Below are positions 1 through 52,405 of a stretch of DNA of 52,405 nt, piece after piece. The DNA is from Pirellulales bacterium (GTDB lineage Bacteria; Planctomycetota; Planctomycetia; Pirellulales; UBA1268). The stretch's first letter is position 1, and every line of letters starts with the position of its first letter. The notes below the pieces were generated by a model. The model was not told the DNA's origin, did not search any database, and was given only the letters and a program-made list of their open reading frames with translations. The position numbers and the translations under genes are program-made. The DNA lies in contig JADHSL010000001.1 of NCBI GenBank assembly GCA_016776925.1, positions 92,311 to 144,715 on the forward strand, given 5' to 3'.

Positions 1-1
1 G

Positions 2-619
2 GATAAGAAGCCTGTGACCACCGGACAATTAGCTACAGCTCTTGGGGTGGCACCGGGCACTGTGACGAGCATGCTGAAGACGCTGAACACTGCTGGCCTC
101 GCTCGCCACACTCCATATGAAGGTGTTTCGCTGTCACGGACAGGCCAGGTCCTTGCTTTACGAATGATTCGTCGTCATCGACTCATTGAACAGTTTTTAG
201 TGCAGACGCTTTCAATGAATTGGGATGAGGTGCATGATGAGGCTGAGCATATGGAGCATGCCGTCAGTGATCTGCTCGTAGACAGGATCGATGAATACCT
301 CGGAAGACCTGAGGTTGATCCGCATGGCGATCCGATTCCTCGGGGCACGACTGCATCTATTCCAGAGAGAATGAATGAGTATCACACGCTGTCGACTTTC
401 CCGACAGGTGTTACTTTTCGAGTGACTCGAGTTCTTGATCAATCACCCGTTTTCTTGAGATACCTCGCAGAAACTGGATTAGTTCTTGGCTCGAGTGGTC
501 ATGTCGAGGAAACGGGGAATCCTACAGGTGTACTCTATATTCGAGTCAGTGATTCTATCGTTGCCCTTGCACGTGACGCTGCAAGCAATTTGCTCGTTGA
601 AGAAGTCACTATTCCATAA
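2..619 (+). CDS. DtxR/MntR-family metal-dependent regulator, 5' partial
   Basis: Metal-responsive repressor of the DtxR/MntR family, which senses Fe2+ or Mn2+ and represses metal uptake genes. The visible protein starts in the N-terminal winged helix (ALGVAPGTVTSMLKTL is the recognition helix region) and continues into the metal-binding and dimerisation domain, with family-typical RRHRLIEQFL and DEAEHMEHAVSD carrying Glu/His ligands. A C-terminal SH3/FeoA-like part (PTGVTFRVTRVLDQ onward) makes it the longer DtxR-like form rather than short MntR. The open frame runs to the window edge without a stop. Helix 1 of the HTH is missing, so the true start lies upstream; the in-frame GTG at 14 is probably not the start. 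The 3' end overlaps the convergent PTPS gene by 11 bp. Family assignment is firm; whether it senses Fe or Mn cannot be told. Confidence 0.85.
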   Translation, partial: DKKPVTTGQLATALGVAPGTVTSMLKTLNTAGLARHTPYEGVSLSRTGQVLALRMIRRHRLIEQFLVQTLSMNWDEVHDEAEHMEHAVSDLLVDRIDEYLGRPEVDPHGDPIPRGTTASIPERMNEYHTLSTFPTGVTFRVTRVLDQSPVFLRYLAETGLVLGSSGHVEETGNPTGVLYIRVSDSIVALARDAASNLLVEEVTIP

Positions 620-1118
620 TCGCTGTGTTTTCCCAGGATGCCGATTGGCCGAAGCATTCATCGACCTCGATACGAATGTTTCTAGTCTGTGAATAGTTGT
701 TTCGTTTTAGGGTATGGATCAGTTCGTTCCCGATCCACTCTGCCAGCAATTCGGCGGTAGTATTGGCAAGAGGAAGGAGCCTGCATTCGTCAGCGGGGAA
801 AACCCACCGTCGTTCTCCAAACGTTACGAGAACTTCCTCTTGTCCCCTTTCGGTTTGCGTGGTGACTTGAAGGAAAGTGTTCTCTGTTGGGAGTAGCATG
901 CAGTGGTCGAGCTGGGAAATGATTTTGCTAAGCGTGTCCCTGAGGAAAATGAAATCGATGACCATTCCGTGGTTGCCTAGGACTCCTGAGACGGAGCAGG
1001 CAACAGTCCAGTTGTGGCCATGCACGGCCTCGCAGATGGCGTCCGTGAGAGTAATAAAGTGGCCAGCTGAAAAAACATGTACTGCTTTTTTCAAAGATAC
1101 GGAATAGGATTCTGTCAT
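609..1118 (-). CDS. 6-carboxytetrahydropterin synthase-like protein (PTPS/QueD family)
   Basis: Member of the 6-pyruvoyl-tetrahydropterin synthase family; QueD converts dihydroneopterin triphosphate to 6-carboxytetrahydropterin for queuosine synthesis. The zinc histidines are visible in FSAGH and in CEAVHGHNW. The latter is the CxxxHGH signature that carries the catalytic Cys (C29) in QueD-type enzymes. The C-terminal IEVDE supplies the pterin-anchoring Glu. At 169 residues it is longer than QueD (about 120), because of an insert of roughly 35 residues after LDHCMLLP. The gene starts 12 bp after the CitG-like gene on the same strand, so the two are probably co-transcribed. It may serve queuosine synthesis (queA is elsewhere in the window) or, given the CitG partner, another pterin such as tetrahydromethanopterin. 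The family is certain, the pathway is inference. Confidence 0.85.
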   Translation of the reverse strand: MTESYSVSLKKAVHVFSAGHFITLTDAICEAVHGHNWTVACSVSGVLGNHGMVIDFIFLRDTLSKIISQLDHCMLLPTENTFLQVTTQTERGQEEVLVTFGERRWVFPADECRLLPLANTTAELLAEWIGNELIHTLKRNNYSQTRNIRIEVDECFGQSASWENTAIME

Positions 1119-1130
1119 TTGAATTGGTCT

Positions 1131-2075
1131 TTAAAAGAGTTCGTGGAACGTTGAATTCCAAAGATGAACATATAATGCGGCCGCAACAAGGTCAGCAGTG
1201 GTGCCGGGGTTTATACGGCAGGGGTGACGAAGACGCCAGTCAAACGCCTCGATGGCGGTTGTGCGATTGTCATGAGGTAATTCAAGTAGCAGGGTAGCCT
1301 CTGATGAGATCTGTTCGGCTTTCTTTCTCCCGTGTCGACGGATGATGAGTGAGTCGGGTGTGCGAGCGAGTTGGGCAAGTGCTGTGAAAATAATTGATTG
1401 TTCCCACGCCGCGCCATGTAACTCGTTGTGTTGTAAATCAGATACTAGGCCATCCCATAATGATTGGTAGCCCGAGGCCCATAGAGCAGCGATGCTGTCT
1501 GTTGGTTCTGTTGTGGCCGCATATTGCATGGCTTGTTGAATTGATTCAGGAGCTGGGCCACGAATGTCATACGAGTCACGTTTGCTTAGTGATTCCGCTG
1601 TCGAAAGTTTGATCGCATCGTAGATGTTCAGTGAGTCTTGAGTAGTACACCGTTCGATTGCGGTATCCGCATCGGCTGCCCTTAAAGAATTGCCTGGTGA
1701 TGTGCTGGCAGCAGCGAGAGGAGAAATTGCAATAATAATTCCTAGGTTCGCATTCGATCGGGTCTTTGATTGTGAACGGGTGACAGCATCCTTAATCATT
1801 TTCCCAAGCGAAGTTGTTTTCCCTTGGTCTAAGGCGGGCACCATCGCAAGTGCTGCATTGCAGAGGTCATCATAAGACAGGTCAGTGAAGTTCTTATCAG
1901 GGCTGACGTTGCCAGGTTTGCGTGCGGTTGCCTCCAGGATGCTCGCTACCGCGGCGCACCAGCCGGGAGTCAGACGGGGGGGCCGAGGCAGCAGTTTCCG
2001 ACTGATTGCCACAGCCGCTTCAAGAAGTGTCAAATTGGCGGGTAGTTCGGTCATTTTCACTGAGTTTTTAGCCAC
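1131..2075 (-). CDS. CitG-like triphosphoribosyl-dephospho-CoA synthase family protein
   Basis: CitG-family protein; CitG transfers the ribosyl-triphosphate of ATP to dephospho-CoA to make the citrate/malonate lyase prosthetic-group precursor. The family signatures EATARKPGNVSP near the N-terminus and the Asn/Gly-rich NANLGIIIAISPLAA are present, and the protein is mostly helical. Length (about 314 residues) is normal. No lyase subunits (CitDEF or MdcABC) are near, so citrate lyase maturation is unlikely. CitG-like genes also accompany C1-carrier pterin genes in methylotrophs and planctomycetes, and the downstream neighbour is a pterin synthase. The start is uncertain: GTG at 2075 has a GAAGG ribosome site just upstream; a TTG at 2099 and an ATG at 2054 are alternatives. 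The gene diverges from ppk. Confidence 0.75.
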   Translation of the reverse strand: MAKNSVKMTELPANLTLLEAAVAISRKLLPRPPRLTPGWCAAVASILEATARKPGNVSPDKNFTDLSYDDLCNAALAMVPALDQGKTTSLGKMIKDAVTRSQSKTRSNANLGIIIAISPLAAASTSPGNSLRAADADTAIERCTTQDSLNIYDAIKLSTAESLSKRDSYDIRGPAPESIQQAMQYAATTEPTDSIAALWASGYQSLWDGLVSDLQHNELHGAAWEQSIIFTALAQLARTPDSLIIRRHGRKKAEQISSEATLLLELPHDNRTTAIEAFDWRLRHPCRINPGTTADLVAAALYVHLWNSTFHELF

Positions 2076-2208
2076 ACGGACCTTCGGAATATGAAACAAT
2101 TAGGTGCGTAGCTGAAGGCTTGTGGACCGTTTTGGTGGCCCTAGGACTGTTGGCGTGGCGACTGGAGCAGCAGACTCAAGAGTGCCTTCCTAGAAAAGGA
2201 TAGTATCG

Positions 2209-4464
2209 GTGGCTAAAAAATCTGAAATAACGATTGGACCAGAAGCATTTATTAATCGGGAATTAAGTTGGCTCGAGTTTAATCTACGAGTTCTTGAGGA
2301 AGCTGAAAATGAGGAGAATCCGCTGCTGGAACGGATGAAATTTCTTGCCATTTTTAGCTCCAATCTCGATGAGTTCTTTATGGTCCGGGTGGCCGGTGTT
2401 CGAGAGCAAGCATTTGGTGACGGTGCACCACAGGACTTTGCAGCTGACGGTTTGACGGCTAGCGAGCAGTTGCGGGTCATAGCTGCTCGGACTCAGGAAC
2501 TTGTGGCAAGGCAATATCGTTGTCTTCGGGAAAGTATTGGCCCGGCCATGCGTGAAGCAGGTTTTAATCTTCTGAGGAATGCAGAATTAAAACGAGAACA
2601 GAAGAAATACGTTGATCGATTCTTTCACGAGCGAGCGTTACCAATCCTTACACCGATGGCCTGTGACCCTGCTCATCCGTCTCCGCGGTACCATAATCGT
2701 GGCCTCTACCTTGGCACAATGCTCGAACATGAAAAAGGCTTAGGACCAAAGCAGTTATTTGCTGTTGTGCAGGTTCCTCAAGTTTTGCCGAGAGTAATTG
2801 TGTTGCCAGGGGACAATGCAGGCAATGTTTCCTTCGTGCTCTTGGAAGAATTAGTAGCAGCAAGGCTGCCGGAGCTTTTTGGTGGATTTTCTGTCAAGTC
2901 ATGGACAACTTTTAGAATTACACGTGACTGCGATCAGGAGCTTCTTGAGCAAGAGTCAGATGACATGCTTAAGCTCATTGAAGAGCGATTGAAGGAACGG
3001 CAGCGGGGGCAAGCCGTGCGGCTTGAGATTGCAGCAAAGGCAGATGAGTCAATTGCTCAAAGAATAATAGATGATGAGGACTTGAGAGGATTGAGTGAGG
3101 AGCCAGGCACGACGATATACAACGAGGTCTACCGTATCGACGGCCCTCTTGATCTCACAGGGCTTTGGGAGCTCTATAAATTACCAGGTTTTGAAAAGTT
3201 TCATGACAAACCACATACACCAAGAAGGCCTCCCGCATTCCGCCAGCAGCGAGATATTTTTTCAACGGTATCTCGCGAGGATGTCTTGGTTCATCATCCG
3301 TATGAATCATTCGACCCAGTTGTGGATTTTGTCACATCTGCCGCGAGAGATCCGCGGGTATTGGCTATTAAACAAACGCTTTATCGCACGAGCGGTGATT
3401 CACCAATTATTAAAGCTCTTATGGATGCTGCAGAAGCGGGCAAGCATGTGACAGCACTTGTAGAACTGAAAGCCCGGTTCGACGAAGCAAATAACGTCAG
3501 TTGGGCCCGGCAATTGGAAAGGGCGGGCGTACATGTTGTATTTGGATTCCTTGATCTCAAGACGCATTGCAAGGTGTCACTCGTGATCCGAAATGAACGT
3601 GAGGGACTCAAGCGATACGTCCACCTTGGAACAGGTAACTATAATCCGGCGACTGCAACCTCGTACACAGACCTTGGTTTGTTTACAGCCGATGCAGATA
3701 TTGCCGAAGACGCCTCCGCACTTTTCAATCTGCTTACAGGCTATTCGCAAGGTCATCAGTGGAAAAAACTTATTGTCGCCCCGAATGACCTCCACAGCCG
3801 TACGCTTGAGTTGATAGGTTCCCAAGCCGCGCTGGCTTCAGCTGGACGGCCATCAAGAATCTTTGCAAAAGTAAATTCATTAGCAGATCATCAGATCATC
3901 GAAGCTCTTTACGGTGCCAGTCAAGCAGGCGTGCCAATTGAGATTCTCTCTCGAGGTATTTGCTGCTTGCGACCCGGTGTTTCAGGCCTGAGTGAAAATA
4001 TACAGGTTCGGAGCATCGTCGATCGTTTTCTCGAACACAGTCGAATATTTATATTTGGGGAGGGAGCCGATGCAGAGGTCTATCTAGGAAGTGCAGATTG
4101 GATGCCTCGCAACTTCTTTCGCAGGGTTGAAGTTATGTTTCCGGTGCTTGCAGAGCCACTCAAAGAACGTGTGCTTACGAGTATTGTTCCGACTTATATC
4201 GCTGATACTGCACGGGCAAGAAGGCTTCGGACAGATGGTGCGTACACGTGTGATACGCCAGCAAAAAAACAAACACCGCAACGGAGTCAGATTCTCTTTA
4301 TGGAAGAGGCGTCTGCTATGGGTGAGACAATTACTCAACTCCCAAATCATGGAAGCAGTGTTGAAAAGAAGCAATCTTCGAGTTTAATGGGTTCCCGTGT
4401 TCCAGCCCGAAGTAATTCGTCGCATCGGCAGAACCGTTCAGGGTCGAGGAAGAGTCGGCCATAA
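2209..4464 (+). CDS. ppk1: Polyphosphate kinase 1
   Basis: Makes inorganic polyphosphate from ATP reversibly, through a phospho-histidine intermediate. All four Ppk1 domains are visible: the N-terminal domain (FINRELSWLEFNLRVLEEA), the head domain, and two phospholipase-D-like catalytic domains. The autophosphorylated His is H453 in LKTHCKVSLVIRNE, followed by HLGTGNYNPATATSYTDLGL. The second catalytic domain has EHSRIFIFG and YLGSADWMPRNFFRRVE. GTG at 2209 is supported by an AAAAGGA ribosome site 9 bp upstream. Total length is 751; the last 45 or so residues form a Ser/Arg/Lys-rich, probably disordered tail beyond the normal Ppk1 end. The gene has about 110 bp to the divergent CitG-like gene and 79 bp to the DnaJ-like gene. 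Confidence 0.97.
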   Translation: MAKKSEITIGPEAFINRELSWLEFNLRVLEEAENEENPLLERMKFLAIFSSNLDEFFMVRVAGVREQAFGDGAPQDFAADGLTASEQLRVIAARTQELVARQYRCLRESIGPAMREAGFNLLRNAELKREQKKYVDRFFHERALPILTPMACDPAHPSPRYHNRGLYLGTMLEHEKGLGPKQLFAVVQVPQVLPRVIVLPGDNAGNVSFVLLEELVAARLPELFGGFSVKSWTTFRITRDCDQELLEQESDDMLKLIEERLKERQRGQAVRLEIAAKADESIAQRIIDDEDLRGLSEEPGTTIYNEVYRIDGPLDLTGLWELYKLPGFEKFHDKPHTPRRPPAFRQQRDIFSTVSREDVLVHHPYESFDPVVDFVTSAARDPRVLAIKQTLYRTSGDSPIIKALMDAAEAGKHVTALVELKARFDEANNVSWARQLERAGVHVVFGFLDLKTHCKVSLVIRNEREGLKRYVHLGTGNYNPATATSYTDLGLFTADADIAEDASALFNLLTGYSQGHQWKKLIVAPNDLHSRTLELIGSQAALASAGRPSRIFAKVNSLADHQIIEALYGASQAGVPIEILSRGICCLRPGVSGLSENIQVRSIVDRFLEHSRIFIFGEGADAEVYLGSADWMPRNFFRRVEVMFPVLAEPLKERVLTSIVPTYIADTARARRLRTDGAYTCDTPAKKQTPQRSQILFMEEASAMGETITQLPNHGSSVEKKQSSSLMGSRVPARSNSSHRQNRSGSRKSRP

Positions 4465-4543
4465 ACTAGAAGTTTTCAGAGAGTTCGGTACGCTAGAATG
4501 AAGCGTCAAACGAAGTCTGTAGAAGCATATGTGAGTAATTTGT

Positions 4544-5482
4544 ATGTCGGATGATCACTACCAAATACTGGGAGTTTCTCGCACTGCGACATCGGAGGAT
4601 ATCCAGAAGTCGTACCGCGAAATGGCGCGAAAATATCATCCGGATTTACATCCTGACGATGATGCTGCAAAAGAACAGTTTAAAAAAGTGCAAACAGCTT
4701 TTGATGTGCTGAATGATCCCAGTAAACGTGAAATGTATGATCGGTACGGAAGCTCTTTTGAAGGAGTTGGAGCTGGTGGAGGAGGCGGGTGGTCGCCACA
4801 AGGTCATCAGGGCGGTTTTCAGTCTGGTGGCGAGGTCGATTTAGAAAGCTTATTTGGTGGTGGTTTTGCCGACTTGTTTGGCGGTGGAAAGCGGCGTTCA
4901 AGTCGCCCGAGACGCAGCCCTAGTGCACCAGGAGAGGATATTACGGCAAATATCCGGATTCCTTTTCAGCTGGCAATCGATGGTGGAAAAACAGAGGTTC
5001 GTTTTGATCGAGATGGTACCAATGAGACCCTTAGCATAACGATTCCTCAAGGGCTTCCTGATGGATCTCGTATGCGGTTACGTGGACAGGGAAGACCTGG
5101 TGTTGGTGGTGGCGTAGCTGGTGACCTTCTTCTCGGCGTGGGAGTTGAACCACACTCGGTATATCGCCGAGAAGGAGACGTGCTTGCAGTAAGTTTGCCA
5201 ATAACTCTTTCAGAAGCTTTGGAGGGCGCAAAAGTTGATCTGCCAACTCCATGGGGAATAATTAGCTTGCGGATACCAGCCGGGACGTCTTCTGGCAAGA
5301 AGCTTCGTGCTGCCGGAATGGGGGTTCGGCATGCAAATGGTTCAAAGGGAGATCTCATTGCGGAAGTTCAGATTGTACTACCCGAGACGGATGACGAGGC
5401 TGTATCACAAGCCCTGCTGGAGGCGGTAAAGGCAGCTGAGGCGAGCTCACCAAAGGATCCTCGGGCTGCAATCAAGTGGTAA
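4544..5482 (+). CDS. DnaJ/CbpA-type co-chaperone (zinc-finger-less J-domain protein)
   Basis: J-domain co-chaperone that would stimulate the DnaK ATPase. The J domain occupies residues 1-70, with the essential HPD in KYHPDLHPDD and LNDPSKREMYDRYG at its end. A Gly/Phe-rich linker with many GGG runs follows (about 75-115). Next come two DnaJ C-terminal substrate-binding beta-domains (DITANIRIPFQLAIDGG and ITLSEALEGAKVDLPTPWG). The CxxCxGxG zinc repeats of DnaJ type I are absent, so this is type II (CbpA-like, 312 residues versus 306 in E. coli CbpA). Its stop codon overlaps the rnpA start by 7 bp, an arrangement that suggests translational coupling. It occupies the place where rpmH normally precedes rnpA. 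Confidence 0.93.
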   Translation: MSDDHYQILGVSRTATSEDIQKSYREMARKYHPDLHPDDDAAKEQFKKVQTAFDVLNDPSKREMYDRYGSSFEGVGAGGGGGWSPQGHQGGFQSGGEVDLESLFGGGFADLFGGGKRRSSRPRRSPSAPGEDITANIRIPFQLAIDGGKTEVRFDRDGTNETLSITIPQGLPDGSRMRLRGQGRPGVGGGVAGDLLLGVGVEPHSVYRREGDVLAVSLPITLSEALEGAKVDLPTPWGIISLRIPAGTSSGKKLRAAGMGVRHANGSKGDLIAEVQIVLPETDDEAVSQALLEAVKAAEASSPKDPRAAIKW

Positions 5483-5874
5483 CAAAACACGAAACCGATT
5501 TTCGTTTTCAGAAAAAAATACGCTTACTTCGCACGACTGACTTTCGTCGTGTCTACGCTCAACGTCAGTCTGTCGCTATCGGACCACTCGTTATGTACGG
5601 CGCACACCAAGCCACAAAGCAAAGCCATCCTAGGCTCGGTATATCTGTCTCTCGTCGCGTTGGGAATGCGGTCGTAAGAAATCAATGGAAAAGAAGGTTG
5701 CGAGAGGCGTTTCGACGAGTAAAACCCCAGTTTATTGAAAACTTTGACGTTGTAGTAATTGTTCGGGCTACTGGAAAACCAGCAATTGGTGAGAAAGCTG
5801 CACACGAAATAGAGCAACTTCTTGTAAGTTTAATAAATCGCCTCAGGCCGAAGATTAGGCATTCTGGCGAATAA
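5476..5874 (+). CDS. rnpA: Ribonuclease P protein component
   Basis: Protein subunit of RNase P, which binds the catalytic RNA and the pre-tRNA 5' leader. The family RNR-type motif is clear in RRVGNAVVRNQWKRRLREAF (about residues 61-80), preceded by RLGISVS. The N-terminus, with KKIRLLRTTDFRRVY, matches the family's conserved LRKxxEFxxVY. At 132 residues the length is normal. The GTG start at 5476 overlaps the end of the DnaJ-like gene, and yidD follows 48 bp downstream, as in most bacteria. The usual upstream partner rpmH is missing. Confidence 0.95.
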   Translation: MVTKHETDFRFQKKIRLLRTTDFRRVYAQRQSVAIGPLVMYGAHQATKQSHPRLGISVSRRVGNAVVRNQWKRRLREAFRRVKPQFIENFDVVVIVRATGKPAIGEKAAHEIEQLLVSLINRLRPKIRHSGE

Positions 5875-5922
5875 TGAAATGTTCACACACTTCTACTTGA
5901 AATGACTTTTTGGAGAACATAG

Positions 5923-6189
5923 GTGATCATCCAAGCTTTCCGTTGGTGTAGCTGGTGGCTTGTCAGACCGATCAGCTGGGCTGTGGGAAAGTTTTTAGTC
6001 GCTCTTATCTGTGTGTACCAAGTTCTTCTAAGTCCGTTGCTTGGCAAACAGTGTCGATTTCAGCCAAGCTGCAGCAGATATTTTCAGGAATCTGTCATAA
6101 AATACGGGCCACTCCGAGGAACGTGGAAGGGACTTACTCGTATATGTCGATGCCATCCATGGAATCGCGGTGGTTATGATCCGCCCTGA
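5923..6189 (+). CDS. yidD: Membrane protein insertion efficiency factor YidD
   Basis: Small membrane-associated protein thought to assist YidC-dependent insertion of inner-membrane proteins. The YidD core is complete: FLVALICVYQVLLSPLLG (an amphipathic or membrane helix), CRFQPSCSRY, YGPLRGTWKGLTRICRCHPW and a Gly-Tyr-Asp-Pro-Pro end. Length of 88 residues is typical. GTG at 5923 follows a TGGAGA ribosome site. It sits after rnpA as expected; yidC does not follow, because the next gene is a convergent Nudix hydrolase whose end overlaps yidD by 16 bp. Confidence 0.94.
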   Translation: MIIQAFRWCSWWLVRPISWAVGKFLVALICVYQVLLSPLLGKQCRFQPSCSRYFQESVIKYGPLRGTWKGLTRICRCHPWNRGGYDPP

Positions 6190-6581
6190 CTGGTGGACAT
6201 GGAGTCGCGTAGCCAATTCACAACAGATTTATTGGCTGCAGGAAATGTGCACAAATCAAGTTCGGCACGGGCTAGCCACTTGAATGGTTCACGAGGCTCC
6301 GGATGGATAGACGGTTTGAGGGTCCCTAAGAAGAAAACTATCTCAAAATGTCCTTCATCAGTGAATGTGCTATCAAGTTGTCGCTCGATGGAAATGTGAA
6401 GTCCGGTCTCCTCGAGGCATTCTCGTACTGCAGCACTTGAAGCACATTCACCTCCCTCGAGTTTGCCGCCAGGGAACTCATGAAATCCCTTTGCTGTAGA
6501 TGCGGTCTTCGTACGTTTGCCTACCAGTACTCGTTGTTGATGGATAACGATAGCAACAGCAATCCGTGTTTTTTCAGGCAC
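6174..6581 (-). CDS. MutT-type Nudix hydrolase
   Basis: Nudix pyrophosphohydrolase of the MutT/8-oxo-dGTP type. The full Nudix box is present as GGKLEGGECASSAAVRECLE followed by ETGL, matching Gx5Ex7REUxEExGU. Flanking KGFHEFPGGK and the N-terminal IAVAIVIHQQRVLVGKR are also MutT-like. The frame is open back to 6656 inside fabI, but GTG at 6581, 10 bp after the fabI stop, gives a normal 135-residue MutT that starts one strand before the fold. The gene is very likely co-transcribed with fabI. Substrate cannot be told from sequence; NTP sanitation is the usual role. Confidence 0.85.
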   Translation of the reverse strand: MPEKTRIAVAIVIHQQRVLVGKRTKTASTAKGFHEFPGGKLEGGECASSAAVRECLEETGLHISIERQLDSTFTDEGHFEIVFFLGTLKPSIHPEPREPFKWLARAELDLCTFPAANKSVVNWLRDSMSTSQGGS

Positions 6582-6591
6582 GTCAAATAGG

Positions 6592-7416
6592 TCAGTCTTG
6601 TTTTGGCACAAGATCAAGGAGTCGTCCGGGTGACCCCATGATGTTGTAACCAGCATCCACGTGAAGGAGTTCTCCGGTAATTCCTAGCGAATCACGCGAC
6701 ACAAGCCAGGCGCCCGCTTTTCCAACTTCTTCATGAGTGATATTCCGACCCATTGGAGACATGTGCTGGTACAAGCCGAGCATGTCTTCCACACCCGCTC
6801 CGCGGCCTGCAAGTGTTCGCAAAGGGCCTGCACTGATTGCATTTACTCGCACCCCCTGAGGGCCAAGATCAAAAGCCATATACTTCACGCAGGCGTCGAG
6901 TGTGGCCTTGCATACACCCATAATATTATATCCAGGGACGACTTTCTCACCACCAAAATAGGTGAGGGTCAAGATTGAGGCATCCTTGGCAAGTATTTCT
7001 CTGGACAATCGTCCGACTGCAAGAAGACTGTATGCACTCGTTTCCATTGCCGTACGAAAACCTTCACGGCTACAGTTTGTTGTTTCACCCTTGAGGTCAT
7101 CCATCGGTGCATATGCGATGGAATGAATGAGGAAATCAATCGTCCCAAATTCCTCTTGTGTTTTTTTCATGACGGCGGCTATTTGTTCGTCACTTGATAC
7201 GTCCATCGGTACCAGAAACTTTGCGTTTGGCTCATCGTCAGTGAGCAAGGCAACTCGCCGCCGGTTTCGTTGGCGTGCATCGTCTGGCCTGTCCGGGAGA
7301 TGGCTGAAACCGATCGTTGCACCTTCGGCAAGTAATTCTTTAGCAATTGCCCAAGCAATTGAGTGATCATTTGCTACGCCAAGGACAAGGCCCTTCATTC
7401 CGTCGTACCGGCCCAT
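6592..7416 (-). CDS. fabI: Enoyl-[acyl-carrier-protein] reductase FabI
   Basis: NADH-dependent reductase for the last step of each fatty-acid elongation cycle. It is an atypical short-chain dehydrogenase: Gly-rich N-terminus GLVLGVANDHSIAWAIA, SIAYAP, and the FabI active site Y153, Y163 and K170 in YFGGEKVVPGYNIMGVCK (spacing Y-x6-K, as E. coli Y146/Y156/K163). SAGPLRTLA and the GITGELLHVDAGYNIMG end are also FabI hallmarks. The ATG at 7416 is chosen because GGGAGA lies about 7 bp upstream and the protein then has the family length (274); the longer open frame to 7584 adds non-homologous residues. A promoter is visible about 40-65 bp upstream. It heads a two-gene unit with the Nudix gene. Confidence 0.95.
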   Translation of the reverse strand: MGRYDGMKGLVLGVANDHSIAWAIAKELLAEGATIGFSHLPDRPDDARQRNRRRVALLTDDEPNAKFLVPMDVSSDEQIAAVMKKTQEEFGTIDFLIHSIAYAPMDDLKGETTNCSREGFRTAMETSAYSLLAVGRLSREILAKDASILTLTYFGGEKVVPGYNIMGVCKATLDACVKYMAFDLGPQGVRVNAISAGPLRTLAGRGAGVEDMLGLYQHMSPMGRNITHEEVGKAGAWLVSRDSLGITGELLHVDAGYNIMGSPGRLLDLVPKQD

Positions 7417-7453
7417 GTGGAAGTCTCCCGTTGAATAGTGTCTTAAGGTGAAG

Positions 7454-7482
7454 AATGTAACTGCTTCGATGAATACACTCAA
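7454..7482 (-). promoter_or_regulatory. Predicted sigma70-type promoter of fabI
   Basis: On the minus strand TTGAGT (7477-7482) and TACATT (7454-7459) are separated by exactly 17 bp. Each box matches the consensus at 4 of 6 positions. Transcription would begin near 7447, giving a leader of about 30 nt to the fabI ATG at 7416. Predicted by eye only. Confidence 0.45.
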
Positions 7483-7547
7483 TGCGCAATCAGGAACGCG
7501 AGCAGGAACGCAAGAAAGATTCACTTTTCGTGGTAGAGCGCTGCCCC

Positions 7548-7576
7548 TTGTCACTTCGTCAGGCGAAGGGTAAGTT
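7548..7576 (+). promoter_or_regulatory. Possible promoter of tRNA-Lys
   Basis: TTGTCA (7548-7553) and TAAGTT (7571-7576) are 17 bp apart and the -10 ends 11 bp before the first base of the mature tRNA. The spacing is ideal, but the -10 match is poor, so this is tentative. Confidence 0.3.
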
Positions 7577-7587
7577 TTCGACAAGAT

Positions 7588-7661
7588 GCCCCGTTAGCTC
7601 AATTGGTTAGAGCATCTGACTCTTAATCAGAGGGTTCCAGGTTCGAGTCCTGGACGGGGTA
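7588..7661 (+). tRNA. tRNA-Lys (anticodon CTT)
   Basis: A complete cloverleaf of 74 nt. The acceptor stem GCCCCGT pairs with ACGGGGT (7654-7660), with a G-U closing pair. The D arm contains AGCTCAATTGGTTAGAGC. The anticodon stem TCTGA/TCAGA encloses the loop CTCTTAA with CTT at 7622-7624. The T arm is CCAGG-TTCGAGT-CCTGG. The discriminator is A at 7661. The following bases are CTC, so the 3' CCA is not encoded and must be added. It lies divergent from fabI with no other tRNA beside it. Confidence 0.97.
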
Positions 7662-8008
7662 CTCGCTATTTCTTTTTGTTGCTACCCACAATAGCAACTG
7701 TGTTTAGCACGTAGTGCTTGTCAAACAATGCTCTTTCAACGTCGCCCTTGAGTTTTTGGAGAGAGCGTCCCTAAAACGTATTCACGCCGGGGTATGCACG
7801 GACTGTTTTGGAAACAAAACATCATTTACTTACCTGTATCGCGTCTTTTTACGCGTCGCTTTTAAGGATTTAATTCACTGGCGTCACGCTACCACCAAGA
7901 GTACCGCTTTGAAATGTTCTTGTGGCAAGGAGAGTGTGGGTTTGGGTAAGTAATCTGGAAGAAGCGATTCATGTAACATTTGTGAGTTTTTGATGCGAGG
8001 CGGAGGGT
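7662..8008 (+). other. Intergenic stretch without a supported gene
   Basis: About 350 bp between the tRNA and the small ORF ahead of the PIN-PhoH gene. A T-rich TTTCTTTTTG just after the tRNA (7669-7679) could help terminate transcription, but no strong hairpin precedes it beyond the tRNA itself. An open frame at 7714-7953 has no recognisable motif and no good ribosome site. I see nothing else here. Confidence 0.4.
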
Positions 8009-8146
8009 ATGCGACGAGTGCCAGAATTTCACGGCAGAGTTGGTAAGTATAGGGTGGCTATTCAAAATAATTCGTATTCTCGATTTATGCGAAGTCTGTT
8101 TAAACTGTTCTCTGAAAGACGTGTTTCTACTGTTGAGTCAAGGTAA
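8009..8146 (+). CDS. Possible small basic protein, 45 residues
   Basis: A short frame starting at ATG 8009, with GAGG (7997-8000) 8 bp upstream and a further GGAGGG closer in. It ends at a TAA 13 bp before the PIN-PhoH start. The product is strongly basic (about ten Arg/Lys, for example MRSLFKLFSERR) with no known motif or membrane segment. Position and ribosome site favour a leader gene of the PhoH transcript. Chance cannot be excluded for so short a frame, and no function is proposed. Confidence 0.3.
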   Translation: MRRVPEFHGRVGKYRVAIQNNSYSRFMRSLFKLFSERRVSTVESR

Positions 8147-8159
8147 AAATACTTCGTAG

Positions 8160-9497
8160 GTGGTTATGAAAGACCAGTCTCGTAAATTATTTGTTCTTGA
8201 TACGAATGTCATTTTGCATGATTCAAACTGCATTCGCAATTTTCAGGAACACGATGTTGCGATACCCATTACAGTTCTTGAAGAACTCGATAAGTTCAAA
8301 CGTGGGAATGAAGATATTCATTTTCAGGCGAGGCAATTTCTGCGTGAACTAGATCAATTGACTGGTGATCTTCTGTCGACAACAGGAGCACCTCTTGGTC
8401 CTGGTCGGGGTGGTGTGCGAGTGATATTGGGTGCTGAGCAGGATGATCGGATTGCATCCGCATTTCTTCAAAACACTCCAGACCATCGCATATTAAATAC
8501 AGCGGCGAGCCTTCAGAAGGAGCGGCTGGGCCGTCGGGTTATTCTGGTCTCGAAAGACACGAACCTGAGGATGAAAGCGAAAGGGCTCGGGGTTCTTGCG
8601 CAAGACTATACGAGCGACAAGATTGAGAGCTTCGACAAACTCTACATGGGAAAACGAGTTGTTGAAGATGTAGAGGCAGATGTTATTGGTGGTTTTTATA
8701 CCGGGTCCGGTAAGGTCTCGGCTGAAGACTTGCCGGGTGTAACCAATCCAATTGCAAATGAAAATTTTGTACTTCGCGCCGGTAGTAAGTCAGTATTGGT
8801 ATCGTTCAAGGCATCTGACAATACCTTCGTGAGGGTAGAGAAAAAAAACTGTTATGGAATAAATCCTCGGAATGCTGAGCAATCATTTGCGGTCAACGCA
8901 CTCTTGGACGATGACGTAAAGTTGGTAACACTCGCCGGTACTGCTGGCACTGGTAAAACACTGCTGGCATTAGCCGCAGCCCTCGAATGTCGTCAGCAAT
9001 ATCGTCAGATATTGCTGGCTCGCCCTGTTGTGCCGTTGTCGAATCGGGATCTTGGTTTTCTGCCAGGTGATATTACCGATAAACTAGACCCGTATATGCA
9101 GCCTCTGTACGACAACCTGACTGTCATACGCCATCAGTTTCATGAAAGTTCTCCAGCCGCGCAGCGAATTCAAGAGATGCGAGAATCTGAAAAACTACTG
9201 GTGACGCCCTTGGCTTATATTCGTGGTCGCAGCTTGCAAAAGATATTTTTTATCGTTGACGAAGCTCAGAACCTCACGCCACATGAGGTGAAAACAATAA
9301 TCACCCGTGCAGGGGAGGGCACGAAGATCATTTTTACGGGTGACATACGTCAGATTGATCAGCCCTATCTCGACACTCTTTCGAATGGGCTGAGCTATCT
9401 CATCAACAGGATGGTAGGGCAGTCAATATTTGCGCACATTACACTTGAAAAAGGTGAAAGGTCTGCACTTGCGGATCTTGCAAGTGAGCTTTTGTGA
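8160..9497 (+). CDS. PIN domain-PhoH family ATPase
   Basis: Two-domain protein of the PhoH2/YlaK type, an ATP-dependent RNA helicase/RNase family. Residues 10-140 form a PIN nuclease domain: D14 in [12 protein letters not shown], an Asp/Glu-rich LEELDKFK, and [11 protein letters not shown] with its acidic metal ligand. Residues 235-445 form the PhoH ATPase: Walker A GTAGTGKT at 260-267, Walker [11 protein letters not shown] with D367-E368, then FTGDIRQID as the sensor motif. At 445 residues it is the normal length. GTG at 8160 or the ATG two codons on (8166) may be used. The final 12 bp lie against a convergent response regulator. The PIN catalytic acids look intact. PhoH is the old family name; a phosphate role is not implied. 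Confidence 0.93.
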
Positions 9498-9508
9498 TTC
9501 GTTGTCTA

Positions 9509-10162
9509 TCACAAGTTATCGAAACCCTGCCGAACGGCCCAAACCGCAGCCTGAGTGCGGTCTTTGACTTGAAGTTTTCGTAGGATGTTTTGCACGTGTT
9601 CTTTCACTGTTTCGATGCTGATTCCAAGCGAGTCTGCAATTTCTTGGTTAGAAAGTCCCAATGAAATGATTTTTAAAACCTGAAACTCTCGTGGGGTTAA
9701 TGGAGCATTGATGTCTGGGGGTAGCGATCGTTTTGATAAACGTGCCGTCAGTTTTCTTAATTTACTGTCGGGGCGAGAGGTCGCGTTTGCTGCGGCATAC
9801 TCGATGGTAGCGCATAAGGCATCTTTGCTTATTGTCTTAAGGATGAAATCAGTTGCACCGGCAGCGGCTGCTCGGGCTATAGCGGTGGGACTATCGAAAG
9901 CTGTGAATGCGATAACGTGGCACTTTGGACAGATTTCCCGTAGTGGCTTAATGAGTGAAACGCCATCCTCGCCAACTTGAAGTCTCACGTCGAGCAAAAC
10001 AATGTCGGGCTGCAGCATGCGGCAGTCTTCTAGGGCCCGCTTCCCTGACGGTGCTGTCCCCACGACGGTGATGTGACCACTGTGTAAGATTACGGAGATT
10101 CCTTGCAGAACAACTTCGTGGTCATCAATAAGAAATACGCGTATCGGATGAGCATTCGTCAT
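9509..10162 (-). CDS. NarL/FixJ-type response regulator
   Basis: Two-component response regulator with an N-terminal receiver (residues 5-125) and a C-terminal LuxR-type helix-turn-helix (about 150-215). The acidic pocket D13-D14, the phospho-acceptor D58 in PDIVLLDVRL, and K109 in FILKT are all present. The HTH carries LTPREFQVLKIISLG and SNQEIADSLGISIETVKEHV. ATG at 10162 is preferred because GAGAGG lies about 9 bp upstream; an ATG at 10186 would extend it. No histidine kinase is adjacent; the upstream gene on the same strand is a glycosyltransferase 162 bp away. Signal and targets are unknown. Confidence 0.93.
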   Translation of the reverse strand: MTNAHPIRVFLIDDHEVVLQGISVILHSGHITVVGTAPSGKRALEDCRMLQPDIVLLDVRLQVGEDGVSLIKPLREICPKCHVIAFTAFDSPTAIARAAAAGATDFILKTISKDALCATIEYAAANATSRPDSKLRKLTARLSKRSLPPDINAPLTPREFQVLKIISLGLSNQEIADSLGISIETVKEHVQNILRKLQVKDRTQAAVWAVRQGFDNL

Positions 10163-10323
10163 CGTGGTTATCCTCTCGGCACACATTGGGAACGTGTATC
10201 GTAGTCGTTTGAACGCCTATTGCCATCCTGTCGTCGGTCTTGTACTTGTTTTTTCAGTTGCTCGACTGCGTGTTCTATTCAGCAGACCATTCCGTGCTGT
10301 CAGCAAGTCAACACGAATTATCC

Positions 10324-12633
10324 CTAATAATTGAGCCACTGGTAGATCCAGGGATGTGTCCATGGGTTCCATGTGGGTGCTGCAACCGACAGCACAGAAA
10401 GCCCAAGAAGTATGAGTAAGACCGAGTAGCCGGTCCTGCTGGCAGCCAAACGATCAGCTGCCGGCGTAAGGGCAGTGATCCAAATTGGTGCCAGCCAAAA
10501 GACCCAACGGAACCCACTTGTTGATCCACCATAGTTGCGGTCCAACGGCTGTCGGGTCAAGTAAAAGAGAATCACAGTGATCGAAACAGTAATAATTGCC
10601 ATAGATAAGATCTGCCATCCCTGTCCAGGTCTTTGTAGCATCAAGATGAGGCCAGGCAGGACAAGGAGCCAAACAGGTGTGAGTGAAAATATTCCGTGGT
10701 GTCCAATGGTCGCGTGAAAAGCATATCGAGTAATTGATGCCTCACCACGGTCGATACCGCCCGGTGATCGCCAGTAGCTTTCAATCACTCGGCCGTTCGG
10801 CATTGTGAATCGATAGTCATACCAATTTTCTGGATTCCACTGATTTTCAGAGACTTGTCCTTCAGTAGATTTCGATGCTATTTCAGAAGGAGTCGGTGCG
10901 GCACGAAATGCATATGGCGGCCATGCCGAGCCATGAGCAAGAATGTTTGATCCAAGGGCCGCAATCAAAACAGCAAGCACTGCTGGAAGAGTAGCACAAG
11001 CAGTTTGTCGCCAGTCAAATGTAGCTAGAATTCCTACAACAGCCGCAGTCCAAGCAAGTGCAGGAAGATCAAAGGCTGCAGCAAGACCAGCAGTCAGTCC
11101 AGCTGCTGCAAAAAGCGACCAAGAACGCCGTGCCTTTTTGGTAACAACCAACACACAGTAAAGACTGGCAGCTGTACACGCTGCCGCGAAAGAGTGATTA
11201 GTTAGCGCTACAGCAAATGTCGTAAGGAGAGTGCCAAAGGCGATAGTCGCTGCAGACCAGATTTTTCCGCGATCAGTCGTACCAGTAAGTTCAATACAGC
11301 CACACGATGCAAGAATGATAATTCCCAAAGGGACCAGCCCGTAAAGAACCAGCATGAAACGACCAAGCAGAAACGGATGGTCTCCAAGAGTCCATCCTGT
11401 TGCTTGAACAAGTAACCAGTATGGCCCAGCAAGCAGGAGAGATAGAAGTGGCGGCTTGCTCGAATACAGGTGCAATTTTCCATTTTTGTCTGGATGCACA
11501 ACAGCATCAATGGTGTCCCACCCGGGTTCCGCTGCGAGGTCTTCAATCGCAAACGTTCCGCGTTCTGCGAGACTTCGGATCGTTAGCCACCGGCTGCGAT
11601 CATTCGCTGAAAGAAAGGGGCGAAAAAGTCCCTTTTCTCGTCGGATGCGACTAGACAGTTCTTGTCGTAGAGCCAGCTCTTTGGCTGGGGTGAGTTGGCT
11701 TGCACTGCCTGTCGTCCGTCTTTCAATGGCTTCTTGAACTAACCGCTTTTCCAGTGCTAATCGATCTACTGTTGTAACTGTAGCAATCCGACCAAGAACG
11801 CTGCTGCATGCAACAAGAGCAAGAATCCCATACATGAATTTCCGAAGATGAGCCGTAGAATCGACTAGAGAATCCTTGTGGTTCGCTGTGCTGAGTTGAC
11901 CAGTCTGTAACTTAAGCCAAACAGAACCAAGATCGAACAAACCACGGAAGAAACGCCCAACGCCATATTTAGAGACTCCTTGGGTGCGCGGCCGGTGATG
12001 AACCGGCTGTTCAACAATACGGTTTCCGAAGGATGCAGCCAGAACAGGTATAAACCGATGCATGCCTGTCGCTAGCGGTAGCTGCTGAGCAACTTCACGA
12101 CGCATTGCTTTCAGACCACAATTGTGATCGTGTAGCGATACGTTTGTAAGCCAGCTGACAAGCAGATTGAAAACTCGGGATGGCATTGTTTTATGCCAAG
12201 GGTCCAGTCGTGGCGTTTTCCAACCGTTCACAAGTTCGGCTTCTGCCGGCGGTGCCTTCTGGCCATCAGGAGCCATGCCCAGTCGCGTGAGCATTTTCGG
12301 AATTTCACTCGGATCATCTTGGCCATCACCATCAAGCATGACGACAGATTCGCCGCGAACGCGTGCGAACCCTCTCGAGAGAGCAGCAGATTTTCCACGG
12401 CCATCTGTAAGATGGATTAAATGAATTCGCGAGGTGTTGCCTGAGAGTGATTCTACTTCATCAACTGATCCGTCGGTTGAACCATCATTGATAACCAGAA
12501 TTTCCCAAGAGAATCCGGCTGTATCGAGTGATGTACGAATCTCATTTATTAAAGAGCCGATGTTACCCGCTTCATTACGGATGGGAATAACGAGTGAGAC
12601 CTGAGGGCGATCAGTAGGGTGGGTTGACGTCAT
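10324..12633 (-). CDS. Fused GT2 glycosyltransferase and polytopic GT39/ArnT-like membrane protein
   Basis: Residues 10-250 are a GT2 domain of the dolichyl/polyprenyl-phosphate sugar synthase type: SLVIPIRNEAGNIG, ILVINDGSTDGS, the metal-binding D101-D103 in VVMLDGDGQDDP, and HDHNCGLKAMRRE. From residue 268 to the end (769) there are many hydrophobic helices plus a soluble loop with NDRSRWLTIRSLAERG and YSSKPPLLSLLLAGPYWLL, resembling polytopic GT-C transferases of the GT39/ArnT kind. Such enzymes use polyprenyl-phosphate sugars, so the two halves could make and then use one lipid-linked sugar donor. ATG 12633 is favoured over TTG 12657, though neither has a clear ribosome site. GT2 is certain; the GT-C assignment and acceptor are inference. 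Confidence 0.85.
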   Translation of the reverse strand: MTSTHPTDRPQVSLVIPIRNEAGNIGSLINEIRTSLDTAGFSWEILVINDGSTDGSVDEVESLSGNTSRIHLIHLTDGRGKSAALSRGFARVRGESVVMLDGDGQDDPSEIPKMLTRLGMAPDGQKAPPAEAELVNGWKTPRLDPWHKTMPSRVFNLLVSWLTNVSLHDHNCGLKAMRREVAQQLPLATGMHRFIPVLAASFGNRIVEQPVHHRPRTQGVSKYGVGRFFRGLFDLGSVWLKLQTGQLSTANHKDSLVDSTAHLRKFMYGILALVACSSVLGRIATVTTVDRLALEKRLVQEAIERRTTGSASQLTPAKELALRQELSSRIRREKGLFRPFLSANDRSRWLTIRSLAERGTFAIEDLAAEPGWDTIDAVVHPDKNGKLHLYSSKPPLLSLLLAGPYWLLVQATGWTLGDHPFLLGRFMLVLYGLVPLGIIILASCGCIELTGTTDRGKIWSAATIAFGTLLTTFAVALTNHSFAAACTAASLYCVLVVTKKARRSWSLFAAAGLTAGLAAAFDLPALAWTAAVVGILATFDWRQTACATLPAVLAVLIAALGSNILAHGSAWPPYAFRAAPTPSEIASKSTEGQVSENQWNPENWYDYRFTMPNGRVIESYWRSPGGIDRGEASITRYAFHATIGHHGIFSLTPVWLLVLPGLILMLQRPGQGWQILSMAIITVSITVILFYLTRQPLDRNYGGSTSGFRWVFWLAPIWITALTPAADRLAASRTGYSVLLILLGLSVLSVAAPTWNPWTHPWIYQWLNY

Positions 12634-12826
12634 GCAAATTAAGGTACGGTGGGTCAAGGAGACCAGCAGTCAGCGATACATCCGCTCATTCCTAGTATTG
12701 CACGGGATAACCACATACTACGAGTTAAAAAATTGATTTTCCCCACTTTGCTGGAGAGCGGTTTACAATCGGTAGTCTGTGGTCGGGAGAATCGGCCGAA
12801 ATACGTACATAACCAGAGTTCCTAAC

Positions 12827-13894
12827 ATGACACGTCTGATTTCTCTCAGTGTAATTCTTGGGCTGGTGGTGATATTTGGGCTGCTTTCGCTGAGAGTCAT
12901 GTCCATTTTTTTATTGCCGCTTCTGTTGGCTGCGATGCTTGTCGTGATTTTTGGCCCAATGTACAGAGCATTGCGGCAGAAGTTAGGAGTGCAGGAGTGG
13001 TTTGCTGCTGGTCTTACAACAGGGTTTGTTTTGATCATAGTTCTTGTTCCGCTTGCTCTTCTGGTTGTCCGAGCGGGTGGAGATGCGATTGCAATGGCAC
13101 AGAGCCCTCATGGTATGCGGCTTGACCCAACGGTACTTTCCGGCCTCATTGAAACAGTGAATGAAACGACGGGCCTTTCACTCACCGCTGATGACATCAA
13201 TACTGAGTTGAAAAAAGTAGCAGAGGACTTTTTTGGTCCAATTGCTACTCGTGCTCCGGTCGTGGCAGCAAAGTTGATCATCGGAGTGATTATTATGACT
13301 GTCGCACTGTTTTACTTTCTAGCTGATGGAGCAAGAATGTTTGACGCGGTCACGCGATTAATCCCTCTTGATCAGCGATACCAGTGGCAGTTTCTAACAG
13401 AATTCGAGGAGGTTAGTCGTGCTGTAGTGAGCTCGACGTTATTGGCTGCGATAGTCCAAGCCATCCTTGCGGGCTTTGGTTTTTATGTCGCGGAGCTTCA
13501 GGCTGTGTTTCTGCTGACACTACTCACATTTTTTGGCGCTCTCATTCCGTTTGTTGGTGCCGCAGCAGTTTGGGGTTCAGCCAGCCTCTATCTGCTGTTC
13601 TTCGCAAAGAGTACGTGGGCAGCTCTTGGTCTTGCGTTATGGGGCGCCTTAGTTGTTTCAACAGTCGACAACATCATCAAGCCATACGTTTTGCAGGGGC
13701 AATCAAAGCTCCATCCACTGCTTGCTCTACTGAGCATTCTTGGTGGAGTCGGTGCTCTAGGGCCCATAGGCATCTTTGTTGGCCCTATTGCAGTTGCATT
13801 CTTGCAAGCAGCATTGACTATGTTGCAGACTGAACTCGATACGCTTTCCGACAAAATTCCAGGAGAAGAAAGCAGCAGTCTCGCCGGAAAGTAA
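12827..13894 (+). CDS. AI-2E family transporter (PerM/TqsA-like permease)
   Basis: Integral membrane protein of the AI-2 exporter superfamily, 355 residues from the ATG. Hydrophobic helices begin with SLSVILGLVVIFGLL and VMSIFLLPLLLAAMLVV. A soluble central region follows (about 85-150), and then the conserved C-terminal helix pack with FGALIPFVGAAAVWG, DNIIKPYVLQG and HPLLALLSILGGVGALGPIG, all family hallmarks. ATG 12827 places the start just before the first helix; a GTG at 12779 would add 16 residues. The real substrate of family members varies (signal molecules, ions, metabolites) and cannot be read from sequence. The gene diverges from the GT fusion gene. Confidence 0.92.
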   Translation: MTRLISLSVILGLVVIFGLLSLRVMSIFLLPLLLAAMLVVIFGPMYRALRQKLGVQEWFAAGLTTGFVLIIVLVPLALLVVRAGGDAIAMAQSPHGMRLDPTVLSGLIETVNETTGLSLTADDINTELKKVAEDFFGPIATRAPVVAAKLIIGVIIMTVALFYFLADGARMFDAVTRLIPLDQRYQWQFLTEFEEVSRAVVSSTLLAAIVQAILAGFGFYVAELQAVFLLTLLTFFGALIPFVGAAAVWGSASLYLLFFAKSTWAALGLALWGALVVSTVDNIIKPYVLQGQSKLHPLLALLSILGGVGALGPIGIFVGPIAVAFLQAALTMLQTELDTLSDKIPGEESSSLAGK

Positions 13895-13966
13895 GTTGTG
13901 ATTCTTTTAGTAGTGCTCAGCTGATTTAGAAATCTCGGATTGAATACCTTTTTGTGAGGAACAGCT

Positions 13967-14440
13967 ATGTTCATCGAATTATTAACACTGGCAGCCGCAA
14001 TGTTGGCTACAGGTATTGAAACAGCATTCGTACCGAGTGATGACGGGGGAGGAGAATACTTGGTCCGAGTCGAACCAGACTTGGTTTCCAGCCGGAGCCC
14101 CTACACTTTCACCAGCGATATTCCAGTTGATGAACGAGATGTGAGAAGGGTATGTATTTATGTCGCTGATCGATGGCCTGCAGCTGTAGAGCGAACAGTT
14201 ATCGAGGCAGCGGCGCGTCCCAAGGTGATACCAGCTGGACCTGCTAAGGTGGAGGGAGAGGAGATGACGATGACGACTGATCAGGGAAAGAAGCCGTGGT
14301 CACTCTTGGTCGGTTCGTTGATTGCGCTTTTTCTTTCACTTGGCGGCAATGCCTACCTTGGTATTCTTCTTGGGGGTATGCGAGCACGGTACTTGTCGCT
14401 GGTCCGAGAGCGTATTCCCGACGCCTCTGTGGCGGGGTAG
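13967..14440 (+). CDS. Small membrane-anchored protein of unknown function
   Basis: I do not recognise this protein (157 residues). A GAGG ribosome site sits about 8 bp before the ATG. The N-terminus (ELLTLAAAMLATGIETAF) is weakly hydrophobic and could be a signal or the first helix of a small fold. The middle has DLVSSRSPYTFTSDIPVDER and VCIYVADRWP. Near the C-terminus a clear hydrophobic helix WSLLVGSLIALFLSLGG is followed by YLGILLGG and a basic end. The region between has several Pro and Lys residues, as in a linker. It reads as a tail-anchored or bitopic protein. It is 72 bp after the AI-2E gene, perhaps in one transcript. Confidence 0.65.
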   Translation: MFIELLTLAAAMLATGIETAFVPSDDGGGEYLVRVEPDLVSSRSPYTFTSDIPVDERDVRRVCIYVADRWPAAVERTVIEAAARPKVIPAGPAKVEGEEMTMTTDQGKKPWSLLVGSLIALFLSLGGNAYLGILLGGMRARYLSLVRERIPDASVAG

Positions 14441-14546
14441 CCCGCAATCATTTGATCGACACGTGGCTTTCAACGTCTCTATGCTTGGGCAGAACCAAAT
14501 GCTTTCTATTTGTCGATTAAACATCGCCAAAGCAGTATTCTTCAGA

Positions 14547-17500
14547 TCACCACGATTCCTGTGGTAGAGCATCATCGTCCGCTGATCCGTCAGCTGAGAT
14601 TTGTTTTGGACCAAGGGTACGAACGGTTGCTTTCGCTGCTCGAAAGAGTGTGGCGACGTGAGCATGGCACGTGAGAACAAGCATCTGGTGGTCACCGTTT
14701 CGATCATTCATAAATTCAACAAGAGTGCGTGATGCGGCTTGAGCGCGTTGGTCATCGAAGTTAACCAGGGCGTCGTCCATAACCACAGGAAGTGTAATAC
14801 CTTGTTCGTGCAGGTCACGTACAAGGGCGAGTCGCAAAGCAAGAAAAACCTGTTCTCGAGTGCCGCGACTGAGTCGTTCCGGGTTCCAAATCACACCAGC
14901 AGCGTCATGGACATCAAGCCGGGCTTCATCAGCCGCCGTGGTGATCTGAATGTATCGCCCTTCTGTAAGTCGAGCGAGCCAGTGAGATGCTTCGATAAGC
15001 GCAGCGGGTTGGTGGTGTCTCGCCACTTCCGCACGGGTACGTTCTAAAAGTCCGCGTGTGCATTTGAGCAGACGAATGCGTTGGTCGTGTGCCGCTATTT
15101 GCGCATCAACTGTAGCTGATTGATACTGCATTGTTTCTGGGCCATTGTTTTTCCCTGCCAGTTGGATTTCTTTCTCAATTTCTGTAAGTCTGGCTCGCTG
15201 GGCTCCAAGGTTTTCACGCAGTTCTTGTGTCACGCTTTCAGCGTCAGACAGTCTCTGTTTGAGAGAAATTGTCGGCGATTGCTCGATCCATGTATCAAGC
15301 ATTCTTGGGTCTTTGAATCGACTCCTACCGTCGTGCCATGTTCGCTCTGCGATACGAGCCTTTTCAGTAAGCTCATCAAAATATGGCCGGCGATCGGTCT
15401 TAGCCAGGAATATTTCTTCAGTTTCAGCATCCCATCGTTCGAGCCTCGCCTTGAGTGTGCGGTCGCATACCTTAAGTTGGCGAATTGCCTGCCTATGACG
15501 AATTCTCGCCCTCTCGAGCTTGCGAGTGCATGTTTTGTGTCGCTCGTGAATCTGCTGCTGCTTGTTCAACAGGTCATCGAGTTGCTGAAGCTGATCAAGT
15601 GAAGTTCCTTCTGGTAGGAGTTCACACTCGACAAGGATTGCTTCAATTCGCCTTGAAGCAGCAGCCAATTCTTCCCGTTTATGACGGGCCTCGTCGGAAA
15701 GTCGCCGCCGGTCGTCGTCGAGCGTAAGAAGTTCGTGGCGGTGTGTGCCAATCCGCCAGACTTCCGACGGGCTTAACGTACTGGGTAGTCCTCTTTGCTC
15801 AAGAGATCTTTGCCATCGGGCAACGCTTTTCTTTCGGCGACTGAACGCCAGCTTTAATTTCTCCTTAGACTTGGAAACGCGAGCCTTATGGCTGCGAAGG
15901 ACTCCTTCATGAGCTGCCATGTGTTCCAGCCGGAGGATTTCAGCGTCTGCCCTTGCGGCGCGTCGCTCGAGGGTGGTTTGTGGTGAGTGAGTGGATTCTG
16001 GCTGCGAATCATTTATTTCTGTGCTGAAGTGTGAGAACTGATTCGGGGATTTTGAAATTATGGTATCGAGTGTTTCGCATTGAACAGCGACATCTTTATG
16101 CTGCTTTTGTGCAAGTGCGTGCTGTCGACGTGTTTCACCCAGCCGTGCTCCTGAGGACTTGTCAAGCGTCCAGGTCATTACAGAGGCCACACCGGTGCCC
16201 GCCAGGCCGAGTGCAGCGATGACGTAAGCAAGAGGACCAGTTACAACTGCCGGCAACAGAAGACCCGATAGCAGCATTCCAGCTCCAACAACAAAAATAC
16301 TGCCGAGCCCAAGTAACCAGCTTAATGGCATTACCTGGCTGGCAAGTTGTTTGCTCATTTCTTGCTCTAGTTGTGTGATTGTCCGGTGCAGTTCAGTCAT
16401 TCGTTCTCCCGCACTCATTCGTTTACGGATTGCCGCAGACTGTTCCGTAGCTGCTTCAATGGCGGCAGTAAGAGTTGAGCCACGGAGTGCTCGTCCGGTT
16501 TCGTCAAGTTGTCGTTCGGCTTTAGCGAGTTCCGACCTTGCTCGAGCAACCTGCTTGCGAGCAGAAGCGACTGCACGAGATGCACGCTTGCAGTTTCTCG
16601 CCCGATTGCGTAGCGGGCCGAATGACAACGAAAGACCCTCAGGTAGTACGACAGCCATACCAACGTCGATGGTTTGTGGATCCTCAACCGATATGACTTT
16701 TGTGAGCCCGCACAGTCCGATCTGCTCCCCAAAGCGGCGGGCTGCAAGTCTTGCATGGGCTTCGGTTCGAGCGACGTCGGCGACAAGTCGCTCGACCTGG
16801 GAACGATCCTCCAGGAGACTCTTAATTTCAACACGTTTTTTCCAGATGGCTGTCTTGGTGTCACGGTTGGCGAGTTCTCGGGCCAGTCTTCTTCTCTCTT
16901 TCAAACGCTTTTCGACAACCCTGAAGACCTGCTTTCGCTTTTTCATATCGCGTTGCCACCCATCAAAGTCAGGATGCACCAAGGCAACCTTTTTGAGTGA
17001 CTCGAGTTCGTCAGAGAGTTCTTGCCATGCGTGTCGTAACTGGCTTATTGGCAGGGCGTCACGTGCAAGGCTTTCGGTAGCAGTGGCTCTGGTCACAGCC
17101 TTTTCAAGGCTTGTGATTTCTCGTCCGATTTTGGTGTGCTCAATGAAGAGGTCGCCAACATAATATTCAGATTGGTGCTCGTCCTCGGCTTTTCGTAACG
17201 CATCTCGTTTTTCGAGAAGGAGTTGCCGTGGTGTCTTCTGACCATCCCCTTGTGCAAGTCGTTGAACGGCTTCTTCAATCTGGCAGATAGTTCTTGCGAC
17301 TCGTGATCGATCAAGACCATTTGCGAGTTCATACAGCCGACTCCCGCACCCTTCCGGTTCAAGTGTGCGAAGTTCATGGAGCTCGTCGAGCCCGAATGCC
17401 ATGACGTTTGTGAATGTGGCTTCGTCAATGTCGCCCACAATGTCCTGGAGATAGATGCGTTGAGCATCCGTGCGGGTGCCATCGAGTTGTTCTACAGTGA

Positions 17501-17861
17501 TGCTGTCTCCCTCATCACCACCGAGACCAACGATATCATCTTCGTAACTTTCTCTTGTGAGTGATGCGATACCTGGTCCTTCGTGGCGGCGTTCGATGAT
17601 GAAACGATGACGCTCTCGTTTGCCCCGAGGACCTTTTCCAGTGACAACAATAAGTCGGCCACTGCAAGGAACTTTTGGATCAAGAACACCCCTTCTAAAT
17701 AACCCCTCAAATCCAAAGAACACGGCTCGGATGAATTCGAGTAATGAGGTTTTTCCGATTTCATTTGTACCGTGAATAACTTCGATACCCTGACCAAGGT
17801 CTTTCAGGCTGACCTCTTGCAGTCCTCCGAAGCGTTCGATTTCAAGTTGCTCAATGTGCAT
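14547..17861 (-). CDS. YhaN/SbcC-like AAA ATPase with a membrane hairpin in the coiled coil
   Basis: Large SMC/Rad50-like ATPase (1,104 residues) of the YhaN type. The N-terminal LEIERFGGLQE leads to Walker A GTNEIGKT at 31-38. The C-terminal half-site has the ABC signature in RLSRGTREQVFLALRLA (near 997) and Walker B PVVMDDALVNFDDQRA (near 1027). Between them is a long coiled coil rich in Glu, Arg and Leu. Around residues 508-560 two hydrophobic helices (FVVGAGMLLSGLLLPAVV and PLAYVIAALGLAGTG) replace the zinc hook of Rad50/SbcC, so the coil may be tethered to the membrane. AAGGA sits about 10 bp upstream of the ATG. It lies 73 bp downstream of a YhaO-like gene, its usual nuclease partner. 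A role in DNA-end processing or repair is likely but not shown. Confidence 0.88.
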   Translation of the reverse strand: MHIEQLEIERFGGLQEVSLKDLGQGIEVIHGTNEIGKTSLLEFIRAVFFGFEGLFRRGVLDPKVPCSGRLIVVTGKGPRGKRERHRFIIERRHEGPGIASLTRESYEDDIVGLGGDEGDSITVEQLDGTRTDAQRIYLQDIVGDIDEATFTNVMAFGLDELHELRTLEPEGCGSRLYELANGLDRSRVARTICQIEEAVQRLAQGDGQKTPRQLLLEKRDALRKAEDEHQSEYYVGDLFIEHTKIGREITSLEKAVTRATATESLARDALPISQLRHAWQELSDELESLKKVALVHPDFDGWQRDMKKRKQVFRVVEKRLKERRRLARELANRDTKTAIWKKRVEIKSLLEDRSQVERLVADVARTEAHARLAARRFGEQIGLCGLTKVISVEDPQTIDVGMAVVLPEGLSLSFGPLRNRARNCKRASRAVASARKQVARARSELAKAERQLDETGRALRGSTLTAAIEAATEQSAAIRKRMSAGERMTELHRTITQLEQEMSKQLASQVMPLSWLLGLGSIFVVGAGMLLSGLLLPAVVTGPLAYVIAALGLAGTGVASVMTWTLDKSSGARLGETRRQHALAQKQHKDVAVQCETLDTIISKSPNQFSHFSTEINDSQPESTHSPQTTLERRAARADAEILRLEHMAAHEGVLRSHKARVSKSKEKLKLAFSRRKKSVARWQRSLEQRGLPSTLSPSEVWRIGTHRHELLTLDDDRRRLSDEARHKREELAAASRRIEAILVECELLPEGTSLDQLQQLDDLLNKQQQIHERHKTCTRKLERARIRHRQAIRQLKVCDRTLKARLERWDAETEEIFLAKTDRRPYFDELTEKARIAERTWHDGRSRFKDPRMLDTWIEQSPTISLKQRLSDAESVTQELRENLGAQRARLTEIEKEIQLAGKNNGPETMQYQSATVDAQIAAHDQRIRLLKCTRGLLERTRAEVARHHQPAALIEASHWLARLTEGRYIQITTAADEARLDVHDAAGVIWNPERLSRGTREQVFLALRLALVRDLHEQGITLPVVMDDALVNFDDQRAQAASRTLVEFMNDRNGDHQMLVLTCHAHVATLFRAAKATVRTLGPKQISADGSADDDALPQESW

Positions 17862-17934
17862 GAATAAGGTTCCTTGAAGGTAGCCGCGTTGGCGTTCTAC
17901 TTACCTTTCCTTTGTGATTGCATCTTTTGCTCCT

Positions 17935-19155
17935 TTATTCACTCTCGAGGAGTTCAAGTGCCAGCCAGCCAGCTTCACGTTCGGCCGTTGTTCCAGGAGA
18001 CGCAGCCTCGGCCTCTGTCACAAGGTCGGCGAGTGCAGATGTGAAAGAGTTGCTTGCACCCGGACGTCCTCCAGAACGGTTGCGGCCAAGGGCTGCAAGT
18101 GGCTCTTCAACGTCAGCAGAAATACTTTGTATCCAAATATGCGGAGATGCTGCGGCACAACGTTCACGAAGAATTCTTTTCGTTTCCGGAGCAATTTCAT
18201 TGACCTCTAGTCGCCGGGTGATACTGGTGCCACATGCTATTTGGCAGTCTATTATGACCAGTGGACTCGCACTTGTTATCGTCTCGTCACCCTCTAGCAC
18301 CACTTCACCCAAAAGAGCTTGGCAGGCTTCCCAGAGGAGTTGGGAGAGTGCTTCATGGTCCTCATCGGCTGATTCGATATGAATAGTTCGCCAGATAACT
18401 TCACTCACTGGAAGTTGTTTCCACTGATCGACTGTACATTTATTTCCCAAGGGAGAATCATTATCACCGTCAGATTGTGGTCGGTAGAACGTAAGCCCAT
18501 AGCAACCAGAGTTCAGTGAGTCCGTTTGGCAACGCGATTGAATGCTCGGAAGTGGGAAAATATGATGAGGCAGTGACGAAGAGGATTTCGTTGCCCAGAT
18601 AGCCAAGGTGTTAGGCTGTGACAAATGACTTGATGACAAAAATGATGTCGCAGAATGATCATCCTCCGGGCAAGTATCCGAGCCAACAAGGATTTGCCGG
18701 TGGAGGGGCTCAAATGAACTCTGAGCAGCTATTCGTTCCACATCTGCTTCGTTAGAAACAGCCCACAGTTCAACGGTTGTAGAACGAATGGTTTGTGTCC
18801 AGGGGTGAAGTGGGCTGGCGAAGGAGAGCCCTTTCGGTTCACCCAGCACGCGCAGGTATTTCTGGGCATCAGCTGGATTAGTTGCTACCCAGAGTGTCTC
18901 GCAATCGTGCTCAGCAGCCCGGGTAATCAACTGACGGAATGCAATGAGTTGTGCTGGACTCACTCGAGTGGGGTCCACGATTGATCCACAGAGAACAATC
19001 CCTTGTGCCTGCGATTCAATTGCAAGGCGGTATGTTTTTTCGAGAGTTTTTAGAGTTGCCCCGCGGAGTCTGGCTATGAGCGATTGTGGCATGTCTTCGG
19101 GTTCAGCAATCGCTTTGTCAATTGCTGGATTGCCGATAAAGAGCAGATCAAACAT
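17935..19155 (-). CDS. YhaO/SbcD-like protein with apparently lost phosphoesterase metal ligands
   Basis: The position upstream of a YhaN-like ATPase and the sequence layout point to a metallophosphoesterase-fold partner (406 residues). TLEKTYRLAIESQAQGIVLC lies where YhaO/SbcD have the helix and strand leading to GDxxD, but here the motif is GSIVD (57-61). ETLWVATNPAD (to residue 96) occupies the place of the GNHD motif and reads TNPAD. Later IWATKSSSS replaces the LGHIH segment, while the downstream FPLPSIQSR and SGCYGLTF still resemble the family's YPG-x-QGR and KGCY. The nuclease metal site therefore seems lost and the fold retained. ATG 19155 has GAGGGAAG upstream; GTG 19227 is an alternative. 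The family call is by eye, without alignment. Confidence 0.65.
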   Translation of the reverse strand: MFDLLFIGNPAIDKAIAEPEDMPQSLIARLRGATLKTLEKTYRLAIESQAQGIVLCGSIVDPTRVSPAQLIAFRQLITRAAEHDCETLWVATNPADAQKYLRVLGEPKGLSFASPLHPWTQTIRSTTVELWAVSNEADVERIAAQSSFEPLHRQILVGSDTCPEDDHSATSFLSSSHLSQPNTLAIWATKSSSSLPHHIFPLPSIQSRCQTDSLNSGCYGLTFYRPQSDGDNDSPLGNKCTVDQWKQLPVSEVIWRTIHIESADEDHEALSQLLWEACQALLGEVVLEGDETITSASPLVIIDCQIACGTSITRRLEVNEIAPETKRILRERCAAASPHIWIQSISADVEEPLAALGRNRSGGRPGASNSFTSALADLVTEAEAASPGTTAEREAGWLALELLESE

Positions 19156-19317
19156 CGTCTCTTCCCTCGTAGTTAGGTTAGCTCTAACAAGGCCATGCGA
19201 AACATTCACAAAAAGCTCAGGAGTCACTTGGCTGGCTAGCTGGGGTCGCTAATCTTTGCTTGGTTTACCTGGTCTGCCATTCCGCTAGGGACTGTACCGG
19301 CAATCCGCTGAATTCCG

Positions 19318-20097
19318 CTACTGCAAAAGAGGCGGCTGGTGTGCAAATGCTTTGGCTGCCGCCGCACACCAGTCTTTTTCAGACTGAGATGGTCCTAGAA
19401 CGGCCACAATCCGACCGCGATGGAGCACTCCTTTTTCGATAATTGTCGGAAAAAAATAGCTTTTCAGTACGTGTTTGTATGCCACTGGGCCATCGCTACC
19501 TGCGGCAGGTATCGACGTCATCATGGTGTGATGGATTTCGTCACTTCGGGTAAACAGTGCAAGAGTGTGTTCACAGCCTGGAAGTTGGAATACAAAGCTT
19601 TGAACCGTCACGGTTTGATCAGTGTTTTGGCTCCAGTACTCCCGCGATCCTAGCGAATCTTGTTCCCATTGGAATGAGTTGGTAGACCAACTTCCAGTTT
19701 GCGCTGATGTTGCCAAGAATGAACATTCAACGGCGAGAGATCCATCACTTTTCTCCCTGAGTGTTTCGCTCGAGAGAATGAGTTCTGCCGTAATCGAATT
19801 ATCTCGATCCTTCTTTGGGACCCACGTACCCTGAAGTCTCCACAAACCGCTGATCTTTAATTGACGGGCATCGTTAATTGCATAGACGCCAGTAGCGTCA
19901 TTTCCCCGGACCCAGCCATCACTGAACGCAAGGGCCTGTTTGGGAAGGCAAATTCCAAGTATAGAAATCGAGGAGTCACCAGACTTTATGAATATGCCAG
20001 AGCCTGGTTCCTCTAAATCCAATTGAGCTGTCAGTGATCCAAGTTTGTGTGTCCACCCCAAGCCATTTGCTCGCAAATTGTCTTCTGAGGCACTCAT
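19318..20097 (-). CDS. Unknown protein at the head of the YhaO/YhaN-like operon
   Basis: I do not recognise this 259-residue protein. It has no signal peptide or membrane segment and appears rich in beta strands and aromatic residues (GLGWTHKLGSLTAQLDLEEP, ISGLWRLQGTWVPKKDRD, FVFQLPGCEHTLALFTRSDE). There is no nucleotide-binding or catalytic signature. ATG 20097 has GGAG about 9 bp upstream, so expression is likely. It lies 162 bp upstream of the YhaO-like gene on the same strand and is divergent from the inositol-phosphatase gene. It may be a third subunit or accessory factor of the ATPase system; that is guilt by association only. Confidence 0.6.
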   Translation of the reverse strand: MSASEDNLRANGLGWTHKLGSLTAQLDLEEPGSGIFIKSGDSSISILGICLPKQALAFSDGWVRGNDATGVYAINDARQLKISGLWRLQGTWVPKKDRDNSITAELILSSETLREKSDGSLAVECSFLATSAQTGSWSTNSFQWEQDSLGSREYWSQNTDQTVTVQSFVFQLPGCEHTLALFTRSDEIHHTMMTSIPAAGSDGPVAYKHVLKSYFFPTIIEKGVLHRGRIVAVLGPSQSEKDWCAAAAKAFAHQPPLLQ

Positions 20098-20495
20098 GTC
20101 AGATCTCCAAAGTTTTTTGGCGAAGAGGAGTTCTCAGTTTTCATAATGGAGAATGTGTCTGCTGGCACGGGGATGCAGCAGCAGTCGCGAATAGTGCTGC
20201 ATATGTTGAATTGTTATTCGTTGGAATGGTGTTATACACGGTTCGTGGCTCGTTTGTTGTTTTTCAAGATGTTCTAGGAAAGGCTATGCATGCTACGTGG
20301 TTCTTCTAAGGGTTCGATCTGGCTGTTCACGCCCGTACTCCAACGTGTTTTTCGCGTGCCATGCAACATTGTGTTTGAAAGACAGTTGTGATGTCGCTAC
20401 GAGAAGGCCTTTACTGGATCGTAAGAAAGCTGTCTGGTGTGTTGGCTTATTATCAATAAACTTTTGTTCAAGTACATCGACCATAGGGTAAGCAA
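20098..20495. other. Divergent intergenic region
   Basis: About 400 bp between two divergent genes, so it should hold promoters for both the YhaN-type operon and the inositol-phosphatase-family gene. It is AT-rich towards 20440-20480 (TTATTATCAATAAAC). I could not define a convincing -35/-10 pair. Frames here (20034-20309, 20297-20491) lack ribosome sites and motifs. Confidence 0.4.
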
Positions 20496-21329
20496 ATGAA
20501 TGTCCCCCCAGAAATTAGTGCTTTTGAAAGATTGAATGAGTACGGTGAGTTTGCAGAGGTTGCGGCTCGCGCAGGAGGTGACGTACTTCGCGACTGGCGA
20601 GGACGTTTTGCTGTTTCTACAAAGGGACCGAGAGATCTTGTTACTGAGGCGGATCTTGCTTCTCAGAAAACAATCCGCGAAATTCTTTTGAGTAGATTTC
20701 CGGAGCATGGATTCATTGGAGAAGAGGGCGATCAAGATTCGGCAAATTCTTCACTTCGTTGGATGGTAGACCCGCTTGATGGCACGAGTAATTACGTTCA
20801 CGGATTTCCTGCTTATTGTGTTTCAGTAGCTCTGGCCTATCATGATGAAATTCTAGCCGGAGCAATTTATGATCCGGTTGCAGACGAGTGCTTCACCGCC
20901 ATTCGTGGTGGTGGAGCTCGACTTGAAAACACGGCTCTCCAAACTACGGATCCACCACAACTTTCCGATGCTCTTGTTGCAGTGAGTTTTCCACCGCACG
21001 TGGATTGTGAGTCACTTGCAGTCGCTGACTTTCTTTCGATTGTGCCGCATGTCCACTCTGTACGCAGGACTGGTTCTACAGCAATCAATTTGGCGTATCT
21101 GGCGGCAGGGAGACTTGATGGTTTCTGGGTGCGTCGAATTGCATGCTGGGATGTGGCTGCTGGGTTGTTGATTGCTGCAGAGGCTGGGGCGGTTGTGGTC
21201 CCCTGTCGACACCCGGACGATTCCTGTGAACCTCCGGCTCAGGCAACCGTGTCGTTGGATCGACCGGCATTTGTTGCCGCAGCCAATCAACGGGTTGCCA
21301 CCGGGCTTCATGATCTACTCACTGGGTGA
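20496..21329 (+). CDS. Inositol monophosphatase family phosphatase (SuhB/HisN-like)
   Basis: Mg2+-dependent, Li+-sensitive sugar/polyol phosphatase family member of 277 residues. The metal site is intact: GEEGD (E and D after FPEHGFIG), WMVDPLDGTSNYVHGFP with the DPLDGT signature, and near the C-terminus CWDVAAGLLIAAEAGAVV with the WDxAAG motif. Family members hydrolyse inositol-1-phosphate, histidinol phosphate or 3'-phosphoadenosine phosphate, and the exact substrate is not readable here. ATG 20496 is plausible although its ribosome site is weak. A 15-bp tandem duplication covers its stop codon. About 220 bp separate it from the giant genes. Confidence 0.92.
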   Translation: MNVPPEISAFERLNEYGEFAEVAARAGGDVLRDWRGRFAVSTKGPRDLVTEADLASQKTIREILLSRFPEHGFIGEEGDQDSANSSLRWMVDPLDGTSNYVHGFPAYCVSVALAYHDEILAGAIYDPVADECFTAIRGGGARLENTALQTTDPPQLSDALVAVSFPPHVDCESLAVADFLSIVPHVHSVRRTGSTAINLAYLAAGRLDGFWVRRIACWDVAAGLLIAAEAGAVVVPCRHPDDSCEPPAQATVSLDRPAFVAAANQRVATGLHDLLTG

Positions 21330-21353
21330 GTGTGCGCCAGGTGAGTGTGCGCC
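21325..21353 (+). repeat. 15-bp tandem duplication over the stop codon
   Basis: GGTGAGTGTGCGCC occurs at 21325-21338 and again at 21340-21353, a period of 15 bp. The first copy contains the TGA that ends the inositol-phosphatase-family gene. Probably a replication-slippage duplication. Confidence 0.85.
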
Positions 21354-21428
21354 GACCGTAGCGTTCATGTCACTTATGCGTGATCGATCGGCCTTAAACT
21401 CCTTGAAAAAACGGGTTTCGCTGGTCTT

Positions 21429-21457
21429 TTGGGTTCAAGTCATTGTAGGTTCATAAT
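21429..21457 (+). promoter_or_regulatory. Possible promoter of the giant gene pair
   Basis: TTGGGT (21429-21434) and CATAAT (21452-21457) are 17 bp apart; the -10 matches 5 of 6 consensus bases, the -35 matches 3. It lies about 95 bp before the earliest possible start of the first giant gene. Predicted by eye. Confidence 0.35.
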
Positions 21458-21550
21458 AGGTAGAAGTTTGCGCAATCGTTAAAAACTACCAGATGTACAG
21501 GTGTCTGTAGCATTCTGTTTCACTGCACAAGACTGGGAAGTAGTAGGGCC

Positions 21551-24500
21551 TTGGCCACAGCCAGCCGAATTATTGAGCGAAATGACATGTGCACAACTCG
21601 CTTGCGAGTTGTTATGAAATGCTTTTTACCCACGTTGGTGTCCTCCTACCCGCCTGGAGCGCAACAATGTGTCAGGACTATTCTTTGTAGTCTGCTAGGA
21701 ATTCTGTTGGTGGGGAGTTCATGTCTCGGAGAAGAGACTCGTGATGATCAGGAGGGGCCTGTATCACGAGAAGTGAGGCAAGTAGAACCGGACCTGTATT
21801 ACGTGGAGGACGACTTAGGTCGATTGATTCCTGTTCCAGGATTTCGCTACCGAGACTTTGTAGACCTTGTCCGGTTGCGAGATGGTTTGCCAGTTCAGGC
21901 AGAGACGCCGGGAGTCGTTCTTGAGCAACTCCGAATGAACGTCACCTTGCCGGCTCTAACCGGGAGCAATGTTACATATGCCGACGTTGACGTGGAGTGC
22001 GTTGTACGTAGTACTCGTTCAGGCTGGGGTATGCTGCCATTGAAACTCCCCGAACTGGTCCTTGCAGAGTCACCCACAGTCGTTGGAAATGGTGAAGTGG
22101 TGGTCACGATCGATCCATCACCAGTGGAAACCAATACCGACAGCGCAGCCAATCGATCATCGCTTCAGCAAGGCGTCTTCGAATCACGACCTGTCTTGGA
22201 CAAAGGCTTCCTTGTTTGGATTCATGAGCAAGATGAAGTGGCAGAGACTGAAACAGTGAAGAGACGGAAAGGTGGAAGGCCTCATACGATTGTATTGAGA
22301 GGCCAGATTCCAGTCGATGTGTCGCTCGATCGCGATCAGTTGAGCTTTACCTTGCCAGCTGCTACAGATTCAAAAATATCCATCGAAACACAGCGGCGCG
22401 ATCCTCTGGTCAAACTTAACGCCAGTGTCATCACGCCTGCCGTACAACTGATCGACGAGGAGAGCGACACAGCAGGTAGTGTCGTAGAGATTCGTGGCGC
22501 AGTTGGGCCGACACGACTCCAGTTAGAGGAATCTCTTGTAGGCAATGTTCCTGTTCGGCAGATTGCTGAGTCGAAAGTCGAAAGTGTTGTTCGGGTAGAC
22601 GGTCGATTGGCGAAGATAAAGGCCGAATTTACTTTGACGAATCTTACCCAAGGTGAGGGGCTTTTTACTGTTCGATTACCGTCCCGTTCAGTTGTCCGGT
22701 CAGTGGGAAGCACCGCAAAAATACTCAGCCGTGGTGGCTCTGCTTCAAGGCCGCAGGTTGTAGTTCGGGTTGATACAACGAAAGACGGACATGCTTCTTT
22801 TGAGCTTGTTTGTGAGCGATCGATCGATACTTCTAGCGAAGTTCCAATAGATGTCGGCGGTTTTTCTATTGACGAAGTTCCACTACAACGGCAATGGGGT
22901 CAGGTGAGTGTCTTTACTGATAAAGACTGGACTGTCGAGTGGGAACCTCAATCCGGGAATAGACAAGTTGACGCCTCTGCAGCACTCTCGCAAGAAGGGT
23001 TTGTGGCGGCATTTGCATTTGACTCGCAGCCTATGTCACTGCCGTTACAAGTGCTTCCACAGAGAAGCCAATTAGTAGTTGAGCCAGAATATATTTTCCA
23101 CGTCACTCGGAATAGGTTGGAACTCTCGATTCGTCTACAGGCTGTTGTCCGTGGTGGTGCAGCAAAGCAACTGAATATTCTGGCACCAGGCTGGAAAATT
23201 GAGGGAGTTGGTCCTCCCAGTGTTGTTGATAGTGCGTCAGTGTCAGAGTCTTCCGGAGTGGTTACTGTGCCATTCCTTAAGCCAATAGCCGGAGAGGTAG
23301 TGGTTGAACTGCAATGCAGCCGGCGACTCGATCCGGATAGTGAGGAGGTGCAGTGGGCCACACCCGTTCCCGAGGCCGACCTCGTTGGACCCGCGCGTGT
23401 GGGAATTACATCCGAAAGCGATATTGAACTCGTTCCGGATACGGAACGAATTGTAGGTATGAGTCGACAAGTTTCGTCACAACTAAATGGACCCTCTGTT
23501 GATTTGTCGAGAATGTCGTATCGGGTACAGGCCGACAATTCAACTTTCGTGGCGACACGACGTATTCTGGATCAACAGATTGATGCCTCGATTACTGCGC
23601 AAGTCGATATCGATTTTCGCCAGGTGGTTGTGCAACAGGCAACTCGCATAAACGTAGCTCATGTCCCGCTCCAATTCATTGAGTGGATGGTGCCGGAAAG
23701 TGTAGTTGAGACAGGTAGCATTGAGGCTCGTTTCAATGGTCAGTTATTGACACCAGAAGTCATCAGTAGATCACCTGGAATCAACGATTTGGGTGGAGAC
23801 GACTCGTTCAACAATGAACTGGGAGCCGGTGCTGAAGGGGATGGCAGTGACCGTTCCTCACGCATTGTTCGAGTCCTGTTGCCGGATCCATTGTTCGGGA
23901 CTGGCGAACTTGTAACGCGGTATACCCAGCTCATGCCGAAAATACCAGAAGAGGCAACAGTTCCTATATCTATTCCCCTCCTGCTCCCCAAGGGTGCGGT
24001 TGTCGGTCGTCAATCAGTAACACTTTCTTCTGTTGAAGAATTGAATGTCGACGTTCGCGACGAACGATGGAATCGGGAAGGGAGTCTTCAAACAATCGGA
24101 CTCGGTAGAACATGGAACGCCTCTCAGGGGCAAGCGACAATTGATATCGCAGTAAGCCAGAGTCAGAAGAGTTTGCTTGGTGAAACGGTCGTAGAGGCGA
24201 CTTGGGTACGGACGACACTTCGTGGCCCAATGAGGTTTGATCAGTGGGCGTTTGCTGTGACAAGCGCCTCTGATTCGTTGACTCTAACTCTTCCTGTTTT
24301 AGCCAAGGAGGGAAATGATGTATTGGCGGGCAATCAAATAGCAAGAGCACGAGTCAATAATTCACCGTGGAGTGCTGCAGACGAAGCTACAGGAAGGGTC
24401 GATCTCGACTTAGGTCAATCCAGAGGAACTCATCTTATTGAAGTAGAAGTTCGTCAACCACGAAAAGAAAGTTTGTTGAAAGGGGCGATACAGGGCCTTG

Positions 24501-25225
24501 ATTGGATCGACTTTCAGAGTTCTGCGATGCCATCTGCCTCGCTATATAGCCGCGTTGTCTGGGAAATCTTGGTACCTGATGGATCCGAACTTCTGTGGGG
24601 TCCTCGAGGGTGGACAAGCCAACAAGTCTGGGACTGGAGTCCAAGTTTGAAGCAGAAGCCAGCTGTTTCGGTCCAGAACTTGGCATCATGGGTAACTGCG
24701 GCTTCAAATCCACAGTCAAATATACAGGGAAGACTCGGGGTTGGTTGGCTTTCCATGCCAAGAGACTTTATTGAACACAGGCGGGTGTTTTGCGATGTGG
24801 GAGGTCCGACTGATGTAGGTGTTTTTCTTGTTCCACGATGGTTACTCGTCCTTGTCGCAAGTGGACTTCCACTTGCGATTGGTGCGGTATTAACGGTTCT
24901 TCCAAGATTGACCGCCATTGCTTTGGTTGTAGCGTCTGTCGTCTTTATTGGCGGCATGGCAATTGGGCCAACAATTACTCTTTGCATCCTGAAAGCAAGT
25001 TTGCCGGGGCTTGCGCTTGCCGTACCAGCGGGAGTCGCTAGCTGGTGGCGTCTTCTGCTCAAGAGGCGTACGCAAGGTACGTATGAGTTGGAGTCTTGGG
25101 AGATGAAGCATTCGGGATCCAAGAAAGTCACTCCTCAAGAGTCGCTGGTTATCAATATGAAGCCATCTACTGCGCAGACGGTTGTTCCCGTTGCGTCGTC
25201 TCAGTCAAGAGCTGAAACGGAGTAG
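21551..25225 (+). CDS. Giant secreted, C-terminally membrane-anchored protein, module 1
   Basis: I do not recognise the family. Up to 1,224 residues. Near the N-terminus (residues 41-59) ILCSLLGILLVGSSC followed by an acidic LGEETRDD looks like an export signal. About 1,000 residues of beta-rich, Val/Ser/Glu-rich sequence follow, with recurring patterns of the type TVRLPSRSVVRSV (around 375) and polar linkers (GAGAEGDGSD). Then come several hydrophobic helices from about 1,095 to 1,165 (WLLVLVASGLPLAIGAVL, IALVVASVVFIGGMAIG) and a basic tail. The start is uncertain: TTG 21551, ATG 21587 and ATG 21614 are all in frame. A perfect hairpin lies just before the last one. Its stop overlaps the GTG of the next gene (TAGTG), so the two are coupled. 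Probably an envelope or surface component. Confidence 0.7.
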   Translation: MATASRIIERNDMCTTRLRVVMKCFLPTLVSSYPPGAQQCVRTILCSLLGILLVGSSCLGEETRDDQEGPVSREVRQVEPDLYYVEDDLGRLIPVPGFRYRDFVDLVRLRDGLPVQAETPGVVLEQLRMNVTLPALTGSNVTYADVDVECVVRSTRSGWGMLPLKLPELVLAESPTVVGNGEVVVTIDPSPVETNTDSAANRSSLQQGVFESRPVLDKGFLVWIHEQDEVAETETVKRRKGGRPHTIVLRGQIPVDVSLDRDQLSFTLPAATDSKISIETQRRDPLVKLNASVITPAVQLIDEESDTAGSVVEIRGAVGPTRLQLEESLVGNVPVRQIAESKVESVVRVDGRLAKIKAEFTLTNLTQGEGLFTVRLPSRSVVRSVGSTAKILSRGGSASRPQVVVRVDTTKDGHASFELVCERSIDTSSEVPIDVGGFSIDEVPLQRQWGQVSVFTDKDWTVEWEPQSGNRQVDASAALSQEGFVAAFAFDSQPMSLPLQVLPQRSQLVVEPEYIFHVTRNRLELSIRLQAVVRGGAAKQLNILAPGWKIEGVGPPSVVDSASVSESSGVVTVPFLKPIAGEVVVELQCSRRLDPDSEEVQWATPVPEADLVGPARVGITSESDIELVPDTERIVGMSRQVSSQLNGPSVDLSRMSYRVQADNSTFVATRRILDQQIDASITAQVDIDFRQVVVQQATRINVAHVPLQFIEWMVPESVVETGSIEARFNGQLLTPEVISRSPGINDLGGDDSFNNELGAGAEGDGSDRSSRIVRVLLPDPLFGTGELVTRYTQLMPKIPEEATVPISIPLLLPKGAVVGRQSVTLSSVEELNVDVRDERWNREGSLQTIGLGRTWNASQGQATIDIAVSQSQKSLLGETVVEATWVRTTLRGPMRFDQWAFAVTSASDSLTLTLPVLAKEGNDVLAGNQIARARVNNSPWSAADEATGRVDLDLGQSRGTHLIEVEVRQPRKESLLKGAIQGLDWIDFQSSAMPSASLYSRVVWEILVPDGSELLWGPRGWTSQQVWDWSPSLKQKPAVSVQNLASWVTAASNPQSNIQGRLGVGWLSMPRDFIEHRRVFCDVGGPTDVGVFLVPRWLLVLVASGLPLAIGAVLTVLPRLTAIALVVASVVFIGGMAIGPTITLCILKASLPGLALAVPAGVASWWRLLLKRRTQGTYELESWEMKHSGSKKVTPQESLVINMKPSTAQTVVPVASSQSRAETE
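21593..21612 (+). promoter_or_regulatory. Perfect 8-bp hairpin near the start of the first giant gene
   Basis: ACAACTCG (21593-21600) and CGAGTTGT (21605-21612) enclose the loop CTTG and end one base before the in-frame ATG at 21614. In mRNA this would hide the area ahead of that ATG. Either an upstream start is used or the hairpin damps initiation. Confidence 0.4.
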
Positions 25226-28200
25226 TGGTACGTATGAGCAAAAAATATTATTTTCACAAACCCATTTGGCGACTGCTTCTCGTAGCACTTGTTTTTGTTC
25301 TTTGCGGACACAGTGTGAGGCAAGGCAAGGTTTTATATGGAGCAGATTTAGATGAAGCCAAGGAAGGTGCTGTCTCCCGAGTTGAAACTAGTACGATGTC
25401 CTTCTCTCGCGTGTACGTGCCTTCTGGCCGTCTCTCTGATGTCATTCGTGATGAGACACGATATATCCCTATGGACGTGGATGAATTTGATAAGGTTGTT
25501 CAGCGACTATTGCCACGTGATACAAGGCGCGCTTTTGAAACACCTCAGCCGGTTGCTGAATACGTTCTCTATGAAATGAAACTCGATGAATCAGGATCAC
25601 TTCTTGGCGATGTTTCTGTGCGGTTGCCGGGTCGAGGTGGAGAATTTGAGGTTTTTCCGGGAGAGGCACTTTTTCAAAATAGCCGCTGGCTAAATCAAGA
25701 AGTGCGCTCTCAATCATCAATTGATCGGTTGCAGGAAAGTGCGGAATTACAGCCGCCAGTTAGATTGTTTAAGCCGGATGGTATACCCGTTGATCTGTTC
25801 GGAAAACCGGATGGCTCGATAGAGTTTCAGGTACCTGGAGCAGGTATGGTATTTGCGAATCTTCGGGTGCTACCCGAACGTGCAGATCGTTCACTCAGTC
25901 GAGGGGTTTCTTTGAGTGTGGGCCAATCCAGCTTTTTATTTCCACGCATCCCCTCCCTGTCGACAACACTTGTTCTCGATCTTCCAAAAACTGCTGTGCC
26001 GATGATCGTGGGTAATGTGCCGAGCACAGATAAGGTTGATGATAATGAATTGGACTCTGAGCAATATTGCCGTTGGCGGTATGAGCTTGGGTCAAGAAGG
26101 TTGCTTAATCTGACACTTTCTCCTCGTCGTGCCAGTCGTTGTTCGGTTTGGTCTAGCGTCTTTGTTGGAGAAAGAACTGTAGAGATAGGGACAGTCATTC
26201 TTCCCGAAACAGTTTGGTCCGAAAGATCTCTACGGCTCATGATTGATAAACAAGTCACAGTCATGAGCGCTCAGACTTATGGTGATGGGTTGAGACAAGT
26301 GAGCAAATCCAATGAAATGGATGTTCGTCGCGAATCCAACAATACGATAAGTGTCCTGTTGCCGGCAACTCTTATTGGAACCAAGACACGCATTCTGGTG
26401 CGGAGTGTTATCTCAAGCATTCACCAAGGCAAGGAGCGTTTGCAACTTCCTGGTGTGACGATTGATCCAGAGCTCTGGGTTGGTGGTGGGTTTTTTGTAG
26501 ACGTAGAAAATAGCCTTCAAGTCTCCAATGTGGCGACAGGAAAGTGCCTTGCAATGGCACCAGAAAAAGCGATGGAATGGCCGAGGGTAGCCAATTTCAG
26601 CGCCGGTACACGGAACCGCCTAACAAGCCATTCTGGTGTCCCGGGATTTGTATTCGAGCAACAAGATGCAGATGGTTCATGTGGCGTTTCAGTTGTAAAG
26701 AGGCAGCCAGATTTTGATGTTGCCCGCGTAACGACGGTTGATGTTTCTTCGGCCTCACTTATTGGACGTGCTGCCTGTGATATTCATGTCCGTCGTGGCA
26801 GTGTGCACAGTGTTGTTGGACGTATTGGTAAGGAATGGTTTATCGACTCAGTCGAGCCACTGATCGCTGAAAAAGCGTTGGTCCAGCGTGGCGTCGAAAC
26901 AGAACAAGCCATTCCTGATCGTGTACAGAGCGATGTCGGCAACGTACTGGGGGCGCCCTATGAGTGGAAAGTAGTGCGAGGCAAGAACGGAAATCAGCTT
27001 GTGCTCGATCTGCCAAGGGCTATTCGCGATGGAGACAGTCTACGCATTAGAATAACAGGACATCGTCGTGGTGTGCCGGCGGGTGCGCAGATTCATTCCA
27101 CAGACGCCGATATGATCCAGCTTGCCGGTGAGGTTTCTGAGCAGGCTTGGATCGACTTGCGGACGAGCCCAGAAACCACATTGATCAAGATTGAGGGTCC
27201 GAAAAACGAACCACTATTCGGGCCACGTTTAACCCTACTTGCTGAACAAGGTGTTTGGCGACAACGCGTTGCTGGAGGTCGGCTTGCTACCCCGGAGGTG
27301 TTTCGGTTTCTTCGCAGAAGACCCCCTCTTGAGGTTCTTGCGCAATCGCAATTCACAGTTCGTGGAAATCAATTCAGTGAAACCTATAGTTTTTCATGCC
27401 AGGCATTTCAGGGTGAACTTGATGCTGTCACAGTGCACTTTTCAGAACCAGTTGGTGATCTTGATTGGTCAATCCTTTCTGATAGCGAGACAACGGCTAT
27501 TGCTCGTCGCCTCAATACGTCGGAGTCACATGTTGGTGCAGAACCGAACAATATAAAAAGGTCAATAAAAGAGTCCTGGTTGGTCGAGTTGAATCCACCG
27601 GTTAGAGGAGCAACAACTTTAAGGGCAACGGGAAAACGAGACTTCACGGAGCAGACTGCTATTCCACTGGTGTGGATTGAATCAGCAATTTCGCCACAGG
27701 GTCGCATCGCTATTCAGTCTGCCCGCGGAAGCCGACCCACAGTAATCAATCATGGTCTTGTTCAGCTGCCTCCTCTGGCAGGTCAGTCAAATTTGCCAAT
27801 TCAGTCAGTAATGGAGTTGCTGTACGACGAATCAGCATTGGCTCAAACAGGCCCTTCTGTAGAAGTACTGCCGGTTCCTAATAGCGTTCAGTCTGTTGCC
27901 CGTGCTTGGGTGTGGAGAGAGAGTGTGCGGGTGCGATGTTATGCATCTGCAAATGCAGAATATGAAACAACGTTTATTATTGAAAATGATGGTAGGCAAA
28001 GTGTTACTGTGAGTTTGCCGAAAGGCCATCGTCTTATTGGGCTAGAAGTTCAAGATGAATCCATACCGTTACAGTCGTCGAATGTAAGAGAGTTTCCGGT
28101 CTATTTGCCGAGCGGTCGGCAGCGAGTTTTTGTGACCGTGCGTACGGTTGTTGCGGCTGATTTTTCCCAAGGGATTTGGAGGCTGTCCTCAGTTGTGCCG

Positions 28201-31200
28201 GCGGTTGATGCGCCAACACTCACGCGAGAAATGCAAGTGGCAATCCCTAAGGATGTACGGTTGATAGGAGTGCCATCCGGGTACACAGAAATTTTTAAGC
28301 AGAAGACTGACTGGATTGAAAGGCTTTCTGGACTATCTCAACGAGAGTCATGGTTTGCAAGCACAAGCCCCGAGGTCGCTTCGTCTGGGTTCGACTCGCG
28401 ATGGTTTGTTCCGACAAGTGGACGATACCAGCCAAGATTCTTTCTTCTAGTTAACCGCTGGTTGTTGGCTGCGTCAGCTCTTTGTGTTGCTGTTGCTGCA
28501 ATGTGGTTGTCATTGTCGGTTTTCTGGAGAAGTTCATGGTTGCTAGTTGCTGGCGTTGTGGTTGCTTCAGTAGCTGCGTTGTGGGTGCCTCAACCGTTTG
28601 ATTTGATAGCGCGTGCAAGTCTATGGGGGATGCTTGCTGCTGTTGGTTTTCGTGTCTGGATGTATGGTCGTGCAAAGAAACAGGTGTCCTTTGTGGCTCT
28701 TGTATGGATATTCTCAGGAGCCTGTTCCTATGGGGCTGAGGTTCCTTTGCAAGTGTTTCTTACCCCAGTTGATGGAGAAACAACGGCACTGGTTCCGGAG
28801 CCACTTTACAGAGTGTTAGTAGGAACGAGTGCAGCCCAGTCTTCTGGAGTGCGTGTTCTAAAATCAAAAATGGAGTTACCATCGGTTCGCGGCTCGGCCA
28901 TTCAAAATGAGATTGAAATTTGGCATTTGAACCTCTTAATTGAAACCGATTCGGCCGAGGTGTTTTCGCTTGATCAGTCACCTGTCGGAGGCCGTTTTGC
29001 AAATGAGCCGTTTCTTCTTAACGGTGGGTCCTTGAGTGTGTCGTTATCTGCGAACCGTAATCAGGCACGGTTATCCCTTCCATCTGGAGGAAGACACAGC
29101 CTTGTTGTTCCGGTGGAACCAGCAAGAACACGAAGGGGAGATATAGAGATTTGTGAGGTTTGCCTTCCAACGTCTCCACAGACCGTGGTCGCGATGATGC
29201 CTCCCAATGGAATCGTGTATCCGCGGGACTGGCGCGGAGGGGTTCAGTGCGAATGGTCGAACGGCCAGGATGTTTTTCGACCAGCGCAAGAGATTGTGTC
29301 CCTTGATTCACGGCTACAGAGGTTTAGGGTACCTCCCGCTGAGCGTCTGCGAGTTATTCGTTCGCTGGATCCCAAAGAAACGGTAACAACGATTGTTCAT
29401 GAGTCGAAGAGTAAAAACCAGATTACATGGACACCAAACGGTATTGGTTTAGTGGCAGAATTTATGATTGATGGGGGAAACGCGATACTGCCGTCATTCT
29501 GGATTCAGGCAGACCCCCGCCTTGTTTTTGCAAAAAGCCAAGACGATGAGAATGCACCTCACATAATTGGTGGATTTGAGGTGCAATCATTAGGACGAGG
29601 CATTTATAGAGTCGATCGTACCGAGCTCAACACAGAGAAGATGACGTTTCGAATGTCATTTCATATGCCACTAATAAATCTTACTGGCAAATACGAGTTG
29701 CCATATGCGTGGGTTCGTGGAGTTGAACGCGATACTCGTGAGTCGGTACTTACTAGTTACCCTGGCATTTCAATCGATGTACAGTTTCCTCAGGCAGTAG
29801 CTCCTCCGCAAGTGAATGAAGTTCAAGACGATGTTTTGCAATGGATCACCGAACTTATTAAAAGTGGCGATGAGTCGTTTTCTGAAAGTAGTTCAGATAA
29901 TGTTCCTGAAGATAATGTTCCTGAAGATAGATTGGACATAATTCGTCTGCCTTTTGCCTTGCAGAGGCAGGCAGCATATGTAGAGGTAAGTCGTGAGCAA
30001 AATCTTTTACGAGGAACACAACAAATAGAAATTGTAGAACGTGCAGACAAAAACTATCTAGTTTTTGAAGCCACAATTGATTCAAGTCAGACAGTTTGGT
30101 TGAAGGATCGGATCAGTATTCCAAAGGGTTATCGGCTTGAGGCCTGTCAAGTATTTGAGAAAAAAAGTGGGAGCACCAGCGTTCAGAATGAATGTCCACT
30201 TGACATCTCCTTACAGAAAGAAAAACAAGATGCTTATGGATTGACGCTTCAGCAGCCTCGTTCGGGTATTTTTCTTTTGCGGGTCCAGGCAAGCAGTAAT
30301 GGGCAGCTACGAAGAAAAGGGGTTTTGCCTCTGGTACAGTCGGCTTCTGCCTCTGATTTCCCCTATTCAGTGATTTGGGGAGGTGGTGATCAGCGAGCTA
30401 ATCTTACGATCCTTGGTGATCAGCAAGTTTCAGAATTTGATACGGCTCAAAAAAGTCAGCTAAATGGCCGACGTCGTAGCCTGCCTGCGGTACGAGTTTC
30501 TGAGGATAGTCAGAGTAGTGTGTGGCGTGTCGAATTGCCCTCGAATGATACGGTGTGGTCATATCAGAGCGAGATACAGACGGGGCACGAACTAGTGGAA
30601 CGCTCCGAATTGGCACCGGTCAGTGCAGAAGTTGATTCGAGCGTGAGTATGGATTCTGTCCTTACTGTGCCGCTCATTGACATTGAAGTAATAGTCGATG
30701 AGCGCGGTCGGATCTCAGGAATTTGCTGTATTGAATTACCAATGACGGCACCCGAAGTGCGGGTTCGAGTACCCGCAGGGTTCCGAGTCTATGAAATGTT
30801 GCTAGATGGTCAGCAGATTCAGCCCCAAACGCCTCGTCGCGACAGTCCGGCGGAGGTATGGGCTGTTCCTATACAGGCAGGTTCCTGGCCACACGAACTA
30901 GTCTTTGTATTTGTTGGAGAATTCGAAGCCACAACGATGCAAGGGGAACCAGTGTCCTTGGCTTTGCCCAGCGTTGTTGGCATGCCTGTTGAGCAAGTTC
31001 TATGGACAATTAATCATCCCATGAGTCGGTCGATACGATTTGCGGGGCTTGGAGACGTGCTGAATGAATTTGAGTCGCGTGATATAAGGACGAACGTACA
31101 AACAGAAATTGACGAGCTCGTCACCACCATTTCACCTGCTTTACCCAAAGGGGTGGGAACGCGATTGTCCGAGTTTCGTCTGAGTCGACAAAAGCAAGAC

Positions 31201-31773
31201 GGTGTGCCACCACTTGAAGCCTGGGTGAGTGGTACAGCAGACACGTCTGAAGCAAGTCCGATTGCAAGACAATTCAGTTCGGCATTTCTCGCAAGTAATC
31301 GTTGGAAAAAGCTGATTATTCAACCACAATCGGCTCGTGGAGTTGTAACGATTCGATTTGCGGACTCGCCGCTTTCAAGGGTTGGACGTGCCGTTGCAAC
31401 GCTGGTGGTTTTAGTCCTTGGAGCGTGGGGCTGTTGGGGGGTTGCAAAATTTGCTGACGTAATGCTCGCACTCGCTAATCGCTGGTGGCCAGCTATCGCG
31501 GGCGTTATAGCAGTTGGTTGGATTATCTATCGTGAGCCAGCGTGGCCTGGTTTTATGCTTCTGTTTCTAGCTACAGGCGCAGGGCTTGGACGACTGTTGG
31601 ATGTATATTCAGGTCAGGAGCATTACTCCCTGGCCGCCGATCAGCCGACTGTTCAGCATGGAGCAAAGCACGGCGTAAGCGCTTCGTCATCAACGCGAGT
31701 TGTCGCCAATATGCATGAATCTTCAACGATTACACACTATGAATCGGGTAAAGGAGTAAGGCTTGATCCCTAA
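25225..31773 (+). CDS. Giant secreted membrane-anchored protein, two fused modules
   Basis: 2,182 residues with no domain I can name. The N-terminus is a clear signal peptide (WRLLLVALVFVLCGHS, about 15-30). Residues 40-1,070 are beta-rich. Residues 1,079-1,150 hold several hydrophobic helices (RWLLAASALCVAVAAMWLSL, WLLVAGVVVASVAALWV). A second signal-like stretch, FVALVWIFSGACSYGAE (1,156-1,172), comes directly after. A second beta-rich part follows, then membrane helices near 2,055-2,125. A recurring pattern of LPxGxRL plus a short strand is seen near 929 (LPKGHRLIGLEV), 1,630 (IPKGYRLEACQV) and 1,847 (VPAGFRVYEMLL). GTG 25225 overlaps the previous stop; ATG 25234 is an alternative. Composition, anchor and size of each half match the preceding gene, suggesting triplication and fusion. 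Function unknown; an envelope role is inferred from topology. Confidence 0.7.
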   Translation: MVRMSKKYYFHKPIWRLLLVALVFVLCGHSVRQGKVLYGADLDEAKEGAVSRVETSTMSFSRVYVPSGRLSDVIRDETRYIPMDVDEFDKVVQRLLPRDTRRAFETPQPVAEYVLYEMKLDESGSLLGDVSVRLPGRGGEFEVFPGEALFQNSRWLNQEVRSQSSIDRLQESAELQPPVRLFKPDGIPVDLFGKPDGSIEFQVPGAGMVFANLRVLPERADRSLSRGVSLSVGQSSFLFPRIPSLSTTLVLDLPKTAVPMIVGNVPSTDKVDDNELDSEQYCRWRYELGSRRLLNLTLSPRRASRCSVWSSVFVGERTVEIGTVILPETVWSERSLRLMIDKQVTVMSAQTYGDGLRQVSKSNEMDVRRESNNTISVLLPATLIGTKTRILVRSVISSIHQGKERLQLPGVTIDPELWVGGGFFVDVENSLQVSNVATGKCLAMAPEKAMEWPRVANFSAGTRNRLTSHSGVPGFVFEQQDADGSCGVSVVKRQPDFDVARVTTVDVSSASLIGRAACDIHVRRGSVHSVVGRIGKEWFIDSVEPLIAEKALVQRGVETEQAIPDRVQSDVGNVLGAPYEWKVVRGKNGNQLVLDLPRAIRDGDSLRIRITGHRRGVPAGAQIHSTDADMIQLAGEVSEQAWIDLRTSPETTLIKIEGPKNEPLFGPRLTLLAEQGVWRQRVAGGRLATPEVFRFLRRRPPLEVLAQSQFTVRGNQFSETYSFSCQAFQGELDAVTVHFSEPVGDLDWSILSDSETTAIARRLNTSESHVGAEPNNIKRSIKESWLVELNPPVRGATTLRATGKRDFTEQTAIPLVWIESAISPQGRIAIQSARGSRPTVINHGLVQLPPLAGQSNLPIQSVMELLYDESALAQTGPSVEVLPVPNSVQSVARAWVWRESVRVRCYASANAEYETTFIIENDGRQSVTVSLPKGHRLIGLEVQDESIPLQSSNVREFPVYLPSGRQRVFVTVRTVVAADFSQGIWRLSSVVPAVDAPTLTREMQVAIPKDVRLIGVPSGYTEIFKQKTDWIERLSGLSQRESWFASTSPEVASSGFDSRWFVPTSGRYQPRFFLLVNRWLLAASALCVAVAAMWLSLSVFWRSSWLLVAGVVVASVAALWVPQPFDLIARASLWGMLAAVGFRVWMYGRAKKQVSFVALVWIFSGACSYGAEVPLQVFLTPVDGETTALVPEPLYRVLVGTSAAQSSGVRVLKSKMELPSVRGSAIQNEIEIWHLNLLIETDSAEVFSLDQSPVGGRFANEPFLLNGGSLSVSLSANRNQARLSLPSGGRHSLVVPVEPARTRRGDIEICEVCLPTSPQTVVAMMPPNGIVYPRDWRGGVQCEWSNGQDVFRPAQEIVSLDSRLQRFRVPPAERLRVIRSLDPKETVTTIVHESKSKNQITWTPNGIGLVAEFMIDGGNAILPSFWIQADPRLVFAKSQDDENAPHIIGGFEVQSLGRGIYRVDRTELNTEKMTFRMSFHMPLINLTGKYELPYAWVRGVERDTRESVLTSYPGISIDVQFPQAVAPPQVNEVQDDVLQWITELIKSGDESFSESSSDNVPEDNVPEDRLDIIRLPFALQRQAAYVEVSREQNLLRGTQQIEIVERADKNYLVFEATIDSSQTVWLKDRISIPKGYRLEACQVFEKKSGSTSVQNECPLDISLQKEKQDAYGLTLQQPRSGIFLLRVQASSNGQLRRKGVLPLVQSASASDFPYSVIWGGGDQRANLTILGDQQVSEFDTAQKSQLNGRRRSLPAVRVSEDSQSSVWRVELPSNDTVWSYQSEIQTGHELVERSELAPVSAEVDSSVSMDSVLTVPLIDIEVIVDERGRISGICCIELPMTAPEVRVRVPAGFRVYEMLLDGQQIQPQTPRRDSPAEVWAVPIQAGSWPHELVFVFVGEFEATTMQGEPVSLALPSVVGMPVEQVLWTINHPMSRSIRFAGLGDVLNEFESRDIRTNVQTEIDELVTTISPALPKGVGTRLSEFRLSRQKQDGVPPLEAWVSGTADTSEASPIARQFSSAFLASNRWKKLIIQPQSARGVVTIRFADSPLSRVGRAVATLVVLVLGAWGCWGVAKFADVMLALANRWWPAIAGVIAVGWIIYREPAWPGFMLLFLATGAGLGRLLDVYSGQEHYSLAADQPTVQHGAKHGVSASSSTRVVANMHESSTITHYESGKGVRLDP
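29896..29925 (+). repeat. Tandem 15-bp repeat inside the second giant gene
   Basis: GATAATGTTCCTGAA is present twice head to tail (29896-29910, 29911-29925), followed by GATA. It encodes Asp-Asn-Val-Pro-Glu twice, in an acidic, Ser-rich linker. The unit keeps the frame. Confidence 0.9.
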
Positions 31774-31783
31774 GTCTTGACCC

Positions 31784-32719
31784 TTAATCACCCGAGCCAA
31801 ATTTGTAAGCAGCGTTGGTAGGATCAAAGTCGGCGTCCGTGAATCCATTGTTCACTTTGACATTCATGTAGGTATATTCCTCCATGAGAATTGGTTGGCC
31901 ACCCTGCTCCTTAGGCCAGTCATAAGCTTCGTAGCGAATAGGAATAAGGTATTCGTCATCCATGTAGACACGAGCAAGATGAAAACGAAAGTTTCGTCGA
32001 GGTACTGGATGGACAACTTGGATACAGGTGCAGACCCTTCCATTTACTTTGGCTTTAGGGAAAAAGTTAACATCACACTCGCCAAATTGTTTGTCATGTT
32101 TAGCAACCTCAACAAGTCGCTCCGCAAGGTTCTCGACGCCGATCTCTGTAATCGGGTATCTGTTCCCCTGCATTGCGAGCATGCTCTGTGGTTTGAGAGA
32201 AACTGTGCCGACCATTGCGCGAACCCCACTGCCCGCATGAGCTAGCATGTTTCCGTCATTCTGGCCATCAGAATAAATGACCTCCTGTCCCTTTACTGCT
32301 TCTGGAGCAAGGAAGTAGAGATAAACACTGAAGGGCTCGTGCCGAATTTTGGCAAACATGTATTCATGCGGCTGAAGTTCACCCCCAATTCGCTCCCGTT
32401 TGACAACGGTGCATGAGTAATCTTTTATATTCGCGCGAAGGTTATCCAGGCCTTGGGCAGCGAGAGCCAGAGCAGGTTCCAGAGGGTGTTCACCTTGCCC
32501 TGTATTGGATACTGCGTCGCCGGCGTTAATATTACCTTGTGCCGTGTCGCCGTTTGGTATCAGCCCCACTTGACTTCCTGAAGTCTCTTCAGCCTTTAGT
32601 CCACCCACGAGAACAACGCAAAGAAGCGTCCATGCACACACGCCACAAAAAGTTGTGTGGCTGAGAAAAAAGTGTTTGGTTGTGGTTGCTTTGATCGCAG
32701 TCATCCCTGATCTGCTCAT
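31784..32719 (-). CDS. DUF1571 family secreted protein
   Basis: Matches my knowledge of the DUF1571 family, which is common in planctomycetes and related in fold to lipoprotein-carrier (LolA-like) domains. The N-terminus has a signal-like hydrophobic run (CGVCAWTLLCVVLVGGLKAEE, residues about 25-45) and then a polar, Gly/Asn/Asp-rich linker. The core from about residue 85 carries IKDYSCTVVKRERIGGEL, EPFSVYLYFLAPEAVKGQEV, and in the last third LARVYMDDEYLIPIRYEAYD. AAGAGGAG lies 6 bp before ATG 32719. The 3' end converges on the giant gene with 10 bp between stops. Role unknown; the family fold suggests binding of a hydrophobic ligand in the cell envelope. Confidence 0.8.
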   Translation of the reverse strand: MSRSGMTAIKATTTKHFFLSHTTFCGVCAWTLLCVVLVGGLKAEETSGSQVGLIPNGDTAQGNINAGDAVSNTGQGEHPLEPALALAAQGLDNLRANIKDYSCTVVKRERIGGELQPHEYMFAKIRHEPFSVYLYFLAPEAVKGQEVIYSDGQNDGNMLAHAGSGVRAMVGTVSLKPQSMLAMQGNRYPITEIGVENLAERLVEVAKHDKQFGECDVNFFPKAKVNGRVCTCIQVVHPVPRRNFRFHLARVYMDDEYLIPIRYEAYDWPKEQGGQPILMEEYTYMNVKVNNGFTDADFDPTNAAYKFGSGD

Positions 32720-33070
32720 GGCTTGCTCCTCTTATCTGGGTTGGTCGGAGAATTTTTTGTACCGACCTGCCGCTGAAGAGCGGCAAAATAAATATTTGAA
32801 AATCCTTGTTACGTTATCGCAATGCGGGCAGGCACTTCATTTGATAGATCGCTTTTGTACGGCTTATTCGTACAAACAGAATGATCCAACAAACTCCTGT
32901 AAGCCACAAAAATGCAATTCGGAACCTAGAAGGAGAAGTTAGCGATCCATTGAGGTGTGGGAAATGGCAAAAAACACCTGTTTCGACACGTTTTTATCGA
33001 ACTCTCAAGATTTCGCGTATCATTTAGTCGACGGTGTGTACCGTACTCTCTTCCTGCTCGCTACTTTCAC
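32720..33070. other. Divergent intergenic region with two perfect inverted repeats
   Basis: About 350 bp between the DUF1571 gene and the MBL hydrolase, expected to hold both promoters. Inverted repeat one is TGCCGCT-GAAG-AGCGGCA at 32768-32785. Inverted repeat two is TTTGTACG-N7-CGTACAAA at 32854-32876. Neither is followed by a T run on either strand, so they are not terminators; operator or 5'-leader structures are more likely. AAGGAGAAG occurs at 32930-32938 but no good start follows in a long frame. Confidence 0.45.
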
Positions 33071-33745
33071 ATGCAATCTCGCCACCCATTGATCACCGCA
33101 TCGCCGTTTGAGGTGTACCGGATTGTTTCTCGTCCCTTCTATGAGAATACGTACATTCTCGCAAAGGCAGGGTCTTCTGGCTGTCTTGTCATAGACCCTG
33201 GCTTCGAGCCCGAGGCTGTCATCGAAGTCATTGAAGAACACACGTTTGATCCGATGGCGATTGTGCTGACGCACGGCCATTCAGATCATATTGCAGGTGT
33301 TTCTGCCATGAAACAGCGATGGCCCTCGGTTCCTGTTCTCATAGGTCATGGTGATGCTGAAAAACTTACAGACCCAGTCGCAAATCTTTCGGCTGGATAT
33401 GGCATTGATGTGAAGAGTCCACCAGCTGATACCCTCTTACGTGAGGGTGAGGATTTACTGGTAGGTGAATTTTGCGCGACAGTCGCAGAGATTCCTGGTC
33501 ATTCTGTCGGCCATATCGTCCTTTGGTTTGCGAGTGATCCAGTCCTTGTCCTTGCCGGTGACGTATTGTTTCATGAAGGTATCGGTCGAACAGATTTTCC
33601 TGATGGTGATTTCTCTTCGCTTGCCTCAGGAATCCTGAACAAACTTTACAAACTGCCGGACTCCGCAATTGTTTTACCCGGTCATGGTGAGCCAACAACA
33701 ATTGGTCATGAGAAAAAACATAATCCATTCGTGCCGCTTCCCTAG
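33071..33745 (+). CDS. Metallo-beta-lactamase fold hydrolase (glyoxalase II-like)
   Basis: MBL-fold hydrolase of about 224 residues. The dinuclear metal motif THxHxDH is present as THGHSDHIAG (H68, H70, D72, H73). Further ligands are seen in PGHSVGHIVLW (His), LAGDVLFHEGIGRTDFPDGD (Asp) and VLPGHGEPTTIGHEK (His). These are the signatures of the YcbL/GloB-like group that cleaves thioesters such as lactoylglutathione. ATG 33071 gives a standard N-terminus (FEVYRIVSRPFYENTYIL); GTG 32957 would add 38 non-matching residues. The true thiol cofactor is unknown, but a bacillithiol-type deacetylase is found later in the window. Confidence 0.9.
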   Translation: MQSRHPLITASPFEVYRIVSRPFYENTYILAKAGSSGCLVIDPGFEPEAVIEVIEEHTFDPMAIVLTHGHSDHIAGVSAMKQRWPSVPVLIGHGDAEKLTDPVANLSAGYGIDVKSPPADTLLREGEDLLVGEFCATVAEIPGHSVGHIVLWFASDPVLVLAGDVLFHEGIGRTDFPDGDFSSLASGILNKLYKLPDSAIVLPGHGEPTTIGHEKKHNPFVPLP

Positions 33746-33787
33746 CTCTTTTCCATTCTCTCGTCCCCTGACACCGTTTACTCCTCT

Positions 33788-34456
33788 ATGCTTGCCCCAG
33801 CTGATATGCCAACACCATCGCTCGACCAACCAGCCAGCCGGTCGACATTATGTAAAGTAACCGGTCTTGGTCTAGCTGGCTTGGCACGTCTGTTAGCGGG
33901 CGCCAGCATTCGTTGGATTGCGAGTCAACCAGATACATGCCAGAGGGTATACTTCGCAAATCATACGAGCCATCTTGATGCGCTCTTGATCTGGGCGTCG
34001 CTGCCACGCTTAGTGCGTGAAATAACCCGTCCTGTAGCGGCTAAAGATTATTGGTCTCGCGGTGCTCTGAGGAGATGGTTGGCTGAAGAAGTTTTCAATG
34101 CAATTCTGATCGACCGAACCGATATTAAAGTTCACCAGAGTCCGGTTGATCTTATGTTGCGCCAGGCGGGAAGTACGAGATCGCTAATCGTTTTTCCTGA
34201 GGGTAGCCGAAGTACGAGCGGCGAGGTCGGTGATTTCAAAAGTGGTCTCTATTATCTTGCAAAAAAACGTCCTGAAATCGAACTCATTCCTGTCCACATC
34301 GATAATCTTAATAGGGTGTTGCCGCGTGGAGAATTTTTGCCCGTGCCCTTACTTTCCTGCATAAGCTTTGGGCCTCCACTCTGGTTGGAGCGAGATGAGG
34401 CCAAACTGGACTTTCTAGCACGAGCACGCAGAGCAGTCTTATCTTTGAAGGAATAG
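33788..34456 (+). CDS. 1-acyl-sn-glycerol-3-phosphate acyltransferase family protein (PlsC-like)
   Basis: Membrane-bound acyltransferase of phospholipid synthesis, 222 residues. The catalytic HX4D is H59-D64 in NHTSHLD, and the phosphate-binding FPEGSRS is at 136-142. A third family block, ELIPVHIDNLNRVLPRG, is present. Length and motif spacing fit PlsC, although substrates can differ in this superfamily. It lies 42 bp after the MBL gene and 52 bp before cdsA, whose product uses phosphatidate, the PlsC product. That supports the PlsC role. Confidence 0.9.
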   Translation: MLAPADMPTPSLDQPASRSTLCKVTGLGLAGLARLLAGASIRWIASQPDTCQRVYFANHTSHLDALLIWASLPRLVREITRPVAAKDYWSRGALRRWLAEEVFNAILIDRTDIKVHQSPVDLMLRQAGSTRSLIVFPEGSRSTSGEVGDFKSGLYYLAKKRPEIELIPVHIDNLNRVLPRGEFLPVPLLSCISFGPPLWLERDEAKLDFLARARRAVLSLKE

Positions 34457-34508
34457 AACAAGTGGCGGTACTGAACCCGGTGTTAATGTCAGAGAGGATG
34501 TATTCTAA

Positions 34509-35480
34509 GTGAATGATATTCGTACCATTGCCTTAGTTGCTGGCGTCCTTCTTTTGCTAACCGTAGTGACAGGGGTGGGGCAATTTCTCAAACGGCATCC
34601 GGACCGTGGTATTGATGCTGCTGCAGTGCGGACATTTAATATGCGAATTCGTGGGTGGTGGGTTTTATGTACGGTTCTGGCCGCCGCTTTCTGGCTTGGG
34701 TCCACTGCGACCGTCACCCTGTTTGGATTCGTTTCTTTTTGGGCATTACGAGAGTTCATTACGCTTACACCAACTCGCAAGGGTGATCACAGGGCACTGT
34801 TCTGGGTGTTTTTCCTTTTCACGCCCCTTCACTATGTGCTCGTCGGACTGAATCGATATGACATTTACAGTGTTTTTCTCCCCGTTTATGCGACATTATT
34901 TGTTCTTGCCAGAGCAGCAGTAGCTGGCGACTACAAGCGATTCCTTGAACGAACGGCGAAAATTCAAGCGGGTCTTGTCGTATGTGTGTACTGTTTGTCA
35001 TTTGCACCAGCTCTCCTCGAACTCCAGGTCAATGGAGGGCCAGAGCGTGTGGGTGAATTAGGTAGTCGTGATGCAAACTTTCGTCTACTTTTCTTTTTGA
35101 TCCTACTCGTCCAATTCGCGGACTGTATGCAGTATGTATGGAGCAGAATGTTAGGTCAGAGATTAGTTGCTGCTGCCGTCAGTTCCAATCGGACATGGGA
35201 AGGCCTGCTTGGCAGTGCAACGAGTACGGCGCTTCTTGCAGCAGTGTTATGGTGGGCGGCACCGCCGTTTCAGCCATGGCAGGCAGCGATCGTGGGGCTG
35301 GTCGTTGCGGTTATGGGATTTGCTGGCGGTATGACAATGTCAGCCATCAAGCGAGACCGCGGCGTGAAAGATTATGGAACGCTTGTAGTAGGTCATGGTG
35401 GCGTTCTTGATCGTATTGATTCAATCTGCTTTGCAGCGCCAGTTTTCTATCACATGACAGTTCTGGTTATTGGCGGCTAG
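34509..35480 (+). CDS. cdsA: Phosphatidate cytidylyltransferase (CdsA-like)
   Basis: Polytopic enzyme that makes CDP-diacylglycerol from phosphatidate and CTP. The CDS signature is complete near the C-terminus: SAIKRDRGVKDYGTLVVGHG, then GVLDRID, which provide the metal and CTP site. Six or more hydrophobic helices precede it, for example VAGVLLLLTVVTGVGQFL and WVFFLFTPLHYVLVGL. Also visible is QFADCMQYVWSRMLG, the family block before the last helices. GTG 34509 has AGAGAGGA 9 bp upstream. The protein is 323 residues. It follows plsC directly, and its 3' end overlaps the convergent peptidase gene by 4 bp. Confidence 0.94.
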   Translation: MNDIRTIALVAGVLLLLTVVTGVGQFLKRHPDRGIDAAAVRTFNMRIRGWWVLCTVLAAAFWLGSTATVTLFGFVSFWALREFITLTPTRKGDHRALFWVFFLFTPLHYVLVGLNRYDIYSVFLPVYATLFVLARAAVAGDYKRFLERTAKIQAGLVVCVYCLSFAPALLELQVNGGPERVGELGSRDANFRLLFFLILLVQFADCMQYVWSRMLGQRLVAAAVSSNRTWEGLLGSATSTALLAAVLWWAAPPFQPWQAAIVGLVVAVMGFAGGMTMSAIKRDRGVKDYGTLVVGHGGVLDRIDSICFAAPVFYHMTVLVIGG

Positions 35481-36421
35481 TTGCGGTTGGTTTCTCGCTG
35501 AGTTCGTTGAGCTCGCTGAACATAAATCGATTGCCGCGCTGCAGTAGCTGAAATTCTATCTCTTGTGGGTGTGTTCACGTTTGGCCCCTCAGGGCTTTGT
35601 CCGCGAGTGGTCCGGGCGATGTCTTGGACCTGAGGGATCGCAGCAGCAACAGACGCCGGTGGAGCAGGGCAGCCACGCTTTACCCATTCCAGCCAAACAG
35701 TCTGTAGTTTGCCAATATCATGAATTCCATAGTACTGACTCAACGACTGAGGCCAATCACTACTTGCTAAACCGTCTCCGACGAACTGAATGTATCGTTT
35801 TCTGCCGCCTCGCTCTATCAGGTAACGAGCAAGCGAGTAGCCCTGCGAGTAAAGCGGAAGTACGTCCGCCGGATATTCTTTCATAGCAAACATTTCAGGA
35901 AATGAGATCCCTCTGCCTGTTCGTAGAAACTCGATGAGTAGTCTGTGCTGCCGGGCTCGTTCTACCGGATGTTCTACCGTTGTGCAGGCACCCTCATCAG
36001 CCCATCGTGGTAGTGGTTGACGGAAGTGACTTGCGAAAATTGTATGAGTGACCTCATGCGGGAGGACAGAATCAAGAATCCGTTCTTCACTGCCTTGGAT
36101 CGTCATGGTCCAGTTGAAGACTTCGCCTCGATCAAATACAAAGCTTGTCGCACCACCTGCCCCAAGTGTGGGAGCTACTTCTGCGGTGATTGGACACGGC
36201 TGACTCCACCGAGGAAGGGGCTGTCCAATCCATTCGATGGCAAGGTCGTGGCGATACTGTTCAGCAGCATCTCCAATCTTCTGTGCTAACTGTGGGCTGG
36301 GGGCTTCAACGACAAAGTTTGCTGTTCTGTAGCCTGCCGCAAATAGAAAATTTACTGGGAGGATAAAAGCTGCTACCGCACTGAGGAGAAAAAATCTTCT
36401 TTCAAGTTTTCCAAACTGCAT
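35477..36421 (-). CDS. Secreted gluzincin metallopeptidase (peptidase MA-like)
   Basis: Predicted exported zinc peptidase of 314 residues. A signal peptide is visible: RRFFLLSAVAAFILPVNFLFAAG, residues 8-30. The zinc site HEVTH is at 122-126, and a second motif PRWADEG at 138-144 offers the third ligand Glu143, the arrangement of the gluzincin/peptidase MA group. The C-terminal third is Pro/Arg/Thr-rich (TPTRDRISATAARQ) and probably unstructured. Substrate unknown. It overlaps cdsA at the 3' end and lies 110 bp downstream of the LysM gene on the same strand. Confidence 0.82.
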   Translation of the reverse strand: MQFGKLERRFFLLSAVAAFILPVNFLFAAGYRTANFVVEAPSPQLAQKIGDAAEQYRHDLAIEWIGQPLPRWSQPCPITAEVAPTLGAGGATSFVFDRGEVFNWTMTIQGSEERILDSVLPHEVTHTIFASHFRQPLPRWADEGACTTVEHPVERARQHRLLIEFLRTGRGISFPEMFAMKEYPADVLPLYSQGYSLARYLIERGGRKRYIQFVGDGLASSDWPQSLSQYYGIHDIGKLQTVWLEWVKRGCPAPPASVAAAIPQVQDIARTTRGQSPEGPNVNTPTRDRISATAARQSIYVQRAQRTQRETNRN

Positions 36422-36531
36422 GTATTCACCACTTGGGAGACGGTGTCATCTGCTGCATTCATGACGATGACGAGACGTCGGACGGTAGCGGTGGAAAGAA
36501 GACGAGGCCAGAGCGATTTTAGCCCCGGAGT

Positions 36532-37314
36532 CTATTCGGCAGGAATCAGTCTCGGCCATGCTAGCTGGAGCTGATTTGCTTGCGGTATTTCAAGGGTTGT
36601 GCCCGGTGATAGCGATACTCGCGGCTGAAGAGTCTTATTCCATGCAAAAAGGCTTCGGTAATAACGGCCATTACCGTAGGCGCTCTCTGCGAGTTGCCAC
36701 CAGGAGTCACCCTCTTGTACATCATAAAGCATTCCTGGTGAAAGCTTCTTCTTTGGTTTTGTGGTAGATGTTTGAAGTGGTGAATTGGCGATGGGTGGGG
36801 GCTGTGGAGGTAACTGTGAATTGACGTTATCTGCAGCTTTTGCTGACGATGCTTCAGGAAAAGGTTTTGCTGTTTTCTGCATCTGCCATGGAGCGTCCTT
36901 CTTTTCGACGTCTGGAAATCTTTTCACGCCCGGCTTCTGGGAGCCAAGGACAGGGATGTTATCGACTGCCTCAAGTGTGGGAGGGTCATCACGTTTCATC
37001 GCCGGAAGAGGAGAGTCGGTTTGTTCTGTTTGGTCAAAAGAGGGTTCAAAACTTGCCTCAATGTTCGGAAATCGTGTCTGTGTTTGTGACGTATCACCGA
37101 TGGTATCTACGTGCTGCAACGTCTTCCTTTCCGGGCTTGGGGTAAGGTCAGGAGGAGGAACTGTTTCTGCAAAAGGATTAAAAGTGAGAGTATGAATATC
37201 TGGACCAGCGCCTTCTGGGGGGCGTGGTATGAGTAGACGTAGCGCAAGTGCAGTCACAAAAATTCCTGCTAGAAGACCGAGTAACGACAGAAGAAATTTG
37301 GATTCTCGTCCCAT
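36532..37314 (-). CDS. Membrane-anchored LysM-domain protein
   Basis: 260-residue bitopic protein. The N-terminus is a single membrane helix (LLSLLGLLAGIFVTALALRL, residues 8-27). It is followed by about 150 residues of Pro/Thr/Lys-rich, disordered-looking linker (PPPDLTPSPERKT, NSQLPPQPPPIANSP). The C-terminal LysM domain (about 200-250) reads YDVQEGDSWWQLAESAYGNG, then RYYRSLFAWNK and SPGTTLEIP. LysM binds N-acetylglucosamine chains, so this should contact peptidoglycan from the cytoplasmic membrane. It sits about 250 bp downstream of rsmH on the same strand, where cell-division genes are found in many bacteria. Confidence 0.85.
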   Translation of the reverse strand: MGRESKFLLSLLGLLAGIFVTALALRLLIPRPPEGAGPDIHTLTFNPFAETVPPPDLTPSPERKTLQHVDTIGDTSQTQTRFPNIEASFEPSFDQTEQTDSPLPAMKRDDPPTLEAVDNIPVLGSQKPGVKRFPDVEKKDAPWQMQKTAKPFPEASSAKAADNVNSQLPPQPPPIANSPLQTSTTKPKKKLSPGMLYDVQEGDSWWQLAESAYGNGRYYRSLFAWNKTLQPRVSLSPGTTLEIPQANQLQLAWPRLIPAE

Positions 37315-37563
37315 TTAAAGTCCGCACGAATAAACTACGTTCAGCGGCTGCGTGCTTTGCAGCTCCTGGTTTTTCTTAAGAGTACTGATTCTGCTGAAAG
37401 TGTGCTGGTGTTGCTAGAGCGGCAGGGAAAGAAAAAACATCGTCTGCAAACGGAGTGCTATTACTGAAAAATAGCCCCTAAACACTGGGGATTCCTCATC
37501 TTGATGCGACCTGGCTTGTGTCAAAATGGGAAGACCACGTAACGTTCTGTTTCGGTGTTTTTT

Positions 37564-38475
37564 TCAGAGTCGTTCCGCAGCTCGAAGTCGTGCTGACCGA
37601 GACCGACGGTTCGTCGCGACTTCATGTGCCGCAGCTTCAACCGGTGATTTCGTAAGGCAGTTCCAGATTTGCGGGCTACGGAAAGCTGTCTTTACAAGCC
37701 GATCTTCGAGTGAATGGAATGAGATGACAACCAGCCTGCCTCCAGATTTCAAACGACCAGGTATTCGTTCAAGTGCTATTTGAAGAGACTTGAGCTCTTC
37801 GTTCACTGCAATTCGAAGTGCCTGAAAAGTACGAGTCGCTGGATGTATTCTTTTTTGGTGCGTTGCTTGGCGAGGTATGGCGGACATGACAAGTTTGGCA
37901 AACTCTCTGGCTGATTCTATTGGCTGGCGTTCCCGGGCCTGCACAATACGTCTCGCGATTCGGCGGCTGTGTCGTTCTTCTCCAAATTCATAAATAAGGT
38001 CTGCAAGCGTTTCTGGTCGAAGTCGGTTAATAAGCCTCCATGCGGGCTCGCCTTCTGTTGGGTCAAATCGCAGGTCAAGGGGGCCGTCAGAGTCGAATGA
38101 AAACCCTCTTTCTCGGTCGGCAAGCTGATCACTTGAAATACCGACATCCAGAAGCACGCCATCAATACTTTCAACCTCTACGGCATCGAGAACCTCGGGT
38201 AGATTGCAAAAGTTTGCTTGAGCGAATCGGATTGGAAGGTTTTTGAGTTCTTGTGCGCCACGTTCAATTGCAGAAGGATCCCGGTCAATGGCAATGACCT
38301 TTCCTGTTGGTCCGACGATTTCTGCCAGCAGTCGTGTGTGCCCTCCACCTCCAAGTGTTCCATCCACAACAGTCATTCCCGCTTCGAGATTTAGGAATGA
38401 CAGCGACTCCTTTGCCAGAACACTGGTGTGGAGGCTTGTTGAAGAGGATCGTTGGATAGAGCTTGGCTTGTGCAC
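37564..38475 (-). CDS. rsmH: 16S rRNA (cytosine(1402)-N(4))-methyltransferase
   Basis: RsmH/MraW methylates N4 of C1402 in 16S rRNA using S-adenosylmethionine. The SAM motif is DGTLGGGGHTRLLAEI (about 39-54), followed by VIAIDRDPSAIERG. Also visible are DGVLLDVGISSDQLAD, RGFSFDSDGPLDLRFD and VVISFHSLEDRLVK, all family hallmarks. At 303 residues it is normal in length. GTG 38475 begins the frame and has no good ribosome site; an internal start a few codons on is possible. It is divergent from queA. The usual mraZ/ftsL/ftsI neighbours are missing; the next gene is a LysM protein. Confidence 0.95.
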   Translation of the reverse strand: MHKPSSIQRSSSTSLHTSVLAKESLSFLNLEAGMTVVDGTLGGGGHTRLLAEIVGPTGKVIAIDRDPSAIERGAQELKNLPIRFAQANFCNLPEVLDAVEVESIDGVLLDVGISSDQLADRERGFSFDSDGPLDLRFDPTEGEPAWRLINRLRPETLADLIYEFGEERHSRRIARRIVQARERQPIESAREFAKLVMSAIPRQATHQKRIHPATRTFQALRIAVNEELKSLQIALERIPGRLKSGGRLVVISFHSLEDRLVKTAFRSPQIWNCLTKSPVEAAAHEVATNRRSRSARLRAAERL

Positions 38476-38527
38476 GTTGACAGTTTAACCATTCCGAGCA
38501 GTTCGTTTATTGAGTACCTTAATAAGC

Positions 38528-39604
38528 ATGACAGGTTCAGCAGATTTAAATACAGCCGATTTTTATGACTATGACCTTCCCGAGTCATCTATTGCCCAGG
38601 AGCCACTGGCAGATCGTGCCGCTGCTCGGCTCCTTGTTTTGGATCGTGCGACGCAATCTATCAGGCATATGAATATTCGTGATTTGCCTGAGATCCTTGC
38701 GCCGAATGATCTTTTGATAGTAAACGATTCGCAGGTTGTACCGGCTCGCCTGCATGGACGGCGGGCTAAAACAGATGGTCGTTGGGAGGGGCTCTTCTTA
38801 GCAGAGGTTGTTCGGGACGATGGACGTCGGTTATTGCGTCTGATGTCCAAGGCACGGGGAACCTTACGAGTTGGTGAGCGTCTTGTAATAATGGACAAAG
38901 ATGGAGGAGATCAGGCTGTCCTTGAACTTGTTAGCCGTGATTCGGGAGGGACCTGGTTAGTCGATCCATGCTCGGACGAACCAACGCTTGATTTTCTATC
39001 GCGAGTCGGCCGGGTTCCCCTGCCTGGGTATATCCGGGAGGGAATAGCTCGGAGTGAAGATGTTGAGAGATACCAGACAGTCTTCGCGGAACGGCCTGGA
39101 TCAGCTGCAGCACCAACGGCGGGTCTGCACTTCACGCCTTCGCTGTTGCGAGAACTAGAGAGGAGAGGCGTAAAGCGTGCAGAGGTTACTTTGCATGTTG
39201 GGATCGATACATTTCGGCCGATCGGTACGAAACAGATTGATGAGCATGCTATGCACTCTGAGTGGTGTGCTGTTTCTGAGGAAACAGTAGCAGCGATTCG
39301 GCACACTAAGGGGATCAATGGAAGAGTCGTGGCCGTTGGTACAACAGCCGTTCGGTCTCTTGAAACTGCTGCGAAGGCCGGAGCAACTGAGGCGTTTGTT
39401 GGTGCAACGGATTTATACATTCGCCCCGGATATTCTTTTTGTACAGTGGATGCCATGCTGACAAATTTTCATATGCCGAGAACGACCTTGATGGTGCTTG
39501 TGAGCGCGTTTGCTGGCTATGATTTCATGAGGCATGCGTATCAAGAAGCGATTCGAGCTGGCTATCGGTTTCTGAGTTATGGAGATGCAATGCTGATTTT
39601 GTAG
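38528..39604 (+). CDS. queA: tRNA preQ1(34) S-adenosylmethionine ribosyltransferase-isomerase
   Basis: QueA transfers and isomerises the ribosyl group of S-adenosylmethionine onto preQ1 at position 34 of tRNA, making epoxyqueuosine. The family pattern is continuous: YDLPESSIAQEPLADRAAAR, NDLLIVNDSQVVPARLHG, LPGYIREG, RPGSAAAPTAGLHFTP, LHVGIDTFRPI and YRFLSYGDAMLIL. About 358 residues is normal. ATG 38528 is preferred over the TTG at 38510. Queuosine also needs a QueD-type enzyme, and a PTPS family gene lies at 609-1118, although unlinked. Confidence 0.96.
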   Translation: MTGSADLNTADFYDYDLPESSIAQEPLADRAAARLLVLDRATQSIRHMNIRDLPEILAPNDLLIVNDSQVVPARLHGRRAKTDGRWEGLFLAEVVRDDGRRLLRLMSKARGTLRVGERLVIMDKDGGDQAVLELVSRDSGGTWLVDPCSDEPTLDFLSRVGRVPLPGYIREGIARSEDVERYQTVFAERPGSAAAPTAGLHFTPSLLRELERRGVKRAEVTLHVGIDTFRPIGTKQIDEHAMHSEWCAVSEETVAAIRHTKGINGRVVAVGTTAVRSLETAAKAGATEAFVGATDLYIRPGYSFCTVDAMLTNFHMPRTTLMVLVSAFAGYDFMRHAYQEAIRAGYRFLSYGDAMLIL

Positions 39605-39732
39605 TGCAAAAATGTCACCCAGATTTTTCCTCAGAGGTCCCCCGTAAAAATTTCAGCTGGTCGTTGTATGATGCAATGAGAAATGAGAACAAAAATAGTT
39701 CCCAAATTAAAACATGAAAAGGAGTTGCGCTC

Positions 39733-40362
39733 GTGTCCCCTTTACCTCAGGAAGATGTTTTGGTGGTACCTCGATCCGTGTTGGAGCAGGCTGGATTGTT
39801 TCAGGGTTTTTGCGGAGATGTTGAAAAATACCTTCCGATTCTTCTTGACCCCAATCAGACACTCTGGATGCCACGCGAGAAAGCAGAGGAGGACCCATCA
39901 TTTAAGCAGCTTATTCCGTACTGCCTGCTTGCATGGTCCGATCCTGATGGAGTGACTCAGTATTTTTCCTACACGCGCGGTGGTGGGCAGGGTGAGGCAC
40001 GACTTCGGACCAAGCGGTCTATTGGTGTTGGCGGTCATATTGCCAGTACTGATGGGGAGCATGGAGATAATGCGTCGTATGAGGCTGGTATGTTACGGGA
40101 ACTAAAGGAAGAGGTCGCTATTAGCGGAGATTTTACGAGCCGATGCGTGGGTCTAATTAATGACGATGCTACTCCTGTCGGGAGCGTGCATCTCGGTATT
40201 GTTCATATACTTGAGTTGCAATCTCCCGAGGTGGAGTCTCGCGAAGTGGACCTACTTGAATGCGGATTTCAATCGTCTGAGAAGTTACTCGCTGATCGGA
40301 AACAGTTTGAAACGTGGTCTCAGATTGCTCTGGATGCAGTTGAAGCCGGCGTTCTTGGATAA
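39733..40362 (+). CDS. Nudix-fold protein of unknown substrate
   Basis: 209-residue protein with a Nudix-like box GGHIASTDGEHGDNASYEAG, then MLRELKEEVAI. The G-x5-E spacing is longer than in the classic box, but the REL-KEE helix with its metal-binding Glu residues is intact. The N-terminus has an extra domain (EDVLVVPRSVLEQAGLFQGF) seen in Nudix proteins annotated as phosphoesterases. Substrate is unknown. GTG 39733 follows AAAAGGAG by 8 bp, a strong site. It is followed 54 bp later by the cysteine desulfurase gene on the same strand. Confidence 0.82.
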   Translation: MSPLPQEDVLVVPRSVLEQAGLFQGFCGDVEKYLPILLDPNQTLWMPREKAEEDPSFKQLIPYCLLAWSDPDGVTQYFSYTRGGGQGEARLRTKRSIGVGGHIASTDGEHGDNASYEAGMLRELKEEVAISGDFTSRCVGLINDDATPVGSVHLGIVHILELQSPEVESREVDLLECGFQSSEKLLADRKQFETWSQIALDAVEAGVLG

Positions 40363-40416
40363 CAGTCGAAACAAATACCACGGGTGCGTTCATACAGAAT
40401 TGGTAGGGAATATTCA

Positions 40417-41601
40417 GTGATACCCGATAATGGTCCTGTCTATCTGGATAACCATGCAACTACTCGAGTCGATCCCGACGTGGTTGAATCAATGCTTCCG
40501 TGGTTTACAGATAACTACGGAAATGCAGGCAGTGGCACGCATGCGATGGGCGTGGAGGCACGTGACGCTGTAGAGGCAGCAAGGCAACAGGTGGCACAAG
40601 CGGTTGGCGCGACACCTCGAGAGATTATTTTTACGAGCGGAGCTACGGAAAGTATCAATCTGGCGATGGTCGGCGCAGTAAGTCGTCAGCTAATAACGCA
40701 GTGTATTGTCCCCAAAACTGAGCACGCAGCCGTTCTCGATGTGGCCGATCAACTAGAGAGGCAAGGCCTGTCTGTCTGCCGTTTACCAGTGGCAACAAAA
40801 GAGAGCAAAGCTCCAGGCGCTCTTGATCTCGACAATCTTGATGCGATGGTTTGCTCGGGGCCAACTCTTGTTTCAATCATGTTTGCAAATAATGAAATTG
40901 GCTTCGTACACCCAATTTCAGATATTGCTGACATTGTGCATGCTCATGAGTCTTTGCTCCATGTAGATTGTGCGCAGGCAATCGGGAACTGCTCTTTGGA
41001 TGTAACTGCACTTGGTGCCGACTTGGCAAGTTTTTCAGCTCACAAGTGTCACGGCCCGAAGGGGGTTGGTGCTCTGTATGTTCGGCGTCAACAACGAAAT
41101 GTAAGAATCGACCCACAGGTTTTTGGCGGTGGTCAGGAACGTGGCATTCGAAGTGGAACGCTTAACGTACCCGGCATAGTTGGAATGGGGCGTGCCTGTG
41201 AACTTGCAGGTGAAAAGCTGGACGCGGCCACGAAGCAGATGGCTGCTTTACGTACAAAACTTTGGAACCTGCTGTTGGAATATATCCCAGATATACAATT
41301 GAACGGTCCGCCTATTGAATCAGGCTTACGACTTCCCAATAACTTGAACATTCGTGTACCGGGAATTGATGGGGCGACTTTGCTTGCAGAACTTTCTCGA
41401 ACCGGCGTGGCCGCGAGTTCTGGCAGCGCATGCTCGAGTGAACAGCCAAGGCCAAGCCATGTCCTACGGGCCTTAGGTTTGTCGGAGGAAGAAGCCCGCC
41501 AGAGTATCCGTTTCGGGGTCTCACGGATGACCTCATCTGAGGAGATTGAGGCGGCAGCGGAGAGGCTGAAAGGAGCGGTTGAGTCCCTTGGTCACGTATA
41601 A
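40417..41601 (+). CDS. Cysteine desulfurase (IscS/NifS-like)
   Basis: PLP enzyme that removes sulfur from cysteine for Fe-S clusters and thio-modified tRNA. It has VYLDNHATTRVDP at the N-terminus, SGATESINLAMVG, HVDCAQAIGN, and the PLP lysine K210 in SAHKCHGPKGVGALYVRR. The active Cys is C339 in SSGSACSSEQPRPSHVLRAL, a group II/IscS-like loop. 394 residues. GTG 40417 is chosen because TAGGGAA sits about 7 bp upstream and the family N-terminus follows directly; GTG 40384 is an alternative. An IscA-type carrier is encoded 230 bp downstream, but iscU is not seen. Confidence 0.94.
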   Translation: MIPDNGPVYLDNHATTRVDPDVVESMLPWFTDNYGNAGSGTHAMGVEARDAVEAARQQVAQAVGATPREIIFTSGATESINLAMVGAVSRQLITQCIVPKTEHAAVLDVADQLERQGLSVCRLPVATKESKAPGALDLDNLDAMVCSGPTLVSIMFANNEIGFVHPISDIADIVHAHESLLHVDCAQAIGNCSLDVTALGADLASFSAHKCHGPKGVGALYVRRQQRNVRIDPQVFGGGQERGIRSGTLNVPGIVGMGRACELAGEKLDAATKQMAALRTKLWNLLLEYIPDIQLNGPPIESGLRLPNNLNIRVPGIDGATLLAELSRTGVAASSGSACSSEQPRPSHVLRALGLSEEEARQSIRFGVSRMTSSEEIEAAAERLKGAVESLGHV

Positions 41602-41832
41602 TTCTTTTTGGATTTTCCTGCGTAACTGCTGAAAAGTACGGCCATGGAGTCAACTTCTGACTGTATCAGTGCACCGGCCTTTGCCGCTAATCAGGACCGG
41701 GATAAACTATATTTGGATGCTTGAGGGCATACTCGCGACTCATCGAATGATAGAATTCATCTGGTGATAATTGTTTGTAGCGGCTGTCGCGCTTCTCGAA
41801 ACAACTAGCAAACTTCTACGGAGACTTTTACT

Positions 41833-42165
41833 ATGTCGATTACGCTTACTGAAAAGGCAGCCAGCGAAGTCAAGAAAATCATTACAGATCAAAAACTCGA
41901 GGACGGCACGGTCCTTCGCGTCGGCGTTGCCGGAGGTGGGTGTAGTGGGTTTCAGTATTCGCTGGGTTTTGATACTCAATTCGACCCGAAGGCTGATTCG
42001 AAAACTGACCAGCACGGCATCGCGGTTGTAGTTGATAAAAAGAGCGATCTTTTTCTTGATGGGACAACGCTCGATTTCCACGAGGGGATTGATAAGCGAG
42101 GCTTCACCTTCAATAACCCAAATGCCTCGAAAAGCTGCGGTTGTGGCAGTTCGTTTCAGGCCTGA
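41833..42165 (+). CDS. A-type iron-sulfur carrier protein (IscA/ErpA/HesB family)
   Basis: Small Fe-S carrier of 110 residues. The three conserved cysteines are C37 (GVAGGGCSGFQY), C102 and C104 (SCGCGSSF), which bind the transferred cluster. Typical FDTQFDP and VVVDKKSDLFLDG blocks are present. The C-terminus ends soon after CGCG, as in this family. It probably works with the cysteine desulfurase encoded just upstream. IscA, ErpA and SufA cannot be told apart by sequence alone. Confidence 0.95.
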   Translation: MSITLTEKAASEVKKIITDQKLEDGTVLRVGVAGGGCSGFQYSLGFDTQFDPKADSKTDQHGIAVVVDKKSDLFLDGTTLDFHEGIDKRGFTFNNPNASKSCGCGSSFQA

Positions 42166-42198
42166 TCAACTATCGCGGTAAGCTGCAGAGGAGGTCCG

Positions 42199-43446
42199 GT
42201 GGCGGCCGAAAAAGTTTTTATTGTTGGGATTGGTGACGATGGCATTGAGGGAATGACAGCCCATGCCGTGAAGATCGTTGAATCAGCCAATATTTTGTTA
42301 GGCCCTGACTCATGCAGCCCCCTGTTGTCTGCTGACATGCAGGGGCGGCTTGAGACTGTCACGAGTCTCGAGGAGTTGGTTGACCGCATAGAGGCATCTG
42401 GGGCGCAGCAACAAATTGTTGTTTTGGCATCAGGAGATCCTCTTTTCTATGGGACAGCGCGATACGTTTGTGCCAAACTTGGCAAGGAAAGATTCGAAGT
42501 TGTTCCTCATGTAAGCAGCATGCAGCTTGCATTCGCAAGGGTTAAGGAGAGTTGGGAAGACGCCTACCTTGCCAGCCTTTCTGGGTTGACAGTCATTGAC
42601 CGTGTCATCGAAAAGATTCGTACGGTCGATACTGCGGGTCTTTTCACGAGTGAAAAATGGCCTCCAAACGCTGTCGCTGAGGTTCTGCTTGAGCAGGGAG
42701 TGACAGGGCTTCAGGCGTATGTTTGTGAAAACCTTGGCTCGCCTGATGAGCGAGTAACACAAGGTTCACTGCAGGAAATTTCCAAGGAATCATTTGGCCC
42801 TTTGAACGTTATGATCCTTATTCGCCCGAGCGGATTAACTGAACCACCGAGTAAGGCAGGTAGACGTCTGTTCGGAAACTCTGATGAGCTTTTCCTGCAG
42901 TCGCGTCCGAAGAGAGGCTTGCTTACTCCAAAAGAAGTCCGCAGCCTGGCTTTGGCTGAACTGTCGTTATGCTCCACTAGCACTGTGTGGGATGTTGGGG
43001 CAGGAAGCGGGTCGTTGGCTATTGAGGCCGCGAGGCTTGCCCCGAATGGTTTTGTTTTTGCTATTGAGATGGATGCTGATGACCATCAGTTGATAGAAGA
43101 AAATGCCGTGAGATTCGGTGTCAATAACCTGCAGGCTATTTTGGGTCAGGCTCCAGAGGCTTGGAGTGATCTCCCAGACCCAGATGGTATTTATGTCGGT
43201 GGGAGTGGTCGTGCGGTTACTTCACTCGTCGAACAGGCTTGGGAGCGTCTGAAGCCAGGAGGTCGTTTAGTTACCAGTTGTAACAGTATCGAAAATCTTG
43301 CTTCTGTTCATGCTTTGCTACGAAGCCGTTCAGACGACGCCGGGTACTGGATGGTCAATATCGCCCGTGGCATAGAGCAAATGGATCGTATTCGATTCGA
43401 GGCGATTAATCCAAACTTCCTTATGGCGGCGACGAAGGTGGGGTAG
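42199..43446 (+). CDS. CobL-type precorrin-6Y methyltransferase (CbiE-CbiT fusion)
   Basis: Two-domain S-adenosylmethionine-dependent enzyme of corrin synthesis; CobL methylates C5 and C15 of precorrin-6Y and removes the C12 acetate carboxyl. Residues 1-220 form the CbiE domain (VFIVGIGDDGIEGMTAHAVK, VLASGDPLFYG, VPHVSSMQLAFARVKESWED). Residues 240-415 are CbiT with KRGLLTPKEVRSLALAEL and the SAM motif VWDVGAGSGSLAIEAARLAP (V263 onward), then DGIYVGGSG. Length of 415 is typical of CobL. GTG 42199 has GAGGAGG upstream. No other cobalamin gene is in the window, and the BshB1-like gene starts 3 bp after its stop. Confidence 0.92.
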   Translation: MAAEKVFIVGIGDDGIEGMTAHAVKIVESANILLGPDSCSPLLSADMQGRLETVTSLEELVDRIEASGAQQQIVVLASGDPLFYGTARYVCAKLGKERFEVVPHVSSMQLAFARVKESWEDAYLASLSGLTVIDRVIEKIRTVDTAGLFTSEKWPPNAVAEVLLEQGVTGLQAYVCENLGSPDERVTQGSLQEISKESFGPLNVMILIRPSGLTEPPSKAGRRLFGNSDELFLQSRPKRGLLTPKEVRSLALAELSLCSTSTVWDVGAGSGSLAIEAARLAPNGFVFAIEMDADDHQLIEENAVRFGVNNLQAILGQAPEAWSDLPDPDGIYVGGSGRAVTSLVEQAWERLKPGGRLVTSCNSIENLASVHALLRSRSDDAGYWMVNIARGIEQMDRIRFEAINPNFLMAATKVG

Positions 43447-43449
43447 GGT

Positions 43450-44175
43450 GTGACCGACCAACTTCCTGAGCCACTTGATGCTATAGCCGTTGGTGCGCAC
43501 CCAGATGACGTTGAAATTGGTTGCGGTGGCACGCTCGCAAAATTAGTTTCTCAGGGTTTCCGAGTAGGTATTGTTGATATCACTGACGGTGAGCCAACAC
43601 CACGATCGAGTGGTCCAGAAGAGCGGCTTGCTGAAGCATCGAAAGCTGCCGGCGTGCTCGGTGTTGTGCATCGTGAACAGTTGGGGTTTCCTAATCGAAA
43701 TTTATTTGACTGTTTTGAAGTTCGAGTAGCACTGGCAAAAATTTTTCGTCGATACCGGCCGCGTTTGGTTCTTGGAATTGGTGATAAAACACCGATGGCT
43801 TCACCTGATCACGCCCAGGCCATGGCAATAACAGAGGCAGCCGTTTTCTACTCGCGATTGACGAAATGGGACGAAGTCTTTGATCATCTTCCGGTTCATG
43901 TGATTCCCAACCTCCTGACCTATTTTTTGTTTGCTGGAGTTGCTGATCTTCCAGTAGGCCATTGGCCTATCGTCGTTAATATTGACGGTCACTTAGAGCA
44001 GAAATTGAAAGCCGTTCGCTGCTATGATTCTCAATTTCCTCCCGAAAAAGCAAGCGTTTTTACGCGAGTGGAGGCGTTCTCTAAAACTGTGGGGTGCCTT
44101 GGTGGGTGCGCTGAGGGAGAACTGCTTGCCGGAAGTCGCATCCCCTGCACATCAGACCTCATGGGACTATTGTAA
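43450..44175 (+). CDS. bshB1: BshB1-like deacetylase (PIG-L/LmbE family)
   Basis: Zinc-dependent N-acetylglucosaminyl deacetylase family. In bacillithiol synthesis BshB1 removes the acetyl of GlcNAc-malate. The metal motif [17 protein letters not shown] is near the N-terminus (H17, D19, D20), and the third His is in [15 protein letters not shown]. Also family-like are [27 protein letters not shown] and [11 protein letters not shown], which fit BshB1 better than general LmbE proteins. 241 residues. GTG 43450 starts 3 bp after the CobL stop, so they are co-transcribed. BshA and BshC are not in the window, so thiol synthesis here is inference. Confidence 0.82.
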
Positions 44176-44234
44176 AGATACGTTGATCACAGCAATCGAA
44201 TCATTACCTCTATGACCCCAATAAGAAGAGCCTC

Positions 44235-44654
44235 ATGAGTCAACCTGAGCAAATAGATACCAAACCTTGGATGCGATGGGTTCTCTATGCGGCTGGTGTC
44301 TACAACATCGCTTGGGGTGGGGTTGCAATCCTCTTTCCACTATGGGTGTTTCGGGCTACCGGCATGGAACCGCCTCACTACCCTGAGTTCTGGCAATGCA
44401 TTGGTATGATTGTGGGAGTTTATGGTATTGGATATCTTATTGCGGCTTCTGATCCAATTCGTCACTGGCCCATCGTGTTTGTGGGTTTTCTAGGCAAAGT
44501 GCTTGGTCCGATAGGATTTGCTGAGGCGCTCTGGTCTGAGAGGCTTCCTCTGGCATTTGGTTTGAATATTGTGACGAATGATTTGATTTGGTGGCTTCCA
44601 TTTTCTTTCATCCTTCTTACTGCTTGGAAAGCTCGTGGCCGCTCCAAAAACTGA
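44235..44654 (+). CDS. Four-helix integral membrane protein of unknown function
   Basis: 139 residues with four hydrophobic helices: MRWVLYAAGVYNIAWGGVAI (about 13-32), CIGMIVGVYGIGYLIAAS, WPIVFVGFLGKVLGPIGFAE and LIWWLPFSFILLTAW. Short polar loops and no catalytic motif. I do not recognise the family with confidence. Its end overlaps the next gene, a FAD oxidoreductase, by 20 bp in another frame, so the two are translationally coupled and may act together, for example as a membrane partner. Confidence 0.75.
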   Translation: MSQPEQIDTKPWMRWVLYAAGVYNIAWGGVAILFPLWVFRATGMEPPHYPEFWQCIGMIVGVYGIGYLIAASDPIRHWPIVFVGFLGKVLGPIGFAEALWSERLPLAFGLNIVTNDLIWWLPFSFILLTAWKARGRSKN

Positions 44655-45693
44655 TCAATCTCCTGGCGAATACGACATTGTTGTTGTTGGTGCTGGAATT
44701 GCTGGCCTCATGGCATCTGGCTATCTAATAAAAGCTGGCTACCGGGTGGCAGTTTTAGAGAAAGCTCGCGGAGTTGGCGGTCGAATGGCAACCCGTCGGA
44801 TTGGTGAAGCGGTCTGTGATCACGGAGCTCAATATTTTTCTGTCAAGGGAAGAGCATTTGGAAGTGTTGTCTCAGAATCGCAAGAGGCCAGTGCTGTCGT
44901 GCCATGGTGCGATTTATTTCCACGGTCAGAAACAGCCGAGGGTCCAGCTGTAGAACCACTTGATGAAGTTGGGCACGCCCGTTGGAGAGGTGCTCGCGGC
45001 ATGACAAGTCTTCCAAAGTATCTTGCTGAGCAACTGCCCGAACCGGTGAAAACGGGAGTGCGGGTTTGTTCCTTGGGCGTTCAAGATAATGCAGTCCATG
45101 TGACCTGTGAAAACGATGAAATGGTTGTGGCTCGTGCCGCTGTGCTTACCGCCCCTGTTCCTCAAGTTGTCGAAATATTTTATTCTGGTGGACTGCGACC
45201 TCCCGTTGTCGATCCGCAGGTGTGGGACATGCTTTCATCGGTGGAATATTCTCCCTGCTTTTCACTTATGCTTTGCTTAGCGAAGCCAAGTCTGCTGCCT
45301 GATCCCGGTGGTCTTGAAGTCTGTTCCGGTCCAGTCGCCTGGATTGCTGATAATTATAAAAAAGGAATATCCCCAGTACCAAGCCTCACGGTTCAGGCAA
45401 CCGCTGAATTTAGTAGGGATCACTTCAATGCTGATCCGAAGCAGGTGGAAGACAAACTTATAGAAGCAGTACATTGTTGGATTGATGGGGAAACTTCTGA
45501 TGAGGTTCAGGCGCGGTCGCTTCAGCGTTGGAAATATGCCTTTCCTGTTTCACCAGTCAAGGCGCCGATGATCGCAGTGCAAAACAAGCCACCAGTCGTT
45601 TGTTGTGGTGATGCCTTTGGTGGTGGTCGTGTTGAATCTGCAGCATCAAGCGGCCTTGCTGCTGCACGTTGGATTCAACGGCTTCTGAGCTAA
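44635..45693 (+). CDS. FAD-dependent amine-oxidase-fold oxidoreductase (renalase-like)
   Basis: 352-residue flavoprotein. The dinucleotide-binding motif is VVVGAGIAGLMASGYLIKAG, followed by VLEKARGVGGRMATRR, where the GGR and RMATR blocks mark the renalase/amine-oxidase group, then DHGAQYFSV. The C-terminal FAD block is CCGDAFGGGRVESAASSGLA. GTG 44635 overlaps the four-helix membrane gene. Substrate unknown: members of this group oxidise amines, NAD(P)H isomers or carotenoid-like compounds. The next gene, 200 bp on, is an aldehyde dehydrogenase. Confidence 0.86.
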   Translation: MAAPKTDQSPGEYDIVVVGAGIAGLMASGYLIKAGYRVAVLEKARGVGGRMATRRIGEAVCDHGAQYFSVKGRAFGSVVSESQEASAVVPWCDLFPRSETAEGPAVEPLDEVGHARWRGARGMTSLPKYLAEQLPEPVKTGVRVCSLGVQDNAVHVTCENDEMVVARAAVLTAPVPQVVEIFYSGGLRPPVVDPQVWDMLSSVEYSPCFSLMLCLAKPSLLPDPGGLEVCSGPVAWIADNYKKGISPVPSLTVQATAEFSRDHFNADPKQVEDKLIEAVHCWIDGETSDEVQARSLQRWKYAFPVSPVKAPMIAVQNKPPVVCCGDAFGGGRVESAASSGLAAARWIQRLLS

Positions 45694-45841
45694 TGTACTT
45701 CAGCCATGTCAGACGTGATGCTACTTCAGAATACGGGACATCGGAGTTCTTCACGGCATCTTATGAAGTACCCATGGCGACACATCAGCAATTGCGCGGG
45801 TATGCTGTAAGAGAGCCCTCTCGTGGCACTTCTTAAGCCGA

Positions 45842-45853
45842 ATAGGGCCCTAT
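45842..45853. promoter_or_regulatory. 12-bp perfect palindrome before the aldehyde dehydrogenase gene
   Basis: ATAGGGCCCTAT is self-complementary and lies 40 bp upstream of the aldehyde dehydrogenase ATG. It could be an operator half-site pair. No regulator is identified for it. Confidence 0.25.
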
Positions 45854-45893
45854 CCTTCGAGAAATACCTGTCCTCAAAACGTGGAGACAAATT

Positions 45894-47384
45894 ATGGCTT
45901 CAGTTACAGCAACGAAACTTCCTGAAGTTGAATCATACCTGTCAGGAGGACTCATCTCTGGCGTTGTTGGTGGTGAAGACTGGTGCGGCTCGGGAGGCAC
46001 AACATTCCAATCTCATGACCCGGGCACCGGTGATGTGCTTGCCGAGGTGCATGCCTATACCGCAGCCGATGTCAATCAAAGTGTTGATAAAGCAAACGAG
46101 TCATTCAAAAAATCAGGTTGGTCGACACTGGCTCCGAATGAACGTGGCGTGCGGCTTCATCGATTCGCAGACCTCGTGGAGCAACAAAAAGAGGTTGTGT
46201 CTCAAATCGAAGCAATTGATGCAGGTAAATTACCAGCTCATGCTATGGGAGACGTTGAGAATTTCGTTGAGTCCCTTCGTTTTTTTGCAGATATGGCACA
46301 GAATGTTCAGCGGCGCAACCAGCTCGCCGTAGCAGGGCATGAAGCTTGGACGCTACGCAGTCCATGGGGTGCATGCGGCTTCATTTTCCCTTGGAACTTC
46401 CCGATTCTTCTTATGGGTTGGGGCATAGCGCCTGCTTTAGCAGCTGGGAATACGGTTGTCGTGAAGCCTGCTGAAGACACCCCTCTTTCATCGATTTTTG
46501 TTGCTCGTTTAGCTCGTGAAAGTGGCATGCCTGACGGTGTTGTCAACGTTGTTCCAGGTCTTGGGAGTGAAGCCGGAGCAGCTTTGTCCGCAAATCCCGG
46601 CATTCAGCGGATGTCTTTCACAGGTTCTCCTGAGGTGGGGAGGCTTGTTGGTGAGTCCTGTGGCCGAAATCTTGTGCCTGTCAAACTTGAGCTTGGGGGT
46701 AAGGGGGCTGCAGTGGTCTTTGAAGATGTTGATGTTGAAGCAACTGCAAAAAAACTTGTGGGAGCAATTACGTTTCACACTGGGCAGGTTTGTTGTGATG
46801 CAACCCGATGGTTGATTCACCAATCAATATACGATGAGTTTGTTGATGCTTGCAGACAGGAAATGCATCGTGTCAATGTTGGCTATCAGCTCGATGGCGA
46901 CACGACCATGGGCCCTGTTGTAAATTCAAAACAAAGAGATAGAGTTTTGAGTTATCTTGAAAAGGGTGTTGCTCAGGGGGCTGATGTTGTGGTTCCCGGA
47001 GGGGCAGCTGAAGTAGCCGGACGGAATGGTTTCTATGTGAAACCATGTTTATTAAGTGGTTCGCTTGGTAACGTAGCTGCACGGGAAGAGATTTTTGGTC
47101 CTGTCGCTTACATGACGACATTTGACCAGGAGACAGAGGCTATTTCGCTCGCCAACGATACAGATTACGGTCTTGCAAATAGTGTTTGGACCACAGACTT
47201 AGGTCGAGCAGCACGTGTTGCTGAGTCAATGGTCGCCGGCAATAGTTGGATCAATTCCCATAATGTCTTTGCCAAAGGGGTGCCGTACGGTGGAATTCAT
47301 AAGAGTGGCATGGGTGGAGGCGTCAATTCGATAGAAACCCTTTTTGATTATTGGCGGAGTCAGTCGATCGTGCGGCCGCTGTGA
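45894..47384 (+). CDS. NAD(P)-dependent aldehyde dehydrogenase
   Basis: 496-residue member of the aldehyde dehydrogenase superfamily, which oxidises aldehydes to acids. Catalytic Glu is E266 in KLELGGKGAAVVFEDVD, and the nucleophile is C300 in TFHTGQVCCDATRWL. Cofactor site blocks GFIFPWNFPILLMGWGIAPA and TVVVKPAEDTPLS are present, and FGPVAYMTTF lies in the C-terminal part. The double Cys after the catalytic one is seen in some betaine-aldehyde-type enzymes. ATG 45894 has a TGGAGA site. The gene lies between two FAD oxidoreductases, which could supply an aldehyde substrate; that link is inference. Confidence 0.94.
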   Translation: MASVTATKLPEVESYLSGGLISGVVGGEDWCGSGGTTFQSHDPGTGDVLAEVHAYTAADVNQSVDKANESFKKSGWSTLAPNERGVRLHRFADLVEQQKEVVSQIEAIDAGKLPAHAMGDVENFVESLRFFADMAQNVQRRNQLAVAGHEAWTLRSPWGACGFIFPWNFPILLMGWGIAPALAAGNTVVVKPAEDTPLSSIFVARLARESGMPDGVVNVVPGLGSEAGAALSANPGIQRMSFTGSPEVGRLVGESCGRNLVPVKLELGGKGAAVVFEDVDVEATAKKLVGAITFHTGQVCCDATRWLIHQSIYDEFVDACRQEMHRVNVGYQLDGDTTMGPVVNSKQRDRVLSYLEKGVAQGADVVVPGGAAEVAGRNGFYVKPCLLSGSLGNVAAREEIFGPVAYMTTFDQETEAISLANDTDYGLANSVWTTDLGRAARVAESMVAGNSWINSHNVFAKGVPYGGIHKSGMGGGVNSIETLFDYWRSQSIVRPL

Positions 47385-47441
47385 GGCCAGCCGAAAAAAG
47401 TCACCATAATGGAAGTGTTTCACAATCTTTGGATGTGACGC

Positions 47442-48740
47442 GTGGAAAACGTTGATTGTATCATTGTTGGAGCTGGGCTATCCGGGCTGGCATGCGCCCA
47501 AACGCTTATTCAGAATTCCAAATCTGTGCTTGTCCTGGAATCATCTGAGGTTCCAGGTGGACGGGTTGCCACCGACACAATCAGTGGATTTCGGGTTGAC
47601 CGTGGCTTTCAGGTGTATCTCGACTCCTATGCTGAAGGACAACGATTTCTCGATTATCAGTCGCTCCGGTTTGGGGCCTTTGAACCTGGCGCACTTGTTG
47701 CCCGCAATGGTCGTTTATTTTCGGTAAGTGATCCGTGGAGGCGACCTTTTGCAGCCATTCGTTCAGTGTTGTCAGGTGCGGTTGGCGTGACTGATGGTTT
47801 TCGGATTGCCTTGTTGCGAAGCCAGGTCCTGGCTGGTGTACGGCGAGGGGAGATTGACCCCTCTGCGATTTCTGGTCGCGCAGAAAAAACGACACGTGAA
47901 GAACTTGTCTCGCGTGGCTTTTCATCTGATTTTATCAAGTTGTTTTTTGAGCCGTTCTTTGGTGGCGTCTTTCTTGAAAGGGATCTCACGACGGCAGCAA
48001 CGGTTTTTGAATTTACATTTGCGATGTTTTCCAGCGGTCGGGCATGTCTTCCTGCAGGTGGCATGTCATCTATCCCGCAGCAAATGGCTCACAAGCTTCC
48101 TTCTGGCTGTTTACAGACTTGTGCTTCAGTCGTTCGAATAAATTTTTTGCCAACTGGTGGCGGTGAAGTAGTTCTTGCAAATGGGCGTCGGTTTCGTGCC
48201 GACTCGATTGTTGTTTCGAGCGCGGCAGTAGCAAATCCAACGATCCTTCCAGAGGGCGTACCGACGGTATGGAAACCTCCACTCTGGAAAGGCACCCGCC
48301 TTGTGGCTTTCGAGTGTGATAAGAAGCCTGCATGCAGGCAGACGCTAGTTGTTTCTGCGGAACCACTTGATGCGGGGCCGATTGATAATCTGTCTGTACC
48401 ATCGGCTGTTACCGAGGGTTACGCACCGGATGGAAAAAATCTAATCTATGTTTCAGTTCGAGGTGATTGGGGGGGCGAAGATGATCAACTCGTGGGTGCG
48501 ATTCGTCAACAAGCCGAAGTGTGGCTTGGTCCTGATGTCAAACTATGGAATCATCTTTCAACAGTCACAGTTCAAAAAGCTTTGCCGATCGAAACTCCAC
48601 TATCAAGACGACGAAGGCCACCGTCAAGTTTTGTCGCCCCAGGACTTTTTCTTTGTGGTGATCATCTGACAACTTCTTCCATCAATGGAGCCCTTGTTGC
48701 TGGGCGTCTCGCTGCGGAAGAAGTTCTACAGTCTGCTTGA
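47442..48740 (+). CDS. FAD-dependent amine-oxidase-fold oxidoreductase
   Basis: 432-residue flavoprotein of the phytoene desaturase/protoporphyrinogen oxidase fold. FAD motif CIIVGAGLSGLACAQTLI, then VLESSEVPGGRVATDTISGF and DRGFQVYLDSYAE, the GGR block. The C-terminal FAD motif is LFLCGDHLTTSSINGALVAG, with a typical Gly/Ala pair. The middle is helix-rich with an Arg/Lys-rich patch. Substrate not predictable. GTG 47442 begins 57 bp after the aldehyde dehydrogenase. It is related in fold, but not closely in sequence, to the flavoprotein at 44635. Confidence 0.87.
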   Translation: MENVDCIIVGAGLSGLACAQTLIQNSKSVLVLESSEVPGGRVATDTISGFRVDRGFQVYLDSYAEGQRFLDYQSLRFGAFEPGALVARNGRLFSVSDPWRRPFAAIRSVLSGAVGVTDGFRIALLRSQVLAGVRRGEIDPSAISGRAEKTTREELVSRGFSSDFIKLFFEPFFGGVFLERDLTTAATVFEFTFAMFSSGRACLPAGGMSSIPQQMAHKLPSGCLQTCASVVRINFLPTGGGEVVLANGRRFRADSIVVSSAAVANPTILPEGVPTVWKPPLWKGTRLVAFECDKKPACRQTLVVSAEPLDAGPIDNLSVPSAVTEGYAPDGKNLIYVSVRGDWGGEDDQLVGAIRQQAEVWLGPDVKLWNHLSTVTVQKALPIETPLSRRRRPPSSFVAPGLFLCGDHLTTSSINGALVAGRLAAEEVLQSA

Positions 48741-49040
48741 GAAGGGTTCTACAGCGCTGTCGCTGAAGAGCGATATTGGGATTAAAAAACACGGTGGGCG
48801 TCTCGTTCCAACAACGAAACTGCAAAGCAACCCCTCAACGAACAACTGTGAGACGAAAGAAGACTCAGTCTAGTCTTCGGAACAGTTTCGCGATGTAGCC
48901 CAGATGCCTCTCACGATAGCGGGAAAATAGAAAATTGCTCGCACGAATCCCGCCATTACGCGATACCCTTCCTTGGAGAAACCCAACCCGGTGAATGTAC
49001 CAATTTCCCTAGAAGTTTGCTCTCGTCAGAGCGTTCTGGG
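48741..49040 (+). other. Intergenic stretch with one hairpin
   Basis: About 300 bp without a supported gene before the TetR promoter. GAAGACT (48859-48865) and AGTCTTC (48872-48878) form a perfect 7-bp stem with a six-base loop, but no T run follows, so a rho-independent terminator is not supported. An open frame (48685-48873) overlaps the end of the oxidoreductase and lacks motifs. Confidence 0.4.
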
Positions 49041-49072
49041 ATGTTACAATGAAGTTAAACAGTTGTTTCAAA
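49041..49072 (+). promoter_or_regulatory. Extended -10 promoter overlapped by an inverted-repeat operator
   Basis: TGTTACAAT (49041-49049) is an extended -10 box (TG-N-TACAAT). Directly after it, at 49053-49072, lies the inverted repeat GTTAAACAGTTGTTTCAAAC, whose core AAACA-GT-TGTTT is perfect. The operator would cover the transcription start of the TetR gene, which starts at 49082. This is the layout of negative autoregulation. Predicted by eye. Confidence 0.5.
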
Positions 49073-49081
49073 CGGTGATTC

Positions 49082-49768
49082 ATGGCATCAATTAGTATTC
49101 AAAAAGTAGGTCCAATCGAAAGCGAAGGGCAAGATGACCCACGTGGCCGAATTTTGTCTGCAGCGGGTCAGGAGTTTGCCGAGAAGGGATTCGAGGCGGC
49201 GACAATTCGTGATATCTGCACGTTGGCGACGGTGAATGTTGCGGCGGTCAATTACTACTTTGGTGATAAACACCGTTTATATATTGAGAGCGTGAGGCAT
49301 GCCCACGAGGAACGATCTCAACAAGTCCCACTTCCTGAATGGGTTGATGGCACCCAGCCAGTCAAAAAACTTCGTGACTTCGTTGGGAATATGCTTCAGA
49401 GAATGCTTGGTTTTGATCATCCGCCTTGGCAGGTTCGGCTGATGCTTCGAGAAATACTCCACCCAACCGATGCGTGTAGGGAATTGGTCGAAGATTATAT
49501 CCGGCCGCACTTTACGGTGTTGTGCTCGATTCTTGATGAATTGACAGATGGTGAAATGTCGCCTGCCGAAGTGCGTCGTATTGGGCTGAGCGTTGTTGGT
49601 CAATGTTTTTTGTATCGTGCTGCTGGTGATGTCGTTGGCATGCTCATTCCCCTAAATGAAAAAAAGAATCTGCATAATCCATTAGACCTTGCAGACTATA
49701 TCACATCCTTTTGCTTGGCTGCTCTTGGGAAACAGGCACCATTATTCGGCGAGGTCTCACAGAAATAG
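49082..49768 (+). CDS. TetR-family repressor (CecR/CerR-like C-terminal domain)
   Basis: 228-residue TetR regulator. The N-terminal HTH is complete: RILSAAGQEFAEKGFEAATI, then RDICTLATVNVAAVNYYFG as the recognition helix, and DKHRLYIESVRHAHEER. The C-terminal part (PWQVRLMLREILHPTD, CRELVEDYIRPHF) matches the CecR/CerR type that often controls efflux pumps next to it. Downstream on the same strand are a membrane-fusion protein and an RND permease, its probable targets. An operator-like repeat lies just before the gene. The ligand is unknown. Confidence 0.92.
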   Translation: MASISIQKVGPIESEGQDDPRGRILSAAGQEFAEKGFEAATIRDICTLATVNVAAVNYYFGDKHRLYIESVRHAHEERSQQVPLPEWVDGTQPVKKLRDFVGNMLQRMLGFDHPPWQVRLMLREILHPTDACRELVEDYIRPHFTVLCSILDELTDGEMSPAEVRRIGLSVVGQCFLYRAAGDVVGMLIPLNEKKNLHNPLDLADYITSFCLAALGKQAPLFGEVSQK

Positions 49769-49833
49769 TCATTCAGCGTCGGATTTGGGCTGCGTGACAA
49801 GAAAATAAAAGTGATTGAGAGAATTTCCTAACA

Positions 49834-51258
49834 ATGACAATGCTCCGGACTATTCTTGGGTGGATCATGCCTCTGCTGATTCTTGGGTGCGGAGTAGCTG
49901 CGTTTATGGCAATGGGAAGCCAGCCGCCACCCACGCGCATTGCAGCGGAGGGTGTAACTGCGACGGCTGTTCAGACAGTGATGGCGGTTCGTGAGCCCGG
50001 TGTTTTCCAGATTGATTTTGATGGTGTGGTTGTACCACTGCGTGAAGTAACACTTTCAGCTGAAGTTGGGGGGCGGATCGTCAAAAAGACACCCGATTGT
50101 CAAAGTGGAGAGTTTGTTACGAAAGGTACGCTGCTTTTTGAGATTGATCCTCGTGATTATGAACTCGAAGTGCGTCGACTGAAGCAGGAGCTGAAGCAGG
50201 CGATATTATCTATTGAGGAAATTGATGAAGAGATTAACCAGAATGTTCGGTCGGTGGAACTTGCAGAAAGGCAGGTTGAGTTAGCACATCGCGAGGTTGT
50301 GAGACAAAACAATTTGAAATCTGACAGGGTGGTGACTGAGGCAGATTATGAGCGAGCCTTGCGAGATGAGCTAACAGCTGACAATAGCCTAAATACGTTA
50401 AAGGGTCAGCGTCGCGTCCTTGCCAAGCGTCGTATTCGTTTAAATGAAGGTCAGACGCTGACAGAGACAATGCTCGAGCGAGCCCAGCTCGACCTTGGGA
50501 GGACACGTATCGCCGCTCCTGTAAGCGGTGTTGTTGTTGAAGAAATGGTTGAGGCAGAATCATTTGTTACCAAAGGTAATCCACTGGTCACTATTGAAGA
50601 TACCAGTGCTGCCGAAGTGAGAGTGAGCTTGCAGATGGATGATGTGTCGCGAATTTGGAGCGACAGTCGCCAAGATCCAGAATTGTCTCCATATGATTTT
50701 CCAGATACGCCAGCAACGGTTATCTACCGAATAGGTAAGCGTCAGTACCGCTGGAAGGGTGTGCTTGAAAGGCAGGAAGGAAAGGGGCTGGAAGCACGAA
50801 CACGAACGCTTCCCTGTAGGGTTCTGGTGTCTGAACCGACTGATGTCGAGGCCATCGATCGCTACGGATCACCGCTACCAGATCTCCCCCTCGGTGCACC
50901 AAAATCACTCCTTCGAGGCATGTTTGTTGATGTTCAGGTCGAGGTTGAAACGAATCAGCCACTCGTTTCGGTTCCCTGCGAGGCATTACGGCCCAATGGG
51001 GATGTCTGGGCAGTAAGGAACAAAACTCTGGCGATCCTTCAGCCACCACTTATTCAGGTGTCAGCAGGCAGGGCCGTTTTTGAATCAACGGCAGATGGCA
51101 TTCAGCCAGATGACCAGATAGTGCTCAGTCAGATTGCGAATCCGCGAGCGAACATGCTCGTCGTCGATAACGCCATCCAGTCTCATGCTGATTCAAAAAA
51201 TGGGCCTGATCGCCTACCGGTTAGTGCGTCATCTGCTTCTCCCCAATCAGGTAAGTGA
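49834..51258 (+). CDS. RND efflux membrane-fusion protein (HlyD/AcrA-like)
   Basis: 474-residue periplasmic adaptor for an RND pump. The N-terminal helix ILGWIMPLLILGCGVAAFMA anchors it, and the lipoyl half-motif VTLSAEVGGRIVKKTPDC plus GEFVTKGTLLFEIDPRDY start the hairpin domain. A long coiled coil follows (about 105-215), closed by LGRTRIAAPVSGVVVEEMVE and KGNPLVTIEDTSAAEV. The C-terminal beta-barrel and membrane-proximal parts (GMFVDVQVEVE) end in a Ser/Pro-rich tail. It is 10 bp upstream of the RND permease and 66 bp after the TetR gene, forming a regulator-pump operon. No outer-membrane factor is in view. Confidence 0.93.
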   Translation: MTMLRTILGWIMPLLILGCGVAAFMAMGSQPPPTRIAAEGVTATAVQTVMAVREPGVFQIDFDGVVVPLREVTLSAEVGGRIVKKTPDCQSGEFVTKGTLLFEIDPRDYELEVRRLKQELKQAILSIEEIDEEINQNVRSVELAERQVELAHREVVRQNNLKSDRVVTEADYERALRDELTADNSLNTLKGQRRVLAKRRIRLNEGQTLTETMLERAQLDLGRTRIAAPVSGVVVEEMVEAESFVTKGNPLVTIEDTSAAEVRVSLQMDDVSRIWSDSRQDPELSPYDFPDTPATVIYRIGKRQYRWKGVLERQEGKGLEARTRTLPCRVLVSEPTDVEAIDRYGSPLPDLPLGAPKSLLRGMFVDVQVEVETNQPLVSVPCEALRPNGDVWAVRNKTLAILQPPLIQVSAGRAVFESTADGIQPDDQIVLSQIANPRANMLVVDNAIQSHADSKNGPDRLPVSASSASPQSGK

Positions 51259-51267
51259 AAAGCCCTC

Positions 51268-52405
51268 ATGCGCAGTCTGATCTCTTGGACCGTCAGGAAT
51301 ATGCCAGCAATGAATACGCTGGTGGTGGCCATTCTCATTGTGGGAGCGATGAGTTTCGCCGGTATGCGACGAGAGGTTTTTCCAGAATTTGAGCTCGAAA
51401 TAATCCTTGTCAATGTACCTTACCCCGGAGCGACACCAGAAGAAGTCGAAGAGGGAATCTGCCAAAAAGTCGAAGAGGCGTGTCGCAGTGTTTCCGGGAT
51501 TAAAAAACTTACGAGTGTCGCACAAGAAGGGGTAGGTTTCTGTGTTTTCGAACTCGATTCTGGTACGAAAGACGTACAGAAGGTGCTCAGTGAAATTCGT
51601 TCGGAAGTCGAGCGAATCCCAAGTCTTCCCGAACTTGCAGAGGATCCGAAGGTTGAGCAGGTGACCCTTCGCAACCCAGCAATTAAGGTTGGTATTTTAG
51701 CGCCACGCGTTGCTGGGGGCGTCTCCGAATCTGAGTTGCGAGATGTCGCAGAACTTGTAAGGGATGACCTCCTGGCTTTACCGGCTGTTTCGGCTGCAAA
51801 TCTCCAAGGTGCGAGAGACTATGAAATCGATATTGAGATTTCAGAACGGATGCTCCGCAAATATGGGCTCTCACTGCGGAATGTTGCCGATATTGTTCGT
51901 CGAGAGAATCTTGAGTTGCCAGGTGGCACGATTCGCGGTGAAAGCGGAGAGATTCTGCTCAGGGGTAAAAACAAACGGTACGTTGGTGATGAGATTGCCA
52001 CTCTTCCTTTGGTGACGTTGCCTGATGGTCTCGTTTTAACGGTCGGTGATCTGGGTACGGTGCGTGATGATTTCGCAGATATTACCGCAACGAATCGAAT
52101 CAATGGGCAGCAAGGAATGGTTGTGTCTATTGATCGGAGTTCCGGTGAAGATCTGCTGGCCATGACAGAAGCAGTCAATGCGTACGTTGCCAAGGTGTCG
52201 CTGCCGCAAGGGTATCAGATTGTGACATGGGCAGATCAATCGATCGATGTTCGTGATCGACTCGAAATGCTTCTGAACACAGGGATGCAGGGACTTCTGA
52301 TTGTTTTTGTCATCCTGTCACTTTTCCTTAATTTGAAAATTGCCTTTTGGGTTGCCTTGGGTATCCCGTTTTGCATGTTGGGGGCCGGTGGTCTGATGTT
52401 TCTTA
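51268..52405 (+). CDS. RND-family efflux permease, 3' partial
   Basis: The first 379 or so residues of an RND (AcrB-like) inner-membrane transporter, open to the window edge. ATG 51268 begins MRSLISWTVRNMPAMNTLVV, with the first membrane helix LVVAILIVGAMSFAGM. Next is the conserved MRREVFPEFELEIILVNVPY and PGATPEEVEEGICQKVEEAC of the porter domain PN1. VRRENLELPGGTIRGESGEI and the NRINGQQGMVVSIDRSSGED regions are also typical. Near the edge the second helix GLLIVFVILSLFLNLKIAFW begins. Substrates of this group include drugs, fatty acids and metal ions; none can be assigned. Confidence 0.93.
   Translation, partial: MRSLISWTVRNMPAMNTLVVAILIVGAMSFAGMRREVFPEFELEIILVNVPYPGATPEEVEEGICQKVEEACRSVSGIKKLTSVAQEGVGFCVFELDSGTKDVQKVLSEIRSEVERIPSLPELAEDPKVEQVTLRNPAIKVGILAPRVAGGVSESELRDVAELVRDDLLALPAVSAANLQGARDYEIDIEISERMLRKYGLSLRNVADIVRRENLELPGGTIRGESGEILLRGKNKRYVGDEIATLPLVTLPDGLVLTVGDLGTVRDDFADITATNRINGQQGMVVSIDRSSGEDLLAMTEAVNAYVAKVSLPQGYQIVTWADQSIDVRDRLEMLLNTGMQGLLIVFVILSLFLNLKIAFWVALGIPFCMLGAGGLMFL

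Follow-up and report, generated by a model that had tools for sequence, protein, structure and literature searches.

The window, i.e., the whole stretch of 52,405 nucleotides that was analysed, stems from the genome of an uncultured planctomycete (3.16 Mb, 93% complete), the nearest named records of which are metagenome-assembled Planctomycetaceae/Pirellulales genomes. Its plus strand carries two large genes, whose products fall into three parts, termed copies 1 to 3 here. Gene one (21551–25225) starts with TTG and encodes copy 1, a protein of 1224 residues composed of an export signal, a predicted beta-sandwich array, three C-terminal helices and a polar tail. The hydrophobic core of its signal peptide spans residues 41–59 (21671–21727), and 40 of 47 orthologs likewise have a hydrophobic segment here. 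Directly past the export signal lies the conserved motif GRLIPVPGFRYRDFVDLVR (residues 90–108; 21818–21874), the counterparts of which in copies 2 and 3 are TRYIPMDVDEFDKVV and TALVPEPLYRVL, respectively, and the three C-terminal membrane helices occupy residues 1098–1160 (24842–25030).

Gene one ends within the sequence TAGTG (25223–25227), in which its stop codon shares one base with the GTG start of gene two (25225–31773, 2182 residues); both reading frames and their one-base overlap are thus as a first, sequence-only reading of this DNA had described them. Gene two is a fusion of two copies. Copy 2, as delimited by profile alignment, comprises residues 1–1150 (25225–28674) and has hydrophobic helices close to its C-terminus (residues 1081–1121; 28465–28587). 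Copy 3, delimited by profile alignment together with a predicted model, comprises residues 1150–2182 (28672–31773) and opens with an internal hydrophobic stretch resembling a signal peptide (residues 1154–1167; 28684–28725), which was recognized by inspection of the sequence, being short and scoring below the automatic cut-off for the window protein. Three C-terminal helices are predicted for copy 3 by the model (residues 2052–2130; 31378–31614), their number ranging from 0 to 3 in a crude hydrophobicity scan. All three parts therefore follow the plan proposed earlier, with a signal-peptide-like hydrophobic start and hydrophobic helices at the end. The motif LPxGxRL, which had been said to recur in gene two, occurs there in its strict form only once (residue 931) and was dropped as a unifying feature; it is a looser pattern, [LIV]PxGx[RQ], that is enriched in gene two (6 occurrences vs. 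0.28 expected), with none in gene one.

Profile comparison and predicted fold of the modules

Profile–profile alignment was based on 46 sequences of gene one and 37 of gene two. Copies 1 and 2 align with scores of 278–289 (residues 84–1163 on 64–1145, probability 99.8), copies 1 and 3 with 170–192 (probability 98.9–99.3; in one run, residues 81–1195 aligned to residues 1176–2161 of gene two), and copies 2 and 3 with 191–212 (probability 99.2–99.5), while no reversed profile scores above 40 and no column-shuffled one above 22, compared to about 164–290 for real pairs overall. The C-terminal helices are included in the similarity between copies 1 and 2 and between copies 1 and 3. Secondary, off-diagonal matches (score up to 84) are shifted by ~170–205 residues, indicating repeated domains inside each module. 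Since all parts are rich in beta structure and the copies share very little sequence identity, one might suspect that they are alike merely through convergence; this is hardly credible, however, as the scores exceed those of the reversed and shuffled controls 4–10-fold over alignments of up to ~950 columns, and as the modules are encoded by three separate genes in some relatives (see below). At the profile level, convergence is refuted. Homology of the three copies, formerly offered as an inference, is thereby demonstrated by controlled alignments, with every pair (164–289) lying well above the nulls (≤40).

None of the modules matches a Pfam or NCBIfam family above the cut-off, nor does any module profile match a PDB sequence, which bears out the earlier impression that known domains are lacking. 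AlphaFold2 models of copy 1 (pLDDT 74) and copy 3 (pLDDT 71) are built alike: nearly all beta, in arrays of beta-sandwiches, followed by three long helices and a disordered tail. Searched separately, both models match the same PDB neighbors, namely ribophorin I/Ost1, integrin alpha, the inter-alpha-inhibitor heavy chain, the N-domains of M1 aminopeptidases, and alpha-2-macroglobulin. Copies 1 and 3 accordingly agree in plan and in neighbors, and copy 2, tied to them by profile alignment, presumably belongs to the same type. The TM-scores are low, which is not surprising for flexible chains of several domains modelled with low pTM (0.37 and 0.43); the fold matches thus speak of the type of domain rather than of relationship.

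Ribophorin I/Ost1 is the top fold neighbor of copy 1 and among the top ones of copy 3, and like the modules it combines a membrane anchor with beta-rich domains, which are lumenal in its case. In Ost1, there are two similar domains of this kind, and binding of glycosylated peptides has been reported (PMC7226087). The modules might thus assist glycosylation or the export of membrane proteins as an accessory complex of the ribophorin I type, whose arms keep periplasmic proteins that are nascent or glycosylated close to an enzyme in the membrane. However, the modules are bacterial, come in three copies and have about three helices instead of one; TM-scores amount to only 0.1–0.35, no ribophorin I chain in the PDB is hit by any module profile up to an E-value of 5, the window proteins lack a Pfam match to it, and no oligosaccharyltransferase gene was found adjoining the pair. 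We consider this possibility unlikely.

The N-terminal beta domain of M1 aminopeptidases (Peptidase_M1_N, PF17900) is a fold neighbor of both models as well, and its profile scores 30–38 at several sites in the modules, compared to reversed and shuffled nulls of at most 23, at probabilities of no more than 39%. These profile scores make a distant relation to the M1_N fold possible but do not prove it. Unlike in M1 aminopeptidases, the putative domain recurs several times in the modules, which are membrane-anchored. The catalytic motifs HEXXH and GAMEN are absent from the window proteins, and HEXXH is not conserved among orthologs (1 of 47 for gene one, 3 of 38 for gene two), so that a function as M1 peptidase was rejected. 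ITIH1, representing the VIT-VWA proteins of the inter-alpha-trypsin heavy chain type, is another neighbor of both modelled copies; the modules, however, have neither a VWA domain nor a VIT profile match, and homology to VIT (PF08487) was discarded at hhalign scores of 14–21 (probability ≤1.1%), compared to 296 for VIT against itself. Very improbable, too, is a protease trap of the alpha-2-macroglobulin type, which is suggested by weak fold matches to A2M and CD109 and by one relative matching bMG10 (E-value 0.003): the window proteins have no Pfam A2M or MG domain, and the thioester motif CxEQ occurs in none of 47 gene-one orthologs and is missing from 37 of 38 gene-two orthologs, the remaining one being the only carrier, which led us to reject an alpha-2-macroglobulin function.

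Distribution and gene order

Of 118 genomes of the order, 93 yielded relatives of gene one in a single-sequence search and eight more in a profile search, i.e., at least 101 in total; about 17 of the 118 are without a match, hence the family is not universal. In a sample of the phylum, 61 of 294 genomes match, other classes included. No relatives were detected in the viral contigs and plasmids searched, and a viral or plasmid origin was rejected accordingly. No published description of the system was found in the literature searched, and the giant surface proteins reported from the Tuwongella proteome are others, with a different export motif (PMC8567305). The earlier suggestion of a planctomycete system that has not been described therefore agrees with the spread over Planctomycetota and with the lack of a described family in the libraries searched. 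Several records that hold Pirellulales-like loci of the family (L090, L093, L096, L103, and L116) are titled Candidatus Kuenenia stuttgartiensis; these titles look like those of mislabelled bins.

Gene two follows gene one in every locus with enough sequence, and start and stop overlap by four bases at the junction in 39 of 52 related pairs, a few of these loci being near-duplicates of one genome. In one other family of the class, the examined genomes have two pairs at separate places. In two unrelated families (G178, locus L164; G128, locus L163), the modules are encoded by three separate tandem genes, most of them with a signal-like start and all of them with C-terminal helices, which implies that gene two is a fusion of two modules. 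Some distant loci (L170, L194, L196, and L197) contain a VWA gene followed by a double-module gene alone. When sequences from beyond the order are assigned to profiles, 34 of 37 single-module genes match that of gene one best, and 20 of 28 C-terminal halves of gene two match that of copy 3 best; the fit of copy-specific profiles across classes indicates that the copies diverged before these classes did. Controlled profile alignments, two independent models with the same fold neighbors, and relatives with three separate genes together support the view that one beta-rich module, exported and anchored in the membrane, is present in three homologous copies.

Neighboring genes

Upstream of the pair, on the same strand, the window carries a gene of the inositol-monophosphatase (IMPase) family (20496–21329), which is kept in part of the class: a same-strand IMPase gene precedes the pair in 18 of 37 Pirellulales loci and in 4 of 11 other Planctomycetia loci, these counts being lower bounds owing to a simple gene caller. 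The pair could accordingly take part in inositol or phospholipid metabolism, but this appears quite improbable, given that more than 200 bases separate the IMPase gene from gene one in the window, that it is absent from the examined loci outside the class, and that the modules have no enzyme domain.

Other genes around the pair recur as well. A DUF1571 protein is encoded on the minus strand (31784–32719), convergent with gene two, and L160 likewise has a member of its cluster downstream of the pair. A 259-residue protein with no convincing Pfam match (19318–20097, minus strand) is found upstream of the pair in 23 compared loci. An SbcC/SMC-like AAA protein (1104 residues) and an adjoining 430-residue protein without a Pfam match (14547–19227, minus strand) are kept as neighbors in several relatives of the module family. 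In a distinct locus (L193:15132–16298), a transaldolase with C-terminally fused EF-hands adjoins a phosphoglucose isomerase.

Outside Planctomycetia, a gene for a VWA/YfbK-domain protein lies directly upstream of the modules in 11 of 22 readable loci, and in 5 of those 11 it is itself preceded by an ECF sigma factor gene. A zf-HC2 anti-sigma finger was found in three of six VWA/YfbK proteins scanned (L166, L182, and L187), and in another locus (L184:10415–16535) an ECF sigma factor gene is followed by that of a 1855-residue zf-HC2-VIT-VWA protein, divergent from the module pair. ECF sigma/zf-HC2 anti-sigma systems are hence located directly upstream of the modules in several distant relatives, but a module is itself no sigma or anti-sigma factor, and this link is missing from the surroundings of the pair in the window. 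The recurrent operon suggests a role of the complex in envelope sensing, at least in those lineages. There is no sigma factor or VWA gene among the three genes upstream of the pair in the window; the window genome as a whole has no YfbK_C or VIT match, which indicates that this lineage does not require the signalling partner.

A putative inner-membrane complex

Anchoring by about three alpha-helices argues, in a diderm cell, for insertion into the cytoplasmic membrane and for a periplasmic location of the beta arms, rather than for the outer cell surface. This bears on another conceivable function, that of an integrin- or MSCRAMM-like surface adhesin for attachment or aggregation. Both modelled copies have integrin alpha chains among their top fold neighbors, the staphylococcal adhesins ClfA, SdrE, and UafA are neighbors of copy 3, and VWA partner proteins are present in some lineages. 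However, in addition to the alpha-helical anchor, neither an LPxTG sorting signal was found nor a MIDAS assigned in the modules, making an adhesin rather improbable.

The best reading of the gene pair, to which we assign a probability of roughly 0.5, is a hetero-oligomeric scaffold or sensor that sits in the inner membrane and faces the periplasm. The pair would give rise to one complex of three anciently duplicated, non-identical modules of ~1,000 residues. Each of them would be exported by a Sec-type signal, extend into the periplasm as a chain of beta-sandwich domains with a distant likeness to the M1 aminopeptidase N-terminal domain and to the lumenal portion of ribophorin I, and sit in the membrane by means of about three bundled helices that carry a cytoplasmic tail. 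The stoichiometry would be set by coupled translation and by the joining of copies 2 and 3 in one protein, which suggests an obligate hetero-oligomer; conserved gene order and the conserved identity of the copies argue in the same direction. In the periplasm, the arms would most likely bind an envelope ligand, serving as a scaffold or sensor. Outside the class of the window, a VWA-bearing membrane anti-sigma factor probably reads out the complex and controls the ECF sigma factor. More tentatively, the modules may constitute an undescribed, phylum-wide envelope machine of Planctomycetota, in which three ancient paralogous beta-sandwich arms form an obligate inner-membrane hetero-oligomer that reports the state of the envelope and, in many lineages, feeds a switch of VWA anti-sigma and ECF sigma factors.

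The envelope of Planctomycetota is unusual, and little is known of its conserved parts. A gene pair of ~10 kb that lacks a match in Pfam, NCBIfam or PDB sequences, keeps its order from the order of the window to distant classes, and encodes three anciently diverged copies is a candidate core component of this envelope. The sigma-switch operon of distant lineages offers a direct way of testing a role in signalling, and the lineages with three separate module genes provide a natural experiment on the fusion.
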